64,000 nucleotides of DNA from Streptomyces spinosus. GTDB taxonomy: Bacteria > Actinomycetota > Actinomycetes > Streptomycetales > Streptomycetaceae. Under the pieces are notes generated by a model. The model was not told the DNA's origin and searched no databases. It worked only from the letters and a program-made list of their open reading frames with translations. Positions 1 to 64,000 of the stretch are shown here, piece after piece; position 1 is the stretch's first letter; every line of letters starts with the position of its first letter. The stretch spans positions 1 through 64,000 of the forward strand of contig NZ_JAINRC010000019.1 in assembly GCF_020400655.1 (NCBI RefSeq), written 5' to 3'. A program made the position numbers and the translations under genes.

Positions 1-21
1 GGCAACGGCCACAAGAAGTAA
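1..21 (+). CDS. Possible 3' end of a gene entering from the left
   Basis: The first bases read as an open frame ending Gly-Asn-Gly-His-Lys-Lys and a TAA stop. A basic tail before a stop is compatible with the end of a real protein, but seven codons cannot identify it. The following 240 bases up to the DJ-1 gene show no convincing coding frame. Confidence 0.3.
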   Translation, partial: GNGHKK

Positions 22-270
22 GGGAGCACAAGGACCGCCGCCCGCCCGCTCCCACAGGACGAGGCAGGCCGACGAACGGCGTCCCACCCGGTAGGCCGGA
101 CGGCGGCCCCGCCTGACAGGTGCGTACCCGGCAGGCCGGATCCGCGCCCGCTTCTCAGGTCAAGCAACGGATCCGCTGGTGACGACCCACGTCAAGCCCA
201 TGACACGCGTGACGTCCACGCCGCGGCCTGGCGGCAGCCTCACCAGCCCCTCACCGAAGGGATGAGCACG

Positions 271-837
271 ATGGCACACGAACTCCGCGGTCGGAAGATC
301 GCGATCCTCGCGGCCGACGGCGTCGAACGCGTCGAGCTCGAGCAGCCGCGTGGCGCCCTGCACGGCGCCGGGGCGCAGACAGAGGTCCTTTCCATCCATC
401 CCGGCGAGATCCAGGCCCGCCAGTGGGACCTGAACTCCGCAGGGACCTTTCCCGTCGACCGGCTCGTCTCGGACGCCTCCGCCGACGACTACGACGCCCT
501 GCTGCTGCCCGGCGGCACCATGAACCCCGACCAGCTCCGTGTCAACAAGGACGCCGTCGGCTTCGTCAAGGCCTTCGTGAACTCGGGCAAGCCCGTGGCC
601 ACGCTCTGCCACGGCCCGTGGACCCTGGTGGAGGCCGACGTCGTGCGCGGACGCCGCCTCACCTCGTGGCCGAGCATCCGCACGGACCTGCGCAATGCAG
701 GAGCCGAGGTCGTCGACGAGGAGGTCGTCGTCGACGGCCAGTTCACCTCGAGCCGGTCGCCCGCGGACCTGCCGGCCTTCTGCGCCGCCATCGTCGAGCA
801 GTTCGCCCATGCCGGCCGTCCGGTCTCCGGCGCCTAG
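271..837 (+). CDS. DJ-1/PfpI family protein (class I glutamine amidotransferase-like)
   Basis: This is a protein of about 188 residues with the flavodoxin-like DJ-1/PfpI fold. The nucleophile elbow ATLCHGPW places the conserved Cys near residue 113, followed by His, and the GG-rich turn LLPGGT lies upstream; an acidic residue after the first strand (ADGVERVEL) fits the Glu partner. Family members act as stress-induced proteases, deglycases or chaperones in the cytoplasm. The ATG at 271 is preferred because GAAGGGATG lies at ribosome-binding distance; the upstream ATG at 262 would add three residues. It sits upstream of a small conserved gene and a truncated alcohol dehydrogenase, a grouping that suggests stress or aldehyde detoxification, which is an inference. 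Confidence 0.88.
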   Translation: MAHELRGRKIAILAADGVERVELEQPRGALHGAGAQTEVLSIHPGEIQARQWDLNSAGTFPVDRLVSDASADDYDALLLPGGTMNPDQLRVNKDAVGFVKAFVNSGKPVATLCHGPWTLVEADVVRGRRLTSWPSIRTDLRNAGAEVVDEEVVVDGQFTSSRSPADLPAFCAAIVEQFAHAGRPVSGA

Positions 838-937
838 CCGGGCAACGGGAGCTGCGCCCCGAGCGCCGCAGGACGTTCCGCGGGCCCATGCGGCCGCGGG
901 CGGCCTGGGACATCACCGTTCAGAAAGGAACGAAGCC

Positions 938-1444
938 GTGAAGAAGCCCACAGCAGGCGGCGCGGTCTCCACCGTGGTCAGCTTGGGAACCGAGGCCCTG
1001 GGCGCCGCGGTCTCAGCGGCCCGCCGCGCCGGCGAAGCCATCCGGTCGGGAGCCTCCCATGCCGGGGAGACCGAGCCGCGGTGGCACGTGATGACAGTGT
1101 GCGCGTCCGCCGAGGAGGTGGCGCCCGGCGGAAAGCTGCCGGAGCCGCTCGCCCGGCTCGGCGACGCCATCGACACCCGGCTGCGCCCCGCGTCCGGGGA
1201 ACGCGGGACGGAACTGGCCTGCCGGCTGCACGACAAGGAGGATGCCGGGCCGCCCGGCACCGCCGAACCGGTGACCGCAGACGCCACCGTCCAGGAACTG
1301 CGGACCGCGCTGCGGCAGGCCAAGGCGCTGGTCGAGACGGGAGAGATCCTCCTCCCCGACCGGCCGTCGACCAACCGGCCCACGGTCACCGGGCGCCCGC
1401 TGGACAAGTTGATCGAAAAGGCACAGGGGGAGGGACGGCTGTGA
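938..1444 (+). CDS. Small conserved actinobacterial protein (SRPBCC-like tail?)
   Basis: This 168-residue protein starts at a GTG preceded by AGAAAGGA. The N-terminus is Ala/Gly-rich and amphipathic, followed by a WHVMTV strand, a segment of the pattern LPEPLARLGD, and a C-terminal helix (ELRTALRQAKALVETGEIL) ending in EGRL. I recall similar streptomycete proteins next to zinc alcohol dehydrogenases, some resembling SRPBCC proteins, but no catalytic motif is visible. Its stop overlaps the GTG start of the alcohol dehydrogenase by 4 bp, so the two are translationally coupled. Function unknown; it may accompany the dehydrogenase. Confidence 0.75.
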   Translation: MKKPTAGGAVSTVVSLGTEALGAAVSAARRAGEAIRSGASHAGETEPRWHVMTVCASAEEVAPGGKLPEPLARLGDAIDTRLRPASGERGTELACRLHDKEDAGPPGTAEPVTADATVQELRTALRQAKALVETGEILLPDRPSTNRPTVTGRPLDKLIEKAQGEGRL

Positions 1445-2151
1445 AGGCACTGACCTGGCAGGGCACCAACGACCTGTCCGTCGAGCAGACACCCGACCCC
1501 GCGATCCGCAACGAGCAGGACGCGATCGTCAAGGTATCGCAGACCGTGACCTGCGGCTCGGACCTGCACCTGCTGGGCGGGTACATCCCGTTCATGCGGG
1601 CCGGCGACGTCCTCGGCCACGAATTCGTCGGCGAGGTCGTCGAGACCGGACCGCGGGTGGAGCGGCACAAGGCGGGCGATCGCGTGGTGGTCTGCTCCTT
1701 CATCTCCTGCGGCCGCTGCTGGTACTGCAAGCAGGGTCTCTTCTCCCTCTGCGACAACGGCAACACCAATCCCGGCATCACCGAGCACCTCTGGGGTTCC
1801 GCCCCGGGCGGCTGCTACGGCTACTCCCATGCCCTGGGCGGCTTCGCCGGCAGCCATGCCGAGTACATTCGCGTCCCGTTCGCTGACCAGGGAGCCTTCC
1901 CGGTGCCGGACGCCCTGGACGACACCACCGCGCTGTTCGCATCCGACTCGGCACCCACCGGGTGGATGGGCGCCGACCTCGGCGGGGTGAAGCCGGGCGA
2001 CGTGGTCGCCGTGTGGGGGTGCGGAGCGGTCGGTCAGATGGCCGCGCGGGCGGCGCTACTGCTGGGCGCCGACCGGGTCATCGCCATCGACCCATTTCGA
2101 CGCCCAACCGGTCGGCCCACTCGTCCCAGACGGCGCGGCCCTGCCGGGTGA
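1441..2151 (+). pseudogene. Zinc-dependent alcohol dehydrogenase, 3' end lost
   Basis: The first about 217 codons are a standard medium-chain, glutathione-dependent-formaldehyde-dehydrogenase-like zinc enzyme. Catalytic zinc ligands appear as TCGSDLHLL and GHEFVGE, the four structural-zinc cysteines as CGRCWYCKQGLFSLC, and the NAD-binding turn as GCGAVGQMAAR. The family runs to about 380-400 residues. Here homology stops abruptly after VIAID near base 2092, and the next 19 codons are the antisense of an FAD oxidoreductase fragment. The cofactor domain is therefore cut after its second strand and the product cannot be active. It overlaps the small upstream gene by 4 bp. Confidence 0.88.
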
Positions 2152-2335
2152 ATTCGACCAGGCGGGCGTCGTCGTGCGCATGGCGGAAGATGCGGGACTG
2201 GCCACCGGACTGCCCGTGGCCCGGAACGCCGCTTTCGTACACCCGCGCCGTCGTTCCGCGTTCGGCCAGTGCGTAGGCGGTGCAGAGGCCGACGATGCCG
2301 GCTCCTACCACGGCCACCTCGGGAACCCGGTCCAT
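2078..2335 (-). pseudogene. FAD-dependent oxidoreductase (DAO / sarcosine oxidase-like), N-terminal fragment
   Basis: Read on the minus strand, this encodes about 80 residues of a DAO-family flavoenzyme. The FAD-binding fingerprint VAVVGAGIVGLCTAYALAER lies at residues 6-25, followed by GQSGGQSRIFRHAHDD, typical of monomeric sarcosine oxidase-like proteins that contact the flavin. The reading breaks after WADRLGVE, exactly where the plus-strand alcohol dehydrogenase breaks. The remaining 300 or so residues of the family are absent. This is a fragment left by a deletion or inversion joining two convergent genes tail to tail. Confidence 0.85.
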
Positions 2336-2599
2336 TCGATCGCCTCACTTCGCGTCCCGGAGCTGTCCTCCTGCGGAGCAGGAGTCACGTTCATCTGTCG
2401 CCGCCGCGAACTGGTGGGTGACCGGACCCGGTGGGCGGCATTGTCAGGCTCTACGTGACGCGACGGCGGAACCGTGTCCCCTTCAGCCTCACACCGGCCC
2501 GGAATATGTCAACCGGCCACCCCGGACGACGACCGTGACCGACCGGCGGAGAGCCGCGGGACCGGACGTCCGGCCAAGGCGTGGGAGGAGGATTCCGGG
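2336..2599. other. Intergenic, no gene seen
   Basis: Between the start of the flavoenzyme fragment and the decayed ATPase gene no frame shows recognisable motifs. The region may hold the former promoter of the FAD oxidoreductase, but no clear -10/-35 pair stands out. Confidence 0.4.
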
Positions 2600-2900
2600 G
2601 AGCACGGCCGGCCGGCCGGCGATTCCGGCAAGGTGATGTGGGCGGTGATGCCTTTGCCGACCGGCTCCTGCCGGACCTCGAAGCACCGAGCGACGGCCAC
2701 CGTGATCTCCAGCCAGTGCCGCCGCACCCGTCCGGCATCCGCGGCCGGCGCGCCGGCGGCACCGTCTCGGAGCCCCACACCACCACCCGACCACGTCGCC
2801 GACGATCCGCAGATCCACCAGCACCGGCTGGGCGCGACTTGTGGGTGTTGGTGACCAACTCGCTGTCCCCCAGCAGCCCCCGCGACCCGGGCATATCCGC
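2600..2900 (-). pseudogene. Decayed ATP-binding (RsbW/histidine-kinase-like ATPase) protein
   Basis: Motifs of the small streptomycete RsbW-like ATPase family occur in the right order but in different minus-strand frames. First comes LLGDSELVTNTH (normally the N-box SELVTNAVRHA), then PVLVDLRIV in a second frame, then VVVWGSETVPP back in the first, and finally HWLEITVAVARCFEVRQEPVG followed by ITLPES in a third (normally WGVRQEPVGKTVWAEL). At least three frameshifts are needed to join them. The family binds ATP with a Bergerat fold and usually regulates sigma or anti-sigma factors. No intact N-terminal half was found upstream. Confidence 0.6.
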
Positions 2901-3460
2901 CTTGGCCCCCCTCTACGACGCGTCCCGCGCGCGTGCCTTCGACGACGCGGCCCCAAAGGCGAAGCCTCGCGAAGCGCCTCGCCGCGTGACCCCCGCCCGG
3001 GCCGTGGACACCGTGTGACACCCCGCCCCGGGAGGTCGCGCCGCGCCTCGTCGCCTGAGACTCCGGTCGGCCGGGCACACGGCGCGGCAGCCGTGCGGCC
3101 TCGGCTTTGCGAGCGTCCGCGTACCGGCGTGACGGATGCCCTAGTGGCAGCGACGAGGGCGTGAGCCGGCGCGGCTGAGGCTGCGGAACGGCGGGGGCGT
3201 GTGAGGCGCACGCAGGCCACGTCAGCCGGACGGCCCTGAGCGGCGAGCCGTACGACCTCGGCCATGTCACCCGGACGCGACACGACAGCCGCCGCGGCCC
3301 GACTTCGAGCGCGCTCCAATCCCTAGAGTTCCGGTCACGGACTTCCGCCCACGGGTACGCCCTGCCACCGACGACCACGGTCGCGGACGGCGTCCGTGAA
3401 CGCGGCGGTGAGTGCGATCGTTGAACCGGTCAGGCCGGTTCTCAGGACAGAGGTGATCCG
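2901..3460. other. Non-coding or fully decayed stretch
   Basis: About 560 bases upstream of the SDR. Long open frames exist on both strands but are Arg/Ala/Pro-rich shadows without motifs. The final part precedes the SDR start and contains AGAGGTGATCCG, a ribosome-binding site for it. Confidence 0.4.
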
Positions 3461-4204
3461 ATGAAGGTACTGGTGACCGGCGGGACGAGCGGACTCGGAC
3501 TCGCCATGGCCGCCGCCCTGGCCGCGACGGGAGCCTCCGTCGTGCTGACCGGGCGGTCCGGCGAGCGTGCGGAGTCCGTCGCGGCGGGGCTGCCGGGGGC
3601 GACCGGCGTCGAAATGGACGTGCGCGACGAGTCGTCGGTGGTCCGGGCCGTCGACCGAGCGTGGTCGCGGCTCGGCGGCATCGACATGCTGGTGAACAAC
3701 GCCGGCATCGGCATGCGCACGGTCAACCCGCGCTTCATGACACAGCCGCAGGGCTTCTGGGAGGTACCGTCCGACGCCTTCCGCGCGGTGATCGACACCA
3801 ACCTGACCGGCTACTTCCTGGTCGCCCGCGAGATCACGCCACGGATGCTGGCATCCGGCGGTGGCCGCATCGTCAACATCTCGGTCAATCACTCAACCAT
3901 GCGACGCGCCGGCTTCGTTCCGTACGGGCCGTCGCGTGCCGGCAGCGAGGCGCTGTCCCGCATCATGGCGGCCGACCTGCGGGGCACGGGCGTCACCGTC
4001 AACCTGCTGCTGCCCGGAGGCGCGACGGTCACGGGGATGATGCCCGAGGACGTCGTCGCCGAGGGCCACGGGTTCCTGAGTCCCACGGTGATGGGCCCGC
4101 CCATCGTCTGGCTGGCCTCCGACGACGCAGCCGGCGTGCATGACGAGCGCATCGTCGCCACCGAGTTCGAACAATGGCTGCGGGACCGGGAGAGCCGGCG
4201 GTGA
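3461..4204 (+). CDS. SDR-family oxidoreductase with Lys-to-Arg at the active site
   Basis: This 247-residue classical short-chain dehydrogenase has the cofactor loop TGGTSGLG at residues 6-13, NNAG at 79-82, a serine near 141 and the tyrosine motif YGPSR at 155-159. In the family the motif is YxxxK and the lysine lowers the tyrosine pKa and holds the nicotinamide ribose; here Arg159 replaces it. The fold and NAD(P) site otherwise look complete and length is normal. Substrate unknown. The ATG follows GAGGTGATCCG. Downstream lies an IS remnant, so any operon partner has been lost. Activity may be reduced or the substitution tolerated; the sequence cannot decide. Confidence 0.85.
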   Translation: MKVLVTGGTSGLGLAMAAALAATGASVVLTGRSGERAESVAAGLPGATGVEMDVRDESSVVRAVDRAWSRLGGIDMLVNNAGIGMRTVNPRFMTQPQGFWEVPSDAFRAVIDTNLTGYFLVAREITPRMLASGGGRIVNISVNHSTMRRAGFVPYGPSRAGSEALSRIMAADLRGTGVTVNLLLPGGATVTGMMPEDVVAEGHGFLSPTVMGPPIVWLASDDAAGVHDERIVATEFEQWLRDRESRR

Positions 4205-4224
4205 GGGCGTGAGCGTGCATGCGG

Positions 4225-4785
4225 GCCTCAACTGAGCTGAGCTTGTTACTGACGACCTGTGGGAGGGGGTGGCTCCGCTGCTGCCACCCCCTCCCGAACG
4301 ACGGCCCCGCCATCCCGGGCGGCTGCGCGTTCCCGGCCGGTTGGCACTTGCCGGCGTCATGTGCGTGCTGCGGACCGGTGTCGCGAGGCGCGATGTCCAC
4401 GGGAAGACGGTGCGCTGCTCCGGCGTGACGGCCTGGCGCCGGCTGCGGGACTGGACCGAGGCGGGCGTCTGGCCTCGCCTGCGCGCCGCCCTGCCAGCCG
4501 CGCTTCGCCGCGCCGGCCTGCCCGACTTGAACGGCAGCTCCGCGGGCGCGCCGCACGTCAGGGCTCTCAACGGGGGGGCATGTCAACTCTTCGCCCGTCG
4601 GCCGTGCCTGTTCCGGCTCCAAGCGCCATTTGAACGGCGACCGGCACGGAACCCCGCTCGCTGTCGGGCTCACCGGTGGCAACCGGCACGACGTTACCCA
4701 GCTCCTGCCACTGCCCTACACCATCCCCTCGATCCGGGGACTATGGGGACGCCCCCCTCGCCCCAAACCCCGGCGTCTGAACGGA
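4225..4785 (+). mobile_element. IS5-family transposase remnant (frameshifted)
   Basis: A reading frame beginning VTDDLWEGVAPLLPPPPERR matches the N-terminal helix-turn-helix region of IS5-group transposases and continues through TAWRRLRDWTEAGVWPRL. The segment that normally carries the first catalytic Asp (DGSHVRALKGG) reads GAPHVRALNGG, so the acid is gone. Homology resumes in another frame with HGTPLAVGLTGGNRHDVTQLL and SIRGLWGRP, then stops at about 4785 where the next gene ends. The second Asp (normally ADRGYD) and the C-terminus are missing. Inactive. Confidence 0.82.
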
Positions 4786-4786
4786 T

Positions 4787-5536
4787 TCATGGCTCATTCT
4801 CGAAGATCCCGCGGGGGAGGCCCCTGACGACTTCAGCAACTGCTGTAAGGGCCTGCTGGGCTTCGGCCGTGGTGGCAGCTGGCTGGCCAGTCATGTCTTC
4901 CAGCTTTCGATTGTCATTTACCACCTGTGTCAGGAACCCGACCACTGCATGCCGTTGGCGCATAGTCCGGCAGTCGTCGAGGAGAGCGGCCATTCCATCA
5001 AGGGATGGGCCGACCGAGACGAATGTTGCCCAGGACTCGGGGACCACGAAACCGGCACGATGGTCCAGCAGTTGCCGTGCTACTCGCTCCACCGCAACAA
5101 AGTGCAGGTCCGGAGTCTGCTTCTGACGCTCGAACAGTTGCTCTGCCGCTGTCAGGAGGCGGGCAACTTCCTTCGCCGAGTGTCCATCCGCGCTGATCGA
5201 GCCCCCGTCGGGCAGTTCGAGCAGGAAGCCTTTATGCCGGTGTCGTTCGGCGATTCCCCGGATCGCGGCGCGAAGGGCGAGCCATATTCCTGGTCCGGCA
5301 GTTAAAGCGATGATCCCATAGTCTGGGAGGTCCCAGGCTCTATGGTAGATGTCCTGCGGCAAGGGCACTGCACCGGCTCTACGCAACTCCTCTTCGAAGG
5401 CTTCGCGGCCAGTGCCCCTCCAGAGCTGGATGTAGATCCTTTGCGGCTCACCATTTCGAGTTGGACGAAAGTAGAAACCATCAGCCTCCATGGTGATCTC
5501 TGCGTATATAAGCCTCGACTCTTCTCGCATGGTCAC
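4787..5536 (-). CDS. Unknown protein, possibly EACC1-like (conflict-system component)
   Basis: This 249-residue protein has an alpha/beta N-terminus, then DYGIIALTAGPGIWLALRAA (a hydrophobic helix near residues 72-91), a basic stretch, and a beta hairpin FLLELPDGGSIS followed by SAKEVARLLTAAEQL. That helix-basic-hairpin order resembles EACC1 (effector-associated constant component 1) of predicted bacterial conflict systems; this is recall, not a search. A helical C-terminal domain without known motifs follows. The start is GTG 5536 or ATG 5530; neither has a strong ribosome-binding site. Base composition is visibly less GC-rich than neighbours, and the gene lies between two IS remnants, both signs of horizontal acquisition. 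Confidence 0.6.
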   Translation of the reverse strand: MTMREESRLIYAEITMEADGFYFRPTRNGEPQRIYIQLWRGTGREAFEEELRRAGAVPLPQDIYHRAWDLPDYGIIALTAGPGIWLALRAAIRGIAERHRHKGFLLELPDGGSISADGHSAKEVARLLTAAEQLFERQKQTPDLHFVAVERVARQLLDHRAGFVVPESWATFVSVGPSLDGMAALLDDCRTMRQRHAVVGFLTQVVNDNRKLEDMTGQPAATTAEAQQALTAVAEVVRGLPRGIFENEP

Positions 5537-5870
5537 GGAAAGAAGTTAGCGGAGTCACATCGCCAGCGGCTACGTCACGGGCTGAACGTCCACGCTTGAT
5601 CGCGATGGGCGCGGGGTGGATGGCCGGGGAACGGTACCCCCTGCGTGACGTGAGCGACCGGCTCATCGACTCGTTCAGCCGGACGACCCACCAGTCTGGC
5701 ACTCCATACCGGCACCGGTTGCAACGACGCCCCGGATCATGTCTTCGACTCGTCGGTGCGTGCTGGTGTGCAGTACCGCCTGCCCAAGCGTTGTCCCGTA
5801 GCTGCTGGTCGCAGTGCGCCGGTAACGCCCGCTGGGGTCAGCCGAAGAGGAGGTCGACGTCCGTCTCGGT
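5537..5870. other. Gap between the lower-GC gene and the IS remnant
   Basis: Nothing recognisable is encoded in about 330 bases. The left part should hold the promoter of the minus-strand lower-GC gene; the right part may be leftover sequence of the element that follows. A minus-strand frame ending HIDDARQLVVVLQLCTETDVDLLFG at 5838 could be the tail of an unknown protein, but its upstream part is antisense to the transposase. Confidence 0.35.
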
Positions 5871-5876
5871 GCAGAG

Positions 5877-6498
5877 TTGCAGGACGACCACCAACTGGCG
5901 GGCGTCGTCAATGTGCCGTTGCAGAAGTGGGCCGGTGGTTCTGCCTTGAGGCTGGTCGGCGATCTCCTGGGTGCCGACCCGGTCCGCAAAGGCCGGCCCT
6001 GGAGTACGCCGCTGGAGGACCGAGTGCTGCTGGTCGCCGCGTACTGGCGCACGAACCTCACCCTGCGCCGACTGGCGCCGCCGTTCGGGGTGTCGAAGTC
6101 GGCGGCCGACCGCATCATCGACGCCCTCGGCCCGTCGCTCGCGTTCCGGCCCCGCAGACGGTTCCGCAAAGGACACCGTGCTGCTCGTGGACGACACCCT
6201 GACCCCACCCGCGACCACACCATCGCCGGGCAGTCGTAGAACTACCGGTACTCCACCAACCACCAGGTCGTCATCGACGCCGACACCCGGCTCATCGTCG
6301 CCGTCGGTCGGCCGGTGTCCGGCCATCGCAACGACTGCAAGGCGTGGAAACTGTCCGTGGCGAAGGACGCCATCGGCCACACCACGGTGATAGCGGACGG
6401 CGGCTACCGCGGCACCGGGCTGGTCATCCCGCACCGCCGCGAACGCGGCCGACGCGCACGCCCGGACTGGAAAGAAGGGCACAACCGTTCGCACCTGG
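5877..6498 (+). mobile_element. IS5-family (IS112-type) transposase remnant
   Basis: Family sequence is spread over three frames: GRPWSTPLEDRVLLVAAYWR and FGVSKSAADRIIDALGPSL, then DTVLLVDDTLTPP (first catalytic Asp region), then GHRNDCKAWKLSVAKDAIGH and TTVIADGGYRGTGLVIPHRR (second Asp). The C-terminal catalytic Glu region is missing: the frame ends at WKEGHNRSH where another transposase begins. At least two frameshifts and an internal stop inactivate it. The truncation by the next element shows the insertion order. Confidence 0.85.
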
Positions 6499-7278
6499 GA
6501 TGTCGATGACGAGCTGTGGGCGGTGATCGAGCCGTTGTTGCCCAAGGTGGAGCGTCGGGTTCGGCATCCAGGGCGCAAGCGGCATCCGGACCGGCTGGTG
6601 TTCCAGGGGATCCTGTTCGTGCTGCACACCGGGATCGCCTGGGAACACCTTCCGCAGGAACTCGGCTTCGGCTCCGGCATGACCTGCTGGCGGCGCCTGG
6701 CCGAATGGACCGAGGCGGGGGTGTGGCCACGGCTGCTCGAGGTCCTCCTCGCCGAGCTCCGCGGCGCGAATGCCCTGGACTTCTCCCGTGCGGCTGTCGA
6801 CTGCTCCCACATCCGCGCGTTGAAGGGGGCCCCAAGACGGGACGAAGCCCTGACGACCGGGGCAGGGCGGGCAGCAAACACCACCTGATCACCGACGCGA
6901 CCGGCATCCCACTCGCCGCTACTCTGACCGGCGGCAATCGCAACGACGTCACTCAGTTGATCCCGTTGCTCCAGGCCGTACCACCGGTGCGGGGCAAGCG
7001 CGGCCGGCCCCGGCGCCGCCCTGATGTGGTGCTGGCCGACCGGGGCTACGACCACGACAAGTACCGCCGCCTGCTCTGGGACCTCGTCGTCAAGCCGCAG
7101 ATCGCCCGCCGCGGCACCGAGCACGGCTCCGGCCTGGGCACCCAACGCCGGGTTGTCGAGCGAGCGTTCGCCACCTGCACTGGTTCCGCCGCCTGCGCAT
7201 CCGCTGGGAGATACGCGATGACATCCACGAAGCCTTCCTCGGCATCGCTTGCAGCATCCTCTGCCGGCGACGGCTGAA
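6499..7278 (+). mobile_element. IS5-family (IS427-like) transposase, two frameshifts
   Basis: The first frame begins near WDVDDELWAVIEPLLPKVER and runs through MTCWRRLAEWTEAGVW to AAVDCSHIRALKGA (first Asp). Homology continues in a second frame from GGPKTGRSPDDRGRAGSKHH through GGNRNDVTQLIPL to VVLADRGYDHDKY (second Asp) and RRVVERAF. The change occurs at a run of five G (around 6826-6830), the position where IS427-group elements often use programmed frameshifting. A second shift near 7175 moves into LHWFRRLRIRWEIRDDIHEA; this one is not expected and probably kills the gene. It truncates the preceding IS112-type remnant. Confidence 0.85.
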
Positions 7279-7536
7279 GAAGCCGGTCACGGTGACCGTT
7301 CCCCGGACGCAACTGCTGTGGTTGGTATGGCGCGAGCGGCAGGGGCTACGCGTCGGTGGCCTGAACAGGCGCTCGGCTTCGATAGCGCAAGCACGTCAGT
7401 TACATGGCACCCCGGAGTACGGCCCAATAGGCACTCTATGTAGCGAATTGGCCCATAAACTGCCGACTTTAACTCACTCTATGCTTGCGATTCAATGCAC
7501 TCAGTAGTCATCTGTCGGTGGAAGAAAGGACTGAAC
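7279..7536. promoter_or_regulatory. AT-richer leader of the lectin gene
   Basis: This 258-base gap is clearly less GC-rich than average and ends in GAAGAAAGGACTGAAC before the ATG at 7537, an excellent ribosome-binding site. No promoter hexamers are convincing, but it is the only place for the promoter of the secreted lectin gene. Confidence 0.45.
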
Positions 7537-8049
7537 ATGGGCTCTGCTCGTACTCGCCGTGCTGGACGACGTCTGGGGGCCTGCGTGGCCGCTGTCGTTG
7601 CCGCAGCCGTGTTCCCCACGGTGACCGCGAGTCCCGCCGCTGCGCAGGACTCCTTCAAGATCAAGGCCCTCGGCCGTTGCGTCGAGGTCAAGGACGGCAG
7701 TCGGCAGGACGGTGCCCCGATCCAGCTGTATCGCTGCCTCGACTGGGACAGTCAGCGCTTCACGTTCGAGGATGTCGGCAACGGCACCGTCAGGATCAAG
7801 ACCTTCGCCGGCAAGTGTCTGGAGGTCCAGGACGGGTCTTTGCTGGACGGCGTTCCGATCGTGCAGGGCCCCTGCCACGACTGGCGCGTCGACCAGGAGT
7901 TCGCGATCGTGGACCTCGGTAACGGCGAGGTCAGCATTGAGAACGCAGGGACGCTCCTGTGGTGGACGGTTGGGGGTCGGGGCATCCCCGCCCCGATTGT
8001 GCAGGACCCACTCGATTTCCACCCGGGACGGTTCACGCTGGAGTACTGA
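7537..8049 (+). CDS. Secreted ricin-type beta-trefoil lectin domain protein
   Basis: This 170-residue protein has a Sec signal: basic start RTRRAGRR, hydrophobic stretch of about 18 residues, and Ala-rich cleavage around ASPAAA-QD near residue 36. The mature part is one beta-trefoil built from three imperfect repeats. CVEVKDGSRQDGAPIQLYRC and CLEVQDGSLLDGVPIVQGPC are clear; the third is weak and lacks the cysteine. The QxW signature reads QRF, QEF and GRF, so sugar binding may be altered. It stands alone, with no fused hydrolase, downstream of IS remnants. Likely an extracellular carbohydrate-binding protein. Confidence 0.85.
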   Translation: MGSARTRRAGRRLGACVAAVVAAAVFPTVTASPAAAQDSFKIKALGRCVEVKDGSRQDGAPIQLYRCLDWDSQRFTFEDVGNGTVRIKTFAGKCLEVQDGSLLDGVPIVQGPCHDWRVDQEFAIVDLGNGEVSIENAGTLLWWTVGGRGIPAPIVQDPLDFHPGRFTLEY

Positions 8050-8131
8050 CCGGGCCCAGCACGCGCCCGGCTCCAAGCTCCTGTGGACTCCGATGCGGAT
8101 TCCGCAGGAGTTGGTGCCCGCCCCGTGCTGA

Positions 8132-8151
8132 CCGCTGCCGTCAGGCAGCGG
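8132..8151. terminator. Hairpin between convergent genes
   Basis: A perfect 8-bp stem, CCGCTGCC and GGCAGCGG, encloses the loop GTCA. It lies between the lectin gene and a convergent minus-strand gene, so it may end both transcripts. No T tract follows on either strand, as is common in streptomycetes. Confidence 0.5.
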
Positions 8152-8202
8152 CCGACGACCGGATGTAGATCAGCCTGCCGGGGATGCCGTACGCGTCGGC
8201 AA

Positions 8203-8580
8203 TCAACCGATGGCTCTTGACTTGCCGATTCGAGGTTCGGGAACAGGCTTTTCGTTGTCCTGGGCAGCACTGAAGCCTCGATCTTGGATCACCGGGAAGA
8301 CTTGCTGTGTGGTGGTGATCCAGGCGTCGATGTCGGCATGGGACGACCTGATGGCGCTGATCAGTGCCTCGATCACGTCCAGCTTCGGCGTGCCGACGTT
8401 CCGGCTGAGCTCGTCCATCGACACCTCTTGGTACGACATGACCAGCTGCCACCAGAACCGCATGAGGATGCGGCATTCCTGCGGGTCACGGTCGTCTGCG
8501 AGGCGATCATGAATGACCCTCTGGACGTGCCGCCGCTGCTCATCGTCACGAAAGCCGTTGTTGAGGTCAGTCAGAGTCAC
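8203..8580 (-). CDS. Small protein of unknown function, paralogue remnant at 23.2 kb
   Basis: This 125-residue, mainly helical protein begins MTLTDLNNGFRDDEQRRHVQ and has a central helix LDVIEALISAIRSS. I do not recognise the family. A decayed relative is found at 23170-23340 (LNVGKPKL, stop, VVEALISAIRSSLADTDAWI), so the family is present twice in the window. Its start overlaps the end of the upstream minus-strand gene by 14 bases, indicating coupled translation. The C-terminal 15 residues resemble nothing and may be altered by rearrangement. The overlap with a larger unknown protein suggests a two-gene unit. Confidence 0.65.
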   Translation of the reverse strand: MTLTDLNNGFRDDEQRRHVQRVIHDRLADDRDPQECRILMRFWWQLVMSYQEVSMDELSRNVGTPKLDVIEALISAIRSSHADIDAWITTTQQVFPVIQDRGFSAAQDNEKPVPEPRIGKSRAIG

Positions 8581-9295
8581 GTCCGGACCGTAGCAGCCGT
8601 TCGTTCACGTCCCCTGAGTTAGCTCTCAAGTCCGCGTAGAGCATTCCGTTAGGGGTTCTAAGTCGCGCCCAGGTATGAGTGTCCAGGCTGTCATGGGGGC
8701 CAATGCGGGAGAGCTCGGCGCCGTCGCGTCCCAGAGCCACGATCACGGGACGGACTTCGCGGCTGATCTGGGGAGACGTCCAAACAGCGATGAGGCTGCG
8801 CTGCTCGGGAACCTCGATCCGGCGGACACCGATGAGAACGTGACTCACATCCCGCCCGAGGCGGACTTTGACGCAACTGATCCATGGGGCCGCGGTGATG
8901 GATCGCGGAGGGTCCAGGCTGCGGGTGAGACTGAGTACGCCCCCTCCGGAGCTGACGTCGAGCACATCGACGTCGACAGGATCGTCTCCGGATCCCCTGC
9001 TGCCCCCCACATACCGCCACTGCCCGCCGAACCGCTCCAGAAGCGCGATGTGCTCACGTATCCGCGATGACTTCGGACGCCACAGGGTCCAGATCGCCCC
9101 GACACCGGCAGTGTCGTCGACATCGGCCGACTCCACGGTCAGCACGCGCCTCGGCATCCACCAAGGTTGCGTCTCATCTCCCGCCAGCGCCCGCTTCACC
9201 ACGCTCCGCAGGAAAGTCTCCCACCGGAGCCACGCCCACACGGCCTCTCCCCATGCCTGCATGCGCCTGCGATACCCGGCGCGCGAGGGCATCAA
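8567..9295 (-). CDS. Unknown protein, first gene of a two-gene unit
   Basis: This 242-residue protein contains two Trp-rich helices at the N-terminus (WGEAVWAWLRWETFLRSVV), followed by a beta-rich domain: GVGAIWTLWRP, GQWRYVGGSRGSG, and WISCVKVRLGRDVSHVLIGV. There is no signal peptide, cysteine cluster or catalytic motif that I recognise. It overlaps the 125-residue downstream gene by 14 bases. The start could be GTG/ATG 9295 or the internal Met (MQAWGE) about 10 codons later. Function unknown. Confidence 0.6.
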   Translation of the reverse strand: MMPSRAGYRRRMQAWGEAVWAWLRWETFLRSVVKRALAGDETQPWWMPRRVLTVESADVDDTAGVGAIWTLWRPKSSRIREHIALLERFGGQWRYVGGSRGSGDDPVDVDVLDVSSGGGVLSLTRSLDPPRSITAAPWISCVKVRLGRDVSHVLIGVRRIEVPEQRSLIAVWTSPQISREVRPVIVALGRDGAELSRIGPHDSLDTHTWARLRTPNGMLYADLRANSGDVNERLLRSGRDSD

Positions 9296-9772
9296 GCCCG
9301 ATGTCGCTGAGGCAACACCTCACTACCTCCGGCCCGAAGATCATTACAGGGCAGCCCTTAGGAGCTCCACCGTGCCGAAGAAGAACCGCACCACCTCGAC
9401 CACCCGCACCAGGACCACGCGGCGCCCAACCCGGTCTCGTGGCGGCGCCCCGTCTCCGCGGCACTCGTTACCGGAGCGGCCCGCCACATCGGCGCCCTTC
9501 TGGCCGGCATCGCAGTGACCTGGTGGCACCACGACTGCACATCAGCGCGCCACCCGCGCGCCGTCGAGCCGCCGGTGCACCATCGGCAGCGTGGGCAGCG
9601 GCTCCGGCAACTCCTCGTCGGTGACCGTGCGGTGAGCCCGCGGCTCGTGCGCGGTGCGCCGGTCACCGACCGCCGATCGCCGATCGCCGACCGCCACGGA
9701 GCGGACCGGACCGGACTGCCCCCCTGGCCGGAAGGCGCCCCCTCGTCCCCGGGTGAACACAGGGTCCAGGGG
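9296..9772. other. Unassigned gap
   Basis: About 480 bases without a convincing gene. One plus-strand frame (about 9362-9620) reads PHHLDHPHQDHAAPN and then AALVTGAARHIGALLAGIAV, which looks like part of a small membrane protein, but there is no start with a ribosome-binding site and the frame continues into antisense of the next gene. It may be a remnant. Confidence 0.3.
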
Positions 9773-10528
9773 TCATCCGGCCCGCGCCCGTGTCCCGCAG
9801 GGAGGGTAGAACGGGCTCAGGCCCGCGTGGGGAAGCGGGGACGGGGGGTCGTAGCCCGTGGCGGGGACGTCCGTCGTGTACGCGCGGGTGTCGGGCGAGA
9901 GGCCCGTGTGCGGGTCGCCGAGGCGGGCCTGGATCTCGTAGGTGCCGTCTCCGGCGTACGTGTACGCCGTCAGGTCGGGATACCGGTCGTGGTCGTAGTC
10001 GGCCACTGCGATGTCCTTCGTGGCCCCCAGGTCGAGGGGGACCGTGCGCCGGCTGCGGCCGGTGTCGGAGAAGGGCCCCAGCCTCAGTTCGGCCACGCGG
10101 GGCAGGACCGGGTCGTCGCCGCCCTGCTCCTGCCCCGCCACGACGACCAGGTCGTTCCAGCCGTCCCGGTCGAAGTCCGCGACGGCGGCGCTCACGTACT
10201 CCTGCCGGCCGGCGGTGCGATCGGCCAACCCCCGTGCCGGGACCGTCGTTTCACGGGGCGTGCCGACGGCGAAGGTGACCGCCAGCAGACCGCCCCGGTG
10301 GGACGGGTCGGTGATCCGGTCCGGCAGACCGTCGTTGTCCACGTCGGCGATCAGGTCCCCCGATCGCGTCCGGCACGCGGTGACGGCGGGCGGTCCCACC
10401 GGGCGCGGAGGGGGCCCGCCCAGCCGGTCCTCGCCGCCGGACAGGAGCAACAGGCCGCCCGCCAGCAGGAACGCCGTGCGGGTGAGCCGTCTCGGCCGGG
10501 AGGTACCGCCGGGTGCGCGTACGGACAT
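9773..10528 (-). CDS. Secreted or membrane-anchored FG-GAP/VCBS-repeat protein
   Basis: This 251-residue protein starts at ATG 10528 with a basic stretch and one hydrophobic segment (FLLAGGLLLLSGG). The lipobox-like end lacks a cysteine, so it is a signal peptide or anchor. Three FG-GAP-type calcium-binding loops follow: ADVDNDGLPD, ADFDRDGWNDLVVV and ADYDHDRYPDL. This is one half or less of the seven-bladed integrin-like propeller and it lacks an enzymatic domain. An upstream extension to 10852 is open but not protein-like. Likely an extracytoplasmic binding protein. Confidence 0.8.
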   Translation of the reverse strand: MSVRAPGGTSRPRRLTRTAFLLAGGLLLLSGGEDRLGGPPPRPVGPPAVTACRTRSGDLIADVDNDGLPDRITDPSHRGGLLAVTFAVGTPRETTVPARGLADRTAGRQEYVSAAVADFDRDGWNDLVVVAGQEQGGDDPVLPRVAELRLGPFSDTGRSRRTVPLDLGATKDIAVADYDHDRYPDLTAYTYAGDGTYEIQARLGDPHTGLSPDTRAYTTDVPATGYDPPSPLPHAGLSPFYPPCGTRARAG

Positions 10529-11077
10529 GGGCAGGGATCGTAGCCACCGGGCCGGGAGTGCCAGGGAGCGGGGCCCGGGCGGGTGTCGTCTCCTGTGCCG
10601 TCGACATCGGGCAAGTCCTGCACCGTGGACCCCTCGCACAGCATGTCGCGCAGCTTTTGAGGTGCCGAAGACGCCTTCGCCGCGTGGGGATCGGCATCCG
10701 CGCCCCCTGCCATCCGCATGCGGAGGACTTCGTGACGCTGCCCCTCGGCAGACGGGTCCTTCCTCACCGCGGCCGGTGCCACGGCGGCGGCCCTGTCGGG
10801 CGCGGACGGCGGCACTGCCCACGCCGCCCGGCGCACCGCGCGGACAGCACACCGGCGAGCCGCCGCCGTACGGCCGTTCCCCTCACCACGGTGACCCTGC
10901 CGGCCGGGCCGTTCCAGGACCACCAGCGCCGCAACACGGCCTGCTTGCGCTCCGTCGCCGGATCCGGGCGAGGTGCCGGGCGGCTGGTGTCGCGTACCAG
11001 CGGGTGCAACCGCCCGATCGGCAGCGGGTGCAACCGCCCGATCGGCAGCGCGTCCAGCCCGGCCGCGGAGTGCGAAG
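10529..11077. other. Unassigned gap with a tandem repeat
   Basis: About 550 bases contain no recognisable gene. A minus-strand frame passing through AAVRKDPSAEGQRHEVLRMR looks mildly protein-like but has no start, no family match that I know, and merges with antisense regions. A 24-bp tandem duplication lies at 11002-11049. Confidence 0.35.
11002..11049. repeat. Two tandem copies of a 24-bp unit
   Basis: Bases 11002-11025 and 11026-11049 are identical, beginning GGGTGCAACCGCCCGATCGG. A recent perfect duplication by slippage; it is in no recognised gene. Confidence 0.85.
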
Positions 11078-11596
11078 TCAGCTCGACACTCCCTCTCGTC
11101 GCCGGTCGTCGTCGGCTGTGGCGGGGATGGCGTTGTCGATGAGGACGGCGGCGCTGGCGGCGGCGGTGGGGAAGGCGTCGGCGTCGAGGACCCGGGTACG
11201 GGCCGCGGCGCCGTCGAGGAGCAGCGCGAGCTGTTCGCCGAGTTGTTCAGGGTCGGCGGAGCCGGCTTCGCGGGCGGTGTCGGCGAGTCGAGCGGCCACG
11301 GCTTTCTTGTAGTCGCGTGCGTACTGGGACGCGGGGTGCTGGGGGTCGTGGAGTTCGACGGCGGCGGCGATGTAGGGGCACAGGGGGGCGGTGGGGGGGA
11401 TGTCGAAGGCGGCGAGGAGCCGTTCGCGGGGAGTGAGGTCGGTGCGGTCGAACACGTCGGACAGCACGGTGGGGTCGAACCGGCGCAGGTACTCGGCGAC
11501 GAGTTCGTCCTTGCTGGTGAAGTGCTGATAGGCCGTGCGCTTGGACACCTCGGCCGCCGCGCAGAGCTGGTCCATGCCAACCACGGGGTGAGGCAT
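11078..11596 (-). CDS. TetR-family regulator with damaged N-terminus
   Basis: The protein reads VGMDQLCAAAEVSKRTAYQHFTSKDELV from near residue 7, the second half of a TetR helix-turn-helix, then a ligand-binding domain ending TADDDRRREGVSS (172 residues). Family members normally have about 20 more residues with helix 1 (such as ILDAALELFYREG) before this. Here the upstream sequence (CSDGKSGDAEGEVPMPHPV) does not fit, so the DNA-binding domain looks truncated or scrambled. It is either a pseudogene or a regulator with weakened binding. No obvious target gene is adjacent. Confidence 0.65.
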   Translation of the reverse strand: MPHPVVGMDQLCAAAEVSKRTAYQHFTSKDELVAEYLRRFDPTVLSDVFDRTDLTPRERLLAAFDIPPTAPLCPYIAAAVELHDPQHPASQYARDYKKAVAARLADTAREAGSADPEQLGEQLALLLDGAAARTRVLDADAFPTAAASAAVLIDNAIPATADDDRRREGVSS

Positions 11597-11704
11597 CGGG
11601 ACTTCGCCCTCGGCATCACCGGACTTCCCGTCTGAGCAAACGATCGACCGGGCCTTTTCGGAGCGGCTGCGGGGGAGGGGGCGTAAGGGCGGGGTGCGCA
11701 ACGC

Positions 11705-11771
11705 ACAGGGCAGCTCCCGTGCTGTTGAGGTGGGCGTGCGAAGTCTTAACTCAGCAGCACGGGAGCCCTGT
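11705..11771. repeat. Long imperfect inverted repeat
   Basis: The left arm begins ACAGGGCAGCTCCCGTGCTG and the right arm is CTCAGCAGCACGGGAGCCCTGT; the arms pair over about 22 bases with a two-base bulge and one mismatch around a central spacer of about 20 bases. It could be abutted or internally deleted IS ends, or a strong hairpin upstream of the TetR gene. Confidence 0.55.
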
Positions 11772-11869
11772 TGGCTCCCCACCCGGCCGGCCTCGTTCGC
11801 GATTCCGGACAGCAGATGTTCGGCGGTTCGAGCGGCGGCGGCTCCGGGCGTCGTTCGATGCAGCGCTGG

Positions 11870-12140
11870 TGGTCGCTGGGTGCAGCGTCATGGGGATGCG
11901 GTGTGGCGGGCGTAGGTGCGGACGGCGCGCGCGGTCGCCGCAGCGGGTGGAACACCGGTGCCGGCGGCCGTAGCTGAGCAGGCGGCGGTTGCAGGGGGCA
12001 GAGCCGCAGACGGTGAGGCGGTCCGCGTCGGTCGGGGCCGGTGAGCAGGTCGGCCGCGTCAGCGGCGAGGGCGGCCAGGGCGTGGTCCACGTCGTCGGAG
12101 CTCTGGAGCCACCTCACCTCCTTACCTGCTGGCACCGGCG
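11870..12140 (-). pseudogene. CGNR zinc-finger regulator, 3' remnant
   Basis: On the minus strand one frame reads VRWLQSSDDVDHALAALAAD and ADLLTGPD, and a second frame continues DADRLTVCGSAPCNRRLLSY and RHRCSTRCGDRAR, then a third frame would give RTYARHTASP. The C-x4-C and CSTRCGDR pattern is the CGNR zinc finger that ends ABATE/CGNR transcriptional regulators. Two frameshifts and the absence of the N-terminal domain show it is decayed. Bases 12141-12391 upstream hold no recognisable remainder. Confidence 0.65.
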
Positions 12141-12391
12141 GCGCGGGGTCGGCGCCGGGCAGGGAGCGGGCCGGGAGGAGCGGGAAGCGGGACCTGGCGA
12201 AGCAGGGCGAGCTCAGCTCCTTCGGGAGCAGTTCGCCGTTGCCCCAGGGCCGGTGGTCGGGGTCCTCGTGGTCCAGCGCGACGGCGGCTGGCCCCGGTAC
12301 GCCGGACGACTCGCTTCGGTCTGCTACGGACCTGTCGCAAGTCCGGGCCTGTCCGGCTGCTCGGGGACGCTGCGGAACGTCGTAGGAGGCG

Positions 12392-13255
12392 TCAGAAGTC
12401 CGGACGGCTCAAGATCGTCTCGTGGTATGTCCCGCCGCGACTCATCCCGAGCAACGCGGCCACGGGTCGCTTCGTCAACGCGGTGGCGATCGCGTCGCCG
12501 ACGCGGGGCGAGAGCGCCTCTCCGAGCAGCAGCATGTTCGCGGTCCGGGGCAGAACGACCCGTCGTTTGCCGCGTCGGACCGCAGCCACCACGGCTCGCG
12601 CGACGGCCTCCGGCGGCAGTGGCGTCATGTGCCTGAACGGGGGCGGCATCTCGGTCTCGTCCGCCTCCCTCAGAAGGTCGGTCGCGGTGAGCGCCGGATG
12701 GATGGCCGAGACGCCGATGCCGTGGCCGGTCACCTCCTGACGGAGGCTGTCGGAGAACGCGGAGACGGCGTGCATCACGATCGCGTACGAGCCGAAGCGG
12801 GCGAACGCCTTGCGCCCCATGACGGACGACATGTTGACGATCGTGCCCGTCCCCTGCCGTCGGAGGATCGGGAGCACGCGCCGCGTCACGTTGATCATGC
12901 CGAAGAGGCTCGCACGCAGCGTCAGGCGGACGTCTTCCTCGAACCCCGCCGCTTCGACGGTGCCCACCTTGCCGATGCCGGCGTTGTTCACCAGCACGTC
13001 GATGCGCCCGAACCGGCTCACCGCGGCGTCGACCAGAGCTTCCACGGCATCGTGCGACGTCACGTCGGTGGGTACCGGCAGTGCTTCCGAGCCCAGCGCG
13101 CGGACCTCGTCCGCCACTTGGGCGAGACGGTCGGCCGAGCGGGCGGCGAGGGCCAGTCGTGCACCTTCCCTGGCGAAGGCGAGCGCGACGGCTCGGCCGA
13201 TGCCACGCGAGGCCCCCGTGACCAGGACCACCTTGTTCGCGAAGGACGCAGTCAT
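12392..13255 (-). CDS. SDR-family oxidoreductase with Lys-to-Met at the active site
   Basis: This 287-residue short-chain dehydrogenase has TGASRGIG at 13-20, NNAG at 90-93, MSS at 142-144 and the tyrosine motif at 157, but the expected YxxxK reads YAIVM, with Met161 for the catalytic lysine. The tail after residue 190 (PPPFRHMTPLPPEAVARAVV) resembles SDRs that act on lipophilic or steroid-like substrates. The ATG lies 11 bases from a TGTATATACA palindrome, and the divergent-spaced MarR gene upstream carries a similar site, so MarR repression is likely. Missense at 159-161 (YAATK expected) may have inactivated an otherwise intact gene. Confidence 0.85.
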   Translation of the reverse strand: MTASFANKVVLVTGASRGIGRAVALAFAREGARLALAARSADRLAQVADEVRALGSEALPVPTDVTSHDAVEALVDAAVSRFGRIDVLVNNAGIGKVGTVEAAGFEEDVRLTLRASLFGMINVTRRVLPILRRQGTGTIVNMSSVMGRKAFARFGSYAIVMHAVSAFSDSLRQEVTGHGIGVSAIHPALTATDLLREADETEMPPPFRHMTPLPPEAVARAVVAAVRRGKRRVVLPRTANMLLLGEALSPRVGDAIATALTKRPVAALLGMSRGGTYHETILSRPDF

Positions 13256-13265
13256 CTCTCTCCTC

Positions 13266-13284
13266 TTTGATGTATATACAACAT
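13266..13284. promoter_or_regulatory. Operator-like palindrome before the SDR gene
   Basis: GATGTATATACAACAT contains the perfect 10-bp palindrome TGTATATACA, 11-20 bases upstream of the SDR start. Its AT content stands out from the surroundings. A near copy lies before the marR-type start at 13780-13795, so it is a probable MarR binding site. Confidence 0.65.
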
Positions 13285-13330
13285 TTGGGGCGGCCTGCAG
13301 CCCCGGCAGCCCCGGCCGGCCCCGGTTCGG

Positions 13331-13771
13331 CTAAGCGCCCGGTGCGTACCCCAGGCCGCTCGCGATCGCCTGGACCGCGTCCACGCCCGTCGTCCCGAGC
13401 AGTTCCGCGGCGTCACGCTGGGCCTTCCGCCACTCGGGCAGCACGGACTCGACCTTGGCCTTGCCGGCGGGGGTGAGCGCCACCTCCCGTATCCCTTTGG
13501 CATCGGACGACAGGGCCTCGATCCAGCCGTGCTTCAGCAGGAGGGTCAGATTCCGGCTGACCGTCGACCTCTCCAGTTGCAGCACCTCGCCGAGCCTCGA
13601 CGGCCGGCAAGGACCGGCCTTACCCAGGGCGGCCAGCAGGTTGACCTGGGCAATGGTCAATCCGTGTCCGGCGAGGGCGCCGTCGTAGAGGCCCGTGAGA
13701 GCCCGGCCGATCAGCCGGATCCGCACCGCCAGACAGCCGTCCACGATCTCGTCGATGGAAGAGGTGCTCAC
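13331..13771 (-). CDS. MarR-family transcriptional regulator
   Basis: This 146-residue winged-helix protein starts at GTG 13771 after AACACTGAAGAA. The MarR core is visible: LTIAQVNLLAALG, then the recognition helix region RPSRLGEVLQLERSTVSRNL, and the wing DAKGIREVALTPAGKAKVE. Such proteins repress neighbouring genes and release DNA on binding phenolic or oxidised ligands. It lies directly upstream of the SDR gene on the same strand (75-base gap), and each gene is preceded by a TGTATATRCA site, which suggests autoregulation and joint control. Confidence 0.88.
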   Translation of the reverse strand: MSTSSIDEIVDGCLAVRIRLIGRALTGLYDGALAGHGLTIAQVNLLAALGKAGPCRPSRLGEVLQLERSTVSRNLTLLLKHGWIEALSSDAKGIREVALTPAGKAKVESVLPEWRKAQRDAAELLGTTGVDAVQAIASGLGYAPGA

Positions 13772-13778
13772 TTCTTCA

Positions 13779-13795
13779 GTGTTGTATATGCACCG
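13779..13795. promoter_or_regulatory. Operator-like site before the marR-type gene
   Basis: GTGTTGTATATGCACC lies 8-24 bases upstream of the GTG start and shares the TTGTATATRCA core with the site before the SDR. It probably overlaps the promoter of the regulator. Confidence 0.6.
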
Positions 13796-14142
13796 ACGAG
13801 ACGCAAGGCGATCGGGACGACGGCCACCCTCGGGGCAGCGCGTCCAGGCGTGCGCTCGGTTCGGCGTGACCGGACGGAGGCGATGGTGCAGATCGACACG
13901 GCCGGTGACGGTCGGACCGATTTCGAACCTCCGGGTTGCCCGCTCCGTCCTGCGCCGGACCTGGTACGCGGCCTGCCGACTGCGGCGACGGCCTGTAGGT
14001 GACCTTTCGGATCGATGGTTGGCCTCGCCGGGCAATTGGCCCGCCGTCCTCCTGGGACTTGGCCCGCCGTCTTCCGGTGAAGGGCCGAGATCGTGGCCGG
14101 CGTCGCCCTCACTTCCCGCTTGAGGGCGACGCGCAGCCGGCT
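13796..14142. other. Gap between marR-type gene and MDR gene
   Basis: About 350 bases without a recognised gene. It contains the upstream region of the marR-type gene and the downstream region of the MDR gene. Open frames on both strands lack motifs. Confidence 0.4.
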
Positions 14143-15036
14143 TCAGACGACCAGAACCCGGCGCCCGCGCGTGTGGCCGGCCTGGCTGTCGATGTGTGCC
14201 GCCGGAGCCTCGGCGAGCGTGTACGACTTCTCGACCGGGATGTGGAGCCTTCCTCGCGAGATGAGGTCGACGGCCTCGGCGAGCGCTTCCGGCACGCTCC
14301 CGGCCACGCCGGAGAACCGGACGCCGAACTCCGGCGCCTTGAGATCGGCGATGGAGATCACCTTCTGCGCGTCCCCGGTCAGTTCGACGAGTTCGCGGAG
14401 CACGCCCGAGCCGGCCAGGTCGAGAGCCGCGTCGACATGGCCGAGTTCCCGCACCCGCTCGACCCAGCCCTCGCCGTAGGTCGTGGCGACGGCACCCAGG
14501 CTCCGCAGGTAGTCCTGGTTCGCGGCCCCAGCCGTTCCGATCACCTTGATGCCGCGGTCACGGGCGATCTGCAGCACCGCCGATCCGACTCCCCCGGACG
14601 CGCCGCTGACCAGCAATGTCTGCCCGGACCGCACACCGACCTCGCGGATGACGCGCAGCGCGGTCTCCACCACGGAGGGGTACCCGGCCGCCTCCTCGAA
14701 CGTCAGCCCCTCGGGCATGCGGGCCCAGGCCGACAGCACGGCGAACTCGGCATACGTGCTCGAACCTTCGCCGAACACGCGGTCGCCGGCCTTGACCCCT
14801 TCGACGCCCTCACCGACCTCGTCCACCACCCCGGAGGCGTCCAGCCCGACTCCGGAGGGCAACTCGACCGGATGGGCCCCGAGGACCTGGCCTTCCCGGA
14901 TCCTCCAGTCGACGGGGTTCACGCCCGCCGCCCGCACGGCGATGCGTATCTGGCCGGGGCCCGCGTGGGGCTCCTCGGCATCCAGGAGTTGCAGGACGTC
15001 CGGACCGCCGAACTCGGCGAAGCTCACCTTTTTCAT
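14143..15036 (-). CDS. NADP-dependent quinone-oxidoreductase-like MDR enzyme
   Basis: This 297-residue protein is a zinc-less medium-chain reductase. The GroES-like domain shows VRAAGVNPVDWRIREG and the signature GVGLDASGVV; the Rossmann part has LLVSGASGGVGSAVLQIARD (residues about 142-161). The structural-zinc cysteine cluster is absent, as in quinone oxidoreductases and enoyl reductases. It probably reduces quinones or enones with NADPH. A perfect 19-bp palindrome lies 12 bases upstream of the ATG, and a TetR gene is divergent, so it is the probable target of that regulator. Length is normal. Confidence 0.88.
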   Translation of the reverse strand: MKKVSFAEFGGPDVLQLLDAEEPHAGPGQIRIAVRAAGVNPVDWRIREGQVLGAHPVELPSGVGLDASGVVDEVGEGVEGVKAGDRVFGEGSSTYAEFAVLSAWARMPEGLTFEEAAGYPSVVETALRVIREVGVRSGQTLLVSGASGGVGSAVLQIARDRGIKVIGTAGAANQDYLRSLGAVATTYGEGWVERVRELGHVDAALDLAGSGVLRELVELTGDAQKVISIADLKAPEFGVRFSGVAGSVPEALAEAVDLISRGRLHIPVEKSYTLAEAPAAHIDSQAGHTRGRRVLVV

Positions 15037-15047
15037 GAGGCGACCGT

Positions 15048-15066
15048 AACACTAACGGTTAGTGTT
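15048..15066. promoter_or_regulatory. TetR operator: perfect 9-1-9 palindrome
   Basis: AACACTAAC-G-GTTAGTGTT is perfectly symmetric and lies between the divergent MDR and TetR starts. A further AACCGTTA half site follows at 15071-15078. Binding here would block both promoters. Confidence 0.75.
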
Positions 15067-15106
15067 TTGTAACCGTTACAGATTCACACCTGATAGTGTC
15101 AGACGC

Positions 15107-15712
15107 ATGACCGTGCCGACCGGACGACGTGAGCGCAAGAAGGCCGTCACCCGCCAGAAGATCGCCGACGCGGCCTTGCGACTCTTCCTGGAACGCGGGT
15201 ACGACGCGGTGGGCATCCGTGACGTGGCTGCCGAGGCCGACGTGGCCGTCACCACGCTCTTCTCTCACTTCGCCTCGAAAGAGGCCCTGGTCTTCGAGCA
15301 GGGCGAAGACTTCGAGCAACGCCTCACGCGGGCGGTCACCGACCGGGCGCCGCACGAACCGCTGATCCCCGCGCTGCGCCGCGAGATCCAGGCACTGGTG
15401 CGCCACTGCGCGGCGGACAGCGCCGCCCCCGTCTGGCGCATGATCGACGCATCACCTGCCCTGCGGGACTACGAGGAGTCGATGAGACGGCGCCACGCGG
15501 AGTCGCTGGCAACGGCCATCGCCGCCGATCCCGGCCTGTCACGGACCCCAACGGCCTGCCGGGCGATCGCGAGGTTCGTGATCGACGCCTATTCGCTGGC
15601 CCGGGCGGCGGCGGATCCGAAAGCCACGGTGGACGAGATCTTCCAGATGATCGAGGCGGCCTGGGAGGTCACCTGCCCGTCCGCACACTCCACCGGCAGG
15701 GCCGGATCGTAG
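15107..15712 (+). CDS. TetR-family regulator divergent from the MDR gene
   Basis: This 201-residue repressor has the standard N-terminal domain KIADAALRLFLERGYDAVGI then DVAAEADVAVTTLFSHFASK (helix-turn-helix, residues about 19-64), with a helical ligand domain after. ATG 15107 is chosen since helix 1 begins about 17 residues later and the operator palindrome lies 40-59 bases upstream; an upstream TTG at 15062 would lie in the operator. It likely represses itself and the MDR enzyme and responds to a small hydrophobic inducer. Confidence 0.88.
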   Translation: MTVPTGRRERKKAVTRQKIADAALRLFLERGYDAVGIRDVAAEADVAVTTLFSHFASKEALVFEQGEDFEQRLTRAVTDRAPHEPLIPALRREIQALVRHCAADSAAPVWRMIDASPALRDYEESMRRRHAESLATAIAADPGLSRTPTACRAIARFVIDAYSLARAAADPKATVDEIFQMIEAAWEVTCPSAHSTGRAGS

Positions 15713-15875
15713 TCGGGACCCGGCCCGCCCGGCCCGGCTCCGCCCGACCCCGGCGGCAGAGCGGACCATGAAGCACGGCGGGCTCGTCGACCGGCTCGAA
15801 CGGCAAGTGCGTACCCCGTCGACCTCGCGCCCACGCTGGTCTGACAGAGGCGCGCAGCGTCTGAGGATCTCCTGG

Positions 15876-17272
15876 TCACATGCGTGCCCTTCCGCTGTGA
15901 CTGCTGTGGCCGTGCAGGGGCTCGGTGTCAGGCCGGTGGCGGAGCCCGAGGCTGATCAGCGCGGTGATCGTGAAGGCGGCGGCTTGGTAGAGCATGGCGT
16001 GCCGGAACGCGGTGTCCGCGTCGGCGGCGGGAGCGTAGTAGGCGAGACCGGCCGCGGTCACTCCGACGGATCCGACGAGCTGCTGTGCTGTGGGCAGTAG
16101 TCCGGAGACCGAACCGGCGGCGGGGCCACGCACGTCGGCCGGCACCAGGGTGAACACCGACGCGGTGAAGGCGCCGAACGCGGTCCCGCCGACGGCCAGC
16201 ACGGGCAGTGCCGCCTGGCGTCCCGCCGCCGAGCCGATGAGCGGGGCCAGCGCTAGGCACATCCCGGCCAGCGCCAGGGATGCGACGGAGAGAACCGTCG
16301 GCCCGTGCCGGCGGGTGAGAGCGGGCGCGGCTCGGCTGCCGAGGACGGCGGCGGCGGCGAACGGTGCCGACGTCAACGCGGCCGACAGGGCCGAGTACCC
16401 GACGGCGGACTGAAGGTGGAGGAAGAGCAGGTAGGTGAAGGAAGGCACGCCCGTGTTGAACACGAACACCAGCAACGTGCCCCGGCGCGCCGACCGGTCA
16501 CGCAGCACCGCGGGATGAATCAGCGGGTCAGGCCGGTGCGGCAGGCCCCGGACGAAGTGGGCGAGGGCGGCCACGGCCACGGCGAAACCGGCCCACGTCC
16601 ACCAGGGCCAGCCTGCTTCCCGCCCCAGGGCCAGGGGCAGGACCAGCGCGCCGGCTCCCACGGTCACCAGCAGCGCCCCCAGCTTGTCGACGCGGAGTCC
16701 GTCCGCCCCGCCGGTGCGGGGCAGCGCGGTCGCTCCGGCCAGCGAGGCGAGCGTCACCGGCACGGTGAGGAGCATCACCGGTCGCCAGCCGAGGCCGAAG
16801 AGATCGGCACGGAGGACGAGGCCGCCGGTCAGGGGCCCGGCCAGTGACGCGAGGGCCATGGTGGCACCGTACGAGCCGAGGGCGCGCGGTCGGCGCGCCG
16901 CGGGGGTCGCGGCCTGGATGAGGGAGAGGACCTGGGGGCGACCAGGCCGCTGCCTGAGCCCTGCACCAGCCGGGCCGCGATCAGCGACGCGGCGTCGGAG
17001 GCGCACGCGCCGGCCATCGAGCCCGCGGTGAAGACCACGATGCCCGCCACGAACAGCCGGCGGTAGCCGTACCGGTCGCCCAGCCGTGCGGCGGGGATGA
17101 GCAGGCACGCGTACGTCAGGGTGTATCCGGCGAGGACGAGTTGCACGGCGCCCGGACCGGCGCCCGGACCGGCCTGGATCGCCGGCGCGGCGACCTGGGC
17201 GACAGTGACGTTGAGCAGCTGCACGAAAGTGGCGCTGAGCACCACCGGCAGCACGAGGCGTCCGTCGCTCAC
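15876..17272 (-). pseudogene. MFS drug-efflux transporter (DHA2/EmrB-like) with a single-base frameshift
   Basis: Two frames together give a complete 14-TM transporter. The first, from GTG 17272, covers LVLPVVLSATFVQLLNVTVA, motif A AARLGDRYGYRR, and ARLVQGSGSGLVAP. The second resumes at QVLSLIQAATPAARRPRALG and runs through motif C (GPLTGGLVL) to the C-terminus. One missing C in the run at about 16938-16942 would join them. Everything else is intact, so this is a very recent mutation or a sequencing error. The start overlaps the upstream hydrolase stop by 4 bp (GTGA), so they form one operon. Confidence 0.82.
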
Positions 17273-18114
17273 GGCAGCAGGGCCGCGGCGAGCTCACGGG
17301 GCCGGGCGGCGAACGGGCTGTGGCTGCCCGGGAGGGTGCGCACGGTGAACGGGTTCCCGGGCATGGCCCGGTCGGCTTCCGCGATCATCAGATCCTGCAC
17401 GGCCGCCGGCAGCGCCCGGTCGTCCGCGCAGCGCAGGAAGGTCCGTGGGACGCGCCCCCACCGGCCCGGGGTCACGATGACCGGGGTGGTGGGGATCGCA
17501 AGCGGCAGATCGGGGCTCAGCGCCGAGCGCCAGCGGTCGAAGCGGTCCGAGGGAACGTCGTGGTAGTAGGCCTGCCGTAGCTCCTCGACGTAGGAGGGAT
17601 CCTGCGAGAGCGGGTTGATCCGCACGGCGCCAAGCTCCCCGGGATCGCCCAGGATGAGGCTCCGGCCTCGTGCGGTGGCGTTCTCGGGGGAGCCGAGGTA
17701 GTCGAAGAACCGGGGGCGCCCGGCGGGCACGAAGGCCGAGAGGTAGACGATCTCGTCGACGAGTTCGGGTGCGCGTTCGACGGCCAGCGATGCGGGTCCG
17801 CCGCCCGCGCTGTGCGCGACGAGCACGACACGACGGTGGTGGCGGCCCTGGCGCAGCGTGTCCAGCACCGCCTCGGCGCTGTCGTCCATCGTCACGGTGG
17901 CGAGCGCGGACCTCTCGGTCAAGAGGCCCGGCTGGCCGGGCCGGAGGTATCCGCCGGGCAGTGGCGCGTCGAAGCCGTGTCCCGGCAGGTCGACGGCGAT
18001 GCTCGCGGCACCGAGTGCGGCGAGTGAGCGCTGCGTCGCCGCCCACTGCCCGGAGCCGTGCCAGGCCCCGTGCACGAAGACGAAGACGGTGTCTGTGGAG
18101 GAGCGGTCAGTCAT
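17269..18114 (-). CDS. Alpha/beta-hydrolase
   Basis: This 281-residue hydrolase has the oxyanion segment FVHGAWHGSGQW near residues 12-23, the nucleophile elbow VLVAHSAGGGP (Ser near 103), and a terminal His in GSHSPF. Family members of this type hydrolyse esters or lactones, or act on polyketide-like compounds. The ATG at 18114 is preceded by a 92-base gap to a divergent LysR gene, which probably controls it. It is coupled to a frameshifted MFS gene by a 4-bp overlap, a hydrolase-plus-efflux arrangement typical of detoxification. Confidence 0.87.
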   Translation of the reverse strand: MTDRSSTDTVFVFVHGAWHGSGQWAATQRSLAALGAASIAVDLPGHGFDAPLPGGYLRPGQPGLLTERSALATVTMDDSAEAVLDTLRQGRHHRRVVLVAHSAGGGPASLAVERAPELVDEIVYLSAFVPAGRPRFFDYLGSPENATARGRSLILGDPGELGAVRINPLSQDPSYVEELRQAYYHDVPSDRFDRWRSALSPDLPLAIPTTPVIVTPGRWGRVPRTFLRCADDRALPAAVQDLMIAEADRAMPGNPFTVRTLPGSHSPFAARPRELAAALLP

Positions 18115-18206
18115 GGCTGCATTCCACGCAACCCGGTCCCGATCATCCGGTGAAAGATCTGGCAAGCTGGCCGACGATACTTCTGAGGTATGACCGGAAG
18201 GCTGGC

Positions 18207-19178
18207 ATGGAGGCGCGGCACCTGCGGTACGCACTGACCCTCGCCGAGCACGCACACTTCGGCCGGGCAGCCGGCGCGCTGGGCATCGCGCAGCCTCCGC
18301 TGTCCAAGCAGATCGCCGACCTCGAACGGGAAGTGGGCACCCGCTTGTTCGATCGCACCCGCCAGGGGGTGTTCCCGACGGCTGCGGGCGCGGCCTTCCT
18401 CTCCCGTGCACGCAGGGCGCTCGACGAGATCACGGCAGCCTCGGTCGACGCGGCCAGGGCGGCACGCGGCGAGACGGGCCGGCTGCGCCTGGGGTTCATC
18501 GCCTCGGCGCTGCTCGAACCACTGCCGGACGTCCTGGGCCGGTTCGGTCGTGAACGGCCCGAGGTACGGCTGGAACTGCACGAGATGGCGACCAAGCGCA
18601 GCACGGCCGCGCTGGTCGCCGGCGAACTGGACGTGGCGATCGGCCTCGGCCGGCCACGGGGCGTCGGAGCCGAGCAACTGGTATCGGTCCCGATCGGACA
18701 TGACCACCTGGTCGCGGTCGTGAGCAGCACGCACCCGTACGCGGGCCAGTCCTCGGTGGACGTGGAGCAGCTGCGGCGACAGCCGCTGATCGTGGCGCCG
18801 GGCGAGGACGAGCCCGCCGTCGTCGCTGGGCTGCGGACCCTGCTGGGCAAGGACTCCCCGGTGCTCTCCAGTGCGACCGTCGCGAGGGACATCCACACCA
18901 TCATCGGTCTCGCCGCCTGCGGGGTGGGAGTCGGTCTGGGACCCTCCCGCATGCTGACCGCTCCGCGACGGGGCACGTGGTTCTGCGAGGTGACCCCGCG
19001 CACGCCTCTGCCCGATCTGATCCTGTCCTTCCGTGCGCGGGACCGTTCCCCGGCACTGAACGCCTTCCTCGACATCATCCGCAAGAACTGCCCCGAGGTC
19101 GGTGCCGCGCTCGACCACCGGCTCGGCCCACTCGGCACTGTCGCGCACGGTCTGCCGGCTCGCCGTTCCCCTGGGTGA
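18207..19178 (+). CDS. LysR-family transcriptional regulator
   Basis: This 323-residue protein starts MEARHLRYALTLAEHAHFGR, the classical LysR helix-turn-helix, with the recognition region AAGALGIAQPPLSKQIADLE. The periplasmic-binding-like effector domain follows (RLRLGFIASALLEPLP, DVAIGLGRP). The C-terminal 20 residues after AALDHRLG are longer than usual. It is divergent from the hydrolase/MFS operon with a 92-base shared promoter region and should activate it on inducer binding. The Met at 18207 fits the conserved start. Confidence 0.9.
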   Translation: MEARHLRYALTLAEHAHFGRAAGALGIAQPPLSKQIADLEREVGTRLFDRTRQGVFPTAAGAAFLSRARRALDEITAASVDAARAARGETGRLRLGFIASALLEPLPDVLGRFGRERPEVRLELHEMATKRSTAALVAGELDVAIGLGRPRGVGAEQLVSVPIGHDHLVAVVSSTHPYAGQSSVDVEQLRRQPLIVAPGEDEPAVVAGLRTLLGKDSPVLSSATVARDIHTIIGLAACGVGVGLGPSRMLTAPRRGTWFCEVTPRTPLPDLILSFRARDRSPALNAFLDIIRKNCPEVGAALDHRLGPLGTVAHGLPARRSPG

Positions 19179-19490
19179 ACTCGGACAGGTAGTGGAGAAG
19201 GTCAGTGACAGTGGCGTGGTCGGGGCTTGTCGCGAGGAAAGCTTCGGCTGCCGCTGCCTTGCTGCGGCCGGGTTCCGCTGCGGGCCTGAGGCGTCCGCGC
19301 AACCCTCGGCCACGAACTGCTGCCGAAGAACGGTCAAGGCGCCCGCGCCACATCGGAACGCCTGCTCAAGCTTCAGACCGTCACCGAAGCCGACACCGGC
19401 AGCTTCACCAGGAAACACCAGCCGGCCGAGCCCCGTGACCAGCAGACCCGTCCCAGCCTCACTCGGATACGGACGTCACGAACCGCTCTC
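19179..19490. other. Gap between convergent LysR and beta-propeller genes
   Basis: About 310 bases. A minus-strand frame contains AAAEAFLATSPDHATVTDLL and HYLSEFTQGNGEP, which looks protein-like, but has no start with a ribosome-binding site and no known family. It could be a remnant of a lost gene. Confidence 0.35.
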
Positions 19491-20483
19491 TCAGAAATCG
19501 ATCACCGACACCGACCCGCAGCAGCTCTGTGTGATCCAGGCGTGGCGGCCGTCCGGCGTCAGCGCGATACGGGTCGGCCCGCCGACGCGGACGGTGTCGG
19601 TCACCTTGTTCGTGCTCGTGTCGATCACGGACAGGCTGTCCGAGTATTCGTTGGTCACGTACGCGCGGTGGCCGTCGGGGCTCACCACGACGTCCTTCGG
19701 GTGCGAGCCGACGGGGACGGGGCCGCCGGTCGTCTTGCCGGTCGTCGTGTCGACGACGGAAACGGTGCCCATCAGGTCCGTGACGTAGAGCCGGCGTCCG
19801 TCGGGTGTCACCGCGAGGCCGTACGTGAAGTTGCCGAGGCGGCCGGGCCGGCCGACGACCTTGTCCGTGGTCGTGTCGATCACGGACACGGAGGTGGGGG
19901 TCCCGTAGCCGGAGTTGGCGACGTACACCCGGCGGCCGTCGGGGGACACCACCACGTCGACCGGGTCGCTGCCGACCTTGATCTCGTCGACGACCTTGCC
20001 GCTGGCCGTGTCGATCACGGACAGGGAGTCGGAGTAGGCGTTGGCGACGTAGACGCGGCGGCCGTCGGGGGCGACGGCCAGGCCGAACGGACCGTGGCCG
20101 ACGGGAACATGGCCGACCTCCCTGTTCGTGGCCGTGTCGATCACACTCACCATGGGAAAGACCGTCGAGGGACTGGTGACGTAGGCCCGGCGCCCGTCGG
20201 GGCTGACCGCGACGTCCTGCGACTCACCGGTTTGGACGTGGGAAGTTCGCTGCTTCGTGTGCGTATCGAACACCAACAGCCTGCCGAGCCAGCCGCTGGT
20301 GACATACGCGTGGCCGCCGTCCGGCGATATCGCGACGCCGTACGGCCTGCCGGTAACGCTGACGGAAGAACGGGGCGAAGGGGGCGGCTCGGTCGACGCC
20401 GCGGCGGACGGTTGCATCAACATGCCCACCAGAGCAGGCAGAGCTGCGGCAAGGCCGCACCGGATCCTTGAGCGGGAACTCAT
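19491..20483 (-). CDS. Secreted YVTN/YncE-like beta-propeller protein
   Basis: This 330-residue protein has a signal peptide (CGLAAALPALVGMLMQ with cleavage near SAAAS) and seven repeats of about 43 residues with the pattern PDGRRVYVAN then SVSVIDT. The repeats form a complete seven-bladed propeller of the YVTN family, related to surface-layer and lactonase-like proteins. It lacks obvious metal ligands of the 6-phosphogluconolactonase type. The protein probably acts outside the membrane in binding. It stands alone between a LysR gene and an IS remnant. Confidence 0.9.
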   Translation of the reverse strand: MSSRSRIRCGLAAALPALVGMLMQPSAAASTEPPPSPRSSVSVTGRPYGVAISPDGGHAYVTSGWLGRLLVFDTHTKQRTSHVQTGESQDVAVSPDGRRAYVTSPSTVFPMVSVIDTATNREVGHVPVGHGPFGLAVAPDGRRVYVANAYSDSLSVIDTASGKVVDEIKVGSDPVDVVVSPDGRRVYVANSGYGTPTSVSVIDTTTDKVVGRPGRLGNFTYGLAVTPDGRRLYVTDLMGTVSVVDTTTGKTTGGPVPVGSHPKDVVVSPDGHRAYVTNEYSDSLSVIDTSTNKVTDTVRVGGPTRIALTPDGRHAWITQSCCGSVSVIDF

Positions 20484-20885
20484 GGGCGCCTCCTGCCCCT
20501 CTTCCAGGATGCCGCGCCCAGCAGCGCCCGCAAGCGGAGTTCAGCTACGGCCCTACGCCGCCGACGGGTGGGCCGACATCGGGATCACCCCCGTCACCGA
20601 CCACCAGACCGGCGGCAGCGGGAACCAGGTTCTGTCTCTCTGGTCGGCGGCGTGCCCAGACGAGGATGGCGGCGAGGTGAAGCGATCGCACCACCGCAGC
20701 CAACCGCGCCCTCGCCGATCATGACGACCCGATCACCACTGTCCGGCGCGGCCTACGGCAGCTCCAGTACCGACACGACGTCCTCGACGGCTGTCATACC
20801 GGCACCGGCCGGCCCGAACCACCATGACGCCGCCACGCTGTGAAGGTCAGTGGGAACCCCTGACCGTGGTGTCTCGGGACCTTGG
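20484..20885. other. Unassigned gap next to an IS481 remnant
   Basis: About 400 bases. A plus-strand frame, ANRALADHDDPITTVRRGLR followed by QLQYRHDVLDG, looks like a short gene fragment of unknown family (about 20700-20830). The left part carries the promoter of the propeller gene. No intact gene is seen. Confidence 0.35.
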
Positions 20886-21560
20886 TCACACGAAGTCCTC
20901 GAAGATGGGCTGTTGCGGGATGTCCGCGAGCGGTTCGGGCGGCTGGTCGAAGACGATCCGGTAGTCGCTGACGGCGGTCCGGCTGATGGGCGGCCGGCCG
21001 CCGAGCGCGGCGTGCGGCCGCTCGTGGTTGTGGTGATTCACGAACTCCTCGAGTACTACGCGGCGTTCACGCTCGGTCGTGTAGTCGCGCACGCACGCCC
21101 ACTCGCGGGAGAGCGTCCCGTGGTACCACTCCACCTACCCGTGCGTGCGCGGCGTGTACGGCCTGGTCCGCTTGTGCTTCGTACCGGTCGCGGCGAGCAC
21201 GTCAGCCCGGGTCGTGGACCGGTGGCACGCGCCGTTGTCGGTGAGGCAGCAGCGGATCGGTGCGATGCCGTGGGCGGCGAAGAAGGCAACCGCCCGGCGC
21301 CCCCGAATGCAGGTACGTGTACCCGACCTTGCCGGTGCCGGGACCGGTATGTTCGGAGGCGCGGGCGGACTCGGTGCCGACGCCGCGCAGCCGCTGTAGG
21401 CCGGCGGCGAGCCGGCCCGGCCCGTCCTTGGTTCGCCGCCGCAGCGCCACTACCGGGTCAGCGATGTCCTCGGGCGTGCGGGCGGGGCTGATGGTGGGGG
21501 CGGGAGGAGTGGTCGAGTGGTCCGTTCTCGACGTGCGCGCGCGAGCGGGCGTAACACTTG
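20886..21560 (-). mobile_element. IS481-family transposase remnant
   Basis: The last frame reads EWYHGTLSREWACVRDYTTE and NHHNHERPHAALGGRPPISR, the C-terminus of an IS481 DDE integrase including the catalytic Glu region. Upstream, KVGYTYLHSGAP and related fragments in other frames match the first Asp region (normally GYTYLHSAVDG), and RERTTRPLL the N-terminal linker. An in-frame stop just before EWYHG and several shifts inactivate it. Confidence 0.8.
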
Positions 21561-21680
21561 GCCAGGCGGCGGCGATCCGGCTTTCCGGATGTCCCCGGCT
21601 GGTGGTTCCTGGACTAGGCCGCCGCGTTCACCGGGAGCCCTGGGATCTCAGGGCTCCCACGTGAGCGGCTGTGCTCGGCG

Positions 21681-22079
21681 TCAGCGTGCGAACTTCTCGA
21701 TGGCCGCTGGGGTGACGGGGGTGAACAGGTTGACGAGGTTGCCGTCGGGGTCGCGGAACAGCAGCGAACGGTTGCCCCAGGGCATCGTGGTGGGCTTGGT
21801 GACGAAGTCGGTGACGAAGCCGGTCAGGTTGTCGTAAACGCTGTCCACGTCGTCGACGAGGAACTCGATGATCACGCTGTGGTTCTCCGCCGGGCGGGCA
21901 GAGCCCGGGGCGAACAGCGGGACGGTGCGGGTGCTGCCGATCGCGAGGGTGGCGCCCGCGGTCCTGAGTTCGGCGAAGTCCTCGTTGGCCCACGTCGCCC
22001 GCGCCCCTGTGGCGCGCTCGTAGAACTCGACCAGGCGCGCTACGTCGCCGGTGATGATGCGGATCGAGACGAAGTCCAT
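21681..22079 (-). CDS. VOC/glyoxalase-family protein
   Basis: This 132-residue protein is a single vicinal-oxygen-chelate domain: FVSIRIITGDVARLVEFYER at the N-terminus, VIIEFLVDDVDSVYDNL in the second module, and LLFRDPDGNLVNLFTP at the end. The ATG at 22079 has GGGGATCC spacing suited to translation. Members bind metals and act as dioxygenases, glyoxalases or antibiotic-binding proteins; here residues for resistance types are not evident. It is divergent from a WYL regulator with 93 bases between, so it is probably the regulated gene. Confidence 0.87.
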   Translation of the reverse strand: MDFVSIRIITGDVARLVEFYERATGARATWANEDFAELRTAGATLAIGSTRTVPLFAPGSARPAENHSVIIEFLVDDVDSVYDNLTGFVTDFVTKPTTMPWGNRSLLFRDPDGNLVNLFTPVTPAAIEKFAR

Positions 22080-22172
22080 GGGGATCCCCTTGGCTGTGCT
22101 GGAGGCGTACGCGTCGCAGGCTAGGAGAAATAGAGGACAGAATCGGTCCTGTATTGGCGTTATGCTGCGAAC

Positions 22173-23162
22173 ATGCCTCGACCCACCGGCCGCGTGCTGA
22201 CACTCCTGGAGCTGCTGCAGTCGGGCGGCACCCGGACTGTGGCCGAGCTCGCCGACCGTCTCGGTGTCGAAGGACGCACCGTGCGGCGGTACGTGGACCA
22301 GCTGATCGACCTGGACGTGCCCGTGGAGTCCGTGCGCGGCCGTTACGGCGGGTACCGCCTGGCTCCCGGGTACCGTTTGCCTCCGCTCATGCTCAGCGAC
22401 GACGAGGCGCTGGCCGTGCTGCTCGGTCTGGTCGCCGGCCGCCGGGCCGGGCTGACGACGACGGAGCGCACGGCGAACGAGACGGCGTCGGCGAAGATCC
22501 GGCGTGTGCTGCCCAGACACGTCGCCCGTCGGCTCGACACACTTCTGGAAGCTCTCGCCTTCACGGATCAGCCCGGCGAGTTCGACACCCCGGACGCCGG
22601 AATCCTGCTGACCGTCGCCGATGCGGTGCGCCACCGCCGACCGGTCTCGATCCGCTACACCGACCGTGACGGACGGCCCAGCGAACGCACGCTGCACGCG
22701 TACGGGATCGTCGCCCATGCGGGCCGGTGGTATGTCACGGGGAAGGACGCCCAGATCGGCGAGGACCGGACCTTCCGGCTCGATCGCATCGCGGACGCGC
22801 GGACCCTGCCCGGCTCATTCGAAGCGCCCGTGGGTCCCGCTCCTGCACAGCGCGTGTTGTCCGGATTCGCCACGGCCGGCTACCGGCATGAGGTCACCTT
22901 GCGGATCCACGGGACGGTCGAGCAGATCCGCGCCCACCTTCCCGTCAGCGTCGCGAGCCTGGAGGAGCACGAGCCCGTGGCCGGCGAGGGCCGGGCGACC
23001 GAGCGCTGGCTGCGCGTCGAGCTGCGGGCGGAGCGGCTCGACTGGTTGCCTCCGGTCCTCGCCTCACTGGACCGGCCGTTCGTCATCGAGCGTCCCGACG
23101 AACTCCGCGACCTCGTCATCGCGCTCGCCGATCGCCTCACGTCCTGTGCCCGCCGAGCCTGA
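22173..23162 (+). CDS. YafY-type HTH/WYL-domain transcriptional regulator
   Basis: This 329-residue protein starts with an HTH_11 domain (VLTLLELLQSGGTRTVAELA, then LGVEGRTVRRYVDQL) and the loop SVRGRYGGYRLAPGYRLPPL that is a hallmark of the family. The central WYL domain spans about residues 140-220, with RRPVSIRYTDRDG and the motif position occupied by GRWYVTG. A WCX C-terminal domain follows. WYL proteins sense nucleotides or small ligands and control defence or stress genes. It is divergent from a VOC gene. Confidence 0.9.
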   Translation: MPRPTGRVLTLLELLQSGGTRTVAELADRLGVEGRTVRRYVDQLIDLDVPVESVRGRYGGYRLAPGYRLPPLMLSDDEALAVLLGLVAGRRAGLTTTERTANETASAKIRRVLPRHVARRLDTLLEALAFTDQPGEFDTPDAGILLTVADAVRHRRPVSIRYTDRDGRPSERTLHAYGIVAHAGRWYVTGKDAQIGEDRTFRLDRIADARTLPGSFEAPVGPAPAQRVLSGFATAGYRHEVTLRIHGTVEQIRAHLPVSVASLEEHEPVAGEGRATERWLRVELRAERLDWLPPVLASLDRPFVIERPDELRDLVIALADRLTSCARRA

Positions 23163-23169
23163 CGGCGAG

Positions 23170-23345
23170 GCTTCCTCAGCCTGAACGTCGGCAAGCCGAA
23201 GCTGTAGGTGGTCGAGGCGCTGATCAGCGCCATCAGGTCGTCCCTCGCCGACACCGATGCCTGGATCGCCATCACACAGCGAGCCTTCGCGGTGATCCAG
23301 GACGCGGTTTCAGGGCCGCCCGAGACAACGACCGTCACGTCAGCC
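23170..23345 (+). pseudogene. Remnant of the same family as the 8203-8580 gene
   Basis: The plus-strand frame reads LSLNVGKPKL, a TAG stop, then VVEALISAIRSSLADTDAWI and AITQRAFAVIQD. The intact gene at 8203-8580 has LSRNVGTPKLDVIEALISAI then RSSHADIDAWITTTQQVFPVIQD, clearly homologous. The 5' half is missing and a stop interrupts the rest, so it is a fragment wedged between a WYL gene and a TetR gene. Confidence 0.78.
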
Positions 23346-23401
23346 AACCCCGGCAGGGAAGTCGCTGTGTGCCGCTTCGTGGCCCGATGCGGTGGGGGTG
23401 C

Positions 23402-24034
23402 TCAGTGAAGGACGGTGAGCAGGCCCTCGACGCCGCGGCGGAACGCGGCGCCGACGCTGTCGACGCCGTCGAGGTGTGCGCCGCTCATGGCGCCGTCGCG
23501 CATCATGACGAAGTGCCGTGCGGCGTGTTCAGGTTTGCCGCGACGCGGTGAGTTCCCGAAGACCTGCGCGAAGAGTTCGGTGAGCGTGGTCGTGTACCAG
23601 GCTCGGTGATCGAGGATCACCTGGCGCACCCGGTCTTCGGGGTCGGGGTACTCGGCGGCGGCCTTGAGGAACGCGCAGCCGCGAAACTCCGGCGAGGCCA
23701 GGCTGTCCGCGACGCCCGTCCCGATCGCGCGGAGCGCGTCGGCCGGGGACGGTGCGGCCTCGATGGTGGCCTGCACGCCGGCCCGTATGCCGGTGTCGAC
23801 GCCGCGCAGGTAGGCGATCACGAGGTCCTCTTTCGAGGGGAAGTGCCGGTAGAACGTCGCCCGCGTGGCCGGGGCCTCGGCGAGGATCCGCTCGACCCCG
23901 ACCGCCCGGATGCCTTCGCGGTAGAACAGCCCGCTGGCCGTGGACAGTAGCCGCTCTCGCGCCTCGGACCGGACAGGCTCTCCCGATGAGCTGCCGTTCG
24001 GGTTGTCGGGGGCGGGACGCGTCCGTGTTGCCAT
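23402..24034 (-). CDS. TetR-family regulator
   Basis: This 210-residue repressor has the N-terminal domain RERLLSTASGLFYREGIRAV then ILAEAPATRATFYRHFPSKE, and a ligand domain with FRGCAFLKAAAEYPDP, a pattern of TetR proteins that control small membrane or oxidoreductase genes. The ATG at 24034 is followed upstream by a near-perfect palindrome at 24052. It is divergent from a DUF308 membrane gene (168-base gap). Probably autoregulated. Confidence 0.88.
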   Translation of the reverse strand: MATRTRPAPDNPNGSSSGEPVRSEARERLLSTASGLFYREGIRAVGVERILAEAPATRATFYRHFPSKEDLVIAYLRGVDTGIRAGVQATIEAAPSPADALRAIGTGVADSLASPEFRGCAFLKAAAEYPDPEDRVRQVILDHRAWYTTTLTELFAQVFGNSPRRGKPEHAARHFVMMRDGAMSGAHLDGVDSVGAAFRRGVEGLLTVLH

Positions 24035-24051
24035 GACCCCACCGTAGCAGA

Positions 24052-24067
24052 AAGAACGATCGGTCTT
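24052..24067. promoter_or_regulatory. TetR operator candidate
   Basis: AAGAACGATCGGTCTT is palindromic at 14 of 16 positions around CGATCG and lies 18 bases upstream of the tetR start. Such ACCGATCGGT sites are typical for this TetR subgroup. Confidence 0.65.
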
Positions 24068-24202
24068 GCGATCGCCGAAGAGTCGTGTCAAGCTCCGGAC
24101 GGCAGAGAGAACAGTCTTTCTCCCAGGAGTGCGGCGACCGTCCCGTTGCCCGCTCCACGTCAGCGGACACCACTCCAACGGCTTCCTGCGGAAGGAACAG
24201 TC

Positions 24203-24775
24203 ATGGCCACGACCACGATCGCTGCCCCCGTCACCGTCGCGTCGGCGCTTCGCCGGCTCTACTTTGTTCGTTTCGGGTTCGCTCTCATCTGGGCTGTCGT
24301 CGTCTTCTTGACCGCGTCGAGCATCGGGCCGGTGAGCGCGACCCTGCTCGTGATCTACCCGCTCTTCGACGTGGGCGCCGCCGTCGTCGATGCCCGCTCC
24401 TCCCGAACGAGCCGGTCCGCTCTTGGTCTCTACGCCAACATGGCGATCAGTGTGATCGCCGCCGTCGGTCTGGCCTTCGCGGTCACCTCCGGCATTCCGG
24501 CGGTCCTGCGTGTGTGGGGAGCCTGGGCCGTCACAGCCGGCCTCGTCCAGCTCATCGTTGCTCTGCGGCGACGCGACCTCGGAGGCCAGTGGGCGATGAT
24601 CGCCAGCGGCGGCATCTCCACGCTCGCCGGGATCTCGTTCCTCCGGCAGGCCACCGCCTCCCACTCCTCGCTGAGCAACCTGGCCGGCTACGCCCTGCTC
24701 GGCGGCATCTTCTTCCTCGTCTCCGCCCTGCGCCTCGGACACAACGCCCACCGGAACACCGGTGGGAGCAACTGA
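24203..24775 (+). CDS. DUF308/HdeD-like membrane protein
   Basis: This 190-residue protein has about six hydrophobic helices (FVRFGFALIWAVVVFLTASS, LGLYANMAISVIAAVGLAFA, YALLGGIFFLVSALRLG), in pairs typical of DUF308/HdeD-like proteins. The ATG has GGAAGGAAC upstream at good distance. HdeD-like proteins are linked to acid or envelope stress. It is divergent from a TetR gene and probably its target. No catalytic residues seen. Confidence 0.82.
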   Translation: MATTTIAAPVTVASALRRLYFVRFGFALIWAVVVFLTASSIGPVSATLLVIYPLFDVGAAVVDARSSRTSRSALGLYANMAISVIAAVGLAFAVTSGIPAVLRVWGAWAVTAGLVQLIVALRRRDLGGQWAMIASGGISTLAGISFLRQATASHSSLSNLAGYALLGGIFFLVSALRLGHNAHRNTGGSN

Positions 24776-24806
24776 CACCACCGACCACGACACCTGTGCC
24801 GACAGC

Positions 24807-24992
24807 GTGTTGGCCGTCATCTTCACTGGTCGGGAAGAACGTCGTCGACGTCAGACAGGTGTCCTGGACCGGGCCATCTCCTTCCTCGCTACCGGATCAC
24901 GCAGCCCGCGGCCGCGCAGTCTGGACGAGGGCCGGCAGGAGATGCTCCGCACCGCGTACGAGGTGGTGCGGAGCAGGGCCAGGGGAGCCTGA
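24807..24992 (+). CDS. Possible small protein
   Basis: A GTG-initiated frame of 61 residues, basic and helical (TGREERRRRQTGVLDRAISF then SLDEGRQEMLRTAYEVVRSR), follows the membrane gene and ends 3 bases before the convergent zinc-ribbon-like gene. There is no clear ribosome-binding site. It may be real, but only its helical pattern supports it. Confidence 0.3.
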   Translation: MLAVIFTGREERRRRQTGVLDRAISFLATGSRSPRPRSLDEGRQEMLRTAYEVVRSRARGA

Positions 24993-24995
24993 GGA

Positions 24996-25211
24996 CTACG
25001 CGGCTGTTCCCGGCCCGGCTTCCCGCGGGTCCCCGGCCGGCCGGGTCGGCCCGTCATCCGTCACCAGCCGACGCTCCGGCGCAGTGGCGTCCAGCTCCCA
25101 GTAGTACAAGCACTCCTCGCAGCGGACCCCGTCGACCAGAACCTCGTCCTCCCCGTTCGGGCAGTCCGTGCCGTCCCCGCGCCCTGGACACGTTTCCCTT
25201 GTAGCCCCCAT
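24996..25211 (-). CDS. Small Cys-rich protein (zinc-ribbon-like)
   Basis: This 71-residue protein reads MGATRETCPGRGDGTDCPNG then DEVLVDGVRCEECLYYWELD, with cysteines spaced C-x8-C and C-x2-C, which suits a small zinc-binding ribbon. The C-terminus is acidic and disordered. No family name is recalled. It stands alone between a convergent small frame and a gap. Confidence rests on the cysteine pattern and on third-position GC. Confidence 0.55.
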   Translation of the reverse strand: MGATRETCPGRGDGTDCPNGEDEVLVDGVRCEECLYYWELDATAPERRLVTDDGPTRPAGDPREAGPGTAA

Positions 25212-25541
25212 GCGTTCGACCGTGCGCCGCCCGGTGCGTGTCCGTGGAGAGGGCATGCCCAGCGCACAGGCGCTCACCGGCGGCAACACGTCCCAGCACC
25301 CGCCAGAAACCCCATCAGCGCCCCGACGCCTCCACCCCCGACGCCCAGCTCGGCAAACCGTGCACGCCGACCCCTGGCATCTCGTCAGGCTGCCGCGATC
25401 CGGGCCGGTTCCCCAGTCCACCGCCCTGCGTAACGAACCCCCGACGCGTCGACGACGGCAGTCCGCCGCTCAGCGCGAGCCGGACTTCGACAACCGCAGG
25501 AGGGCTCGGCCTCCGCGCTCAGGACACGGCTCTCACGTCTA
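25212..25541. other. Gap, no gene seen
   Basis: About 330 bases upstream of the zinc-ribbon-like gene and downstream of lysA. Pro/Arg-rich shadow frames only. Confidence 0.4.
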
Positions 25542-25581
25542 GGGACTCCGGTACCGGCCACCTTGGGACTCCGGTACCGGC
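25542..25581. repeat. Direct repeat containing a 10-bp palindrome, downstream of lysA
   Basis: GGGACTCCGGTACCGGC occurs at 25542-25558 and 25565-25581 (period 23). Each copy holds the palindrome CCGGTACCGG. The pair lies just after the lysA stop and may fold into two hairpins that act as a terminator. Confidence 0.65.
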
Positions 25582-25585
25582 GCGC

Positions 25586-26920
25586 CTACAGGCCAACGTC
25601 TCGAACGCGCATGTCCTCCATCGACTCGCGGCGGACCAGGAGACGTGCGAGGCCGTCGCGTACGGCGACCACGGGCGGGCGGCCGACCAGGTTGTAGCCG
25701 GAGGCCATGGAGAGGTGGTAGGCGCCGGCCACGGGTACGGCGAGCAGGTCGCCGGGGCGTACGTCGGCGGGGAGTTCGGCGTCGGCGGCCAGGATGTCGC
25801 CTGCCTCGCAGTGCCGGCCCACCACGGTGACCCGCGCCGAGGCCGCGGTGCCGTGCCGGCCGATCAGGCGGGGTGCGTAGCGGACGCCGTACAGGGCCGG
25901 GCGGGGGTTGTCGCTCATGCCGCCGTCCACTGCCACGAATACGTTCTCGCCCGAGTGCTTCACGGACAGAACGCGGTACAGGGCGATCCCGGCGGGGCCC
26001 ACGATCGCGCGTCCCGGCTCGATGACCAGCCGGGGCGCGGGGAGTCCGGCCGAGGCGCAGGCGTCGGCGAGTTCGGTGCGGACCTTGCGGGCCAGTGACG
26101 TCAGGTCGAGAGCGTCCTCGCCGGGCCGGTAGGCGATGCCGTGCCCGCCGCCGAGGTCGAGTTCGGGCAGGACCAGGCCGTGCTGTTCGTGCAGGCGGGC
26201 CATGAGGCCCACCATGCGGCGCACGGCCGCGAGGTACGGCTTGACGCTGGTGATCTGCGAGCCCAAATGGCAGTGCAGACCGGTGAGTTCGAGCTGCCGC
26301 TGGTCGAGGATACGGGCGATGGCGTGCTGGGCGTAGCCGTCCGCGATGGAGAGGCCGAACTTCTGGTCGTCCGTGCCGGTCCGGATCTTCTCGTGACCGC
26401 CCGCGCTGATGCCGGGCACCACGCGCACCATGACCTTCTGACTGCCTCTGGGTCCCACGGCGGCGGCCAGCCGGGCGATCTCCGAGGGGCTGTCGATGAC
26501 GACACGGCCCACGCCCAGGCGGAGAGCCGTCTCGAGATCCCGCGGAGACTTGGCGTTGCCGTGCAGCACCATCCGCTCCGGTGAGAAACCGGCGGTGACC
26601 GCGAGCTCCAGCTCGCCGGCCGAGCACACGTCGAGTCCGAGGCCCTCTTCGTCCATCCAGCGGACCATGGCCCGGCACAGGAACGCCTTGGCCGCGTAGA
26701 GGACTTCGGCGTCCGGGAAGGCATCCCGGTAGGTGCGGCAGCGGTGGCGCACCTCGGTCTCGTCGAGGACGTAGACCGGGGTGCCGAAGCGGTCGGCGAC
26801 CTCCGCGAGCGGTACTCCGCCCACGGCCAGGTGGCCGGGACCGGACTCGGTCGTCGAGGCGGGCCACACCGACAGGTCGGCGAGGGCCGCGGGGACGGCG
26901 GGTTCATGAACGGTGGTCAT
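25586..26920 (-). CDS. lysA: Diaminopimelate decarboxylase (probable second copy)
   Basis: This 444-residue PLP enzyme converts meso-diaminopimelate to lysine and CO2 in the cytoplasm. It has the PLP lysine in VLYAAKAF (Lys78), HCHLGSQ, the phosphate-binding GGGHG, EPGRAIVG, and the substrate-site CEAGD from the partner subunit. As recalled, the housekeeping streptomycete LysA has a different N-terminus and neighbourhood (hom-thrC-thrB), so this may be a paralogue. It follows a SAV_915-type gene by 15 bases and is probably cotranscribed with it. An amino-acid decarboxylase with a changed substrate range is possible. Confidence 0.9.
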   Translation of the reverse strand: MTTVHEPAVPAALADLSVWPASTTESGPGHLAVGGVPLAEVADRFGTPVYVLDETEVRHRCRTYRDAFPDAEVLYAAKAFLCRAMVRWMDEEGLGLDVCSAGELELAVTAGFSPERMVLHGNAKSPRDLETALRLGVGRVVIDSPSEIARLAAAVGPRGSQKVMVRVVPGISAGGHEKIRTGTDDQKFGLSIADGYAQHAIARILDQRQLELTGLHCHLGSQITSVKPYLAAVRRMVGLMARLHEQHGLVLPELDLGGGHGIAYRPGEDALDLTSLARKVRTELADACASAGLPAPRLVIEPGRAIVGPAGIALYRVLSVKHSGENVFVAVDGGMSDNPRPALYGVRYAPRLIGRHGTAASARVTVVGRHCEAGDILAADAELPADVRPGDLLAVPVAGAYHLSMASGYNLVGRPPVVAVRDGLARLLVRRESMEDMRVRDVGL

Positions 26921-26935
26921 CGCGGTGCTCTCCTC

Positions 26936-27286
26936 TCAGCCGATCCGCTGGGCCGGGGCGACCAGTGCCGCCTTAAGGACGGCCGGCCCGACCGGGGCCG
27001 GTGCCGGGGCCGTGAACAGCGGGTCGATCGTGACGCCGGCGACGCCCAGCGGTGCGGTCAGTGCGCGCAGTGCGGGCTCGGCGAGGCGGATCCACGCCTG
27101 ACCGGCGCCGAGCGTCACGACGAGCCGGCGCTCGGAGGTGAAGCCGACGGCCGTGCGGTCGCCGAGCGGTGTACGGAAGAGGCGGGCCGCACATCCGAAC
27201 GGGCCCGGCCGGACCGGGACGTACAGGGGTCCGGCCGGGAACCGATTGGAGGGCTCGGGGTCTTCGCCGTACAGGAGTTCTTCCAT
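26936..27286 (-). CDS. SAV_915-family small protein
   Basis: This 116-residue protein has the segments PLYVPVRPGPFGCAARLFRT, GDRTAVGFTSERRLVVTLG and IRLAEPALRALTAPLGV, the pattern of the streptomycete SAV_915 family, which resembles a half SseB-like domain. The function is not known. The ATG has GGAGGTATTCC ahead of it, an excellent ribosome-binding site. It ends 15 bases before lysA and leads the two-gene operon. The C-terminal 25 residues are Ala/Pro-rich. Confidence 0.8.
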   Translation of the reverse strand: MEELLYGEDPEPSNRFPAGPLYVPVRPGPFGCAARLFRTPLGDRTAVGFTSERRLVVTLGAGQAWIRLAEPALRALTAPLGVAGVTIDPLFTAPAPAPVGPAVLKAALVAPAQRIG

Positions 27287-27590
27287 GGAATACCTCCGGA
27301 AGGAGAGCTGAGGTGCCCCGGACGCGGGGAGGCGGACCGGGGCTCGCCATCGACGCTATGCCCGCCGGTGTCCCGCCCCGGCCCCTCCTGACGGAATGCT
27401 GACGGTGACCGGGACGACTTTGACGGAGTGCTGACATGCCCGTCCGGCGGCCCCGGCAAGGCCCGTCAGAGGAGCGCCAAGAACTGGCCCGCGGCCTTTT
27501 CGAACGCCGTTTCCGCAAGTGGGATGGAAGCCGCTTCGACGAGATCGCCGGCGGGAACGGAACCACCGGCGTGGGGAGAACGGTGAAGAG
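27287..27590. promoter_or_regulatory. Divergent promoter region of SAV_915-type and stress-protein genes
   Basis: This 304-base gap lies between divergent starts and must hold both promoters. A short plus-strand frame (ERQELARGLFERRFRKWDGS, about 27436-27636) overlaps the next gene and has no strong start. No clear operator was found. Confidence 0.4.
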
Positions 27591-28157
27591 ATGTCCCAGT
27601 CCGCCGACGCGCCCTCAGCCGCTCGAATCGCGGTAGGGGTGAGCGGATCTTCGGGCAGCCGTGTCGCCTTGCGCCGGGCCGCCGAGGAGGCCCGGCGTCG
27701 CCGAGCCGAGCTCTGGCCGGTGCTGGCCTGGCAGCCGCCCGGAGGGGAACTCGCCGCGCGCCGGTCTCCGGCCCCGGCGATCACGATCGACGAGTGGGAG
27801 CGGCTGGCCGGGGAGAGACTGCTCCAAGCCCTGCGCGACGTGTTCGGCAGCACCGGCCTCGGGCTGCCCGGGCAGGCGATCGTCGCCCGGGGCACTCCCG
27901 GACGCGCGCTGCTGCGGATCGCCCGCCGGGAGGACGACCTCCTCGTGATCGGCGCCGGACGACGTGGCCGTCTGTACCGCGCGCTCAGGCCGTCGGTCAG
28001 CCGCCACTGCATCGCCCGGGCCACCTGCCCCGTCCTCGCGGTACCGCCGTCTCCGCTGGAGTCCGAACTGACGGCCGTGCGTCGCCGTAACGCCTGGCGG
28101 CTGCGGCCGGGCACCGAGCACACCCTGGGGGAGCTCGATGTGCCGTTCGAAGCCTGA
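27591..28157 (+). CDS. Universal stress protein (UspA family)
   Basis: This 188-residue single-domain protein has RIAVGVSGSSGSRVALRRAA at the N-terminus and the ATP-binding tail signature VIGAGRRGRLYRALRPSVSR then HCIARATCPVLAV. The family's G-2x-G-9x-S motif is present, so it probably binds ATP. Usp proteins help survival under stress or dormancy. ATG 27591 follows GTGAAGAG. The extra 25 C-terminal residues are basic. It is divergent from the SAV_915-type/lysA operon. Confidence 0.87.
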   Translation: MSQSADAPSAARIAVGVSGSSGSRVALRRAAEEARRRRAELWPVLAWQPPGGELAARRSPAPAITIDEWERLAGERLLQALRDVFGSTGLGLPGQAIVARGTPGRALLRIARREDDLLVIGAGRRGRLYRALRPSVSRHCIARATCPVLAVPPSPLESELTAVRRRNAWRLRPGTEHTLGELDVPFEA

Positions 28158-28306
28158 GCTCTTCAAGAAGGGGGCGTGGCGAGCTGGCGCATCGTCAAGT
28201 CCGTGCGTCGATAGGCCGCGACCTCGTCCGTGTTTGATCCACAAGTACTGTGGCATGCGGGAGCGTGTCGCGTGCCGGACGCTCAGTTCTCGCTCGTTTC
28301 TCACTA

Positions 28307-28843
28307 TCAGGCGCCAGAGCTGCCGACGACTTCCGCCAACTCGCCGGCGGCCTCGGGGGTCAGACGGTAGAACCCCTGGAGGCTGACCGATCTCTCGAGA
28401 CGGCCATCCACCACGTGCTTCAGACCGCGGGTCTGACCTCGCCGGTTGCGCCAGGTGAGCCTCGCGAGCAGTTCACCGGGGATGGCCACGTCGAAGCGTA
28501 CGGGCGTCGAGTCCACATGCACCGCCACGGCGCCGCAGCCGCCGGCGCCGAGCATCGACCAGTCGCCGTGCCCCGGATACGCGGGGTCCTCCCAGGTCGC
28601 GGGGGCAGCGCCGCAGCACTCGCGTCGTTCCATGTCGAGCACCCGCAGCTGACTCACCACGAAAACCTCGCGCCGGTTGACATGCAGCGCGTACACCTCG
28701 TCCCCAGGACGAGCACCCGTCCACGCGGGCAGGGAGGAGTGAACGCCGCTGAAGGCGACCGGCGGTCGCTCTCCCACGCGACCCGCCTTGCGCAGTGCAC
28801 GGCACGTGTCATGGGTCCACAAGACGGTGAAGGCATCAGACAT
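28307..28843 (-). CDS. Conserved hypothetical protein
   Basis: This 178-residue soluble protein begins MSDAFTVLWTHDTCRALRKA and has GARPGDEVYALHVNRREVFV, then MLGAGGCGAVAVHVDSTPVR and a C-terminal SLQGFYRLTPEAAGELAEVV. The pattern (a beta-barrel with EVYALxV, ending GFYRL) resembles a conserved streptomycete family of unknown function, somewhat like PUA/EVE domains. Three to four cysteines are present but not in a metal pattern. It is convergent with the stress-protein gene. Confidence 0.7.
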   Translation of the reverse strand: MSDAFTVLWTHDTCRALRKAGRVGERPPVAFSGVHSSLPAWTGARPGDEVYALHVNRREVFVVSQLRVLDMERRECCGAAPATWEDPAYPGHGDWSMLGAGGCGAVAVHVDSTPVRFDVAIPGELLARLTWRNRRGQTRGLKHVVDGRLERSVSLQGFYRLTPEAAGELAEVVGSSGA

Positions 28844-29096
28844 GCCGTGATCCTATGAACGGGGACTGACAGCCTCCCGCAGAGGACAGCACTCACGAAG
28901 TCGGGGCGGCAAGCCGACCGCCACCTCCGGGCGGCCGGAGACCCGAGGGCGGTTGGAGCAACCCGGCCCGCCCACCGTGCCCTCGGCAACGAGTACGCCG
29001 GAAGCCTCGGCGGACTCGTCCAGAGGGATCGGGCGGTCCTCCGTACGGGCCCCCGTACGGATCGATCCGATCGGTGCCCGGCCGGGGGAGTGGTCG

Positions 29097-30185
29097 TCAG
29101 TAGCGGGCGCTGCTGGCCTGCAACAGCGGGGACACCACTGACGGGGTCCCGTCCACGGTGGCTCCGGCGAACTGGAGCATGGGCGCCAGCATCCTGTTGT
29201 TCGCGGCCGGGAAGTTCAGTGTGGGAGCGGACACGTCATCCAGCGTGGCGCGCTGGGCCTCGGTGAGGGTCACGTCCAGGGCGTGCAGGTTCGCCTCGAA
29301 CTGGTCCATGCGGCGCGCGCCGACCAGGGTGGAGGTGATCCCGGGACGGCCCTGCACCCAGGCCAGGGCCACTGCGGCGGGGCTGGCGCCCACGTCGCCG
29401 GCAACGGCGTTGAGCGCGTCGATCACGACATAGTCGGCCTCGCTCGGGGCGCCGACCAACTGCGCACGAGCGGTGTCGACCGGGCCTGTGGCTGCGCTGG
29501 AGTACTTGCCGGACAGGAACCCGCTCTTCAGCGGCCCCCACGGCATCACGCCCATGCCCAGCGCCTGGGCCATCGGGATCAGCTCTCCTTCGGAGGTGCG
29601 TTCGAGCAGGGAGTACTCCAGCTGGAGCGCGACGATCGGGGCCCATCCGCGCAGGCGCGCGATGGTGGCTGCCTCGGCCGTCGCCCACGCCGGCACGTCC
29701 GAGAATCCGACGTAGCGGACCTTGCCGTCGCTGATCAGGTCATCCAGTGCGCGGAGGGTCTCCTCGACCGGCGTGGCCGGGTCGAAGTTGTGCAGCCAGT
29801 AGATGTCGACGTAGTCGGTCTGCAGACGCCGCAGCGAGTTCTCCAGCTGTTGCACGATCGCCTTACGGCCGGCTCCGCCGCCGTTGGGGTCGTTCTCGTA
29901 CAGGTTGCCGAAGAACTTGGTGCCGATCACCACCCGGTCACGCACTGCTCGACGGCCGGCGAAGTAGTCGCCGATGATCTTCTCGGAGTGGCCGTTGGTG
30001 TAGATGTTGGCGGTGTCGATCGAGTTGCCGCCCCGGTCCAGGTATGCCGCGAGGATGTTCTTGGACTCCTCCGGGCTGCAACCCCAGCCGTGATCCTCGC
30101 CGAAGGTCATCGTGCCCAGCGTGAACGGGCTGAGGCGCAGTCCCGAGCGGCCGAGCGTGACGTAGGAATCGAGTGACATGCCCAA
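29097..30185 (-). CDS. Aldo/keto reductase
   Basis: This 362-residue (beta/alpha)8 NADPH-dependent reductase begins YVTLGRSGLRLSPFTLGTMT and carries the tetrad: Asp in SIDTANIY, the Tyr of the same segment, Lys in VIGTKFFG, and His in IYWLHNFDP. The cofactor tail VALAWVQGRPGITSTLVGAR is complete. It resembles the YajO/Tas-like subgroup; substrate unknown. The start is ATG 30185 or 30179. It is divergent from an AraC gene which probably controls it. A second aldo/keto reductase begins at 63536. Confidence 0.9.
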   Translation of the reverse strand: MGMSLDSYVTLGRSGLRLSPFTLGTMTFGEDHGWGCSPEESKNILAAYLDRGGNSIDTANIYTNGHSEKIIGDYFAGRRAVRDRVVIGTKFFGNLYENDPNGGGAGRKAIVQQLENSLRRLQTDYVDIYWLHNFDPATPVEETLRALDDLISDGKVRYVGFSDVPAWATAEAATIARLRGWAPIVALQLEYSLLERTSEGELIPMAQALGMGVMPWGPLKSGFLSGKYSSAATGPVDTARAQLVGAPSEADYVVIDALNAVAGDVGASPAAVALAWVQGRPGITSTLVGARRMDQFEANLHALDVTLTEAQRATLDDVSAPTLNFPAANNRMLAPMLQFAGATVDGTPSVVSPLLQASSARY

Positions 30186-30319
30186 GCTCCGAGCTGATAG
30201 AGGTGTGAGACGGCACGGAGGCCGCCTCCCTGTGCTCCTCTATTCGAGCCCAAAGCGTTGTGATCGCCTAGAACGATGCGTGCGGACTGTTGCACGATCC
30301 GCTCAACCTTGCCCGGATC

Positions 30320-31249
30320 ATGTTGGCCGCGCACACCCTTCCGTGCTCCACTGGCGTGGTGCATCACCTGGACGAACTTCGTGACCGGATCGGACGGCTC
30401 GCCGCGGGCAGCCCACGCCCGTTGTGGATCGAGGGGATGACGGTGTTCTCCACCGAGCACGTGACCGAACCGCTGGGCTCGGTCACCGAACCCATGATCG
30501 CTCTGGTCGCGCAGGGAGCGAAGCGTGCTGTCCTCAATGACCGCATCTACGACTACCGCACGGGCCAGTACCTCGTCGTGACCGTCGACCTTCCCCTGAC
30601 CTCACAGATCACCCGCGCCACGCCCGCCGAGCCGTTCGTCGGGTTCGGGCTTCCGTTGCAACCCGCGATCATTGCGCAACTGCTGCTGGAAGCCGGCCCC
30701 GTCGCCGTCCGCCCTCACGAAGGTCCAGGCATCGCAACCAGCGACGCCGACGACAAGCTGCTCGACGCTGTCGTCCGGCTGCTGCGCCTGCTGGACGAGC
30801 CACGTGACATCCCGGTACTGGCGCCCGGCGTGCGACGCGAGATCCATTGGCGACTGCTGAACGGACCCCAGGCGGCCCTGGTCAGACAGATCGGCCTGGC
30901 CGACAGCCGCACGACCCTCGTCACCCGTGCGATCGAGTGGATCAAGGCCCACTACGACGAGGTGATCCGCATCGACGACCTCGCCCACGAAGTCGGCATG
31001 AGCGTCTCCTCGCTCAACCGGCACTTCCGTGCGGTGACCGCCATGAGTCCGCTGCAGTACCAGAAACAACTCCGGCTTCAAAAGGCCCGCATCCAGCTCA
31101 TCGCAGCGCCGCACGACGTGGCCGCGATCGGTCACGCCGTCGGATACGACAGCCCGTCGCAGTTCAGCCGCGAGTACCGGCGCATGTTCGGAGCACCGCC
31201 GGGCCAGGACGCAGCACGCCTCCAGAACGCGGTGATAGTCGAGGAGTAG
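30320..31249 (+). CDS. AraC-family transcriptional regulator (AraC_N type)
   Basis: The protein of about 309 residues has an AraC_N cupin-like domain (VTEPMIALVAQGAKRAVLND, then YLVVTVDLPLTSQITRA) and two C-terminal helix-turn-helix motifs: IRIDDLAHEVGMSVSSLNRH and DVAAIGHAVGYDSPSQFSRE. The start is uncertain: TTG 30290, ATG 30320 or GTG 30356 are possible, and none has a strong ribosome-binding site. It is divergent from an aldo/keto reductase gene, the usual arrangement for this family, and probably activates it in response to aldehydes or similar ligands. Confidence 0.87.
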   Translation: MLAAHTLPCSTGVVHHLDELRDRIGRLAAGSPRPLWIEGMTVFSTEHVTEPLGSVTEPMIALVAQGAKRAVLNDRIYDYRTGQYLVVTVDLPLTSQITRATPAEPFVGFGLPLQPAIIAQLLLEAGPVAVRPHEGPGIATSDADDKLLDAVVRLLRLLDEPRDIPVLAPGVRREIHWRLLNGPQAALVRQIGLADSRTTLVTRAIEWIKAHYDEVIRIDDLAHEVGMSVSSLNRHFRAVTAMSPLQYQKQLRLQKARIQLIAAPHDVAAIGHAVGYDSPSQFSREYRRMFGAPPGQDAARLQNAVIVEE

Positions 31250-31298
31250 ACGCCCGGAGACGCCGCCTCCCGTCGTCGGTGCGGCGCCTTGCCCACCC

Positions 31299-31991
31299 TC
31301 ACCGGTCCACGCCCGGCCCCGCGCCGGGTGGGTTGTCGCGGGTGTGCTGCGCTCCCGACACGACGGTCTCGAGTATCCGGGTGAGCTGCTCGCGAAAGCG
31401 CAGCGCGTCGTGGGCCCATCGCGGCTCCTGCTCGTAGAGCTGCCGCAGGGTGGGGCTGGGGCGGCTGAGCTGGTAGAGGTAGGCGGCGGCGCTCATGGCG
31501 ACCGTGAGCACGGTGCGTGCCCCGTCGGGATCGAGCCCCGCTTCGGTCGCCACCAGAGCGTCGGTCATCTCGTCGTACGCCTCGGTGGCCGCCGTCTTGT
31601 AGCTGCGCGCCCGGTCGAGGCGTACCGCGCCTTCGAGGCTGAGCACGACGTGGGTGAGCAGATCGCAGAACAGCGGCAGCCGCTCCAGCGAGGCCGCGAC
31701 CGCCTGGGCGACCTCGCGGGCGCTCCGCGGCGAGGTCTCGGCCAGGGCGTCGAGGAGACCGGCGCACCACTGGCCCCAGCCGTGCTCGGCGAGTTCGAGC
31801 AGCAGTTCCTCGCGCGACTCGAAGTAGCGGCGCAGCGCGGAGGGGTGCAGCCCGATGTGGGTGGTGACCGCGGTGAGTGTCACCTCTCGCACGCCGTGCG
31901 CCAGGCCGAGTTCGGTGGCGGCGGTGAGGAGCGCGTGCCGTCGTTCCTGCTTCGCCTCGGCGGACCGTGCTCGTCGTCGGATCTCTTCCAC
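31299..31991 (-). CDS. TetR-family regulator
   Basis: This 230-residue repressor, starting at GTG 31991, has RRHALLTAATELGLAHGVRE and AVTTHIGLHPSALRRYFESR as its DNA-binding domain, followed by the TetR_C-type ligand domain with AAAYLYQLSRPSPTLRQL. It is divergent from an SDR gene with 87 bases between, where an inverted repeat TAACGCA-N7-TGCGTTA is present. Probably it represses the SDR and itself. Length and motifs are normal. Confidence 0.87.
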   Translation of the reverse strand: MEEIRRRARSAEAKQERRHALLTAATELGLAHGVREVTLTAVTTHIGLHPSALRRYFESREELLLELAEHGWGQWCAGLLDALAETSPRSAREVAQAVAASLERLPLFCDLLTHVVLSLEGAVRLDRARSYKTAATEAYDEMTDALVATEAGLDPDGARTVLTVAMSAAAYLYQLSRPSPTLRQLYEQEPRWAHDALRFREQLTRILETVVSGAQHTRDNPPGAGPGVDR

Positions 31992-32045
31992 GGGACCAGG
32001 TTAACGCAAGCCCTTTGACATATCGCCGTCCTCCTGTTCAACTGA

Positions 32046-32066
32046 TAACGCATGCTTATTGCGTTA
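32046..32066. promoter_or_regulatory. TetR operator: TAACGCA-N7-TGCGTTA
   Basis: A perfect 7-bp inverted repeat with a 7-base spacer lies 13 bases upstream of the SDR ATG. Another half site, TTAACGCAAG, lies at 32001-32010 near the tetR start, so both promoters could be covered. Confidence 0.7.
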
Positions 32067-32078
32067 CAGGAGGACATC

Positions 32079-32963
32079 ATGAGTTCGGTCTTTTTCGTCA
32101 CCGGGGCCTCGCGCGGTCTGGGACGGGCGATCGTCGAGGAGGCCCTGGGTGCCGGGCACCGTGTCGTCGCGACCGCCCGCCGCGTCGGCGCGCTCGACGA
32201 CCTGGTCGCCAGGTACGGCGAGAGCGTCCACGTCGAGCCTCTCGACGTCACCGACGCCGCCGCGGCGCAGGCCGCCGTGGAGAACGGACACGCCGCCTTC
32301 GGCCGCCTCGACGTCGTCGTCAACAACGCCGGCCAAGGCGACCGGGTCGCGCTGGAGGACACCACCTTGGAGGTGTTCCGGCGGCAGGTGGAGACCAACT
32401 TCTTCGGCACGGTCCACGTGACCAAGGCCGCCGTCCCCCTGCTGCGCCGGCAGGGCGGCGGACGGATCATCCAGATCTCCTCACTGGGCGGCCGGATCGG
32501 CAGCCCGGGGATGACGGCGTACCAGTCCGCGAAGTGGGCCGTCGGCGGCTTCAGCGAGGCCCTGGCCGCCGAGGTCGCACCGCTGGGCATCAAGGTCACC
32601 GTTCTGGAACCCGGAGGAATGCGGACGGAGTGGGCCGGCGCCTCCATGCAGACCCCGCCGGTCAGCGAGCCCTACGCACAGTCGGTCGGAGCTTCGGCCC
32701 GCGCGATGGAGGGCTTCGAGAAGATCGCCAACGGCGACCCGGTCAAGGTGGCGCGCCTCGTCCTGGAGGTCGCCGAACTGGAGGAGCCGCCGCTGCGGCT
32801 GCTCGCCGGCAGTGACGCCTTCGAGTTCGGGCGCGCGGCGTGGCGCCGACGCCTGGAAACCGACGAGCGCTGGGAGGCGCTCAGCCGCAGCACCGACGTC
32901 GACGGGTCGGACACCACGTGGCGCGACCAGCGGGGCACGAGCGTGCCCGACCTGAACGCCTGA
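32079..32963 (+). CDS. SDR-family oxidoreductase (intact active site)
   Basis: This 294-residue short-chain dehydrogenase has TGASRGLG at 8-15, NNAG at 82-85, Ser134/135, and YQSAK with Tyr148 and Lys152, so the catalytic set is complete. C-terminal GMRTEWAGASM and the ~280-residue length suit the subgroup that includes putative retinol/ketone reductases. The ATG follows ACAGGAGGACATC, a strong ribosome-binding site; upstream starts would lie within the operator. It is divergent from the TetR gene. The tail repeats VPDLNA-like codons (CTGAACGCC) just past its stop. Confidence 0.9.
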   Translation: MSSVFFVTGASRGLGRAIVEEALGAGHRVVATARRVGALDDLVARYGESVHVEPLDVTDAAAAQAAVENGHAAFGRLDVVVNNAGQGDRVALEDTTLEVFRRQVETNFFGTVHVTKAAVPLLRRQGGGRIIQISSLGGRIGSPGMTAYQSAKWAVGGFSEALAAEVAPLGIKVTVLEPGGMRTEWAGASMQTPPVSEPYAQSVGASARAMEGFEKIANGDPVKVARLVLEVAELEEPPLRLLAGSDAFEFGRAAWRRRLETDERWEALSRSTDVDGSDTTWRDQRGTSVPDLNA

Positions 32964-33179
32964 ACGCCTGACCGCCTGACCGCCGAGGCCTGGGCCGCTG
33001 CCGCCCGGGGGCCGACCCGGGACTCACCGCGCCTGATGCGACCGCGCACGGCCGTGCCCGCCCTGCCTTTCGACTCCATGGGCCACGACCCGCTCCCCGT
33101 TTGACCACCGCGGTCACCGTCCGAGTGGATCTCGTGGCTTGTCGGGCAGCACGTCCGCAGTGCAAGCCAAGTCTGCCGA

Positions 33180-33620
33180 CGGGAGGGGGCGGTGACCATC
33201 GACTCGACCTCCTGCCGGGCGCATCAGCACGCGGCCGGGGCGCCGTGCAAGCCTCCGGCCGGCTGGCCGTAAACAGGGGCGGGACGTGTGAGGAGGACGG
33301 CGGGTGCGAGGCTGTGGGGCGCTCGCGGGGCGGGGTGACCAGCAAGGCCCGTCTGCTGTCCGACGACCGGGCCCGCCCGCTGACCTGGCAGACCTCGCCC
33401 GGCCAACGGGGTGACAGTCCCATGTTCGGACCCGTGCTGTCCGGCTCACGCATCCGGCGGCGTGGTCCGGGTCGGCCGCGCAGCCGACCGGACCGGAGGC
33501 GCGGCGACAAGGCGTACTCAGCCCGCGACAACCGCGCCTGTCCACGGCGGCGCGGGATCTAGGCCACGATCGCGCAGCCCGATGACCAGCGGGCCCACCG
33601 CAAGCGGCGGGGAGGGGCTA
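33180..33620 (+). mobile_element. IS5-family transposase OrfB remnant
   Basis: One frame begins VTIDSTSCRAHQHAAGAPCK (first catalytic Asp region), another carries GRSRGGVTSKARLLSDDRAR and GPGRPRSRPDRRRGDKAYSA (second Asp region), and after an in-frame TAG it continues ATIAQPDDQRAHRKRRG. OrfA and the end of OrfB are absent. A frameshift and a stop show that it is dead. Confidence 0.8.
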
Positions 33621-33896
33621 ACGGCACCCCCAGCGCGACGCGGGCACCGCACTCAAGCTCGTACCCTCCCGGTCGGCCATGGGCACGGTCGGCGGCCTCG
33701 ACACGCCCGCAGTTGCGGACCCTGACGTGGCACCGAGGGTCCGCGTCCGATGGGTCCAAACACGACCCCCACCGTCCGGTCCTCCGGCAGACCCGGCGGC
33801 CACGGACCGGCCGGCCCGGTGGAGCGGGAGTCGTTGGGGCTCCGCGGAGCACCGGTCGAACCGGGTCTTGTGATGACAACGCGGTGGCCGCGCGCC
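33621..33896. other. Gap, no gene seen
   Basis: Possibly residual IS sequence (SYPPGRPWARSAAST resembles no clear motif). No gene is supported. Confidence 0.35.
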
Positions 33897-33971
33897 CGCC
33901 TCATCCGCAGAGGCTGGATCCCGCCTCATCCGCAGAGGCTGGAGTCCGCCTCATCCGCAGAGTCTGGATCA
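33897..33971. repeat. Three tandem copies of a 25-bp unit at the end of the FAD gene
   Basis: Units at 33897, 33922 and 33947 each begin CGCCTCATCCGCAGAG and differ at two to four positions. The third copy contains the stop codon of the minus-strand FAD oxidoreductase, so the last codons of the gene have been duplicated into the downstream region. Confidence 0.85.
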
Positions 33972-35567
33972 GCGGCGGTTGCTCCGGCGCGTGCCACGGA
34001 TGAGCCGCTGTGCCACCAGGTGTCCCGAGCCACCGCCGAGCCCGGGGCCGGGGTGGGTGGAGGCGCCGATGTGCCACAGGCCGGGCACGGGGGTGGCGTG
34101 CCGGGAGGCGCCGGGCACCGGGCGCCACAGCAGGTTCTGGTCGAGTTCGGCCGAGCCGCCGTATGGGTCGCCGGCCACAGCGTTCGGGTTGTACGCGGCC
34201 AGGTCCGGCGGTGTGATGGCGTCCCACGCGAGCACCTTGTCCGGCAGATCCGGCGCATGGCGGGCGATCCGCGCGAGGACCCGGCGGACGTACCCCTCGG
34301 TCAGCTCCCAGGTCCAGCGGCCTGCCGCGTCCAGCTCGCCGGCCGCGTCGCCGATCGGCTCGTACGGCAGTTCCTGGAGCTGGATCCACAGGGCGGCCGC
34401 GCCTTCCGGCACGCGCGGCGGGTCGAGGACGTACTGCTGACCGACGACCACCGTGGGCCTGCGCGGCAGCAGACCCGCCTCGGCCTCCGCGCACGCGATC
34501 GCGGTGCTCGCCGACCCGTCGCTCAGGTGGAGCAGGGGCACGTCGGCCAGGCGTTCGTCGTGCCAGCTGAGCGGGGCGGAGAGGGCGACGTGGAGCTGCA
34601 TCGCGGAGCGTCCGTAGCGGAAGTACCGGGCCCGTTCGCGTACAGCGTGCGGGACCGGGGCGTCCGGCGGCAGCAGCCGGCCGTACAGCGCCGTCGGGGT
34701 CACGGAGGCCAGGACGGCGTGGCGGGCCCGGATGGTCCCGCCGTCGGCGACCACGCCCGTGACCCTGCCGTCCGTGAGGATCAGTCGCTCCACCGGCTGC
34801 CCGGTGCGGATGTCCACACCGAGTTCGCCGAGCAGCCTCTCGAAGGCGCGGACGAAGAGGTGGGCGCCGCCCGCCACGACAGGCACCCCGAAACCGTGCA
34901 GCGCGGCGGCGATGGCGGGCAGCATCAGGCCGCCCGAGGCGTGGTCCGGGGACAGTCCGGCATGCAGCAGCCACGGCGCCCACAGCGCGTCCGGCTCGTC
35001 GCCGCGGAAGGCGCTGCGGCAATACGAGCGGCCGCTGGTGACGGTGGCCCGCAGCCATGCCTCGGTACCGTCGAAACGCTCGCGGCGCAGCAGTCTCACG
35101 ACGTGTCGGAGCACGCGCGGTGAGCGCAGCTCGTCGCCCAGCATGCCGCCCACGGCGTCGATGTTGTCGAGGAACCGCTGCAGCATGGCGAGGTAGGCGG
35201 CCCGGTCCTCCGCGTGGCCGAATGTCTCCGCCGTGGCCGCGGGGTCGCGGTGGGCGAGGACCACGCGGCCGTCGTCGGTGACGGTGCCCGTCACGAGGCC
35301 GTCGGTGTTGCGGTACTCCAGACCGTGGCGGCGCAGGTCCTCGCCGAGCGCGGCATAGGCCCGGCCGGACACGAAGAGCGGGTGCCACGAGGAGTAGGTG
35401 TCGTGCAGGTAGCCGGGCAGGGTCCGCTCCTCGGTGGCGATGAAGCCGCCCAGCCGGCGGCTCCCTTCGAGGAGCGCCACCGACCAGCCGCCCTTGGCCA
35501 GCTCGGCGGCGGCGACCAGGCCGTTCACACCGGAACCGACGACGACGGCGTCGACCGTACCTGTCAT
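33969..35567 (-). CDS. FAD-dependent oxidoreductase, phytoene-desaturase (CrtI)-like
   Basis: This 532-residue flavoprotein starts DAVVVGSGVNGLVAAAELAK (Rossmann GxGxxG, residues 5-24), then VALLEGSRRLGGFIATEER, and ends with the FAD-contacting LWHIGASTHPGPGLGGGSGH. These are the signatures of the CrtI/carotene isomerase-like NAD(P)/FAD family. No carotenoid genes adjoin it, though a carotenoid oxygenase lies 22 kb away; substrate is unknown. Upstream sequence to 36203 is open but not homologous. The start at ATG 35567 precedes the dinucleotide-binding strand as expected. Confidence 0.88.
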   Translation of the reverse strand: MTGTVDAVVVGSGVNGLVAAAELAKGGWSVALLEGSRRLGGFIATEERTLPGYLHDTYSSWHPLFVSGRAYAALGEDLRRHGLEYRNTDGLVTGTVTDDGRVVLAHRDPAATAETFGHAEDRAAYLAMLQRFLDNIDAVGGMLGDELRSPRVLRHVVRLLRRERFDGTEAWLRATVTSGRSYCRSAFRGDEPDALWAPWLLHAGLSPDHASGGLMLPAIAAALHGFGVPVVAGGAHLFVRAFERLLGELGVDIRTGQPVERLILTDGRVTGVVADGGTIRARHAVLASVTPTALYGRLLPPDAPVPHAVRERARYFRYGRSAMQLHVALSAPLSWHDERLADVPLLHLSDGSASTAIACAEAEAGLLPRRPTVVVGQQYVLDPPRVPEGAAALWIQLQELPYEPIGDAAGELDAAGRWTWELTEGYVRRVLARIARHAPDLPDKVLAWDAITPPDLAAYNPNAVAGDPYGGSAELDQNLLWRPVPGASRHATPVPGLWHIGASTHPGPGLGGGSGHLVAQRLIRGTRRSNRR

Positions 35568-35779
35568 CTCATCAGCCTCCTCGATCCCTGGACCGTGGCC
35601 GCGGGAGGTCCCGCGGGAGCCGGTCACTCGGCCGCCGGGTGGGGCGCGGCCCTGCCTCCCACCCACCTTCCTCCCGGGAACCGGGCACTTCCAAAGGGAG
35701 CAGCCACCCGTAGGCGCGTGTCGGGGTCCCGGGTACGGCGTCGCCGGGCCGGCGCCGCTCAGTCGACGGCCCGGCCCGC

Positions 35780-36165
35780 GAGGTGCCGAAGCGGACTTCA
35801 ACCGGCTGCGAGGAGCGGATCCATCCGAGCCGCACCATGTGGTCGAAGTCGGCACGGCGCGATTCCAGCGGCTTCCCGGATTCCGGCGCGCACGCGGTCG
35901 TGGACCGGTCACGCCGTCGATGACATAGGGCGGATTCGCGAGGGGTTCCCACCTCGACCGCATCGACGTACGGGACCGTCGTCCCGCGAGACGGCCGGGA
36001 TGCCGTTGTCCCGGAGGATGTCGCGGGCGGCGGCCGGATCGCGGAGCCGGTCGCGGACGTCCTCGATCCGGTCGGCGGCGGGTGGGACCGGGGAGCCGTC
36101 CCGGCCGGTGGGGGGTGCAGGCAGCCACACGTCGTTTGGTTGCGGTGATCGCCAAGGCTGTCATC
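35780..36165 (-). pseudogene. Decayed gene of a conserved actinobacterial family
   Basis: Three minus-strand frames carry successive protein-like pieces: WLPAPPTGRDGSPVPPAADR then IEDVRDRLRDPAAARDILRD and NGIPAV; YVDAVEVG; ANPPYVIDGVTG; and then ADFDHMVRLGWIRSSQPVEV and RFGTSRAG. I recall similar wording in intact streptomycete proteins of unknown function, but do not know a family name. At least three frameshifts separate the pieces. The rest of 35568-36384 contains no other recognisable gene. Confidence 0.5.
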
Positions 36166-36384
36166 GCCGCCTGTCGCGACCGGCGGCGGGTGCAGTGACC
36201 CATTACAAGGGGCGCGTACTTTTATAGGTGACACCGCTGGTCAAGCGGCACGCCCGGCCGCCGTATCCGCCGGCATGCGGTCAGCGCTTGATTTCGCCGC
36301 CGTGGAAGCGGACATGCGCGTCAGCCACCTACAACACCGCACGCGGCCTGAGAGGGGTTCCGCCCCTGTTCACGGCGCGCAGGC

Positions 36385-36687
36385 TCAGCGCCCCACGTCC
36401 ATCTTCGACCCGTCCTCGCCGTGCGGTTGGAGCTCGACCTGAATGCGGTGCGTGTTGTCGCGGGAGAGCGTGCCGCCGGCCTCCGCGGTGACGACCCCGA
36501 TCCGCAGGCCCGCCCGGCCCCGGCCCTCGCGGCGCACCTGCACGGTGAACTCGAGGCTGACCTTCTCGACGCCGAACCTGATCGGGCTGCCGGCGCCCCG
36601 ACGCTGGGCGTCCTCCAACTCCTCCCGTATCCGGCTGATCACGTCGGCCAGGCCGGCCGTGTACGGGTCGTCCGCCCCATGCTCCAT
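36385..36687 (-). CDS. Trypco2-like (trypsin-co-occurring domain) protein
   Basis: This 100-residue protein begins with a helix GLADVISRIREELEDAQRRG, then strands IRFGVEKVSLEFTVQV and GLRIGVVTAEAG, and ends THRIQVELQP. This is the pattern of Trypco2, a small domain found beside trypsin-like proteases in predicted bacterial conflict systems (recalled family; not searched). The neighbouring divergent gene encodes just such a protease, 64 bases away, which supports the call. It may keep the protease inactive or recognise an invader signal; this is inference. Confidence 0.78.
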   Translation of the reverse strand: MEHGADDPYTAGLADVISRIREELEDAQRRGAGSPIRFGVEKVSLEFTVQVRREGRGRAGLRIGVVTAEAGGTLSRDNTHRIQVELQPHGEDGSKMDVGR

Positions 36688-36737
36688 CGTTTACGGTCCG
36701 CCCATCCGTCAGAGGGGTCAATATCGGGCTTCGCTTC

Positions 36738-36752
36738 TATACTACGTATGCA
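36738..36752 (+). promoter_or_regulatory. -10-like element at the protease start (possibly leaderless)
   Basis: TATACT at 36738-36743 is a good -10 hexamer, only 8 bases before the ATG at 36752. No Shine-Dalgarno sequence is present. If used, transcription would begin at or next to the start codon. The -35 region is weak (GGTCAA near 36716). Confidence 0.45.
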
Positions 36753-38548
36753 TGGGGGACGGGGGCGTTGTCTTACAGAGAACCGACGGATCGTCAGGCG
36801 AGGCGATTTGGAGGGTGCGTTTACGCACCGGCACGATGTCGGGCAGCGGGCGGATCCTGGGCGCCGGGGTGCTGCTGGGCGCGGACCGGGTGATCACCTG
36901 CGCGCATGTGATCCTCGACGCGGACACCCGGCAGTGGCCGGAGCGGGTACGGGTCGAATTCCCGCTGCTCCAAGGCCTGTCACGGAACGAGTCGCGCACC
37001 GCCACGGTGCTGGACGGCCACCGGCTCCGGGCCTTCGGCAAGGACCAGGGCGACCTGGCGGTGCTCCTTCTGGACAGGGCCGCGCCGGTGCCTTCCCCGG
37101 CGAAGTTCCACCGCGTGCTGGACTACCACGGCGCGCCGGTCCGCATCAGCGGCTTTCCCGAGCGGCATTCGGGCGGCTGGTGGGTCAGCGGCTCCTGCTT
37201 GGGACCCGGCGGCCACGGCGACGAGCGGGTCGTGATCGTGCCGGACCCGGGCCAGCGCATCACGGGCGGCTTCAGCGGTGCCGGCGTGGTCGAATCCGGC
37301 ACGGGTCGGCTGCTGGGCATCGTGGTGCAGGCCGAGAAGCAGGACCGCGAAGCGTACATGATCCCCGCGGCCACCATCGCCAAGTACCTGCCGGACATCG
37401 GCAGTTCGTACGTGACGGGGCCCCAGGTGATCCCACCCGACTACGTGGTCTCGCCGCACACCACTCACACCGCCCGCCCGCACGGCCTTCAGCGCCAGGT
37501 GACGCGGTGGCTGCACGGAGGCTCCCACGGGTGGGACGTGGAGCTGCTCCACATCCCGCAGAGCGACCACACGGCCCGGCAGGCCCTGGCCGTCGTGCTG
37601 AACATGGCGGACCGCGAGCAGTCGCCACCGTTGTCCACCGAGTCCGCGGCCCTCTCGGGCGCTCCGGACCTGTCGGCAGCCGGGGTCGAGCCCAAAGTGG
37701 GCAGCATCTCCCTGGTGATCGACGTGGCCGGCACCTCCCTGAAAGACCCGGAGCAGCCGGCGACGCGGGAGGCGCTGGCCGCGCTGCGTGATCGGCTCGA
37801 CGCGTTGAGCGGCCGCGGCGCCCGCCCGGCTGTGGCCGTCTTGGGCGCCGACCGGTCCACGACATCACCCGCGGCCGGCGTGCGCATACTGCGTGACCTG
37901 CGCGACAGCGGCGCCCGCCTCCTCCTCGAACTCCGCGGCGGCAATCACGAGTTCGTGCGCGAGGTGGCGCGCGAACTGCTGCCCGACGACCGTCCGCGGC
38001 GCTGGCTGGACCGGCTGTGCGCCCGCGTGGACGAGCTGGCCGCGGCGGAACGCCGCGCCCGGGACGCGTACGCACAACTGGAACCCCGGGTCGTACAACC
38101 GCCGAGGCCCGGCGACCATGCGCCACTCGCCCAGATCTGGGTCCTGGAACTCGACCGGGAGCTACGGGAACGGGAAGAGGAGCTCTCCGCGGCCGCCGTC
38201 CCCCAGGAGACGGCGGGATGGCCACTCCTGGAGAGACTCTCCGTGGCGGAACAAGCCGTGGAGACCCACCTGCTGCGGGCGGAGAGAGTCGAGCGCACCC
38301 TGAAGGACATGCTCGGCCGGCACAGGGAGCTGTGCGGTCGGCTCAACGCGGCGCAGAGCGCGCTCGTGCGGCGCGGACTGGGCGAGGATCGCGCCGCCGT
38401 CGGCCCGTTCACCGAGGCCCAGCGGTTGCTGATGGTCGACCCGTGCCCGCTGCCCGACGCCGAGCGGGCGGTCGAGAAGTTCGAAAGGGAGGTACGGCGG
38501 CTGCGCCGCCAGGACGAGGAGAGGCGAGGGGAGGAGGGCTTCCAGTGA
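36752..38548 (+). CDS. Trypsin-like serine protease with helical C-terminal region
   Basis: This 598-residue protein has an N-terminal S1-type protease domain. His52 is in VITCAHVI, Asp101 in DQGDLAVLLLD, and Ser175 in TGGFSGAGVV (GFSGA for the usual GDSGG). There is no signal peptide, so it is cytoplasmic. From about residue 310 a second alpha/beta part (VGSISLVIDVAGTSL, then ARLLLELRGGNHEFVREVAR) leads to long helices, including DAYAQLEPRVV and a coiled-coil-like end KFEREVRRLRRQDEERRGEE. This layout resembles trypsin proteins with vWA-MoxR-associated-protein-like tails. Its stop overlaps the next GTG by 4 bp; it heads the operon. Confidence 0.87.
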   Translation: MGDGGVVLQRTDGSSGEAIWRVRLRTGTMSGSGRILGAGVLLGADRVITCAHVILDADTRQWPERVRVEFPLLQGLSRNESRTATVLDGHRLRAFGKDQGDLAVLLLDRAAPVPSPAKFHRVLDYHGAPVRISGFPERHSGGWWVSGSCLGPGGHGDERVVIVPDPGQRITGGFSGAGVVESGTGRLLGIVVQAEKQDREAYMIPAATIAKYLPDIGSSYVTGPQVIPPDYVVSPHTTHTARPHGLQRQVTRWLHGGSHGWDVELLHIPQSDHTARQALAVVLNMADREQSPPLSTESAALSGAPDLSAAGVEPKVGSISLVIDVAGTSLKDPEQPATREALAALRDRLDALSGRGARPAVAVLGADRSTTSPAAGVRILRDLRDSGARLLLELRGGNHEFVREVARELLPDDRPRRWLDRLCARVDELAAAERRARDAYAQLEPRVVQPPRPGDHAPLAQIWVLELDRELREREEELSAAAVPQETAGWPLLERLSVAEQAVETHLLRAERVERTLKDMLGRHRELCGRLNAAQSALVRRGLGEDRAAVGPFTEAQRLLMVDPCPLPDAERAVEKFEREVRRLRRQDEERRGEEGFQ

Positions 38549-41001
38549 CCCGGTGCCCCGAGCCCGGGTGCCCCGGGACACTCACCCCGGCCGGCTTCTG
38601 CCGGGTCTCCGGCGAGCGGGTCGACTCCACCGTCGGACGGCACGCGTCCATGTCCGCGTCGGCGACCGTGCCGAGCGACCCCTGGGACGTCCTGCTGCCG
38701 CAGGAGAGCACCGACCCGACCCTCCTCCCCGAGATCAGGAGGAGAGCCGGCACACCGGTCGGCGACGCCCCGGACGTGCTGAGCGGCACGGTCCTCGGAG
38801 ACCAGTACGAGCTGGTCGGACCGCTCGGCCACGGAGGGGTCGGCCAGATCTATCTGGCACGGGACCGACGGGTCGAGCGCGACGTGGTCGTCAAGTACCT
38901 GCGCCCCGAGCAGGTGGGAAACCTGCGCAACGCCATGGACGAGGAGCGGCGCACCCTCCGGGACCTCCACCACGACGGCATCCTCGACGTGATCAACTTC
39001 GGCAAGCACGAGGGCGTCGGTGACTACCTCGTGCTGCCCTACCTGACCGGACCCAATCTGGAAGAGGTACGGGCACTGGCCCAGCGCCGCCCCGCGGCCT
39101 TCGGTGACGCCCGCTTCCAGGAGTTCGTGCTCGCGTACGGCATCCGCGCGCTGTCCGCCCTGGCGTATCTGCACGCCCCCGAGCACAACAAGGTCTACGG
39201 CGACCTGAAGCCCCAGAACCTGATGCACGAACACGCCACGCTCATGGTGATCGACGTGGGGAGCATCAGGGCCGAGGGAGCGCCCGGGGTGACCACGGAC
39301 CGTTTCCGCGCCCCGGACGTGCCCCAGGAGACCGGTGAGACCACCAGCCGTGACGACCTGTACAGCCTGGGGGAGACCCTGCGCAGCATCTGCGGTCTCG
39401 GGGACAAGACGCAGGACCTCCAGGAGATCGGCGCCCTGGACCCGCTTCCGCCGGAAGGAGCCGGCGGCGGTACGACGGCCGGCCCGGCGAGCGCGTTACG
39501 CGCCGACGTCGCCATGCGGATGACCGCGCCCGCGCCCAAGGACCTCGGCCTGGTCTCGCTCGCCCGTGTGCTGCACCGCGCCACCCGCGCAAGGCGGGCC
39601 GACCGGTTCGCCACCGCGCAGGAGATGGACTACCAACTGCGCGGCGTCTTCCGCGAGTTGCGGTCCCTCAGGACCGGCCTGGAGACGTTCGAACCCTCAC
39701 CGCTGTTCTGGCAGTCGCCACACGCCCTGGCCGGGGCGCTCGGTACGGCGTCGGCGCTGCCGCGGGCGGCGGAGCAGCCGGCAGGGGGCACACCGCCCGC
39801 ACACCTGTGCGCGCCGCCGAGCAGCGCCGAGGTGGCCCAGCACCTGCCCGTGCCGCGCCCCGATCCACAGGACGCCAACTACAGCGCGTTGAGCCGCCTC
39901 TCCGACGACGACCCGGCCTCGCTCCTCCAGCGCACCGACGACTGGGACGACTCGCCGGAGATCTTCCTGCTGCGCTGCCGACTGCGCGTGCGCGTGGCCC
40001 TGCGCGCACGGCAGCAGGCAGCCGACGACGCGACCGGCGGGCCGGCCGCCGCCCCCGGGCCGGGCATCCTCGACCTGGCCGAGGCGGAAGGGGAACTCGC
40101 CCAGGCAGAAGCCGCCATCGGTCCAGAACATGCCCCTCACGACTGGCGACTGGACTGGCACCGCGGCCTGCTCGCCGTCGCCCGCGACGACGTCCGCGCC
40201 GCCTGGGGCCACTTCGACGACGTCTACGCCGCGATCCCCGGCGAGTACGCGCCCAAGCTCGCCCTGGGCTGTTGCGCGGAACTGCTGGGGGCGTGGTCCG
40301 AGGCGCAAAGGTTCCACGAGGCGGTACGGGTGCGCAACCCGTCCCTGGGGGGCGCGGCCTTCGGTGTGGCGCGGGCTTGGCTGGCCCGCGAAGACCGCAC
40401 CGGGCTTCCGAGCGCCATCGACGCCCTCGACGGCGAGCGCGCCCCGCACGAGAAGGCCATCGACGCCCTCGACGCCGTACCCCAGCACTCACCCCATCGC
40501 ACCGCCGCCCGTGTGGCGGCGGTGCGGATCGCCGCGGGCATGGCCCGCGACGCACGCGGGCTGGACGCGGTACTCGGCCGTTTGTCCCAGCTCTTCTACG
40601 GCCAGGGCCTGCTGGACGAGGACGTCGGCGTCCGGGTCAAGGCCGAGGTCTGGGAGGTCGCCCAGCGCCTCGTTGACGAGGGCGGGATTTCCCCCGCCGA
40701 GCTGAGGACCCTGGCAGCCGGTGCCGGCGCCGCACGCATCGACTTTCCCGCCGACGAGCGGCATCTGCGCACGGACCTCTCCGCGTTCTACGTGCGCCTC
40801 GCCCACCAGGCCGCCCGAGCCGGCGGGCCGAACGGCACCGAAAACGCGGAGGAACTGCTGGACCGGGCCTACCGCGTCCGCCCCCTCGTCCTACGACACA
40901 ACGGGAACGGCCCATGGCTGGGGAGAAGGATCATCTCATGGCTGCGCTCGATCACCCCGGCCCGGCCGGGAAGCCGGAGGCCACGGTCACCGTCGAGGTG
41001 A
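38545..41001 (+). CDS. PknG-like serine/threonine kinase with TPR-like tail
   Basis: This 818-residue cytoplasmic kinase starts with a ribbon-like segment CPEPGCPGTLTPAGFCRVSG in which the fourth cysteine is replaced. The kinase domain shows the Gly loop GHGGVG (95-100), Lys117 in VVVKYLR, the catalytic segment VYGDLKPQN (Asp220; non-RD, as in PknG VYNDLKPEN) and VIDVGS (Asp237; DVG for DFG, as PknG DLG). From about residue 440 to 800, helical repeats resemble the PknG TPR domain, with WRLDWHRGLLAVARDD close to that family. In mycobacteria PknG senses amino acids via GlnX and GlnH. GTG start, 4-bp overlap with the protease gene. Confidence 0.88.
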   Translation: MTRCPEPGCPGTLTPAGFCRVSGERVDSTVGRHASMSASATVPSDPWDVLLPQESTDPTLLPEIRRRAGTPVGDAPDVLSGTVLGDQYELVGPLGHGGVGQIYLARDRRVERDVVVKYLRPEQVGNLRNAMDEERRTLRDLHHDGILDVINFGKHEGVGDYLVLPYLTGPNLEEVRALAQRRPAAFGDARFQEFVLAYGIRALSALAYLHAPEHNKVYGDLKPQNLMHEHATLMVIDVGSIRAEGAPGVTTDRFRAPDVPQETGETTSRDDLYSLGETLRSICGLGDKTQDLQEIGALDPLPPEGAGGGTTAGPASALRADVAMRMTAPAPKDLGLVSLARVLHRATRARRADRFATAQEMDYQLRGVFRELRSLRTGLETFEPSPLFWQSPHALAGALGTASALPRAAEQPAGGTPPAHLCAPPSSAEVAQHLPVPRPDPQDANYSALSRLSDDDPASLLQRTDDWDDSPEIFLLRCRLRVRVALRARQQAADDATGGPAAAPGPGILDLAEAEGELAQAEAAIGPEHAPHDWRLDWHRGLLAVARDDVRAAWGHFDDVYAAIPGEYAPKLALGCCAELLGAWSEAQRFHEAVRVRNPSLGGAAFGVARAWLAREDRTGLPSAIDALDGERAPHEKAIDALDAVPQHSPHRTAARVAAVRIAAGMARDARGLDAVLGRLSQLFYGQGLLDEDVGVRVKAEVWEVAQRLVDEGGISPAELRTLAAGAGAARIDFPADERHLRTDLSAFYVRLAHQAARAGGPNGTENAEELLDRAYRVRPLVLRHNGNGPWLGRRIISWLRSITPARPGSRRPRSPSR

Positions 41002-42341
41002 ACCAGGTCGCCGAGCTCACCAAGCCGCGCGACGGAGTGACCGACCCGGTCCGCATGTACGCGGTGCTCACCGTGTCCGTCCGCAAGCACGGCGATGCCG
41101 TGCCGCGCCGGTCCGCGGTCGACCACGCCGAGGTGCTGCTCATCGACCACTCGTCGTCGATGGTCAGCCCGCCGAGCCGGCTCGCGGCCGCCCGTAGGGC
41201 GGCGGTGGACGCCCTCGGCCGAATCCCCGACGGGGCGCGCTTCGCCCTCGTCGCCGGCAGCGACCAGGCCACCATGATCTACCCGCATGACTTCCGTCTC
41301 GCGATCGCGGACCGGAAGTCGAGGGACGCCGCGGAGGCCGCGCTGCGGGCGTGCGCACCGGGGGGCGGCACGGCGATGGGCACCTGGCTGAAGGCCGCGC
41401 TGGAGATCCTCGACCGGCCGGACGCCCCCGCGTCCCGCCACGCTCTGCTGCTCACCGACGGCAGGAACGAGGAGGCGTACGAGAGACTCGACGTCCTGCG
41501 CGACCGTGTCGAGCGGTGCGCCGGGGGCTTCGTCTGCGACGTCTTCGGCATCGGAGCGGGCTGGCGGACCGAAGAACTGCTGCTCATCGCCGGCGAACTG
41601 GGCGGGCAGGCCCGCGCGGTACGCGACCTCACCCGGCTGCCCGGTGAGATGGCCGCGCTCGCCGAACAGGCCGCGGAGCGCGACATCACCGGACTCCGGC
41701 TGCGGCTGCACTACCGCAAAGGGGTCACCCGGTACTCCTTCGAGCAGGTGCACCCCACACGGGTGGCCCTGCACCCCGCGCGCACCGACCGGTCCGCCGC
41801 CGACTCCTCCGCCGGCGGGCCCATCGAGGAGTACACCACCGCGCCGTGGCGGACCGAGACCCGCGACTACCTGCTCTGCGTCGGCACCCCCTACCACCCG
41901 GACGAGGACGGCAAGGAGCTGTTCCTCACCGAGATAGAGGTGGCCGTGGCCCCCGGGCACGGCAAGCGGATCCGGCTGCCCGAGCCCGAAGCGGTCATGA
42001 TGCGCTGGTCGGACGACGCCGACCTGTACAGCAGGGTGCACCCCCGAGTCGCCCACTACCGGCAGACGGAGAAGTTGCGCCGCACCTTCGAGCAGGGGTG
42101 CGCCGCGCTGCGCGGGGGTGACCAGGCGTCGGCCGAGAAGCACTTCGGCACCTGCTGGCACCTGGCCGTGACGGCCGGCGACGAAGTGATGAAGGACCAC
42201 CTGCGCCGACTCGTCGAGGTTCACGAACACCCGTCCGGCCACCCTGAGGTCCGGCTCCTGACGAGGATCGAGCGGTTCGACGTGGAGTCCGCACGGATCG
42301 AGCTGAGCCGGGTTCCGCTGCCGGACGGGGGCCGGCGGTGA
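40938..42341 (+). CDS. Von Willebrand factor A-domain protein
   Basis: This 467-residue protein has a vWA domain between about residues 62 and 240 with a complete MIDAS: LLIDHSSSM (Asp70, Ser72, Ser74), a Thr in GGGTAMG and the Asp of LLTDGR. A beta-rich region and then helical TPR-like stretches (FEQGCAALRGGDQASAEKHF) follow. No signal peptide. The ATG at 40938 has GGGAGAAGGA upstream and lies 64 bases inside the kinase gene; ATG 40914 is also possible. vWA proteins are frequent partners in kinase and MoxR-type systems. It likely binds the kinase or protease as an adaptor (inference). Confidence 0.88.
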   Translation: MAALDHPGPAGKPEATVTVEVNQVAELTKPRDGVTDPVRMYAVLTVSVRKHGDAVPRRSAVDHAEVLLIDHSSSMVSPPSRLAAARRAAVDALGRIPDGARFALVAGSDQATMIYPHDFRLAIADRKSRDAAEAALRACAPGGGTAMGTWLKAALEILDRPDAPASRHALLLTDGRNEEAYERLDVLRDRVERCAGGFVCDVFGIGAGWRTEELLLIAGELGGQARAVRDLTRLPGEMAALAEQAAERDITGLRLRLHYRKGVTRYSFEQVHPTRVALHPARTDRSAADSSAGGPIEEYTTAPWRTETRDYLLCVGTPYHPDEDGKELFLTEIEVAVAPGHGKRIRLPEPEAVMMRWSDDADLYSRVHPRVAHYRQTEKLRRTFEQGCAALRGGDQASAEKHFGTCWHLAVTAGDEVMKDHLRRLVEVHEHPSGHPEVRLLTRIERFDVESARIELSRVPLPDGGRR

Positions 42342-43567
42342 CGCGCCGGGCAGCGCGGTCCGCGACCGTCCCGCGAAGGCTCCTCCGTGGCGCGCACCAC
42401 GGCCTGGTGGCGGGCGCGGACGCGGCACGACGGATATGGCGGTACGCCTGGCCCGCGGTGGGACTGCAGGGCAACCGGACCTATCTGCGCGACCGGTTGA
42501 TCGCCCTGCCGCTGCTCGCGGTCATCACCTTCTGCGGCTTCTGCTGGGCGTTCGCCCAGGTCCACGGTGATTCCACGTACATCAGGGACAGCCTGGCCCC
42601 CGCACTCGAGGAACTCGCCGACGCCCGGGCCTCCGTCCAGATCGCCCAGACCGAGGCCCGGGCCAGCCTCACACTGGGGCACGACGCCACCCTCAGCGGG
42701 CTGAGCGAACGCTACAAGGCACGCAGCGCACAGGCCACGCAGGACCTTACCCAGGTCGCCCAGCACGGCGTGCTGGACAGATCCGAGCAGCTGAACCTCA
42801 ACGTGGTGATCGGACTGCTCAGCGACTACGCCGGTGCCGTCAACCGCGCACAGGGCGACGCGCAGATCTCCCTGCGCACGGCGGAACTCTCCTACGCGCA
42901 GGCCATGATGTGCAGCCACGGCCGGGACGAGGCCGCCGAGCGCCACAGGGCGGCGTCCGGCAAGGCGGCGCCCGTGCCCTCGTCATGCCGGAACCCCGGC
43001 GTGGCCGGCCCGCAGGCGACCACGATCGTGGACCGGATCTCCACCCTGGAGTCGGACTTGCACGGACAGCTCGCCGGCCGGGCCGCCCTGAGCCGCCGTG
43101 TGCTCGCCGTGGGGGCGTTGTCCTGTGTCACCTTCGTCCTGCTCGCGGTCGGCCTGACCTGGACCATGGTCTTCCTCAACAGCCGGTTCAGGATCATGGT
43201 GAGCCTGCCGCTGCTCGCGGTGGCGATCCCGTTGGCGGTCCTGCCCTTCATGGCCTACGACGCCGCGCTGGCGCATCGTGCCCAGCACCGTGCCCTCGTC
43301 CTCGCACAGGACCTGAGATCCGGGACGTCACCCGTGTTCGAGACCGATGCCGAGCAGAACCCGTTCAGCACCCCGTCCCGTTACACGATCGCGTCGCTGA
43401 GGGACGAGACCGGCGCCGCACTGTCCGAGGACCGACTGCTGTTCCCGGGCGGTACGGGGCCGGCCGTGCTGCTCGCCGGCCTGGCCGGTGCCGCGGTGGC
43501 CGCCGGGGCACTGCACGACTACGGGCGCGAGTACCGTCTCGTCGCCGCCCTGGGGGCTGTCTCATGA
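42338..43567 (+). CDS. Four-TM sensor-like membrane protein (GlnX-like architecture)
   Basis: This 409-residue protein has TM1 near residues 54-73, a helical extracytoplasmic domain of about 175 residues, then TM2 at 255-280, TM3 at 286-306 and TM4 at 374-392. The outside part, including LEELADARASVQIAQTEARA, suits a four-helix bundle like the sensor part of mycobacterial GlnX. Its gene is in the same relative place next to a substrate-binding lipoprotein and a PknG-like kinase. Two pairs of outside cysteines are absent, though three cysteines are seen. It overlaps both neighbours by 4 bp. Probably relays lipoprotein signals across the membrane. Confidence 0.72.
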   Translation: MTRRAARSATVPRRLLRGAHHGLVAGADAARRIWRYAWPAVGLQGNRTYLRDRLIALPLLAVITFCGFCWAFAQVHGDSTYIRDSLAPALEELADARASVQIAQTEARASLTLGHDATLSGLSERYKARSAQATQDLTQVAQHGVLDRSEQLNLNVVIGLLSDYAGAVNRAQGDAQISLRTAELSYAQAMMCSHGRDEAAERHRAASGKAAPVPSSCRNPGVAGPQATTIVDRISTLESDLHGQLAGRAALSRRVLAVGALSCVTFVLLAVGLTWTMVFLNSRFRIMVSLPLLAVAIPLAVLPFMAYDAALAHRAQHRALVLAQDLRSGTSPVFETDAEQNPFSTPSRYTIASLRDETGAALSEDRLLFPGGTGPAVLLAGLAGAAVAAGALHDYGREYRLVAALGAVS

Positions 43568-44868
43568 ACCGTACCCTGCGCCGCTCTGAGAGCCGCCGGG
43601 CCATGTTCCGCCGCATCGTGCCGGCCTGTTGCCTGCTCCTGCTGGTCGCACTCTGCGGCGGATGCACGAAGCCGGAGCAGCGCACACTGGTCGTGCTCGG
43701 GCCTTGGACCAACCGCGAGGGCGAGGCTTTCGAGGCGACGCTGAAGGACCTTGCCCGCGGCACCGGCTACACGTACACCTACCAGGGCACCACATCGATC
43801 AGCGAGACCCTCGTCGCCGAACTCCACGCCGGCTCACCCCCGGATGTGGCGATCCTCAACAGCATCGGCGAACTCGCCGCATACGCACGCGAGAACAGAC
43901 TGCGGCCGATCCACCGCACCAAGATGCAGGACGTCGTCCCGCCCTGGGCGCCCGAGATAACGGTCCACGGGACGTCGCGCGCCTACTGGGTGCCCCTCAA
44001 GGTGGATCTGAAAAGCCTGGTCCTCAGCAAGAAGACGGCGTCGTCCGGGCAGGGGAACTGGTGCATCGGGCTGGCCTCGGAAGCGACGTCCGGCTGGCCC
44101 GGTACCGACTGGATCGAGGACATCCTGCTCCACCAGGCAGGTCCTCGGGAGTACGCGAAGTGGGCGACCGGGAGGCTGGCCTGGACGGACGCCAAGGTGA
44201 AGCGCGCCTGGAAAACCTGGAGATCCATTCTCGGTCTCGACAGGCTGTCCAGGAAAACCCGTGAGAGCGACCTCATGACGTCCTACCGGGGCCCGAGCGG
44301 ACCCCACGGCCCTCAGGGTCTGCTCAACTCGTCCAATTGCCGCCACGAACACCAGATCGGCTACATGCGCTCGTTCTACAGCGGCGACGACACGGTCGAC
44401 GTCGCGCCTTCGTCGAGTTACCTGCGAGGTGACCACAAGTACCAGAACGACTTCGAGGTCTCCGGCGACATGGCGGCCGTCTTCAGTGACCATCACGCGG
44501 CACAGGACCTGATCCGCCGCCTGTCCGGCCAGAACGGCCGAGAGACCTGGCAGGACCAAGCGGCACGAGTGTCCGAGCCGGGCCTGGAGCCGCTCTTCCC
44601 CGGCCCCGAGGCCCCGCAACCCAGCGACCGGATCGGCAGTGAGATCGCCCCGTACCTCACCAATGCGCACACGCTCTGCTTCGACGCCTCGGACGTGATG
44701 CCCCCCGCACTGCGCGACACCTTCTACCGCGCGGTACTGGAGTTCTACGCGGAGCCCTCCGACGCCCAACTGACACGGTTACTGGAGCAGTTGCAGGCCC
44801 TGACGAAGCACGAGGAACCACCCGGGCAGTCGTTCCTCTCCCTGAGTGACATCTGCGCCTCCCCTTAG
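43564..44868 (+). CDS. Substrate-binding lipoprotein (family 1 SBP-like)
   Basis: This 434-residue protein has a lipoprotein signal: basic start, VPACCLLLLVALCGGC, lipidated Cys34. The mature part begins TLVVLGPWTNREGEAFEATL and SISETLVAELHAGSPPDVAI, typical of type-1 (MalE/UgpB-like) extracellular solute-binding proteins, and hence not the GlnH fold class by sequence. No ABC permease or ATPase genes accompany it, so it is probably a sensor, not a transporter part. It is the last gene of the operon (ATGA overlap with the membrane protein). An IS fragment begins immediately downstream. Confidence 0.8.
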   Translation: MNRTLRRSESRRAMFRRIVPACCLLLLVALCGGCTKPEQRTLVVLGPWTNREGEAFEATLKDLARGTGYTYTYQGTTSISETLVAELHAGSPPDVAILNSIGELAAYARENRLRPIHRTKMQDVVPPWAPEITVHGTSRAYWVPLKVDLKSLVLSKKTASSGQGNWCIGLASEATSGWPGTDWIEDILLHQAGPREYAKWATGRLAWTDAKVKRAWKTWRSILGLDRLSRKTRESDLMTSYRGPSGPHGPQGLLNSSNCRHEHQIGYMRSFYSGDDTVDVAPSSSYLRGDHKYQNDFEVSGDMAAVFSDHHAAQDLIRRLSGQNGRETWQDQAARVSEPGLEPLFPGPEAPQPSDRIGSEIAPYLTNAHTLCFDASDVMPPALRDTFYRAVLEFYAEPSDAQLTRLLEQLQALTKHEEPPGQSFLSLSDICASP

Positions 44869-44871
44869 ACG

Positions 44872-45436
44872 GTGTCCTACGTGGTGAGGCGGATGAGTCG
44901 CTTGTAGCAGCAGAGGGCGGCGGTGAGTCCGAGAAAGGCCAGGTAGTTGCGGGGATTGCGTTCGTAGCGGGGGCTGAGTCGGCGGTAGCCGGACAGCCAG
45001 GACATCGTCCGCTCGATGACCCGTCTGCGGCGCCCTAATCGCTCGCTGGACTCGATGCCTTTGCGGGCGATGCGCACGCCGATGCGCTTGCCGCGGAGCC
45101 ATCTGCGCAGGTCGGCGCGGTCGTAGGCTTTGTCGGCGTGCAGGCGCTGGGGCTTGAAGTGGCGGCCGCGGTGGGGGTCGTGTCTCGTTTGGTGACCCTT
45201 CACCATCGGCTTGAGTCCTTCGCTGTCGTGGACGTTGCCGGCGGAGACGCCGACGAGGAGGGGCAGGCCGTTCGCGTCCGACAGGACGTGCATCTTGGAA
45301 CCCGGCTTGCCCCGCTCCACGGGGCTCGGACCTGTGTGTTCGCCCCCTTCTTAGCGCGGACGTGGGCGGTGTCCAGGACGACGCGGGTGACGTCGACCAG
45401 ACCGGCGTCGTCGAGCCGGTGCAGCACGAACTATGC
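44872..45436 (-). mobile_element. Truncated IS5-family element next to the operon
   Basis: OrfB is nearly intact (148 residues, 44877-45320 on the minus strand): RGKPGSKMHVLSDANGLPLL, HADKAYDRADLRRWLRGK (second Asp) and RRRVIERTMSWLSGYRRLSP (Glu). Upstream in another frame, LHRLDDAGLVDVTRVVLDTA and HVRAKKG represent the last 35 residues of OrfA, with the expected frameshift at a G run. The 5' part of the element is missing; it ends at about 45436 in unrelated sequence. The right end starts GGTGTCCTAC right after the lipoprotein stop. Confidence 0.85.
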
Positions 45437-45766
45437 GCGCGGAGCGAGTGCGTGAAAGGCGAACTACGTAAGGAGCGCATCACGCATGTGAGTCTTCCGC
45501 TGCCTCACGACGTGGACCCCGACTCCGGTCCGGTCCGTTTCCGGGTCACTCGCCAGGATGAGGACAGGCCCCTGATCGACACGTCCGCCGACGTGCGGCT
45601 CGTCCGCCAGACCGACGGCTGCACCAGCAGCGCCTACAACCGCGGCCTGGCCTTCACCAAAGAGAAAGGCCTGATGACGAAGGTTCCGAAAGCGGTGTCG
45701 GACGCCTGGGGCCGACAGATCAGATCGCAGGCAACCGCAGACCCCGATCCAGCTTCGGCCCCCTGA
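45437..45766 (+). pseudogene. C-terminal fragment of an unknown protein, cut by the IS
   Basis: The frame beyond the IS reads CVKGELRKERITHVSLPLPH, SGPVRFRVTRQDEDRPLIDT, DVRLVRQTDGCTSSAYNRGL and ends SQATADPDPASAP. It looks like a beta-rich domain with two cysteines, perhaps the end of an extracytoplasmic protein. No start is present because the IS fragment replaces the 5' region. Family unknown. Confidence 0.5.
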
Positions 45767-45869
45767 GCCCTCCCCGCACCTGCCGGCGGCCATGCGCCCG
45801 GCTCCACCCTCGATGACGGAGCCGGGCTACACCGTCATACCCGGCGACCTCCTCTTCTCCAGGCCCCCG

Positions 45870-46110
45870 AACCGTCGAATCCGGACACCCCGACCGCCGA
45901 CATCCGGATCGGCTACGCACGCTGCTCAACCCACGGCCAGGAACTCGACTCCCAGCTCGACGCTCTCGCCGCCGAGAACATCCCCCGGGACAAGATCTTC
46001 GCCGAGAAGATCAGCACCCAGGTGCGGGTCCGTCCGCAGGTCGAGGCCGCGCCGGCCGCCGCCCTTGAGATCAAGGCCCACGCCGCGCACTGCCGGGTGA
46101 TCCTCACGGG
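45870..46110 (+). pseudogene. Serine recombinase (resolvase) N-terminal remnant
   Basis: The frame reads ADIRIGYARCSTHGQELDSQ, then LDALAAENIPRDKIFAEKIS and AHAAHCRVILT, the start of the resolvase/invertase catalytic domain with the nucleophilic Ser in CST and the following Arg/Gln context. About 75 residues remain; the rest of the catalytic domain and the DNA-binding end are missing. The frame has no clear start. It is joined to a fragment of a different secreted protein. Confidence 0.75.
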
Positions 46111-46404
46111 GTTTCCAATGAGACGGACCCCAGCCAGCGGTTCGCCACGCCGTTCTCATACGAGAACGGGAGCAAGGGGTGCGCCATCCTCGACAACAAT
46201 CTCGTGGGATCGCGGTACATGTACCTGCACGTGTGCAAGGTGGACGGCACCGGTCGTGACACGGACTCAGGGAACTTCACCGGGTACGCCGGTCCCGTCT
46301 ACGTCGCCAGTTCCGTCCGCGCGCCCGTGACAGCGAAGATGGGGACGAGCTGGAGCAGCTTGGACTTCACCTTCAAAACCGAGTACATGTTCACCTGTGA
46401 CTGA
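46108..46404 (+). pseudogene. C-terminal part of a small secreted protein
   Basis: About 97 residues are open without a start: FATPFSYENGSKGCAILDNN, SRYMYLHVCKVDGTGRDTDS and FKTEYMFTCD. Three cysteines and an aromatic, Gly-rich composition fit small secreted actinobacterial proteins. The 5' end, including the signal peptide, was lost at the junction with the recombinase remnant. The stop overlaps the start of the downstream lipoprotein gene by 8 bases. Confidence 0.6.
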
Positions 46405-47017
46405 CAACCTGCCCGGCAAAGCCCGGGTTTCCGCGCGCTTCCTGTTAGTAGCCATGACAGCAGGGACGCTAGCTCTGACCGCCTGCGGCACCCAGGGAGG
46501 CCAAAAGGCCGACGCCTCCTCCCCGCCAAGGTCCTCGGTAGCTGCCGAGGCAGCGTCCAAGCCGCCCAAGCCGTCGAAGGCGGCCGACGGCCTCAGCAAG
46601 GCAGCACAGGAAGCGGCTGCCCAGCGTGCGGCCGCCGCCCCCGCTGGTGACCCCGTCAGCCCGACGAACACCGCTGTCCCGGATCCCGGAGATTATGGGT
46701 TCGGCAAGACCGCGGCCACGGCGGCGGGGGGTGAGGTCATCGCGTATACCCCCCGGCTGGAGTCGGGACAGGAGGTCGTACCGCTGACCATTCACAACAA
46801 CGGGGACGAGCGGATGACGTACACCGTCACCGTGACGGTCGTGGGCGGCACGAAGAAGTCTCCGTTCTCGGTGACCGAGAAGGCCGAAGGTGTCTGGCCG
46901 GGCACGACATGGCCGACCAAGACGGACGTCACGGCCTCCGGCCTCAAGGGGGCGGCGGGCGGCTCGAAGATCAGCCTGAAGGTCGTCAAGGCCGACACGT
47001 TCGCCGGCGCCCACTGA
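46397..47017 (+). CDS. Predicted lipoprotein of unknown function
   Basis: This 206-residue protein starts at GTG 46397 and has a basic N-terminus, a hydrophobic run (FLLVAMTAGTLALTAC) with lipobox LTAC (Cys near 30), a Lys/Ala/Ser-rich linker and a beta-sandwich-like domain (VVPLTIHNNGDERMTYTVTV) that resembles an immunoglobulin-type fold. No family name is known. The upstream gene fragment overlaps its start, so its original expression context has changed. Confidence 0.7.
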   Translation: MTDNLPGKARVSARFLLVAMTAGTLALTACGTQGGQKADASSPPRSSVAAEAASKPPKPSKAADGLSKAAQEAAAQRAAAAPAGDPVSPTNTAVPDPGDYGFGKTAATAAGGEVIAYTPRLESGQEVVPLTIHNNGDERMTYTVTVTVVGGTKKSPFSVTEKAEGVWPGTTWPTKTDVTASGLKGAAGGSKISLKVVKADTFAGAH

Positions 47018-47605
<588 letters not shown>

Positions 47606-48370
47606 TCACTTCACTACGACGTTGTCCCCGGCCGAAGTCGACGGCCCAGTGGTGGTGTTGCCGTAGTACGCCCAGCGCCAGGTGCCCGTCTTGGACGCCT
47701 TCACGGTCGTCTTGAGATCACCCGAGCTGTTCGCGTACACCTTCTTCACCGTGGTGTAGGAGGTGGCCCCGGTGGGCTTGAACTGCAGGCTCACCAGGCG
47801 GCCTCCGTAGGAGGCGTACTTCCTGGTCTCCCAGTTGGCTCGCGTGACCTTTCCGGTCACAGTGATGGTCCTGCCCTTGGTCACCGGCTCGGGTGAGGCG
47901 TTCACGGTCAGGCGGGAGTTGCGCTTGACGTACACCGTGAGGCCCTCGTCATCAGTGTCACCGCCGCCGCCCTGGAAGTACACCTCGGCCGCGACCTTCC
48001 AGGCTCCGGCCTCACTGTTGTGCATGTCCCACACGCTCGGGTCGAAGTACATCGTCTCGTTGAAGTCGCAGACGCCCGCACTCACCTTGATGCAGTCGCT
48101 TGTCTCGATGGCGTGCCACAGTCGGTCACCCGTGTCGCCGCGGTACAGAAACACCGCCGGCCACTTCCACTTGTGGGTGGTCGCCATCCGGAAGGAGGCG
48201 GGTGCCGCGACCTCATTCGACACGCCGATCACGATCGGCTTGCCGCCGTTCACCTGGACGCGGGTGAACGAAACCCCGCCTTCGGCCGCGCCGGCCGGAA
48301 CCGCGGCCATGCCGGTGAACACAGCGACCGCGCCACCGGCCACGACAGCTCTCCAGAGCTTCTTCCCCAC
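47606..48370 (-). CDS. Secreted protein of unknown function
   Basis: This 254-residue protein starts GTG 48370 (VGKKLWRAVVAGG) with a Sec signal peptide ending near VPAGAA-EGG. The mature part contains two beta-rich segments: about residues 35-150 with CIKVSAGVCDFNETMYFDPS and a probable disulfide, and a C-terminal immunoglobulin-like region with RTITVTGKVTRANWETRKYA and TVKKVYANSSGDLKTTVKAS, similar to repeats seen in secreted streptomycete proteins. Function unknown. It is convergent with the lipoprotein gene. Confidence 0.75.
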   Translation of the reverse strand: MGKKLWRAVVAGGAVAVFTGMAAVPAGAAEGGVSFTRVQVNGGKPIVIGVSNEVAAPASFRMATTHKWKWPAVFLYRGDTGDRLWHAIETSDCIKVSAGVCDFNETMYFDPSVWDMHNSEAGAWKVAAEVYFQGGGGDTDDEGLTVYVKRNSRLTVNASPEPVTKGRTITVTGKVTRANWETRKYASYGGRLVSLQFKPTGATSYTTVKKVYANSSGDLKTTVKASKTGTWRWAYYGNTTTGPSTSAGDNVVVK

Positions 48371-48671
48371 TTGATCCCCGCTCTCTGCACCCGAAAGACG
48401 CCGGAGACTCATCCCCCGGCACGCTCTAGACAGCCGTGATCCACACAGGGTTGTACACCCGTGGATCACGATCGGGCATCAGAGACCTTCGCCTCGCGCG
48501 AGGCGAAGCACCGGACATCGGAGGGGCTCGACCTCGTCTCCAAGTCCAGCTACCCACACGTCCCACAGAGTGTGATCATCAATGCGCGGGATCCACTTTC
48601 GCAACAGGTCCTAAAAGGTGTTGCACAAGGCTCGGTGGCGGCCATTTCCCCTGTCTGGGTGGGGTGTAGAG
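48371..48671. other. Gap before the IS remnant
   Basis: Holds the promoter region of the secreted-protein gene. A short inverted pair TTCGCCTCGCGCGAGGCGAA lies at 48489-48508 and forms a strong hairpin. No gene seen. Confidence 0.45.
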
Positions 48672-48840
48672 GGCCGAGCGGGTGTGGGTGGAGAGGTGCA
48701 CCGGATTGCGGATGGTGTGGTTCGAGAAGCTGCTTAGGGTGGTGCGGGAGCGGGGCGGCAACGGCCCAGGTGGTGGTCGGCCGTGGTGCCTTCCGTCGGC
48801 TGAGCGGGTGCTGTTGGTGGCCGTGTATCACCGTACGAAC
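48672..48840 (+). mobile_element. IS5-family (IS112-type) transposase N-terminal remnant
   Basis: The frame reads CTGLRMVWFEKLLRVVRERG and GGGRPWCLPSAERVLLVAVY then HRTN, matching the first third of IS112-like transposases. It is cut after HRTN (family continues LTMRQLAPLFGVS). Nothing else of the element follows; 48841-48984 is unassigned. Confidence 0.7.
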
Positions 48841-48984
48841 CAGCTCGGACGGGGGAACGAGTCCGGACCGATGTGGAAGACCACAGACCGCCGTGTGTCG
48901 GGACCGCGGGGTCGGGGAGCGAACGGCGGCAGTCCGGCGGCAGTCCGGTGTGGCCGGTCGTCTGACAGCGTCAGCAGCGGGACA

Positions 48985-49437
48985 TCACGGTGAGCCGACG
49001 GCGCCGGTGAGCGTGGGTTCGGCGCGCACCACCGCGGCATAGGAGCCGAGGCCCATCAGGCGCGCACCGGCGATCTCCCCGAGGGCGGTGTAGAGCGTGA
49101 GGATGCGACCGGAGACGGGGTCGAAGGCGATGTCCCTGATCATTCCGTGCTCGACGCCGTGCTCGGTCAGGACCCGGCTCCCGACTGCCCGGTGATGGGC
49201 GGGCACGCTGTCCTGCCCCCGCTCGGCCACGACCCGTGAGTGGACGATCACCGCGTCCGTGCCCACTGCCTCCACAGCGCTCCACGGCAGCGCTTCGGCG
49301 CTGCCGGCCGCTCCGGACAACCGCACCGCGGCCACCGTGGCGTCCCGTGCGTCGACGGTCAGGTCCGCCACCTTGCCCAGGGTGGTCGCGTCGTCGGCCG
49401 TGATCACGGGTAGGCCGAAGGCCTGGGAGAAGAGCAT
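48985..49437 (-). CDS. PRC-barrel domain protein
   Basis: This 150-residue protein consists of two PRC-barrel-like halves: LPVITADDATTLGKVADLTV and RVLTEHGVEHGMIRDIAFDP, separated by a short linker. PRC-barrels occur in photosynthetic reaction centre H subunit and RimM and bind proteins or RNA; free-standing ones in streptomycetes are of unknown function. It lies downstream of a second PRC-barrel gene with 39 bases between and belongs to the same operon. A good GGAGG precedes the ATG. Confidence 0.85.
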   Translation of the reverse strand: MLFSQAFGLPVITADDATTLGKVADLTVDARDATVAAVRLSGAAGSAEALPWSAVEAVGTDAVIVHSRVVAERGQDSVPAHHRAVGSRVLTEHGVEHGMIRDIAFDPVSGRILTLYTALGEIAGARLMGLGSYAAVVRAEPTLTGAVGSP

Positions 49438-49476
49438 CGCGGGTCCTCCTTCGTCGGGCGGGGGAGCGGCGCCTGG

Positions 49477-50043
49477 TCAGCGGTGCCGCATGTGAGTGAG
49501 GAAGGCTTCGACCTGGGCGGCGAAGCTGGGCAGGTCGTCCGTGACGAAATGCTGTGCCTGCGCGGGAACGACGAGGGCCTGACCGGAGACGGCCAGGGAC
49601 TGCCCACGCGGCACGAACACTCTGCGGTGCTGCGGGTCGAGATTGTCGTTGGCGGCGACCTCGAAGCCGACCACCCGGCCGCTCGTCCCCGTCTCGACGA
49701 CCAGGTCGGCCACGGTCCCGATGTCCGTGCCCTCCTCGGTGAGGACCGGAGCCCCCAGGACTCGGCCGCGATCGGCTTCGCCGCGTCCGACGACCGCGTC
49801 CCGGTCCTCGAAGAGAGACTGGCTGACGATCATCACCGCGGCTGGTCCGACCGCGTGCACACGGGAGAAGGGAAGACTTTGCTTCAACGGCCCGGCCAGC
49901 AGGCCTCGCCCGCTCAGGGTGAAACCGGTGATCCGTCCCGCCGGCCCGTCGAAGACGACATCCTTGATCTGTGCCACCGCCTCCCCGCCGAGTGTCACCA
50001 CCACTCGTCCGGACAGTTCGGAGGCGAGTACGAGGGTGTTCAC
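49477..50043 (-). CDS. PRC-barrel domain protein, larger
   Basis: This 188-residue protein starts GTG 50043 and has barrels LSGRVVVTLGGEAVAQIKDV and PVLTEEGTDIGTVADLVVET, then a C-terminal beta segment (QHRRVFVPRGQSLAVSGQAL) and helix. Its start overlaps the stop of a tiny membrane-protein gene by 4 bp (GTGA). Three genes therefore form an operon: membrane microprotein and two PRC-barrel proteins. A membrane-associated assembly is plausible but not shown. Confidence 0.85.
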   Translation of the reverse strand: MNTLVLASELSGRVVVTLGGEAVAQIKDVVFDGPAGRITGFTLSGRGLLAGPLKQSLPFSRVHAVGPAAVMIVSQSLFEDRDAVVGRGEADRGRVLGAPVLTEEGTDIGTVADLVVETGTSGRVVGFEVAANDNLDPQHRRVFVPRGQSLAVSGQALVVPAQAQHFVTDDLPSFAAQVEAFLTHMRHR

Positions 50044-50180
50044 CGTCCGCCTCCCTGGCCGGCGCGCCCGCGGTTGACCGCGATCACCGTTCCGGACCGG
50101 CGTCGTGCCTGAACGAGGACCACCGCCCCGGCGAGCAATGCCACCACCGCGACGAGGACGACCAGCCAGAACCACCACAT
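50040..50180 (-). CDS. 46-residue single-pass membrane microprotein
   Basis: From ATG 50180, preceded by GCAGGAGGTGGAAGACG, the frame gives MWWFWLVVLVAVVALLAGAV then VLVQARRRSGTVIAVNRG and a Gly/Arg tail, 46 residues. A tryptophan-rich start leads one TM helix (about 4-24) followed by a basic cytoplasmic tail. The stop overlaps the GTG of the PRC-barrel gene. The strong ribosome-binding site, TM pattern and coupling support a real gene. It may anchor the PRC-barrel proteins (inference). Confidence 0.78.
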   Translation of the reverse strand: MWWFWLVVLVAVVALLAGAVVLVQARRRSGTVIAVNRGRAGQGGGR

Positions 50181-50813
50181 CGTCTTCCACCTCCTGCCGT
50201 CGGTCATCCGTCGTGAACCGAGATGCGCTCAGCGACCTCTCCGTGGTCTCCTGTTGCCCTCTGTACTGGCAGACACGCCTGCGTTTCGGAGTGGGAAACC
50301 GGCCATTCACGTCGCAACGTCGTCCGCGTACCGGGCACTTGTTCGGACACTTGACCGCAACCGACAGGAACCGCCCTTTCGCTTTCGAAGGCCGGGCGGA
50401 GCGTCGTCGCCGAAGACGCCTCGCTCCCCATGCTGTTGTGCTGACCGACGCCGTTCAGCGACCGTTCCGCGGGCCCGTGTCACCGCCGAGTTCGCACTTC
50501 CTGCGGCGCCGTTCGACGTCACTCGCAGCCGACTCGTCGACCCCCTCGGCGAAGACCGCGACGCGACCGTCCCCTCCACCGCCTCCAGCGCGGTGGTGAG
50601 CGTTGCACCGGTGGGTCGGCGGGCTAGCCTCGCCGGGGCCCTGGGCGCCAGCCCGTTCGGGCGGCCGCCAGGAGGACGCCCAGACAGGCGGCGGCTGGCC
50701 CGCGAGCGTGACACGCGCACCCCGCAGGCGGCGATGGCCCTCGGCGTCACGCCCCTTGACGTCACGCCCCTTGACGCGCGGTCTCTTGCGGACGAACAAT
50801 CTCAGGCATCCGC
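50181..50813. other. Gap between divergent transcription units
   Basis: About 630 bases without a recognised gene. It must contain promoters for the PRC-barrel operon and for the large exported protein. A 15-bp perfect tandem duplication lies at 50746-50775. Frames on both strands are Arg-rich shadows. Confidence 0.4.
50746..50775. repeat. Perfect 15-bp tandem duplication
   Basis: GTCACGCCCCTTGAC occurs twice head to tail. It lies 38-68 bases upstream of the exported-protein start. Each copy contains TTGAC, a -35-like hexamer, so the duplication may affect the promoter. Confidence 0.8.
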
Positions 50814-53800
50814 GTGACAACGTTGTCTTACCGAGAGGCGCCCAGCGTGTCCGATGCTCCCGTGTCTGTCGACCGCCGCCGTTTCGTCCAGCTTCTCGGC
50901 GCGACCGCGCTCGCGGCGACCGTCCCGATCACCCTCGGCAGCGGCGCTGCGAGCGCTTACGGACGCCCGGGTGCGGCGCCCGACACGGTTGCGGACATCT
51001 ACTACCGAGTTCTGCTGAACCACACGCGGTGGTCCGAGACGCAGTGGGACGAGGCCCGCGGTTACTACACGGCCAAGGACTTCGGGTTCGCCGTGGTGCT
51101 GGGCAACGCCGTCCTGCTCACCCGCGGGAGCTACGACAGCGACCGCGCCGGCATCGATGAGAAGACGCTCAGGGCCCGGACCATAGCCACGATCCAGCAC
51201 TTCGCCGCGTCGAACCGGCTCACCGGCGGCACCCAGTGGGGCCGGACGCTCTTCTTCGACACCACCTTCCAGCTCTACTTCGTCCTGGCGGCCCGGCTGT
51301 TGTGGGACGAGCTCGACGCGGTCACCCGTACCAACGTCGACACCATCGCCCGCGAACAGGCCGCTTACACCACGAGCTTGGGCACGGGGAACGACCCTAA
51401 CTCGGGAAACTGGACGCCGAACGGCCTGCTAGGTGGCCATCAGGGCGACACCAAGCTGGAGGAGATGGGCGTCTACGCGCAGTCCCTGGCCCCCGGACTG
51501 GCCTGGGCCACGGACGACGCCCGGCACGCCGACTGGGACAAGGCCTTCGGTACCTGGTCACGCAACGAGACCGGCCTGCCCCAGGCGGACCTGGCCAACC
51601 CGGCCCGTATCGACGGTGTCCCCGTCTCCGACAACACCGCCCGCAACCTGTACGACACCTTCATCGTCGAGAATCACGGCTCCTTCGGCCCGCACTACCA
51701 GCAAGAGCTGTTCCGCACGTCCGGCCGCAACGCCGCCCATTTCATCGCCGCCGGACGCCCGTTGCCCCAGGTGCTCACCAACCAGCCGAACGCGGACGAG
51801 CTGTGGCGCACCCTCCTCGGGGTGATGAGCGACGCCGGCGAGCCGCTGATGCCGATGGTCAACGACCGTGAACACCTCTACGGCCGGGACGTCATCCCGC
51901 TCGCCTTCCTCGCCCAGGTGGCCGGGGACCGCGCCGCGGCCCGGGCGGAACTGGCCCTCGCCGAACGACTGGAGTCGTACCAGAAGTACCCGCCGGAGTA
52001 CCGGCTGGCGAAGTTCTCCGGGGAGCCGAAGTACGAGCCGGAGGCCCGCGCGGAGGTGGCCATCAGCTACCTCCTGCACCTGTGGGCCGCGGGCCAGGGC
52101 CGTACGGTCCGGCCCCTGTCCGCAGCGGAACTGTTCGAACACGCCTCGGGAGTCACCGACTTCGGTACCGGCCCCGGTCTCGTGTCCCACCAGTCGGCCG
52201 GAGCCTGGGCCGGCGCTGTGACCAAGCCGGGCTTCGTGAAGTTCGCCTGGCAACCGGCCCACGACAACTGGCTGTTCAAGATCAGCGGCGCCAACCCCAT
52301 GTTCCTGCCCAGCACCGCCGCACAGGTCACCGGCCGCCAGGTGAGGACGTACACCAAGCTCCGCGACGGGTTCGACGGCAGTGCAACGGCGCTGCGTCTC
52401 GGTACCGGCCAGGCGGGGCTGACCACCTTGCCCTCGGGTGCGGTCGTCTACGCGACGACCGGCGTGGCGGCGGGGGAGGGGCACCTTGAGGTCCACAACC
52501 TCACCATGCCGGGCATGGCGGGTCTGACGGGCTCCCGCACCTATCGCTTCGCGGAGGGCTCCGCCACCGTGAAGGCGCAGGATGCCCGGGGCGCCGCCGC
52601 CTCCTCGCGCGTGGACGAGGTCACCTTCACGCAGACCGCGGTGAGGTACCTGCGCATGACCGGCGTCCTGCCCGATCCGACGTACGGCTACTCGCTCTAC
52701 GCCTTCGAGGCTCGCGACGGTGCGGACGGCACCGATCTGGCCCGGAGCGGGACCGCGACCGCGTCCTCGTACGACCCCGGCAAGGAGCCGCGGTTCGCGG
52801 TGGACGGCAACCCCACGACCCGCTGGGCGGTGTCGAAGGCCGAACGGCCGCGGGCCGACAGCTGGATCGCCGTCGATCTCGGCGCGACCCAGGCGGTGGA
52901 CCGCGTCACGCTCCGCTGGGAGGCGGCCGCCGGACGCGCCTACACCGTGCAGGGCTCGCCGGACGGCCAGAAGTGGACCGACCTCGTCTCCTGGCCCGAA
53001 CCCGATGTCTCCAGCAAGGGCGGCTGGATCGATGTCGACGGTCGCGCCGGTCTCATCGTGCGGGATGCGCAGCAGCCGCTGGCGGTGTACGGCGACACGG
53101 TCGTCCTGGCCGACGGCGCGGCCTCACCCCTGCTGGTCGAGGGCTATCCCGGCATCTCCACGGACGAGCTCCGTGACCTCGCCCGCCGTAACGCACCACA
53201 GGCCCAGGACGGCGGCGTCCGCGCGGCTCTCACCGAGGACCACCTGAGCCTGTTCAACCTGACCGACAGGAGGATCACGACCCGCGTCGACATCCCACAA
53301 CCCGGCTCGCGCACAGTCCTGTTCGAGGGGCACCAGACCCTCACCGCCGACGGCAGCGCCTACGAGGCGCAGCTCGACGGCGCCACGGCCGAGCTGCTGC
53401 CCCCGCGTGTGGTGGTGAGCCCTGTCCTCGGACGGAAGCTGCCCGTGGGACTGCGGGCGGAGGTCGTGGACGCCGCGACCGTGCGGCTCAGCGGGCCGTC
53501 CTGCACCCTGCGGGTCACCGGGCAGAGCCGTACCGAGGTGGCCGTGGTCCGCGCGGGCCGCACCACCACCATCACCCTGCGGGGCGCCGAGGCCTACCCG
53601 CTGAACGACCTCGCCTTGGGCCGCACGGTCTTCCCGACCACCCCCCTCCCGCCCGGCATGTCGGCCCCCGCCGCCGCCGTCGACGGTGACCCGCACACCG
53701 GGTGGACGCCCGGCCCCGACGGCCGCATCGTCGTCGACCTGGGCGTCGAGCACACCGTCCGGGAGATCCGCACCGTGTGGACCGCAGGCCGCGTCCCCGG

Positions 53801-53972
53801 CCTCAAGGCGGAACTCAGCAGCGACGGTCTCACCTACACGCAGGCCGGCACCCTCACCGGGCACGGCGGGAGCCGCGAACTCACCGTCGACGGCACCGCT
53901 CGCTACGTGGCTCTGGCGACGGACGCGGGGCAACGGGGGGACGCCCGGCTGACCAGCCTCTCCGTACGCTGA
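50814..53972 (+). CDS. Large Tat-exported protein with two F5/8C (CBM32-like) domains
   Basis: This 1052-residue protein has a twin-arginine signal: SVDRRRFVQLLGATALAATV (residues 18-37), cleavage near AASA-YG. Residues about 60-480 form a helical toroid-like domain (NWTPNGLLGGHQGDTKLEEM; ENHGSFGPHYQQEL) resembling alginate/heparinase-like lyases, with beta-sandwich parts after. F5/8C domains are near 615-745 (DGNPTTRWAVSKAE) and 920-1052 (DGDPHTGWTPGPDG). It probably acts on a polysaccharide; catalytic residues were not assigned. The start GTG 50814 is uncertain; GTG 50847 would bring the Tat motif nearer the start. Confidence 0.8.
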   Translation: MTTLSYREAPSVSDAPVSVDRRRFVQLLGATALAATVPITLGSGAASAYGRPGAAPDTVADIYYRVLLNHTRWSETQWDEARGYYTAKDFGFAVVLGNAVLLTRGSYDSDRAGIDEKTLRARTIATIQHFAASNRLTGGTQWGRTLFFDTTFQLYFVLAARLLWDELDAVTRTNVDTIAREQAAYTTSLGTGNDPNSGNWTPNGLLGGHQGDTKLEEMGVYAQSLAPGLAWATDDARHADWDKAFGTWSRNETGLPQADLANPARIDGVPVSDNTARNLYDTFIVENHGSFGPHYQQELFRTSGRNAAHFIAAGRPLPQVLTNQPNADELWRTLLGVMSDAGEPLMPMVNDREHLYGRDVIPLAFLAQVAGDRAAARAELALAERLESYQKYPPEYRLAKFSGEPKYEPEARAEVAISYLLHLWAAGQGRTVRPLSAAELFEHASGVTDFGTGPGLVSHQSAGAWAGAVTKPGFVKFAWQPAHDNWLFKISGANPMFLPSTAAQVTGRQVRTYTKLRDGFDGSATALRLGTGQAGLTTLPSGAVVYATTGVAAGEGHLEVHNLTMPGMAGLTGSRTYRFAEGSATVKAQDARGAAASSRVDEVTFTQTAVRYLRMTGVLPDPTYGYSLYAFEARDGADGTDLARSGTATASSYDPGKEPRFAVDGNPTTRWAVSKAERPRADSWIAVDLGATQAVDRVTLRWEAAAGRAYTVQGSPDGQKWTDLVSWPEPDVSSKGGWIDVDGRAGLIVRDAQQPLAVYGDTVVLADGAASPLLVEGYPGISTDELRDLARRNAPQAQDGGVRAALTEDHLSLFNLTDRRITTRVDIPQPGSRTVLFEGHQTLTADGSAYEAQLDGATAELLPPRVVVSPVLGRKLPVGLRAEVVDAATVRLSGPSCTLRVTGQSRTEVAVVRAGRTTTITLRGAEAYPLNDLALGRTVFPTTPLPPGMSAPAAAVDGDPHTGWTPGPDGRIVVDLGVEHTVREIRTVWTAGRVPGLKAELSSDGLTYTQAGTLTGHGGSRELTVDGTARYVALATDAGQRGDARLTSLSVR

Positions 53973-54104
53973 GGCGAGTTGGCTGTCCCAGCAGACCGCG
54001 GACGTCGTCGCGCTCCCGGAACACCCCGGGTTCGGGCCGTACCGGGGGGACATCCGAGACATCCCGGCTACCCCATCCGGCGGAGAAGGTCCGGCCCGTC
54101 CACG
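53973..54104. other. Downstream of the exported protein
   Basis: Short gap to the IS remnant; no feature identified. Confidence 0.4.
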
Positions 54105-54380
54105 GGTGTGCGCCTCTGGAGGGAGCCAGGAGGGCGGCGACACCGGGGGCGGCGGCCAGGCGCCGCCAGCAGGTCATCCCCGAGCCGAAGCCAGTTCCTG
54201 GGGCAGGTACTCCCACTGGATCCCGGTGTGCAGCACGAACAGGATCCCGCACAATGCCTGCCGGTCCGGCACGCGCGGCCGGCCCACGACCCGCTTCGGC
54301 CCCGGCTCGGGCAGCAACGGCTCGATGAGCGAACACAGTTCGTCCGACACGGATTCACGGCCGCGACTGACGCTTCCCCA
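54105..54380 (-). mobile_element. IS5-family transposase N-terminal remnant
   Basis: The minus-strand frame VSDELCSLIEPLLPEPGPKR, DRQALCGILFVLHTGIQWEY and LPQEL, then in another frame GFGSGMTCWRRLAA, is the OrfA start of an IS5-group transposase. It breaks off before the first catalytic Asp. A frameshift at the LPQEL-GFGSG join shows decay. The region up to 54544 holds no other gene. Confidence 0.75.
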
Positions 54381-54544
54381 CGACCCGACCAACGAACACG
54401 CTGGCCAATGGTTCCTTGATCAACAACCTCTGTTGGGACCTCTTGAGCAAGACGTTGTGCCGCTGTCGGCACCGACGGCGTGGGAGTTCGAGAGCGTGGG
54501 CGATGTGCGGCGGGCAGGGAGCGCACTCGAAGGCACGCTCGTGG

Positions 54545-55393
54545 TCAGGAGCCCGTCGGCCTCAGGTCCTGCAAACCCACCACCCGCAGCAACTTCAAGC
54601 GCTCGTACGACTCCGTGCCCGGGCGGGCCGTGTGGATGACGAGTTGCTGGTTGTGGTCGGAGTTGACGAGGACCTCGCAGTCGAGTTCGAGGATGCCGAT
54701 CGCGGGATGCCGGAAGCGTTTCGTGGAGGTCCGGCGTACGGCGACCTCGTGTTCGTCCCAGAGCTGGGCGAACTCCTCGCTCGCCGCGCGTAGTTCGGCG
54801 ACGAGGGCGGCCGGTTCGGGGTCCGTGGGGCGGGCTGAGGCCACCGCTCGCAGGGCGGCCACCTGCTCGCGGGCGCGCTCCGGGCGGTCCTCGGACGGGA
54901 ACAGCTCCTGGGCCGCCGGGTCCAGGAAGAATCGGCGGATCATGTTGCGTCCTCGGGGCGGTCGGGCGAGGACGTCCCCGCTCAGCGCCCGCGACAGCGC
55001 GTTCTGGGCCAGGACCTCGCCGCAGTCGGTCACCACGACTGCCGGGGTGTCGTGCAGCCGGTCCAGCACCAGGAGCAGGCCCGGGCGCACGTTCGTGCCG
55101 GTCTCCTCCCGGCGCGGCGGTTCCTCGCCGGTGAGGTGGAAGAGATGGTCGCGTTCGTCCTCCGTCAGGCGCAGAGCGCGGGCCAGCGCGGTGAGCATCT
55201 GGCGGGACGGGCGCGGGCCCCGGGACTGTTCCAGCCGCGTGTAGTAGTCCACGGACATGCCGGCCAGCTGGGCCACCTCCTCGCGGCGCAGCCCCGGCGT
55301 ACGGCGGCGGGCGCCGGCCGTGAGGCCCACGTCGGAGAGGGCCAGGCGGGCGCGAGCGCGGCGCAGGAAGTCGGCGAGTTCGGCTCGGTTCAC
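54545..55393 (-). CDS. XRE-type regulator with MmyB-like ligand domain
   Basis: This 282-residue protein starts GTG 55393. Its HTH contains the family hallmark RRTPGLRREEVAQLAGMSVD and YYTRLEQSRGPRPSRQMLTA (about residues 29-70). The C-terminal MmyB-like domain, about 105-275, has NMIRRFFLDPAAQELFP and the final LVIHTARPGTESYERLKLL. MmyB-like regulators bind fatty-acid-like ligands and often control a divergent oxidoreductase. It is divergent from the NAD-dependent epimerase-like gene (135 bases between), its likely target. A paralogue lies at 62567-63412. Confidence 0.9.
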   Translation of the reverse strand: MNRAELADFLRRARARLALSDVGLTAGARRRTPGLRREEVAQLAGMSVDYYTRLEQSRGPRPSRQMLTALARALRLTEDERDHLFHLTGEEPPRREETGTNVRPGLLLVLDRLHDTPAVVVTDCGEVLAQNALSRALSGDVLARPPRGRNMIRRFFLDPAAQELFPSEDRPERAREQVAALRAVASARPTDPEPAALVAELRAASEEFAQLWDEHEVAVRRTSTKRFRHPAIGILELDCEVLVNSDHNQQLVIHTARPGTESYERLKLLRVVGLQDLRPTGS

Positions 55394-55528
55394 CTCTCCA
55401 GGGTGCGGGAGGCCGGCCGGCTTATCCAGGGACTCCCGATCCCCTGATGCAGAAGTCTCTCCCCCTCGTTCCCGCATTCGCCGAGGCTGTTCGTCAAGAC
55501 AGGCGACACAGTGCGTGAGGAGCACATC

Positions 55529-56383
55529 ATGCTGACTTTGGTGACCGGTACGACGGGACAGGTCGGACGCCGCTTCGTGCCGCGGCTGCTGGTCCAGCGG
55601 CAGCCGGGCGAGCAGGTGCGGGTCCTGGTGCGGGACGCGGCCCGCGGCGAGCACTTCGCGAAGCTGGGTGCCCAGGTCGCCGTCGGAGACATGCGCGACG
55701 AGGAGACACTCGGCAAGGCGCTCGCCGGCGTGGACGCCGTCGTGAACGTCGCCGCCTCCTTCCGCGGGGTGCCGGACGAGGAGGCGTGGGCCGTCAACCG
55801 GGACGCCGCGGTGGCCCTGGGCCGCGCCGCGCAGGCCTTGGGTGTGGAGCGCTTCGTGCAGGTCAGCACGAACAACGTGTACGGCGTCGGACGTGGCCGC
55901 CCGCTGACCGAGGAGGACGAGAGCCGACCGGGCGGCGCGATGTGGGGCGCCTACCCCGAGTCCAAGGCCGAGGCCGAGCGCGAACTGCTCGCGCTCAAGG
56001 GCCTGGACGTACGCATCGGACGGCTCCCTTTCGTCTACGGCGAGGGCGACCCGCACCTCGCCAACGTCCTGCACTGGGCTGACCGATGGGCGCCGCACCA
56101 GCGCCTGCAGATGGCCCACCACGCGGACGTCGCCCAGGGCCTGATGCGTCTGCTGTACGCGCCGGGCATCGCCGGCCGGATCTACAACATCGCCGACGAC
56201 GCCCCCGTCACGACGGTCGAGCTGTACCAGCTCAACGGCGTAGAGGTGCCCGCCGGACTCCACGAACTCACAGACCCCGACCCGTGGTACGGGATCACGT
56301 CCAACCACCGGATCCGTCGGGAACTCGGCTTCCGGCCGATCTACCCGAGTGTCTGGACGGCCCGGGACGCCGGAGCCCTGTGA
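55529..56383 (+). CDS. NAD(P)-dependent epimerase/dehydratase-like protein (extended SDR)
   Basis: This 284-residue protein has the extended-SDR nucleotide motif VTGTTGQVG at residues 4-12, the conserved VSTNNVYG and YPESK with its Tyr/Lys pair. The ATG at 55529 is preceded by GTGAGGAGCAC. Such enzymes act on nucleotide sugars or small ketones. It is divergent from an MmyB-type regulator and probably induced by it. Nothing is cotranscribed downstream. Length is typical of atypical/extended SDRs. Confidence 0.87.
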   Translation: MLTLVTGTTGQVGRRFVPRLLVQRQPGEQVRVLVRDAARGEHFAKLGAQVAVGDMRDEETLGKALAGVDAVVNVAASFRGVPDEEAWAVNRDAAVALGRAAQALGVERFVQVSTNNVYGVGRGRPLTEEDESRPGGAMWGAYPESKAEAERELLALKGLDVRIGRLPFVYGEGDPHLANVLHWADRWAPHQRLQMAHHADVAQGLMRLLYAPGIAGRIYNIADDAPVTTVELYQLNGVEVPAGLHELTDPDPWYGITSNHRIRRELGFRPIYPSVWTARDAGAL

Positions 56384-56491
56384 CGGTGGCTGCGCCCGGC
56401 CAATCCGCCCCTCTGATCCGCCCCACCAGCACCGGCCCCGCCACCGTGATCACGCCACCACCAGGTACAGCGCCCGGTAGCACCAGGTACG

Positions 56492-56929
56492 TCACACTCG
56501 GCGCGGCAAGGGCGGGCGCAGCGACCTGCGGCAGCGCGTTCGCCATGTTGAGGCGAGGGTGCGTGGCTCCGCAGTGTCGCCGAAACTGCGGTACTCGTCC
56601 TCGTTCGGATCGCCCAGGCCGGCAGCGAAGATCACCCTGCCGCCGCTGAGGTGGTCCAGGGTGGCCACCTGGCGGGCGAGTTGCTGCGGACGGTAACGGG
56701 GGACCGGCGTCAGCAGGGTGCCCAGTCGGATCCGGGAGGTCGCCAGCGCGGCCGCTGTCAGTAGGATCCAGGGGTCTCCGAAGGGACGCCCTTGATGTTG
56801 TCGGTGCAGTACGTGGTCCCGGACGAAGAGCCCGTCCCAGCCGGCCTGTTCGGCGGCGGCCGCCACGGTTGCGACGTTACGGGGGTCGGCGAAGTCACCG
56901 AAGTCGGGAACGTTGACGGAGAAGCGCAT
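56492..56929 (-). pseudogene. LLM-class flavin-dependent oxidoreductase, N-terminal fragment
   Basis: From ATG 56929 the protein reads MRFSVNVPDFGDFADPRNVA, AAAEQAGWDGLFVRDHVLHR, ASRIRLGTLLTPVPRYRP and DHLSGGRVIFAAGLGDPNED, which is the luciferase-like F420/FMN monooxygenase fold. After SFGDTAEPRTLA the frame loses homology (ERLDEGLE expected) at about 56548 and ends after about 20 unrelated residues. Only about 125 of about 290 residues remain, so it is a truncated gene. Confidence 0.78.
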
Positions 56930-57037
56930 CTCAGCAGGATGCGCAGCTGGCCGCGAAGGGGCGATCACATTCCCCATCGGGCCGGCCGCCTACCAGCAGC
57001 AGGCCGACATCCACCGCGCGCCGCCCACGCCCGGCGT

Positions 57038-57060
57038 ACGCCCGCCTTGACGGCGGGCGT
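57038..57060. terminator. Strong hairpin
   Basis: ACGCCCGCC and GGCGGGCGT pair perfectly around the loop TTGAC. It lies between the SRPBCC gene and the truncated LLM gene and may stop transcription from the carotenoid-oxygenase cluster. Confidence 0.5.
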
Positions 57061-57169
57061 AGAGGCCATGTCTACCGGGCGCCTTCAGCCGGCGCGGGCG
57101 CCGTGGCTCACTCCCCGGCGGCCGTTCCCGCTTCCCGCCTCCCCTCCCGACACACGGCCCGCGAGCTGT

Positions 57170-57199
57170 GGGTCCGGACCTGAGGCCAGGCCCGGACCC
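57170..57199. terminator. Hairpin right after the SRPBCC gene
   Basis: GGGTCCGG and CCGGACCC form an 8-bp stem with a 14-base loop, 8 bases beyond the stop at 57207 on the minus strand. It is a probable terminator of the cluster. Confidence 0.55.
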
Positions 57200-57206
57200 C
57201 GGTGGG

Positions 57207-57791
57207 CTACTTGGCGACCTGGGCTTCGGCTTGGTGCTTGAGGTTGTTGACCCAGTTGTGGAGTGAGTTGTCGAGGGCGGCCTGCAGCGCGGCCTGGTCG
57301 GCGACGACAGGCGCTCCGGTCCACGACTCCTCGGTGTGGACGAGGATGCCGTCGCGGGTCGGGGTGAACGTCCACACGTGGATGGCGGTGATGCCCTGGG
57401 CGGGGCCGCCCCAGGCCAGGCGCCTGCCGTAGTCGGCTTGCCTGACGGTGGAGGTGATGCTCAGCCCCTCGGTGGCCCACCGGAAGACGGAGCCGGGGCG
57501 CAGGCGCCCGGGGGTGTCCTTGACGGCCGTCGCGACGTCGGGCTGCCAGGTGGGCCACTTCTCCACGTCGGTCTGGATCTTCCAGACGGTGTGGAGAGGG
57601 GCGTGGATGAGGACGTTCTCGCGGGTGATGACGGGCGCGCTCTCGTCGATCTGGACGTCGCCGGTGTGCGCGGCGAGTACGGCACGGGCGCCGAGGGGCT
57701 GGTCGTCGGTGAGGGCGTAGGCGGTGCCGGAGGCGGCGAGGAGGAACGCGGTGGTGGTGGCGGCGAACTTCGCCACGGTCGGCGTACGCAT
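57207..57791 (-). CDS. Exported SRPBCC (START-like) protein
   Basis: This 194-residue protein has a signal peptide (AKFAATTTAFLLAASGTAYA, cleavage near residue 25) and an SRPBCC domain: VLIHAPLHTVWKIQTDVEKW, then the cavity strand WATEGLSITSTVRQADYGRR and VWTFTPTRDGILVHTEESWT. The SRPBCC fold makes a deep hydrophobic pocket for lipids or isoprenoids. A clear paralogue (59305-59745) without signal peptide lies on the other side of the carotenoid oxygenase gene. It may bind the apocarotenoid outside the membrane; this is inference. Last gene of the cluster. Confidence 0.85.
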   Translation of the reverse strand: MRTPTVAKFAATTTAFLLAASGTAYALTDDQPLGARAVLAAHTGDVQIDESAPVITRENVLIHAPLHTVWKIQTDVEKWPTWQPDVATAVKDTPGRLRPGSVFRWATEGLSITSTVRQADYGRRLAWGGPAQGITAIHVWTFTPTRDGILVHTEESWTGAPVVADQAALQAALDNSLHNWVNNLKHQAEAQVAK

Positions 57792-57889
57792 GATGTCTGG
57801 GCCTTTCGAAGTCGGTATTTCAGGGGGCAAGTGGGTTCGGTGCGCACCGGGTCCGGGGAGCGGGGTCCCCCCGGACCCGGGCGACTGGT

Positions 57890-59263
57890 TCAGCTGTCCG
57901 AGGCGTCCGCGTCACCGCTGCTGTCGGGGATCCAGGAGCCGTGGATGCCGCCGGTGACCCGGCGCGGGAGGTGGACGGTGGCGATCCGGTCGAGGCCGGA
58001 GGCGTCCAGGACCAGGAGCTGGGAGGCGTCCTGCTTGAGGTCGGAGATGACGGTGAGCAGGTAGCCGTCGTCCTCGCGGGTGGCGCCGGCGGCGGGGACG
58101 AAGACGGCCTCGCTGGGCAGGCGGGCGTCGCCGGCCTGGTGGATACGGCGGGCGCCGGTCGTGCGGTCGTACTTGACGATGCCGTAGCCGCCGTAGCCCT
58201 CCTGGTCGGGGAAGGAGACGGCGTACTGGTAGCGGTTCTCGGAGCCCAGGAAGTCCTCGTTGAGCGTGGGGAATTCGACGGCGAGGTCGTCGATGACCTG
58301 CTCGTCGACGCTGCCGACGGTCAGGTCGATCACCCAACGGCGATTGTAGGACCGGGTGTTGGGCTCGGTGCCGCGGCCGGGGGCGCCGACCCACCAGTTC
58401 CAGGAGAGCTGGAATCCCTCCTTGTCCACGGTCGGGCCCTCCAGCACGATGCGCCCCTGGGCGTCCTCGTAGGCGTTGCCGGCGTGCAGCATGTTGCCCG
58501 GCTCGATGGCGAACCAGCGGATCTGTCCGGGGCCCTGCGGGCCGCGGGGCATCACGCCGATCCGCGCCGGCTGCGCGTCGTTCCAGCCGTAGGGGATGCC
58601 GGAGTGCTCCTGCGGGTCGAAGGTGACCGTGCCCTCGACGAAGACCACGTAGTGGCGGGTGAGGGCGAAGTCGTGCTTGAGGGAGGCGGTGGCCCCGGGC
58701 ACCTCGAAGCTGTGGGTGACCTGGCCCTTGGCGTCGGCCACGTAGTACATGAGGTACGGCGGGAACGGCGACGAGCCGAAGAAGTGCAGTTCCCCGGTGA
58801 CCGGGTCGGTCTTGGGGTGCGCGGTCATCGCGCTGCGCAGCTTGCCGTCGAAGTCGTAGGGGCCGACGGTCTCCAGGTCCCGGGTGAGCTCGAAGGGGAA
58901 GTTGGCCTCGCACAGGGCGAGCAGGCGTCCGGCGTGCTCGATGACATGGGTGCCGGCGGTGCTGGCGGTCAGGTCAGGGCCGTGCTCGGTCATGTAAGGG
59001 GCGCCGTCCAGGGCGGGGGTGCGCACCCAGCGGTTGCGGTACCACTCGGCGCGGCCGTCGCGCAGCCGGATGCCGTGGACCATGCCGCTGCCCTTGAACC
59101 AGTGGGTGGGGGTGACACCGGGCTTGGGGTTGTGGCTGTTGCGGATCAGCCGGCCGGTCAGCTCCGGGGGCAGGGTGCCCTCGACGGTCAGCCCGGTGGC
59201 GGTGATCTCGTCGACGGCCGGGGTGTAGTGGCCGATCAGGTAGGGCTTGTCGGTGCTGGTCAT
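57890..59263 (-). CDS. Carotenoid oxygenase (retinal-pigment-epithelial-protein family)
   Basis: This 457-residue enzyme uses Fe(II) bound by four histidines: His149 (TAHPKTD), His197 (LKHDFA), His260 (NMLHAGN) and His441 (GIHGSW). The N-terminal LPPELTGRLIRNSHNPKPG and HWFKGSGMVHGIRL are typical. It cleaves a polyene double bond with O2, giving apocarotenals, or a stilbene in related enzymes. No signal peptide. ATG 59263 fits the conserved start. It lies between two SRPBCC genes, in a unit that includes an MFS gene and a TetR regulator. No carotenoid synthesis genes are next to it. Confidence 0.92.
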   Translation of the reverse strand: MTSTDKPYLIGHYTPAVDEITATGLTVEGTLPPELTGRLIRNSHNPKPGVTPTHWFKGSGMVHGIRLRDGRAEWYRNRWVRTPALDGAPYMTEHGPDLTASTAGTHVIEHAGRLLALCEANFPFELTRDLETVGPYDFDGKLRSAMTAHPKTDPVTGELHFFGSSPFPPYLMYYVADAKGQVTHSFEVPGATASLKHDFALTRHYVVFVEGTVTFDPQEHSGIPYGWNDAQPARIGVMPRGPQGPGQIRWFAIEPGNMLHAGNAYEDAQGRIVLEGPTVDKEGFQLSWNWWVGAPGRGTEPNTRSYNRRWVIDLTVGSVDEQVIDDLAVEFPTLNEDFLGSENRYQYAVSFPDQEGYGGYGIVKYDRTTGARRIHQAGDARLPSEAVFVPAAGATREDDGYLLTVISDLKQDASQLLVLDASGLDRIATVHLPRRVTGGIHGSWIPDSSGDADASDS

Positions 59264-59304
59264 GGCAGAACCTCGTTTCCGTGAAGGGTGCGTGGGGAGG
59301 GCAG

Positions 59305-59745
59305 TCAGGCGGTCTGCTCGGCGCGGGACTTCAGGGCGGCGAGCCAGGTGGTCAGGGAGGCGTACAGAGCTTGACCGAGTTCGGCGGCCGCGGCCTCGAC
59401 GGGGGCGCCGGCCCAGGACTCCTCGGTGCGGACGGTGACCTGGTCGCCGGTCTGCTCGAAGGTCCACACGTGGACGCCCTCGATGCCGTTCGCAGGCCCA
59501 CCCCAGACCAGGCGCTCACCGGGGACGATCTCGCGGATGGTGGAGGTGATGTCCAGCCCGTGGGTCTTCCAGTGGAAGGAGGTGCCGGGCAGCAGCGGAC
59601 CGTCGAGCCTGGCCTGGTCGACGTCCGCGTTCCAGCCGGCCCAGGCGTCGATGTCGGTGTGCAGGGACCAGACCCGCTCCAGCGGGGCGTCGATCACGGT
59701 GGACAGACGGACGATGACGGGGGCGGTCTCGTCGATGGTGAACAC
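59305..59745 (-). CDS. Cytoplasmic SRPBCC protein
   Basis: This 146-residue SRPBCC protein (VIDAPLERVWSLHTDIDAWA, HGLDITSTIREIVPGERLVW, VWTFEQTGDQVTVRTEESWA) is a paralogue of the exported one at 57207, with the same WGGP and TEESW landmarks, but no signal peptide. It precedes the carotenoid oxygenase by 41 bases on the same strand. It probably carries or modifies a hydrophobic ligand inside the cell. The ATG is preceded by GAGGAAACCC. Confidence 0.87.
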   Translation of the reverse strand: MFTIDETAPVIVRLSTVIDAPLERVWSLHTDIDAWAGWNADVDQARLDGPLLPGTSFHWKTHGLDITSTIREIVPGERLVWGGPANGIEGVHVWTFEQTGDQVTVRTEESWAGAPVEAAAAELGQALYASLTTWLAALKSRAEQTA

Positions 59746-59820
59746 GGCTGGGTTTCCTCTCGGTTGATGTGCTGACTGACGTGCTGGTTGATGTGCTGTC
59801 GGGTGTTTTTCGGCCGGCGG

Positions 59821-61306
59821 TCAGTGGTGATCGCGGGCCGCGGGCTGCGGGACCGGTTGCGGGCTCGCGCCGGCGGAGCCGGCCGCGCTGCGGCGGGTGA
59901 GGAGCAGGGCGAGGGCAGCGGCGGCCCCGAGGACGGCAGCGGAGATGCCGAAGGCGGTGCGGTAGCCGGCCGTGAGCGCCTCCAGGTGCGAGTGGTGGGT
60001 GGCCGCGTGGGCGGTGGTGGTGCCGGCGAGGGTGGCCAGCACCGCCAGTCCGATCGCGCCGCCGACCTGCCGCGTGGTGTTGACCAGGCCGCCGGCCAGC
60101 CCGGCGTCCTGCGGGGGGACGCCCTCGACGGAGAGGCCGGTCAGCTGGACGAAGGCGACGCTCAGGCCCAGGCCGATCAGGATGCTGGGGCCGAGGACGT
60201 CGGCGAGGTAGCTGCCGTGGGCGCTGATGCCGGCCAGCCACAGCAGTCCGGCGGCCTCGGTCAGCAGCGCGCCGGCGACGGCCGCGGCGGGGCCGGTACG
60301 ACGGGCGATCCGCGGTGCCAGCGTGGAGCCGAGCATGTTGGCGAAGGCCAGCGGGAGTTGGCCCAGGCCGGTGACCAGCGGGCTCAGGCCGAGGACCTGT
60401 TGCTGGTAGAGGGGCAGGAAGAAGAACAGGGCGATCCACACCGAGCCCAGCAGCGCCATCAGCACATTGCCGGCGGTGACCCGTCCGGTGCGGAACAGGC
60501 GGGGCGGCAGCAGCGGGTTCGGGTGGCGGTGTTCGACCAGGACGAACATGGTCAGCAGTACGGCGGTGACGGCCAAGGCTCCGAGGACCCTGGTGTCCGT
60601 CCAGCCCGAGCTGCGAGCCGACGTCAGAGCCCACACGAGGGCGGTGAGCGCCAGAGTCACGGTGGCGGTACCGAGCGCGTCGAACCGTCCTGGCTCGGCG
60701 GTCCGCGCCGTCGGCACGGTCGCGGCAGCAGCGGCAAGGACCGCGAACGCGCCGGTCGCGACCACGTAGAAGATCCAAGGACCAGCCCCAGGCCTGGGTC
60801 AGGACGCCACCGAGGAGGACCCCGGCCGCGCCTCCGGCGCCGGACACCGCTCCCCACACCCCCAGGGCGCGGCCCCGGCCGGGGCCGGGCGGGAACAGGC
60901 CCATCACCAGGGCCAGCGCGGCGGGGGCGATCGCCGCAGCGCCCAGCCCTTGTACCGCCCGGGCCGCGATCAGCGCCGCGGACGAGGTGGCCAGGCCCGC
61001 GACCAGCGAGGAGACCCCGAACACCGCGAGTCCCGCCAGCAACGTACGGCGGCGGCCCAGCAGGTCCGCGGCCCGGCCGCCCGCCAGAAGCAGTGCCCCG
61101 AAGGCGAGGCCGTAGGCGTTGACCACCCATGTGGTGCCGCCGTCCGAGAGGCCCACTCCGGCGCGGATCTGGGGGAGGGCCACGTTCACGATCGAGGTGG
61201 CCAGCATGACGGTGAACTGCGCCCCGGCCAGGGCCGCCAGCGCCGCTCCGGGACTGCGGTCGGCGTCGGTATCGGTGTCGGCGATGGGCTTCACGGTATC
61301 CCCCAT
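59821..61306 (-). pseudogene. MFS drug transporter (DHA2-like) with a single-base frameshift
   Basis: From ATG 61306 the first frame gives FTVMLATSIVNVALPQIRAG, motif A GGRAADLLGRRRTLLAG, and motif C GVLLGGVLTQAWGW. The second frame continues FYVVATGAFAVLAAAAATV through the last seven helices to ASPQPVPQPAARDHH. One extra base near 60776 (TCCTTGG, expected TCCTGG) separates them. Otherwise the 14-TM gene is complete. It heads the SRPBCC/carotenoid-oxygenase cluster and is preceded by a GTGGTTAACCAC palindrome. It is a recent mutation or a sequencing error. Confidence 0.82.
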
Positions 61307-61308
61307 GT

Positions 61309-61328
61309 GTGGTTAACCACTCACTTTG
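61309..61328. promoter_or_regulatory. Operator-like palindrome upstream of the MFS gene
   Basis: GTGGTTAACCAC (61309-61320) is a perfect 12-bp palindrome extended by TCAC. The segment AACCACTCAC recurs at 61971-61980 just before the tetR start, which suggests the same regulator binds both. Confidence 0.65.
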
Positions 61329-61393
61329 CGAGTCAAAGGATGGCGGGGCTGTGCGCCCCGCCTGCGTGTCCAGTCGCGCGGTCGCGACGGGCG

Positions 61394-61960
61394 TCAGTAG
61401 TGCCTGATGCCCGCCGCCAGCGTCCGGGTCCAGGGGGCGTCCACCTCGTCGGCCCCCATCGAGACGATGAGGTGGCACAGCATGCCGAGCGCGAAGAACT
61501 CCTGGACCTGCTCCTCCGTACCGCCGGAGGCACCGCGCACGTACTCCACCAGCCGGGCATAGCCCTGGCGGACCGCCTCGCGCACGGCCGGCTCGGACAC
61601 CGCCGCCGCCTGGGCGTGGAGCTGGATCAGCATCAGGTCGTTGTCGCTGATCAGCCGGGCATAGGCGTCCCCCATGGCGCTCAGGACGACCTCTGGTGAG
61701 CTGCCCTTCGCCTCGGCCGCGGCACGTTCCAGGGCGGCCCGCACCTGCACGAAGCAGTGCTCGACCACCCCGGTGAACAGCAGTTCCTTGTTCGGGAAGA
61801 GGCGGTAGACGTACGCCTGCGAGATGCCGGCCGCCTTGGCCACCTCGGTCGTGGTGGTGCCCCAGTAGCCCCGGGCGGCGAAGGCGCCGATCGCGGTGCG
61901 GAGCACCGTCTCACGACGCTCCTCGGCCGTGGATAGCTGACGGGGACGTTCGTTCTTCAT
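61394..61960 (-). CDS. TetR-family regulator of the MFS/carotenoid-oxygenase cluster
   Basis: This 188-residue repressor has ETVLRTAIGAFAARGYWGTT and VAKAAGISQAYVYRLFPNKE as its DNA-binding domain, followed by a TetR_C-type ligand domain (LCHLIVSMGADEVDAPW). ATG 61960 is chosen; a TTG at 61972 would lie in the operator-like AACCACTCAC site. There is no strong ribosome-binding site. The stop is 87 bases ahead of the MFS start on the same strand. It probably represses itself and the cluster; the inducer may be the exported or cleaved compound. Confidence 0.88.
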   Translation of the reverse strand: MKNERPRQLSTAEERRETVLRTAIGAFAARGYWGTTTTEVAKAAGISQAYVYRLFPNKELLFTGVVEHCFVQVRAALERAAAEAKGSSPEVVLSAMGDAYARLISDNDLMLIQLHAQAAAVSEPAVREAVRQGYARLVEYVRGASGGTEEQVQEFFALGMLCHLIVSMGADEVDAPWTRTLAAGIRHY

Positions 61961-61970
61961 GTGAGTACTC

Positions 61971-61984
61971 AACCACTCACACTC
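61971..61984. promoter_or_regulatory. Operator-like site before the tetR gene
   Basis: AACCACTCACACTC shares 10 bases with the site at the MFS start; with flanking GTGAGTACT it makes an imperfect inverted repeat, GTGAGT-N6-CCACTCAC. Confidence 0.5.
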
Positions 61985-62227
61985 TTGGGTGTCAACCAGT
62001 CCGAGTCAGGGGCGCACGAGCCAGGGCGCGCGCTGCGGTTCGGCGGGGCGCGGAGGCGCGGGGGCGCGCGGGGGCCGAGCCCGCGCGGGTGTCGCGGCCA
62101 CCAGCAGGGCGCGGGCTCGGCCGCCGCGCGGGCGTCGCGGCCACCAGCGGATCTCACGTCCTCCACCGCGGCGCGATCGTCCGGTGAGTCGGCCGGTGAG
62201 TCGGCCGGTGCGGTCGCCCCCGTCGGC

Positions 62228-62554
62228 GCCGAGGCATGACAGTGGATGGACATGTCCGGGGACTGGATCGCTGGATCGCGCCCCAGAACGGCACGCCCGG
62301 CATGCTGCTGGTGATGGTCGAGTCGGGCGAGATCGCCCGTGCGCGGACCCCGGACCGAGCTACTGGCGGCCCTCACCACGGTCCTCGACGCCGGCCGCGC
62401 GGCAGGTGACCTGCGTCGCGACCTCGGTGCCGAAGACAGCGCCGCCTGCCTCATCGGCCTCCCCGGCCCGAACATGATGCCGACGCCAGTCGCCTGCCGA
62501 ACCTCTCGACGGACGCCCTGTACCCCACCGCCCGGCCCGCCTGGGCGCCTGTGA
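62228..62554 (+). pseudogene. TetR-family C-terminal remnant
   Basis: One frame reads DRWIAPQNGTPGMLLVMVES and GEIARAR, another continues RGPRTELLAALTTVLDAGRA and AGDLRRDLGAEDSAACLIGL. Together they make the ligand-domain region of a TetR protein, with a frameshift near 62338 and a second break after IGLPGPN. The DNA-binding part is absent. 61985-62227 contains no clear remainder. Confidence 0.6.
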
Positions 62555-62566
62555 GGGGTTCCGGTG

Positions 62567-63412
62567 TCAGCGTGCGACCAGCAGGCTGAAGGACGCCTCG
62601 CTCCGCTCGTCCGCCGGACGGCAGATCATCAGTCGCTGGTCCGGGTTCTGCATCGGCGTCAGCACCTCGAAGTGCACGGCGAGCGGACCGACCTCGGGAT
62701 GCCGGATCTCCTTGCTGCCGCGGCCGTTGCCGGTCACGTCGTGCTCGGCCCACCAGTGGGCGAAACCGTCGACATGCGTGGTGAACTGCGCGATGAGACC
62801 GGCCAGGACCCGGTCGTCGGGGTGCGCGGCCCACGCGGCCCGTAGATGAGCGACACCCTCCCGCAGGACCCGCTCGCGGTCCACGTAGAGGCCACGGGTC
62901 TGCGGGTGCATCAGGCAGAGCCACATCGCGTTGCGGTGCTCCGGTGGCAGAGTGCCGAAGTCCAGCAGGAGCCGCGCCATCCCCTCGTTCCAGGCGAGGA
63001 TGTCGGTGCGGTGGTTCATCAGCATGGCGGGCATCGGTGAGAGGTCGGCGACCAGCCGGGCCAGCGGCGGTGCCGCGGTGGTGGCCGGGCCGTCGACGTC
63101 GCGAGCCCGTTGCCGGGCCAGGTCGAAGAGGTAAGCGCGTTCGTCGGAGCCCAGCCTCAACGCCCGCGCCAACGCCTCCAGGACCTCCGCCGAGGGCCGC
63201 AGCCCGCGGGCCTGCTCCAGCCGTACGACGTAGTCGACGCTGACCCCGGCCAGCTCGGCGACCTCTTCACGGCGCAGTCCCGGGGTCCGCCGGGTCCGGC
63301 GGCGCGACGGCAGGCCGACGTCACGCGGATCCAGCCGCTCTCGCCGGGTCCGCAGGAACGCGGCCAGCTCCTGCGTCGGGTCCACGGTCGTGGCGGCGGT
63401 GTGCTTCGTCAT
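62567..63412 (-). CDS. XRE-type regulator with MmyB-like ligand domain
   Basis: This 281-residue protein has RRTRRTPGLRREEVAELAGV and SVDYVVRLEQARGLRPSAEV as HTH region, then the MmyB-like domain (MLMNHRTDILAWNEGMARLL, NAMWLCLMHPQTRGLYVD, HPEVGPLAVHFEVL). It is a paralogue of the 54545 gene with the same domain order. It is divergent from an aldo/keto reductase (123 bases), the usual arrangement of this family, and likely regulates it. The start at ATG 63412 is supported by the acidic/hydrophobic helix that follows. Confidence 0.9.
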   Translation of the reverse strand: MTKHTAATTVDPTQELAAFLRTRRERLDPRDVGLPSRRRTRRTPGLRREEVAELAGVSVDYVVRLEQARGLRPSAEVLEALARALRLGSDERAYLFDLARQRARDVDGPATTAAPPLARLVADLSPMPAMLMNHRTDILAWNEGMARLLLDFGTLPPEHRNAMWLCLMHPQTRGLYVDRERVLREGVAHLRAAWAAHPDDRVLAGLIAQFTTHVDGFAHWWAEHDVTGNGRGSKEIRHPEVGPLAVHFEVLTPMQNPDQRLMICRPADERSEASFSLLVAR

Positions 63413-63535
63413 GACCGTTGCAACAACGAGGGTAGGACCGGCCTTCCCAGGATGATCCCTCCCTTACCGCGGGCCCCGCCTCCGTCACAGCCTTGTCCTC
63501 GGCACCGATCACGATCACGTACACAGGAGGACGCG

Positions 63536-64000
63536 ATGCCGCTCACCCTCGACACCTACCGGCTGCTGGGCCGCTCAGGGCTCCGGATCTCACCGCTGGC
63601 ACTGGGCGCGGCGACCTTCGGCACCGAATCGGGCTGGGGCGCCGGACAGGAGGAGGCACGGGCACTGTTCGACCTGTACGTCGAGCGCGGCGGAAACTTC
63701 ATCGACACTGCCGACACCTACAGCGGCGGCACCTCGGAACGCCTGCTGGGCGAGTTCGCCCGGGACCGGCGCGAGAGCCTGGTCCTGGCTACGAAGTACA
63801 CGACGCTGCGCCGCCCCGGCGACCCGAACTCCTCGGGCAGTCACCGCAAGAACCTGTTCGCCTCGGTGGAGGCGAGTCTGCGACGGCTGGGCACGGACTA
63901 CATCGACCTCCTCTACCTGCACGTGTGGGACTTCACGACACCGGTCGAGGAAATCCTGCGCGGCATGGACGACCTCGTCCGGCAGGGCAAGGTCCTCTAT
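63536..64000 (+). CDS. Aldo/keto reductase, runs off the window
   Basis: The first 155 residues are present: YRLLGRSGLRISPLALGAAT, the Asp/Tyr pair in FIDTADTYSGG, Lys in VLATKYTTLRR, and His in LLYLHVWDFT. It is closely similar in layout to the AKR at 29097-30185. The ATG follows ACAGGAGGACGCG, a strong ribosome-binding site. NADPH-dependent carbonyl reduction is expected; substrate unknown. Divergent from an MmyB-type regulator. The C-terminal half lies outside the window. Confidence 0.92.
   Translation, partial: MPLTLDTYRLLGRSGLRISPLALGAATFGTESGWGAGQEEARALFDLYVERGGNFIDTADTYSGGTSERLLGEFARDRRESLVLATKYTTLRRPGDPNSSGSHRKNLFASVEASLRRLGTDYIDLLYLHVWDFTTPVEEILRGMDDLVRQGKVLY

Follow-up and report, generated by a model that had tools for sequence, protein, structure and literature searches.

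The closest known relative of the locus analyzed here is the GlnH–GlnX–PknG cassette of mycobacteria and corynebacteria (PMC6069109, PMC9769921, PMC8546545), an operon of a binding lipoprotein, a four-TM GlnX protein and a kinase with a PknG TPR domain, a composition that our locus shares. Signaling from the binding protein (SBP) through GlnX to PknG has experimental support for this canonical cassette only (PMC6069109, PMC9769921), and the underlying contacts, GlnH with GlnX and GlnX with PknG, are proposals in the literature (PMC6069109, PMC8546545). Two Streptomyces kinases, SCO1468 and SGR_4432, have been noted as genetically linked to binding proteins (PMC6069109). From a different field, that of trypsin-bearing VMAP conflict systems, Kaur et al. 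reported mutual exclusion of the trypsin-co-occurring domains Trypco1 and Trypco2 (PMC7159879).

The locus occupies positions 36385–44868 of a 64-kb stretch of DNA, hereafter the window, from the 9.17-Mb genome of Streptomyces spinosus, and all six genes that a first-pass annotation had described there were present (Table 1). The five plus-strand genes overlapped one another, as had been described: the protease/kinase, vWA/GlnX and GlnX/SBP overlaps were 4 nt each, and the kinase/vWA overlap was 88 nt, or 64 nt if the vWA gene begins at its second ATG. A TATACT motif at 36738–36743, 8 nt upstream of the protease ATG, may direct a leaderless or nearly leaderless message; a sigma-70 scan of the divergent region, which uses an E. 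coli-type consensus, found no full promoter. An apparent remnant of an IS5-type transposase gene lies directly downstream of the locus (44877–45483, minus strand).

Table 1 Features of the studied locus, in window positions.
Feature	Position	Strand	Basis or remark
Trypco2 protein, 100 aa	36385–36687	−	PF19631; divergent from the protease gene
Divergent promoter region, 64 bp	36688–36751		Read from the sequence
Trypsin-like serine protease with C-terminal helical domain	36752–38548	+	Trypsin_2; C-terminus homologous to canonical coiled-coil protein
PknG-type non-RD Ser/Thr kinase with C-terminal PknG TPR domain	38545–41001	+	Pkinase, PknG_TPR
Cytoplasmic vWA protein with complete MIDAS	40914–42341	+	VWA_2; alternative start 40938
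GlnX-like four-TM transducer	42338–43567	+	NF058618 below cut-off, hhalign, hydropathy
Binding lipoprotein, putative carbohydrate-type SBP (SBP_bac_1 class)	43564–44868	+	Pfam, fold and profile searches

Pfam matched the protease to Trypsin_2 (E = 7e-9), and the triad proposed earlier, His52/Asp101/Ser175, was invariant across 15 aligned relatives. An AlphaFold2 model of modest confidence (pLDDT 74) comprised a trypsin domain (residues 20–220), a middle domain (244–410) and a set of helices (414–595); the top PDB folds were those of the Umb1 particle, DegS and HtrA, and the protein thus combines the catalytic His, Asp and Ser with a trypsin fold. A pattern-based idea that the middle domain is a degenerate STAND NTPase found support in neither Pfam nor the fold search. 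The kinase matched Pkinase (E = 1.3e-17) and PknG_TPR (PF16918; E = 3.4e-27), in line with its first description as a non-RD kinase with PknG motifs and a TPR-like tail, and its best PDB match, with PknB ranking behind it, was M. tuberculosis PknG (2PZI, E = 6e-40); the PknG proteins of M. tuberculosis and C. glutamicum were nearest among solved structures. PF16918 was found in all 14 kinase relatives tested by Pfam, and all kinases of the surveyed loci were non-RD, as is PknG. Pfam gave no match to the rubredoxin ribbon (PknG_rubred, PF16919) beside the kinase domain of the window protein, which retains one Cys-rich N-terminal motif, and 6 of the 14 relatives matched PF16919. Since the catalytic residues were kept across the 55 full loci collected in the survey below (the protease triad in 51–52, the kinase Lys, Asp, Asn and DFG-Asp in all 55), both enzymes are expected to be active.

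The vWA protein (VWA_2, E = 6e-10 by Pfam) carried the complete MIDAS claimed for it (D-x-S-x-S, T153 and D182), and two MIDAS aspartates were kept in 55/55 full loci. Hydropathy placed the four expected hydrophobic segments of the GlnX-like protein at about 54–72, 255–273, 286–304 and 374–392, giving a large outside domain of ~180 aa, a short second one of ~65 aa and a short cytoplasmic C-terminal tail. Its match to the NCBIfam model NF058618 (E = 4e-5) reached 22.9 bits, far under the cut-off of 250, and 16 of 19 relatives matched the same model at E < 0.01. Tyr399 in the tail was invariant across 19 relatives, and canonical GlnX ends in E-Y-R; this tyrosine, or the E-Y-R end, may be the motif on which the TPR domain docks, which agrees with the proposal made for the canonical proteins (PMC6069109, PMC8546545). 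The last gene product showed the features of the lipoprotein anticipated for it, namely a lipobox-like LCGGC, a weak Pfam match to SBP_bac_1 and a clear carbohydrate-SBP fold. A fold search with the SBP of a relative (locus L051) returned AcbH and glucose-, chitin-oligosaccharide-, maltodextrin- and xylan-binding proteins, and profile searches returned NagB2, the sugar-binding lipoprotein 3VXB and AcbH; fold and remote similarity at 12–18% identity thus suggest a carbohydrate-type SBP. The window SBP is an orphan, with no permease genes.

The same S. spinosus genome also carries a canonical cassette (locus L055, G000:C17). Besides GlnX (494 bits against the NCBIfam model) and a family 3 SBP (SBP_bac_3, E = 2.5e-26), it encodes a coiled-coil protein of 426 aa and a PknG that has rubredoxin, kinase and TPR domains, together with a PP2C and with vWA and zinc-ribbon proteins. 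We suspect the zinc-ribbon protein to be of the FHA type, for which Pfam on the available partial sequence gave no confirmation. Comparison of the two loci with hhalign aligned the GlnX proteins over the first outside domain and TM2–TM3 (E = 1.2e-15), the vWA proteins over their full length (E = 1.3e-81) and the protease C-terminus with the coiled-coil protein (E = 2.1e-11, 34% identity over 98 columns). Given these homologies and a kinase nearest to PknG, the window locus is, as judged from profile comparison, a paralogue of the GlnH–GlnX–PknG cassette in which the coiled-coil component has been joined to a trypsin domain. Of the GlnX/solute-binding pair named in the first-pass annotation, the GlnX kinship therefore stood, with the hhalign alignment and the 16/19 NF058618 matches behind it, and the SBP appears to be of the carbohydrate rather than the GlnH type.

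Analysis of 40 further loci chosen by protease similarity alone revealed protease, kinase, vWA, GlnX and SBP genes in the same order in 39, and this order held down to ~25–30% identity; the 40th (L115) was a lone trypsin whose similarity was confined to the trypsin domain. Co-occurrence of protease and kinase across genomes, on which the earlier single-system view had been staked, was therefore found in 39/40 loci, and conservation of the five-gene order bore that view out. A search for the GlnX-like protein in 298 genomes of the window's family, with a reading of neighborhoods, contributed to a collection of 55 full loci, 54 of them in that family (~18% of sampled genomes). An SBP-alone search of named species yielded 80 loci, most with GlnX and kinase genes and most of those with the full set. 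Full sets were present in Streptomyces, Amycolatopsis, Kutzneria, Solihabitans, Actinokineospora and Streptosporangium, and Actinomadura contained GlnX–SBP or partial loci. The nearest relatives of the window locus belonged to Streptomyces. Gene calling relied on a codon-usage caller and HMMs of our own making, and the counts depend on these and on contig ends; two loci with missing parts, probably fragmented contigs (L041 and L047), are not among the variants counted. Because its query alignment included GlnX–SBP fusions, a first class-wide GlnX search was overrun by ordinary ABC binding proteins, and five loci from it (L070–L074), which look like plain sugar ABC loci, were set aside. Median intergenic distances in the 55 full loci were −4 for vWA/GlnX, −4 for GlnX/SBP and 4 for protease/kinase, and distances of the components correlated at r = 0.93–0.96 (55 loci, shared ancestry ignored). 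A gene order kept in dozens of other genomes is far beyond chance, and the five genes are one conserved system, of which we found no description in the open-licence literature.

Several of these genes also occurred as fusions. GlnX and SBP formed a single polypeptide in 11/55 full loci and in further named genomes, with four changes of fusion status on the kinase tree. In one such natural fusion (L051; AlphaFold2 mean pLDDT 88, pTM 0.81), the former lipoprotein signal appeared on inspection as an extra helix after the cytoplasmic C-terminal tail of GlnX, so the SBP would stay outside. Protease and kinase were joined in one chain in 10 loci, a fusion that by the kinase tree arose twice independently, once in Streptomyces and once in Pseudonocardiales. 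An apparent vWA–GlnX fusion (L192) resulted from a frameshift artefact and was left out of the counts.

Comparison of 117 loci in which kinase, GlnX and SBP genes could be read revealed that the presence of the vWA gene follows the state of the protease: it was found in 85/85 loci where the protease stands free, in 0/10 with a protease–kinase fusion and in 1/21 without a protease (missing in 20/21), as well as in the single locus whose protease consists of the free C-terminal domain only (1/1). Seven independent pairs on the kinase tree differed in protease status, and the vWA gene co-varied in six and opposed in none; a sign test on the 6/6 informative pairs gave p = 0.03, on a single FastTree kinase tree with long branches. 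Its constant company with a free protease, and its loss upon fusion or in the absence of a protease, point to the vWA protein as probably an adaptor that links the kinase with a separate protease. The three-gene form (kinase–GlnX–SBP) was nested within protease-bearing forms on the kinase tree and therefore probably arose through loss; in the window's own clade, protease and vWA genes were lost in most members. Because kinase, GlnX and SBP persist without a protease in ~20 loci, the kinase in these must act on other substrates or serve another role. In a plasmid collection, a single distant match to the vWA protein came up.

These results suggest a sensing pathway, from SBP through GlnX-like protein to kinase and vWA protein, to which a proteolytic output has been added, a scheme that we hold, as a whole, to be probable with some reserve. 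The lipid-anchored, carbohydrate-type SBP would capture an extracellular ligand and dock on the GlnX-like protein at its outside domain; the short cytoplasmic tails of the GlnX-like protein would relay the signal to the PknG-type kinase via the kinase's TPR domain. Kinase and vWA protein would then control the intracellular trypsin-like protease, which its helical C-terminal domain, inherited from the canonical coiled-coil component, may hold in the complex. The vWA protein would bridge protease and kinase and become dispensable once the two are fused, and Trypco2 (Trypco1 elsewhere) may restrain the protease or aid its choice of substrate. A more specific version, in which an extracellular saccharide acting via SBP and GlnX switches a kinase that directly gates a dedicated intracellular protease through the vWA protein and so decides the fate of the cell or hypha, is put forward tentatively, with somewhat less than an even chance of being right. 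It would amount to a bacterial cascade that runs outside-in, from kinase to protease.

The divergent gene bears on a different possibility. The window Trypco2 protein matched PF19631 at E = 3.2e-28 (98.2 bits; gathering score 24.2), and Trypco2 was present in 29/55 full loci, Trypco1 (PF19493; Pfam confirmed it in two loci) in 8/55 and both in 0/55; the chance of zero overlap would be 0.001 if the loci were independent, which they are not. A trypsin accompanied by mutually exclusive Trypco1 and Trypco2 (29 versus 8 of 55) follows a rule of conflict systems (PMC7159879), and the patchy distribution (~18% of sampled Streptomycetaceae) fits a conflict system as well, in which the surface sensor and kinase would detect a phage or rival and the trypsin would execute cell death. 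The conserved block, however, contained no MoxR ATPase, VMAP domain, nuclease, TIR or pore-forming partner, PADLOC models gave only generic protease and kinase matches, and a sugar-type SBP would be an odd phage sensor. Moreover, sets of loci lie at fixed chromosomal sites, outside defence islands; the neighbors of several were read as rpe, ychF or ohr-like (names by inspection). We regard a conflict function as rather unlikely. Of the sensor-to-proteolysis reading in the first-pass annotation, the linkage of sensor, kinase and protease was thus upheld (39/40 loci), and the suggested role in immunity or cell death was not: it found support only in the Trypco/trypsin link, and the chromosomal surroundings of several loci are ordinary (rpe, ychF).

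The homology to a metabolic cassette, the 20 loci without protease and vWA genes and the canonical coiled-coil protein without a protease domain would all suit a kinase arm that works metabolically as PknG does, on a GarA/OdhI-type FHA substrate, with the protease as a scaffold that matters through its helical C-terminus and whose trypsin domain is vestigial or constitutive. Retention of the triad in 51–52 of 55 diverged proteases nevertheless speaks for selection on activity, the Trypco genes go with the protease, and the operon contains no FHA gene, which together make this account unlikely. That the genes are unrelated and adjacent by chance or position would find backing only in the general clustering of Streptomyces signaling genes, and the neighborhood survey refutes it: the order is conserved in 85 loci of Streptomyces and several other actinobacterial families, with gene fusions and overlapping starts and stops, leaving it a negligible probability. 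We favor the sensing pathway with a proteolytic output.

The five genes of these soil actinomycetes suggest a sensing pathway that ends in controlled proteolysis, beyond phosphorylation alone. If the chain of steps is true, regulated proteolysis joins the outputs of PknG-type kinases, and the trypsin/Trypco module extends beyond conflict systems. The GlnH–GlnX–PknG contacts matter in the biology of tuberculosis and of amino-acid producers, and the natural GlnX–SBP and protease–kinase fusions are tethered forms that make such contacts testable; the restriction of the vWA gene to loci with a free-standing protease predicts its adaptor role.

Among known systems, the VMAP (MoxR-vWA) ternary conflict systems likewise place a trypsin-like protease beside Trypco1 or Trypco2 and include a vWA protein in the set, whereas the window locus has a kinase, GlnX and SBP and a vWA protein of the PknG-cassette type. 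No AAA+ gene was found in the conserved block of 85 loci, nor a MoxR-like AAA+ ATPase by Pfam in the six window proteins, and on the protease Pfam gave only Trypsin_2 and Trypsin, with no VMAP core domain. Lacking MoxR ATPase and VMAP domain, the locus falls outside the VMAP class; what the two have in common is the trypsin/Trypco module. The GAP1-N2 kinase–PP2C–vWA genes of actinobacteria (PMC7159879) resemble the window locus in linking an active zinc-ribbon kinase to a stand-alone vWA gene; the window locus differs in having neither GTPase nor PP2C and in containing a PknG-type TPR kinase, SBP and GlnX. SCO1468 and SGR_4432 resemble the window kinase as Streptomyces Ser/Thr kinases encoded beside an SBP gene; the kinase–SBP link is all that PMC6069109 gives, with protease, vWA, GlnX kinship and Trypco unmentioned there. 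Both kinases possibly belong to the window-type system, which adjoins rpe in S. ardesiacus and S. olivaceus. SCO1464 is presumably rpe.

The canonical copy in the S. spinosus genome shares with the window locus the full-length vWA homologue and a coiled-coil C-terminus like that of the protease. It differs in having a PP2C and a downstream zinc-ribbon neighbor, both absent from the window locus. Compared with the canonical cassette in general, the window GlnX-like protein has a short second outside domain, the kinase is without the rubredoxin ribbon (as in the corynebacterial cassette), and the SBP appears to be of the carbohydrate rather than the amino-acid type (family 3, GlnH); a trypsin domain is joined to the coiled-coil part, and a Trypco gene has been added.

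The GlnX-like protein and the substrate-binding lipoprotein (SBP) were also found in loci fetched from other genomes that lack further genes of the system. A three-gene form consisting of kinase, GlnX and SBP, without the protease and vWA genes, was present at L033-L040, L137-L150 and L173-L176, and the kinases of L033 and L037 carried a low-complexity insert of 200-400 aa C-terminal to the kinase domain. GlnX-SBP pairs also occurred in neighbourhoods without a kinase (L056-L059, L201 and L216; family f18, Actinomadura); thus the pair may signal to another partner as well as to the kinase. An apparent vWA-GlnX fusion at L192:7635-10031 was attributable to a frameshift artefact.

In the protease, the strands and motifs of the middle domain recall those of a STAND-type NTPase in its second half, with the Walker A motif missing; this likeness had no database support. 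A separate trypsin (263 aa), adjoining an AAA/LuxR-type regulator (938-980 aa), recurred near the system in one Streptomyces clade. Downstream in the window, a transposase-like remnant, split over two frames, begins 8 bp past the SBP stop codon.

Coordinates of the features discussed
Feature	Location	Strand
Protease middle domain	window 37418-37981 (residues about 223-410)	
Trypsin (263 aa) and AAA/LuxR-type regulator pair	L063, L081-L083, L094, L194-L196, L209	
Putative transposase remnant, IS5-type by appearance	window 44877-45483	minus
Canonical Streptomyces PknG cassette	G000:C17:97855-107900 (L055:9856-19901)	

The canonical cassette in the same genome as the window encodes GlnX, GlnH, a coiled-coil protein, PknG, PP2C, vWA and a zinc-ribbon protein, the last incomplete as the fetched stretch ends inside its gene. 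Whereas the PknG cassette is usually described as three genes, the canonical Streptomyces copy exceeds that number.

Follow-up and report, generated by a model that had tools for sequence, protein, structure and literature searches.

A candidate ligand-inducible cassette of oxygenase, START-like and efflux genes in Streptomyces spinosus and other actinobacteria

Results and Discussion

Gene content of the locus

What would bring a carotenoid-type oxygenase, two related SRPBCC proteins, a predicted efflux pump, and a repressor together in one bacterial locus? These five genes lie on the minus strand of the window (the whole 64,000-nucleotide stretch of Streptomyces spinosus contig NZ_JAINRC010000019.1 that was analysed) and encode a TetR-family repressor, a DHA2-type MFS protein, the cytoplasmic SRPBCC-c, the four-His oxygenase CCO, and the signal-peptide protein SRPBCC-s (Table 1). 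The original prediction had described two related SRPBCC proteins, one with a signal peptide, around a four-His oxygenase with MFS and TetR genes alongside, and all five genes are confirmed here. For the CCO, the ATG at 59263 was taken as the start codon, not the GTG at 59467 from the mechanical ORF call. Our preferred reading, to which we assign a probability of roughly 45%, is that the genes form a horizontally moving, ligand-induced cassette that binds, cleaves, and exports a hydrophobic unsaturated compound, probably one from outside the cell.

Table 1. Positions of the cassette genes and candidate operators in the window.
Feature	Coordinates	Strand	Remarks
TetR-family repressor	61394..61960	-	TetR_N 2.5e-11; orthologue at least 60% identical at 30/80 CCO loci
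Candidate TetR operator 1, TGAGTGGTTGAGTACTCACATG	61958..61979	-	End of site is the TetR start codon
Candidate TetR operator 2, GTGAGTGGTTAACCAC palindrome	61309..61324	-	Precedes MFS start; GTGAGTGGTT common to operators 1 and 2
MFS, DHA2/EmrB-like, predicted exporter	59821..61306	-	Frame broken near 60777-60780; MFS_1 on two ORFs
SRPBCC-c, cytoplasmic START-like (helix-grip)	59305..59745	-	Polyketide_cyc2 1.2e-12
Carotenoid-type oxygenase CCO (CCO/RPE65 family)	57890..59263	-	RPE65 1.7e-108; H149, H197, H260, H441
SRPBCC-s, predicted exported paralogue	57207..57791	-	Polyketide_cyc2 8.1e-13; N-terminus MRTPTVAKFAATTTAFLLAASGTAYALTDD; signal peptide by inspection

Conservation and mobility

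The survey set comprised the best 80 of 167 confirmed CCO loci, all actinobacterial, with CCOs 72–94% identical; being the best of the larger set, this sample is skewed to close relatives, and 8 of the 80 loci are without full flanks. When gene neighbourhoods were compared, SRPBCC and CCO genes proved to be co-conserved: an SRPBCC gene lies near the CCO at 53 loci (immediately upstream of it at 50) and an MFS gene is present at 69. From the SRPBCC side, a scan of 199 genus genomes gave 24 matches with 55% identity or more, of which 17 fall within 5 kb of a CCO gene; positions for this tally were transferred by hand, and one 71-residue fragment in G101 was excluded. Co-conservation, whose absence would have refuted the original prediction, thus stands, but the unit of two SRPBCC proteins as first proposed does not hold throughout: SRPBCC-s is found within 1.5 kb downstream of the CCO at 14 of the 80 loci, SRPBCC genes are missing entirely at 27, and an MFS-SRPBCC pair occurs without a CCO at two further sites (L078 and L080). 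The complete five-gene order of the window occurs at 9 loci. The exported SRPBCC is therefore an optional add-on.

The lack of SRPBCC-s and of TetR at many loci would be expected if these were unrelated neighbours assembled by chance. This explanation is extremely improbable, as it is contradicted by an order of genes and by operators that are conserved over the 80 loci, which come from three actinobacterial families; the neighbourhood is not chance-made. In a CCO tree (made without the mistranslated outgroup row L062, and with outgroup row L063 still long), the Streptosporangiaceae and Thermomonosporaceae rows nest among the Streptomycetaceae rows, beside one Streptomyces. This nesting fits horizontal transfer of the CCO, and a CCO with 83% identity is found on a Kitasatospora plasmid record.

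Regulation

Operator 1 is present at all 30 TetR loci, compared with none of the 28 loci with an AAA regulator (a class assigned with a rough ORF caller, in which the placing of L189 is doubtful). Across 392 genus genomes its pattern yields 34 sites in 33 genomes, and the reversed control pattern yields 0. Matches to operator 2 within 4 kb upstream of the CCO are distributed similarly (30/30 TetR loci, 0/28 AAA-regulator loci, 0/5 loci with a third SRPBCC, and 1/17 unclassified loci), and the operators are also conserved in Planobispora, Microbispora, Actinomadura, and Actinocorallia. In a TetR-regulated efflux operon, the promoter of the TetR gene and that of its target carry a common operator, and both sites occur, as conserved sequence, at 30/30 TetR loci; the regulator named in the original prediction comes with conserved operators. 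We infer that TetR binds both sites, the one over its own start and the one before the MFS gene. As operator 1 abuts the TetR ATG, the TetR transcript is probably leaderless.

This layout resembles that of TetR-MFS drug efflux pairs of the DHA2/EmrB type, which likewise have a TetR and an operator before the MFS gene; an intact MFS orthologue (L118) scores 220.2 bits against the DHA2/EmrB model TIGR00711, under the cut-off of 230.2. What the cassette adds to such a pair is a cleaving-type oxygenase along with between one and three START-like proteins.

Other genes near these regulators bring in a different explanation. A P450 and a SnoaL-like protein are encoded upstream in the AAA-regulator loci, and at other operator sites of the same TetR (L200, L203, L204, and L208) a quinone oxidoreductase gene comes next. 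The whole could be a tailoring module for specialised metabolites, in which the SRPBCC proteins are cyclases, the P450, SnoaL-like protein, quinone oxidoreductase, and CCO are swappable tailoring enzymes, and the pump confers resistance. The TcmN, ZhuI, and WhiE-ORFVI aromatase-cyclases of Streptomyces share the SRPBCC fold, SRPBCC-c being equally near in fold to TcmN and ZhuI (Z 17.1–17.6), and give weak sequence matches (E 0.1–0.2 with a single sequence; 0.003 for TcmN with a profile). However, neither a polyketide synthase nor any other scaffold enzyme recurred among the clustered neighbours of the 80 loci, as called with the rough ORF caller, and one cassette paralogue is exported, which is unusual in a cyclase. 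We therefore consider a tailoring module improbable. A cyclodipeptide link was also tried, as the P450 in the AAA-regulator loci passes TIGR04538 (cyclodipeptide-synthase-associated P450; 541 vs 500 bits); inspection by eye of the ORF lists from 13 AAA-regulator loci revealed no cyclodipeptide synthase, and the idea was dropped for this reason.

SRPBCC proteins

SRPBCC-c and SRPBCC-s are 53% identical over 142 residues and, within their own genome, are each other's sole close relative (the next match has 27% identity, 4.6e-4). Both score above the Polyketide_cyc2 (PF10604) cut-off (48.8 and 49.3 bits vs 27.4). SRPBCC-s has an AYA-L cleavage site by inspection, and its orthologues at 15 loci all have an N-terminus judged by eye to be signal-peptide-like; the export signal first noticed in this protein is thus retained in relatives. 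Twenty-eight invariant columns, 7 of them Trp, are common to SRPBCC-c, SRPBCC-s, and a third paralogue (52 sequences), and several alternate along strands. These shared Trp-rich residues suggest that the ligand of SRPBCC-s, bound outside the membrane, is of the same kind as that of SRPBCC-c.

The AF2 model of SRPBCC-c (pLDDT 96.1) has a helix-grip fold, with Z 16.7–18.4 among the 50 matches listed. The START-domain fold is related to SRPBCC, and the ligand of the plant PYR/PYL receptors, abscisic acid (ABA), is an apocarotenoid. PYR/PYL receptors share the helix-grip fold with SRPBCC-c (Z 16.7–18.2) at 8–16% identity, a match that is also obtained with TcmN and many others and is not functional evidence. 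SRPBCC is also a cyclase fold, so a carrier role for these proteins is putative. Among START-type proteins, human StARD3 and silkworm CBP are reported to bind or carry a carotenoid (PMC4973302, PMC3903547); unlike the cassette SRPBCC proteins, they come from animals and have no oxygenase as an operon partner.

Substrate class of the oxygenase

Four His iron ligands are a hallmark of the carotenoid cleavage oxygenase/RPE65 superfamily. Those of the CCO are invariant across 27 aligned sequences, and the protein scores 364.2 bits against the superfamily profile (PF03055, cut-off 27). Judging by family and intact iron site, the CCO would cleave a C=C bond to carbonyl products. The best of the three NCBIfam models that it matches, and the sole apocarotenoid-cleaving one, is the 8'-apo-carotenoid 13,14-cleaving dioxygenase model NF052295, at 341.3 bits (under the curated cut-off of 675). 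The solved structures closest in sequence are those of carotenoid 9,10-dioxygenase and VP14.

An enzyme of this superfamily could instead cleave stilbenes or phenylpropanoids, with a repressor that senses a plant phenolic and an oxygenase that cuts the C=C bond to aldehydes, as for nov1 of Novosphingobium. The nov1 gene of Novosphingobium aromaticivorans is under the repressor Saro_0803, which is released by a small unsaturated ligand (PMC10046596); the cassette likewise pairs an oxygenase of this superfamily with a repressor for which we propose such release, but Saro_0803 is MarR-like and the nov1 substrate is a stilbene. The fold of the CCO model also matches NOV1 and LSD4 nearly as well as carotenoid enzymes (Z 23–25), in a model of mean pLDDT 68.8. 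These fold matches do not tell carotenoid from stilbene enzymes, and the model is too poor for pocket analysis.

An active-site Lys is taken here as the defining mark of the stilbene-cleaving group, and Cys118 of the CCO aligns with this Lys in the two such enzymes aligned, 6n1y (CAO1) and 5v2d. Of 81 CCO family sequences, 75 have Cys and 6 have Ser at this position; the aligned carotenoid dioxygenases have Ser, and the CCO is closer to them here than to the stilbene enzymes. The CCO also scores under the cut-offs of both lignostilbene/stilbene models (177.1 bits for NF053778, cut-off 800; 151.4 bits for NF053780, cut-off 650). Stilbene cleavage is accordingly a doubtful assignment.

Association with carotenoid genes

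Likeness to carotenoid enzymes would also suit an endogenous pathway, in which the CCO would act on a carotenoid made by the cell itself (through an isorenieratene or beta-carotene route), and the resulting apocarotenoid would be passed outside by the carriers and pump to serve as signal or pigment. The genome itself encodes the phytoene desaturase CrtI (583 bits, C77). However, CrtI was found in 13 of 23 genomes with a cassette CCO (at least 70% identity) vs 87 of 176 other genomes (p = 0.66; about 7 candidates scored per genome, with lists transferred by hand), and the other 10 of the 23 have no CrtI above the cut-off. As the presence of the cassette is independent of CrtI, there is no need for its substrate to be a carotenoid of the cell itself. 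The original prediction had suggested capture, cleavage, and export of an apocarotenoid or similar lipid; capture and export are candidate steps in that scheme.

In one genome (G076, locus L084), the TetR and an exported-type SRPBCC lie 0.4 kb from a lycopene-cyclase-like gene (61.1 bits, well below the curated cut-off of 209.5), and beyond it come an amine-oxidoreductase-like gene and CrtI. These crt-type genes had no match at any other locus screened, and no second SRPBCC near crtY was seen among 61 genomes around G076, which reduces the case from a decisive link to a single lead. An endogenous pathway is, in our view, unlikely in general. The L084 arrangement would favour an endogenous carotenoid in that one genome.

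Proposed mechanism

We return to the bind-cleave-export cassette. TetR would occupy its two operators until a hydrophobic, conjugated compound either enters the cell or is formed in it and so releases TetR. A single transcript would then encode the efflux pump, the START-like cytoplasmic carrier, and the non-haem iron oxygenase with its four His ligands; some strains add the exported carrier to it. The CCO would split the compound at a C=C bond, giving carbonyl products, SRPBCC-c would ferry the water-insoluble substrate or product through the cytosol, the MFS protein would pump out product or substrate, and SRPBCC-s would hold the same kind of ligand beyond the membrane. The role would most likely be detoxification or catabolism of an environmental or competitor-made polyene or apocarotenoid, rather than the turnover of C40 carotenoid made by the cell itself.

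We count in favour of this cassette the gene order over 80 loci, the operators, the four-His site, Cys or Ser at the Lys position, the best sequence matches among solved structures, the invariant SRPBCC columns, the absence of CrtI association, the CCO tree, and the plasmid CCO. Against it we count the MFS-SRPBCC pairs without CCO, the 27 loci without SRPBCC, the broken MFS frame, the shortfall against NF052295 (341 vs 675 bits), the cyclase fold, and L084.

More speculatively, and with little confidence, the cytosolic and exported START-type paralogues might form a two-sided lipid relay that loads and unloads a dedicated oxygenase and exporter with the same polyene or apocarotenoid, TetR being the receptor for that molecule and the ligands possibly plant or fungal apocarotenoid signals. 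In bacteria, such a relay would parallel the START proteins that carry carotenoids in animals, or the fold of the plant ABA receptors.

If the cassette reading is right, actinobacteria have a transferable unit in which one ligand is common to a pump, an oxygenase, a pair of soluble carriers, and a TetR receptor with recognisable operators; simple binding and induction tests could therefore find this ligand. A bacterial link between START-like carriers and carotenoid-type oxygenases would follow, as would a ready ligand-inducible switch, and a plant or fungal apocarotenoid as ligand would give soil bacteria a route to intercept such signals. No description of this gene arrangement was found among the papers listed in searches of an open library, and no paper there contains both 'carotenoid oxygenase' and 'SRPBCC'; PMC11727611 deals with polyketide polyenes and a different oxygenase.

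The MFS frame

The MFS exporter had been predicted correctly as to its presence, but the frameshift in the window copy had been missed. Here MFS_1 (PF07690) is split across ORFs 59516-61306 and 59821-60765, both pieces of which pass its cut-off, and comparison with 7 orthologues places one extra base near 60777-60780. All 4 orthologues checked are intact, with about 490 open codons. The broken frame counts against a working bind-cleave-export cassette in this genome; the extra base may be a draft-assembly error rather than a real frameshift.

Organization of the cassette

By sequence comparison, a pump (MFS), a START-like protein (SRPBCC), a carotenoid-type oxygenase (CCO) and, optionally, an exported START-like protein form a conserved module marked by putative TetR operators, and this module occurs across several actinobacterial families. 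We found no description of the gene arrangement in the literature searched. The window lies on contig C10; the draft genome totals 9.17 Mb over 94 contigs, and its relatives suggest that the genus is Streptomyces. Within the cassette, the intergenic gaps are short (approximately 75 bp for MFS/SRPBCC-c, 41 bp for SRPBCC-c/CCO and 98 bp for CCO/SRPBCC-s), which is consistent with a single transcript from MFS to SRPBCC-s. A short luciferase-like (LLM) protein of 161 aa, encoded at 56492-56977, aligns with the initial part of its profile alone and is probably truncated.

Cassette genes in the window
Gene	Position	Strand
TetR	61960-61394	minus
MFS	start 61306	minus
SRPBCC-c (cytoplasmic)	59745-59305	minus
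CCO (carotenoid-type oxygenase)	59263-57890	minus
SRPBCC-s (exported paralogue)	57791-57207	minus

The MFS exporter of the original prediction is present, but its reading frame is split in this genome, unlike its open orthologues: one extra base near 60777-60780 divides it into two frames. This base is absent from the 7 orthologues compared, all in frame there, and the 4 checked are open for approximately 490 codons; intact copies thus exist in other genomes. The break may be a genuine lesion or a draft-assembly error.

Conservation of the gene neighbourhood

In 199 genus genomes, the CCO query gave 99 matches (the majority distant paralogues) and the SRPBCC-c query 65; for 17 of the 24 SRPBCC matches with at least 55% identity, a CCO lies within 5 kb. 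Neighbourhoods were counted at 80 named loci (the best 80 of 167 confirmed, CCO 72-94% identical to that of the window). Among these best 80, MFS adjoins CCO in 69 and TetR is present at 30; an SRPBCC of any kind is found at 53, immediately upstream of CCO at 50 and within 1.5 kb downstream at 16. SRPBCC-s orthologues lie downstream in 14, with a fifteenth in the rearranged L189; the downstream copies of L190 and L191 are of the cytoplasmic type. The full five-gene order of the window occurs at nine of the 80, including L161 with a more distant MFS. Strict coupling is argued against by the 27 of 80 loci without any SRPBCC, by L078 and L080 (MFS-SRPBCC without CCO) and by L067, L075 and L087, where a broken or remnant CCO lies beside SRPBCC.

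Partial or broken CCO copies, several adjoining an intact SRPBCC, occur at L067, L075, L086, L087, L116 and L117 and represent oxygenase decay.

TetR and its putative operators

In scans that tolerated one mismatch per site, all 30 TetR loci carry two elements: a 22-bp site, TGAGTGGTTDANTACTCACATG, whose end is the start codon of TetR, and, in the 4 kb before CCO and usually preceding MFS, the similar palindrome GTGAGTGGTYRACCAC. Neither was found at 28 loci assigned an AAA-type regulator by a rough ORF caller; the palindrome is present at one of 17 unclassified loci (L141). Across 392 genus genomes there are 34 copies of the 22-bp site, spread over 33 genomes, and none of its reversed control. 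We infer that the cassette is induced by a ligand.

At newly fetched 22-bp sites the gene after TetR varies, with the MFS-CCO module at some. At L200, L203, L204 and L208, TetR and the same operator are followed by a quinone-oxidoreductase-like (PIG3-like) gene, and CCO is missing from the vicinity; this gene is a second kind of TetR partner. An SRPBCC-s relative follows TetR at L211, and none of the genes searched for was found after TetR at L198 and L207.

Variants and spread

AAA-regulator loci have a P450 and a SnoaL-like protein among their upstream genes, and 21 of the 23 with MFS carry, in place of the TetR sites, at least two GGACAG repeats in the MFS promoter. Ten of the 17 unclassified loci also have these repeats. 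At five loci (L120, L134, L138, L140 and L145), a third SRPBCC (49-53% identical, without signal peptide) takes the place of TetR. The CCO tree requires 3 changes of regulator type and 12 of SRPBCC presence, so SRPBCC has been gained or lost repeatedly. CCO sequences from Streptosporangiaceae and Thermomonosporaceae nest within those from Streptomycetaceae, together with one Streptomyces, a grouping that fits horizontal transfer. A Kitasatospora plasmid record carries one 83% identical CCO copy.

At L147 (2747-4012) and L166 (3208-5730), the P450 of the AAA version scores above the cut-off of a cyclodipeptide-synthase-associated model; these loci also encode a SnoaL-like protein and have GGACAG repeats ahead of MFS. 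SRPBCC genes at L089, L090, L091, L092 and L093 lie beside the quinone-oxidoreductase-like gene described above and a membrane protein of approximately 210-220 residues, two copies of which matched no NCBIfam model.

START-like proteins

SRPBCC-c and SRPBCC-s are 53% identical. The N-terminus of the latter, MRTPTVAKFAATTTAFLLAASGTAYALTDD, is a signal peptide by inspection, and a similar N-terminus was judged by eye in 15 of 15 exported orthologues. Structural matches to the SRPBCC-c model (pLDDT 96.1) are helix-grip proteins, among them PYL abscisic-acid receptors as well as the cyclases TcmN and ZhuI (Z 16.7-18.4 among the 50 matches listed); they indicate fold, not function. Across 52 cytoplasmic, exported and third paralogues, 28 columns are unchanged, 7 of them Trp. 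Several alternate along strands of the model (F57/W59/T61, H92/W94, V105/T107), as would be expected of cavity-facing residues. These shared, alternating columns suggest that the two proteins bind the same kind of ligand on either side of the membrane.

Oxygenase and substrate

CCO residues H149, H197, H260 and H441 are unchanged across 27 aligned sequences. The solved structures nearest by sequence are carotenoid 9,10-dioxygenase and VP14, then the stilbene-cleaving CAO1. An active-site Lys generally marks stilbene enzymes; Cys118 of CCO aligns with this Lys in CAO1 and in 5v2d (Pseudomonas lignostilbene dioxygenase). Of 81 sequences, 75 have Cys at this position and 6 have Ser. CCO scores far below the cut-off of every curated substrate model.

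Of the 23 genomes whose CCO is at least 70% identical, 13 have a phytoene desaturase (CrtI) above cut-off, vs 87 of the remaining 176 (Fisher p = 0.66); the cell's own carotenoid is therefore not required. The original prediction proposed capture, cleavage and export of an apocarotenoid or similar lipid. We infer that the ligand is an external polyene or apocarotenoid, which CCO would cleave, the START-like proteins would carry and the pump would export. At L084 (6326-14418, genome G076), a TetR relative and an exported-type SRPBCC are divergently oriented, and beyond the SRPBCC come a lycopene-cyclase-like gene, an amine-oxidoreductase-like gene and CrtI; no second case was found in 61 genomes around G076. 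The genome of the window has a second RPE65-family gene, 41% identical and away from the window (contig C26, 9280-10611).
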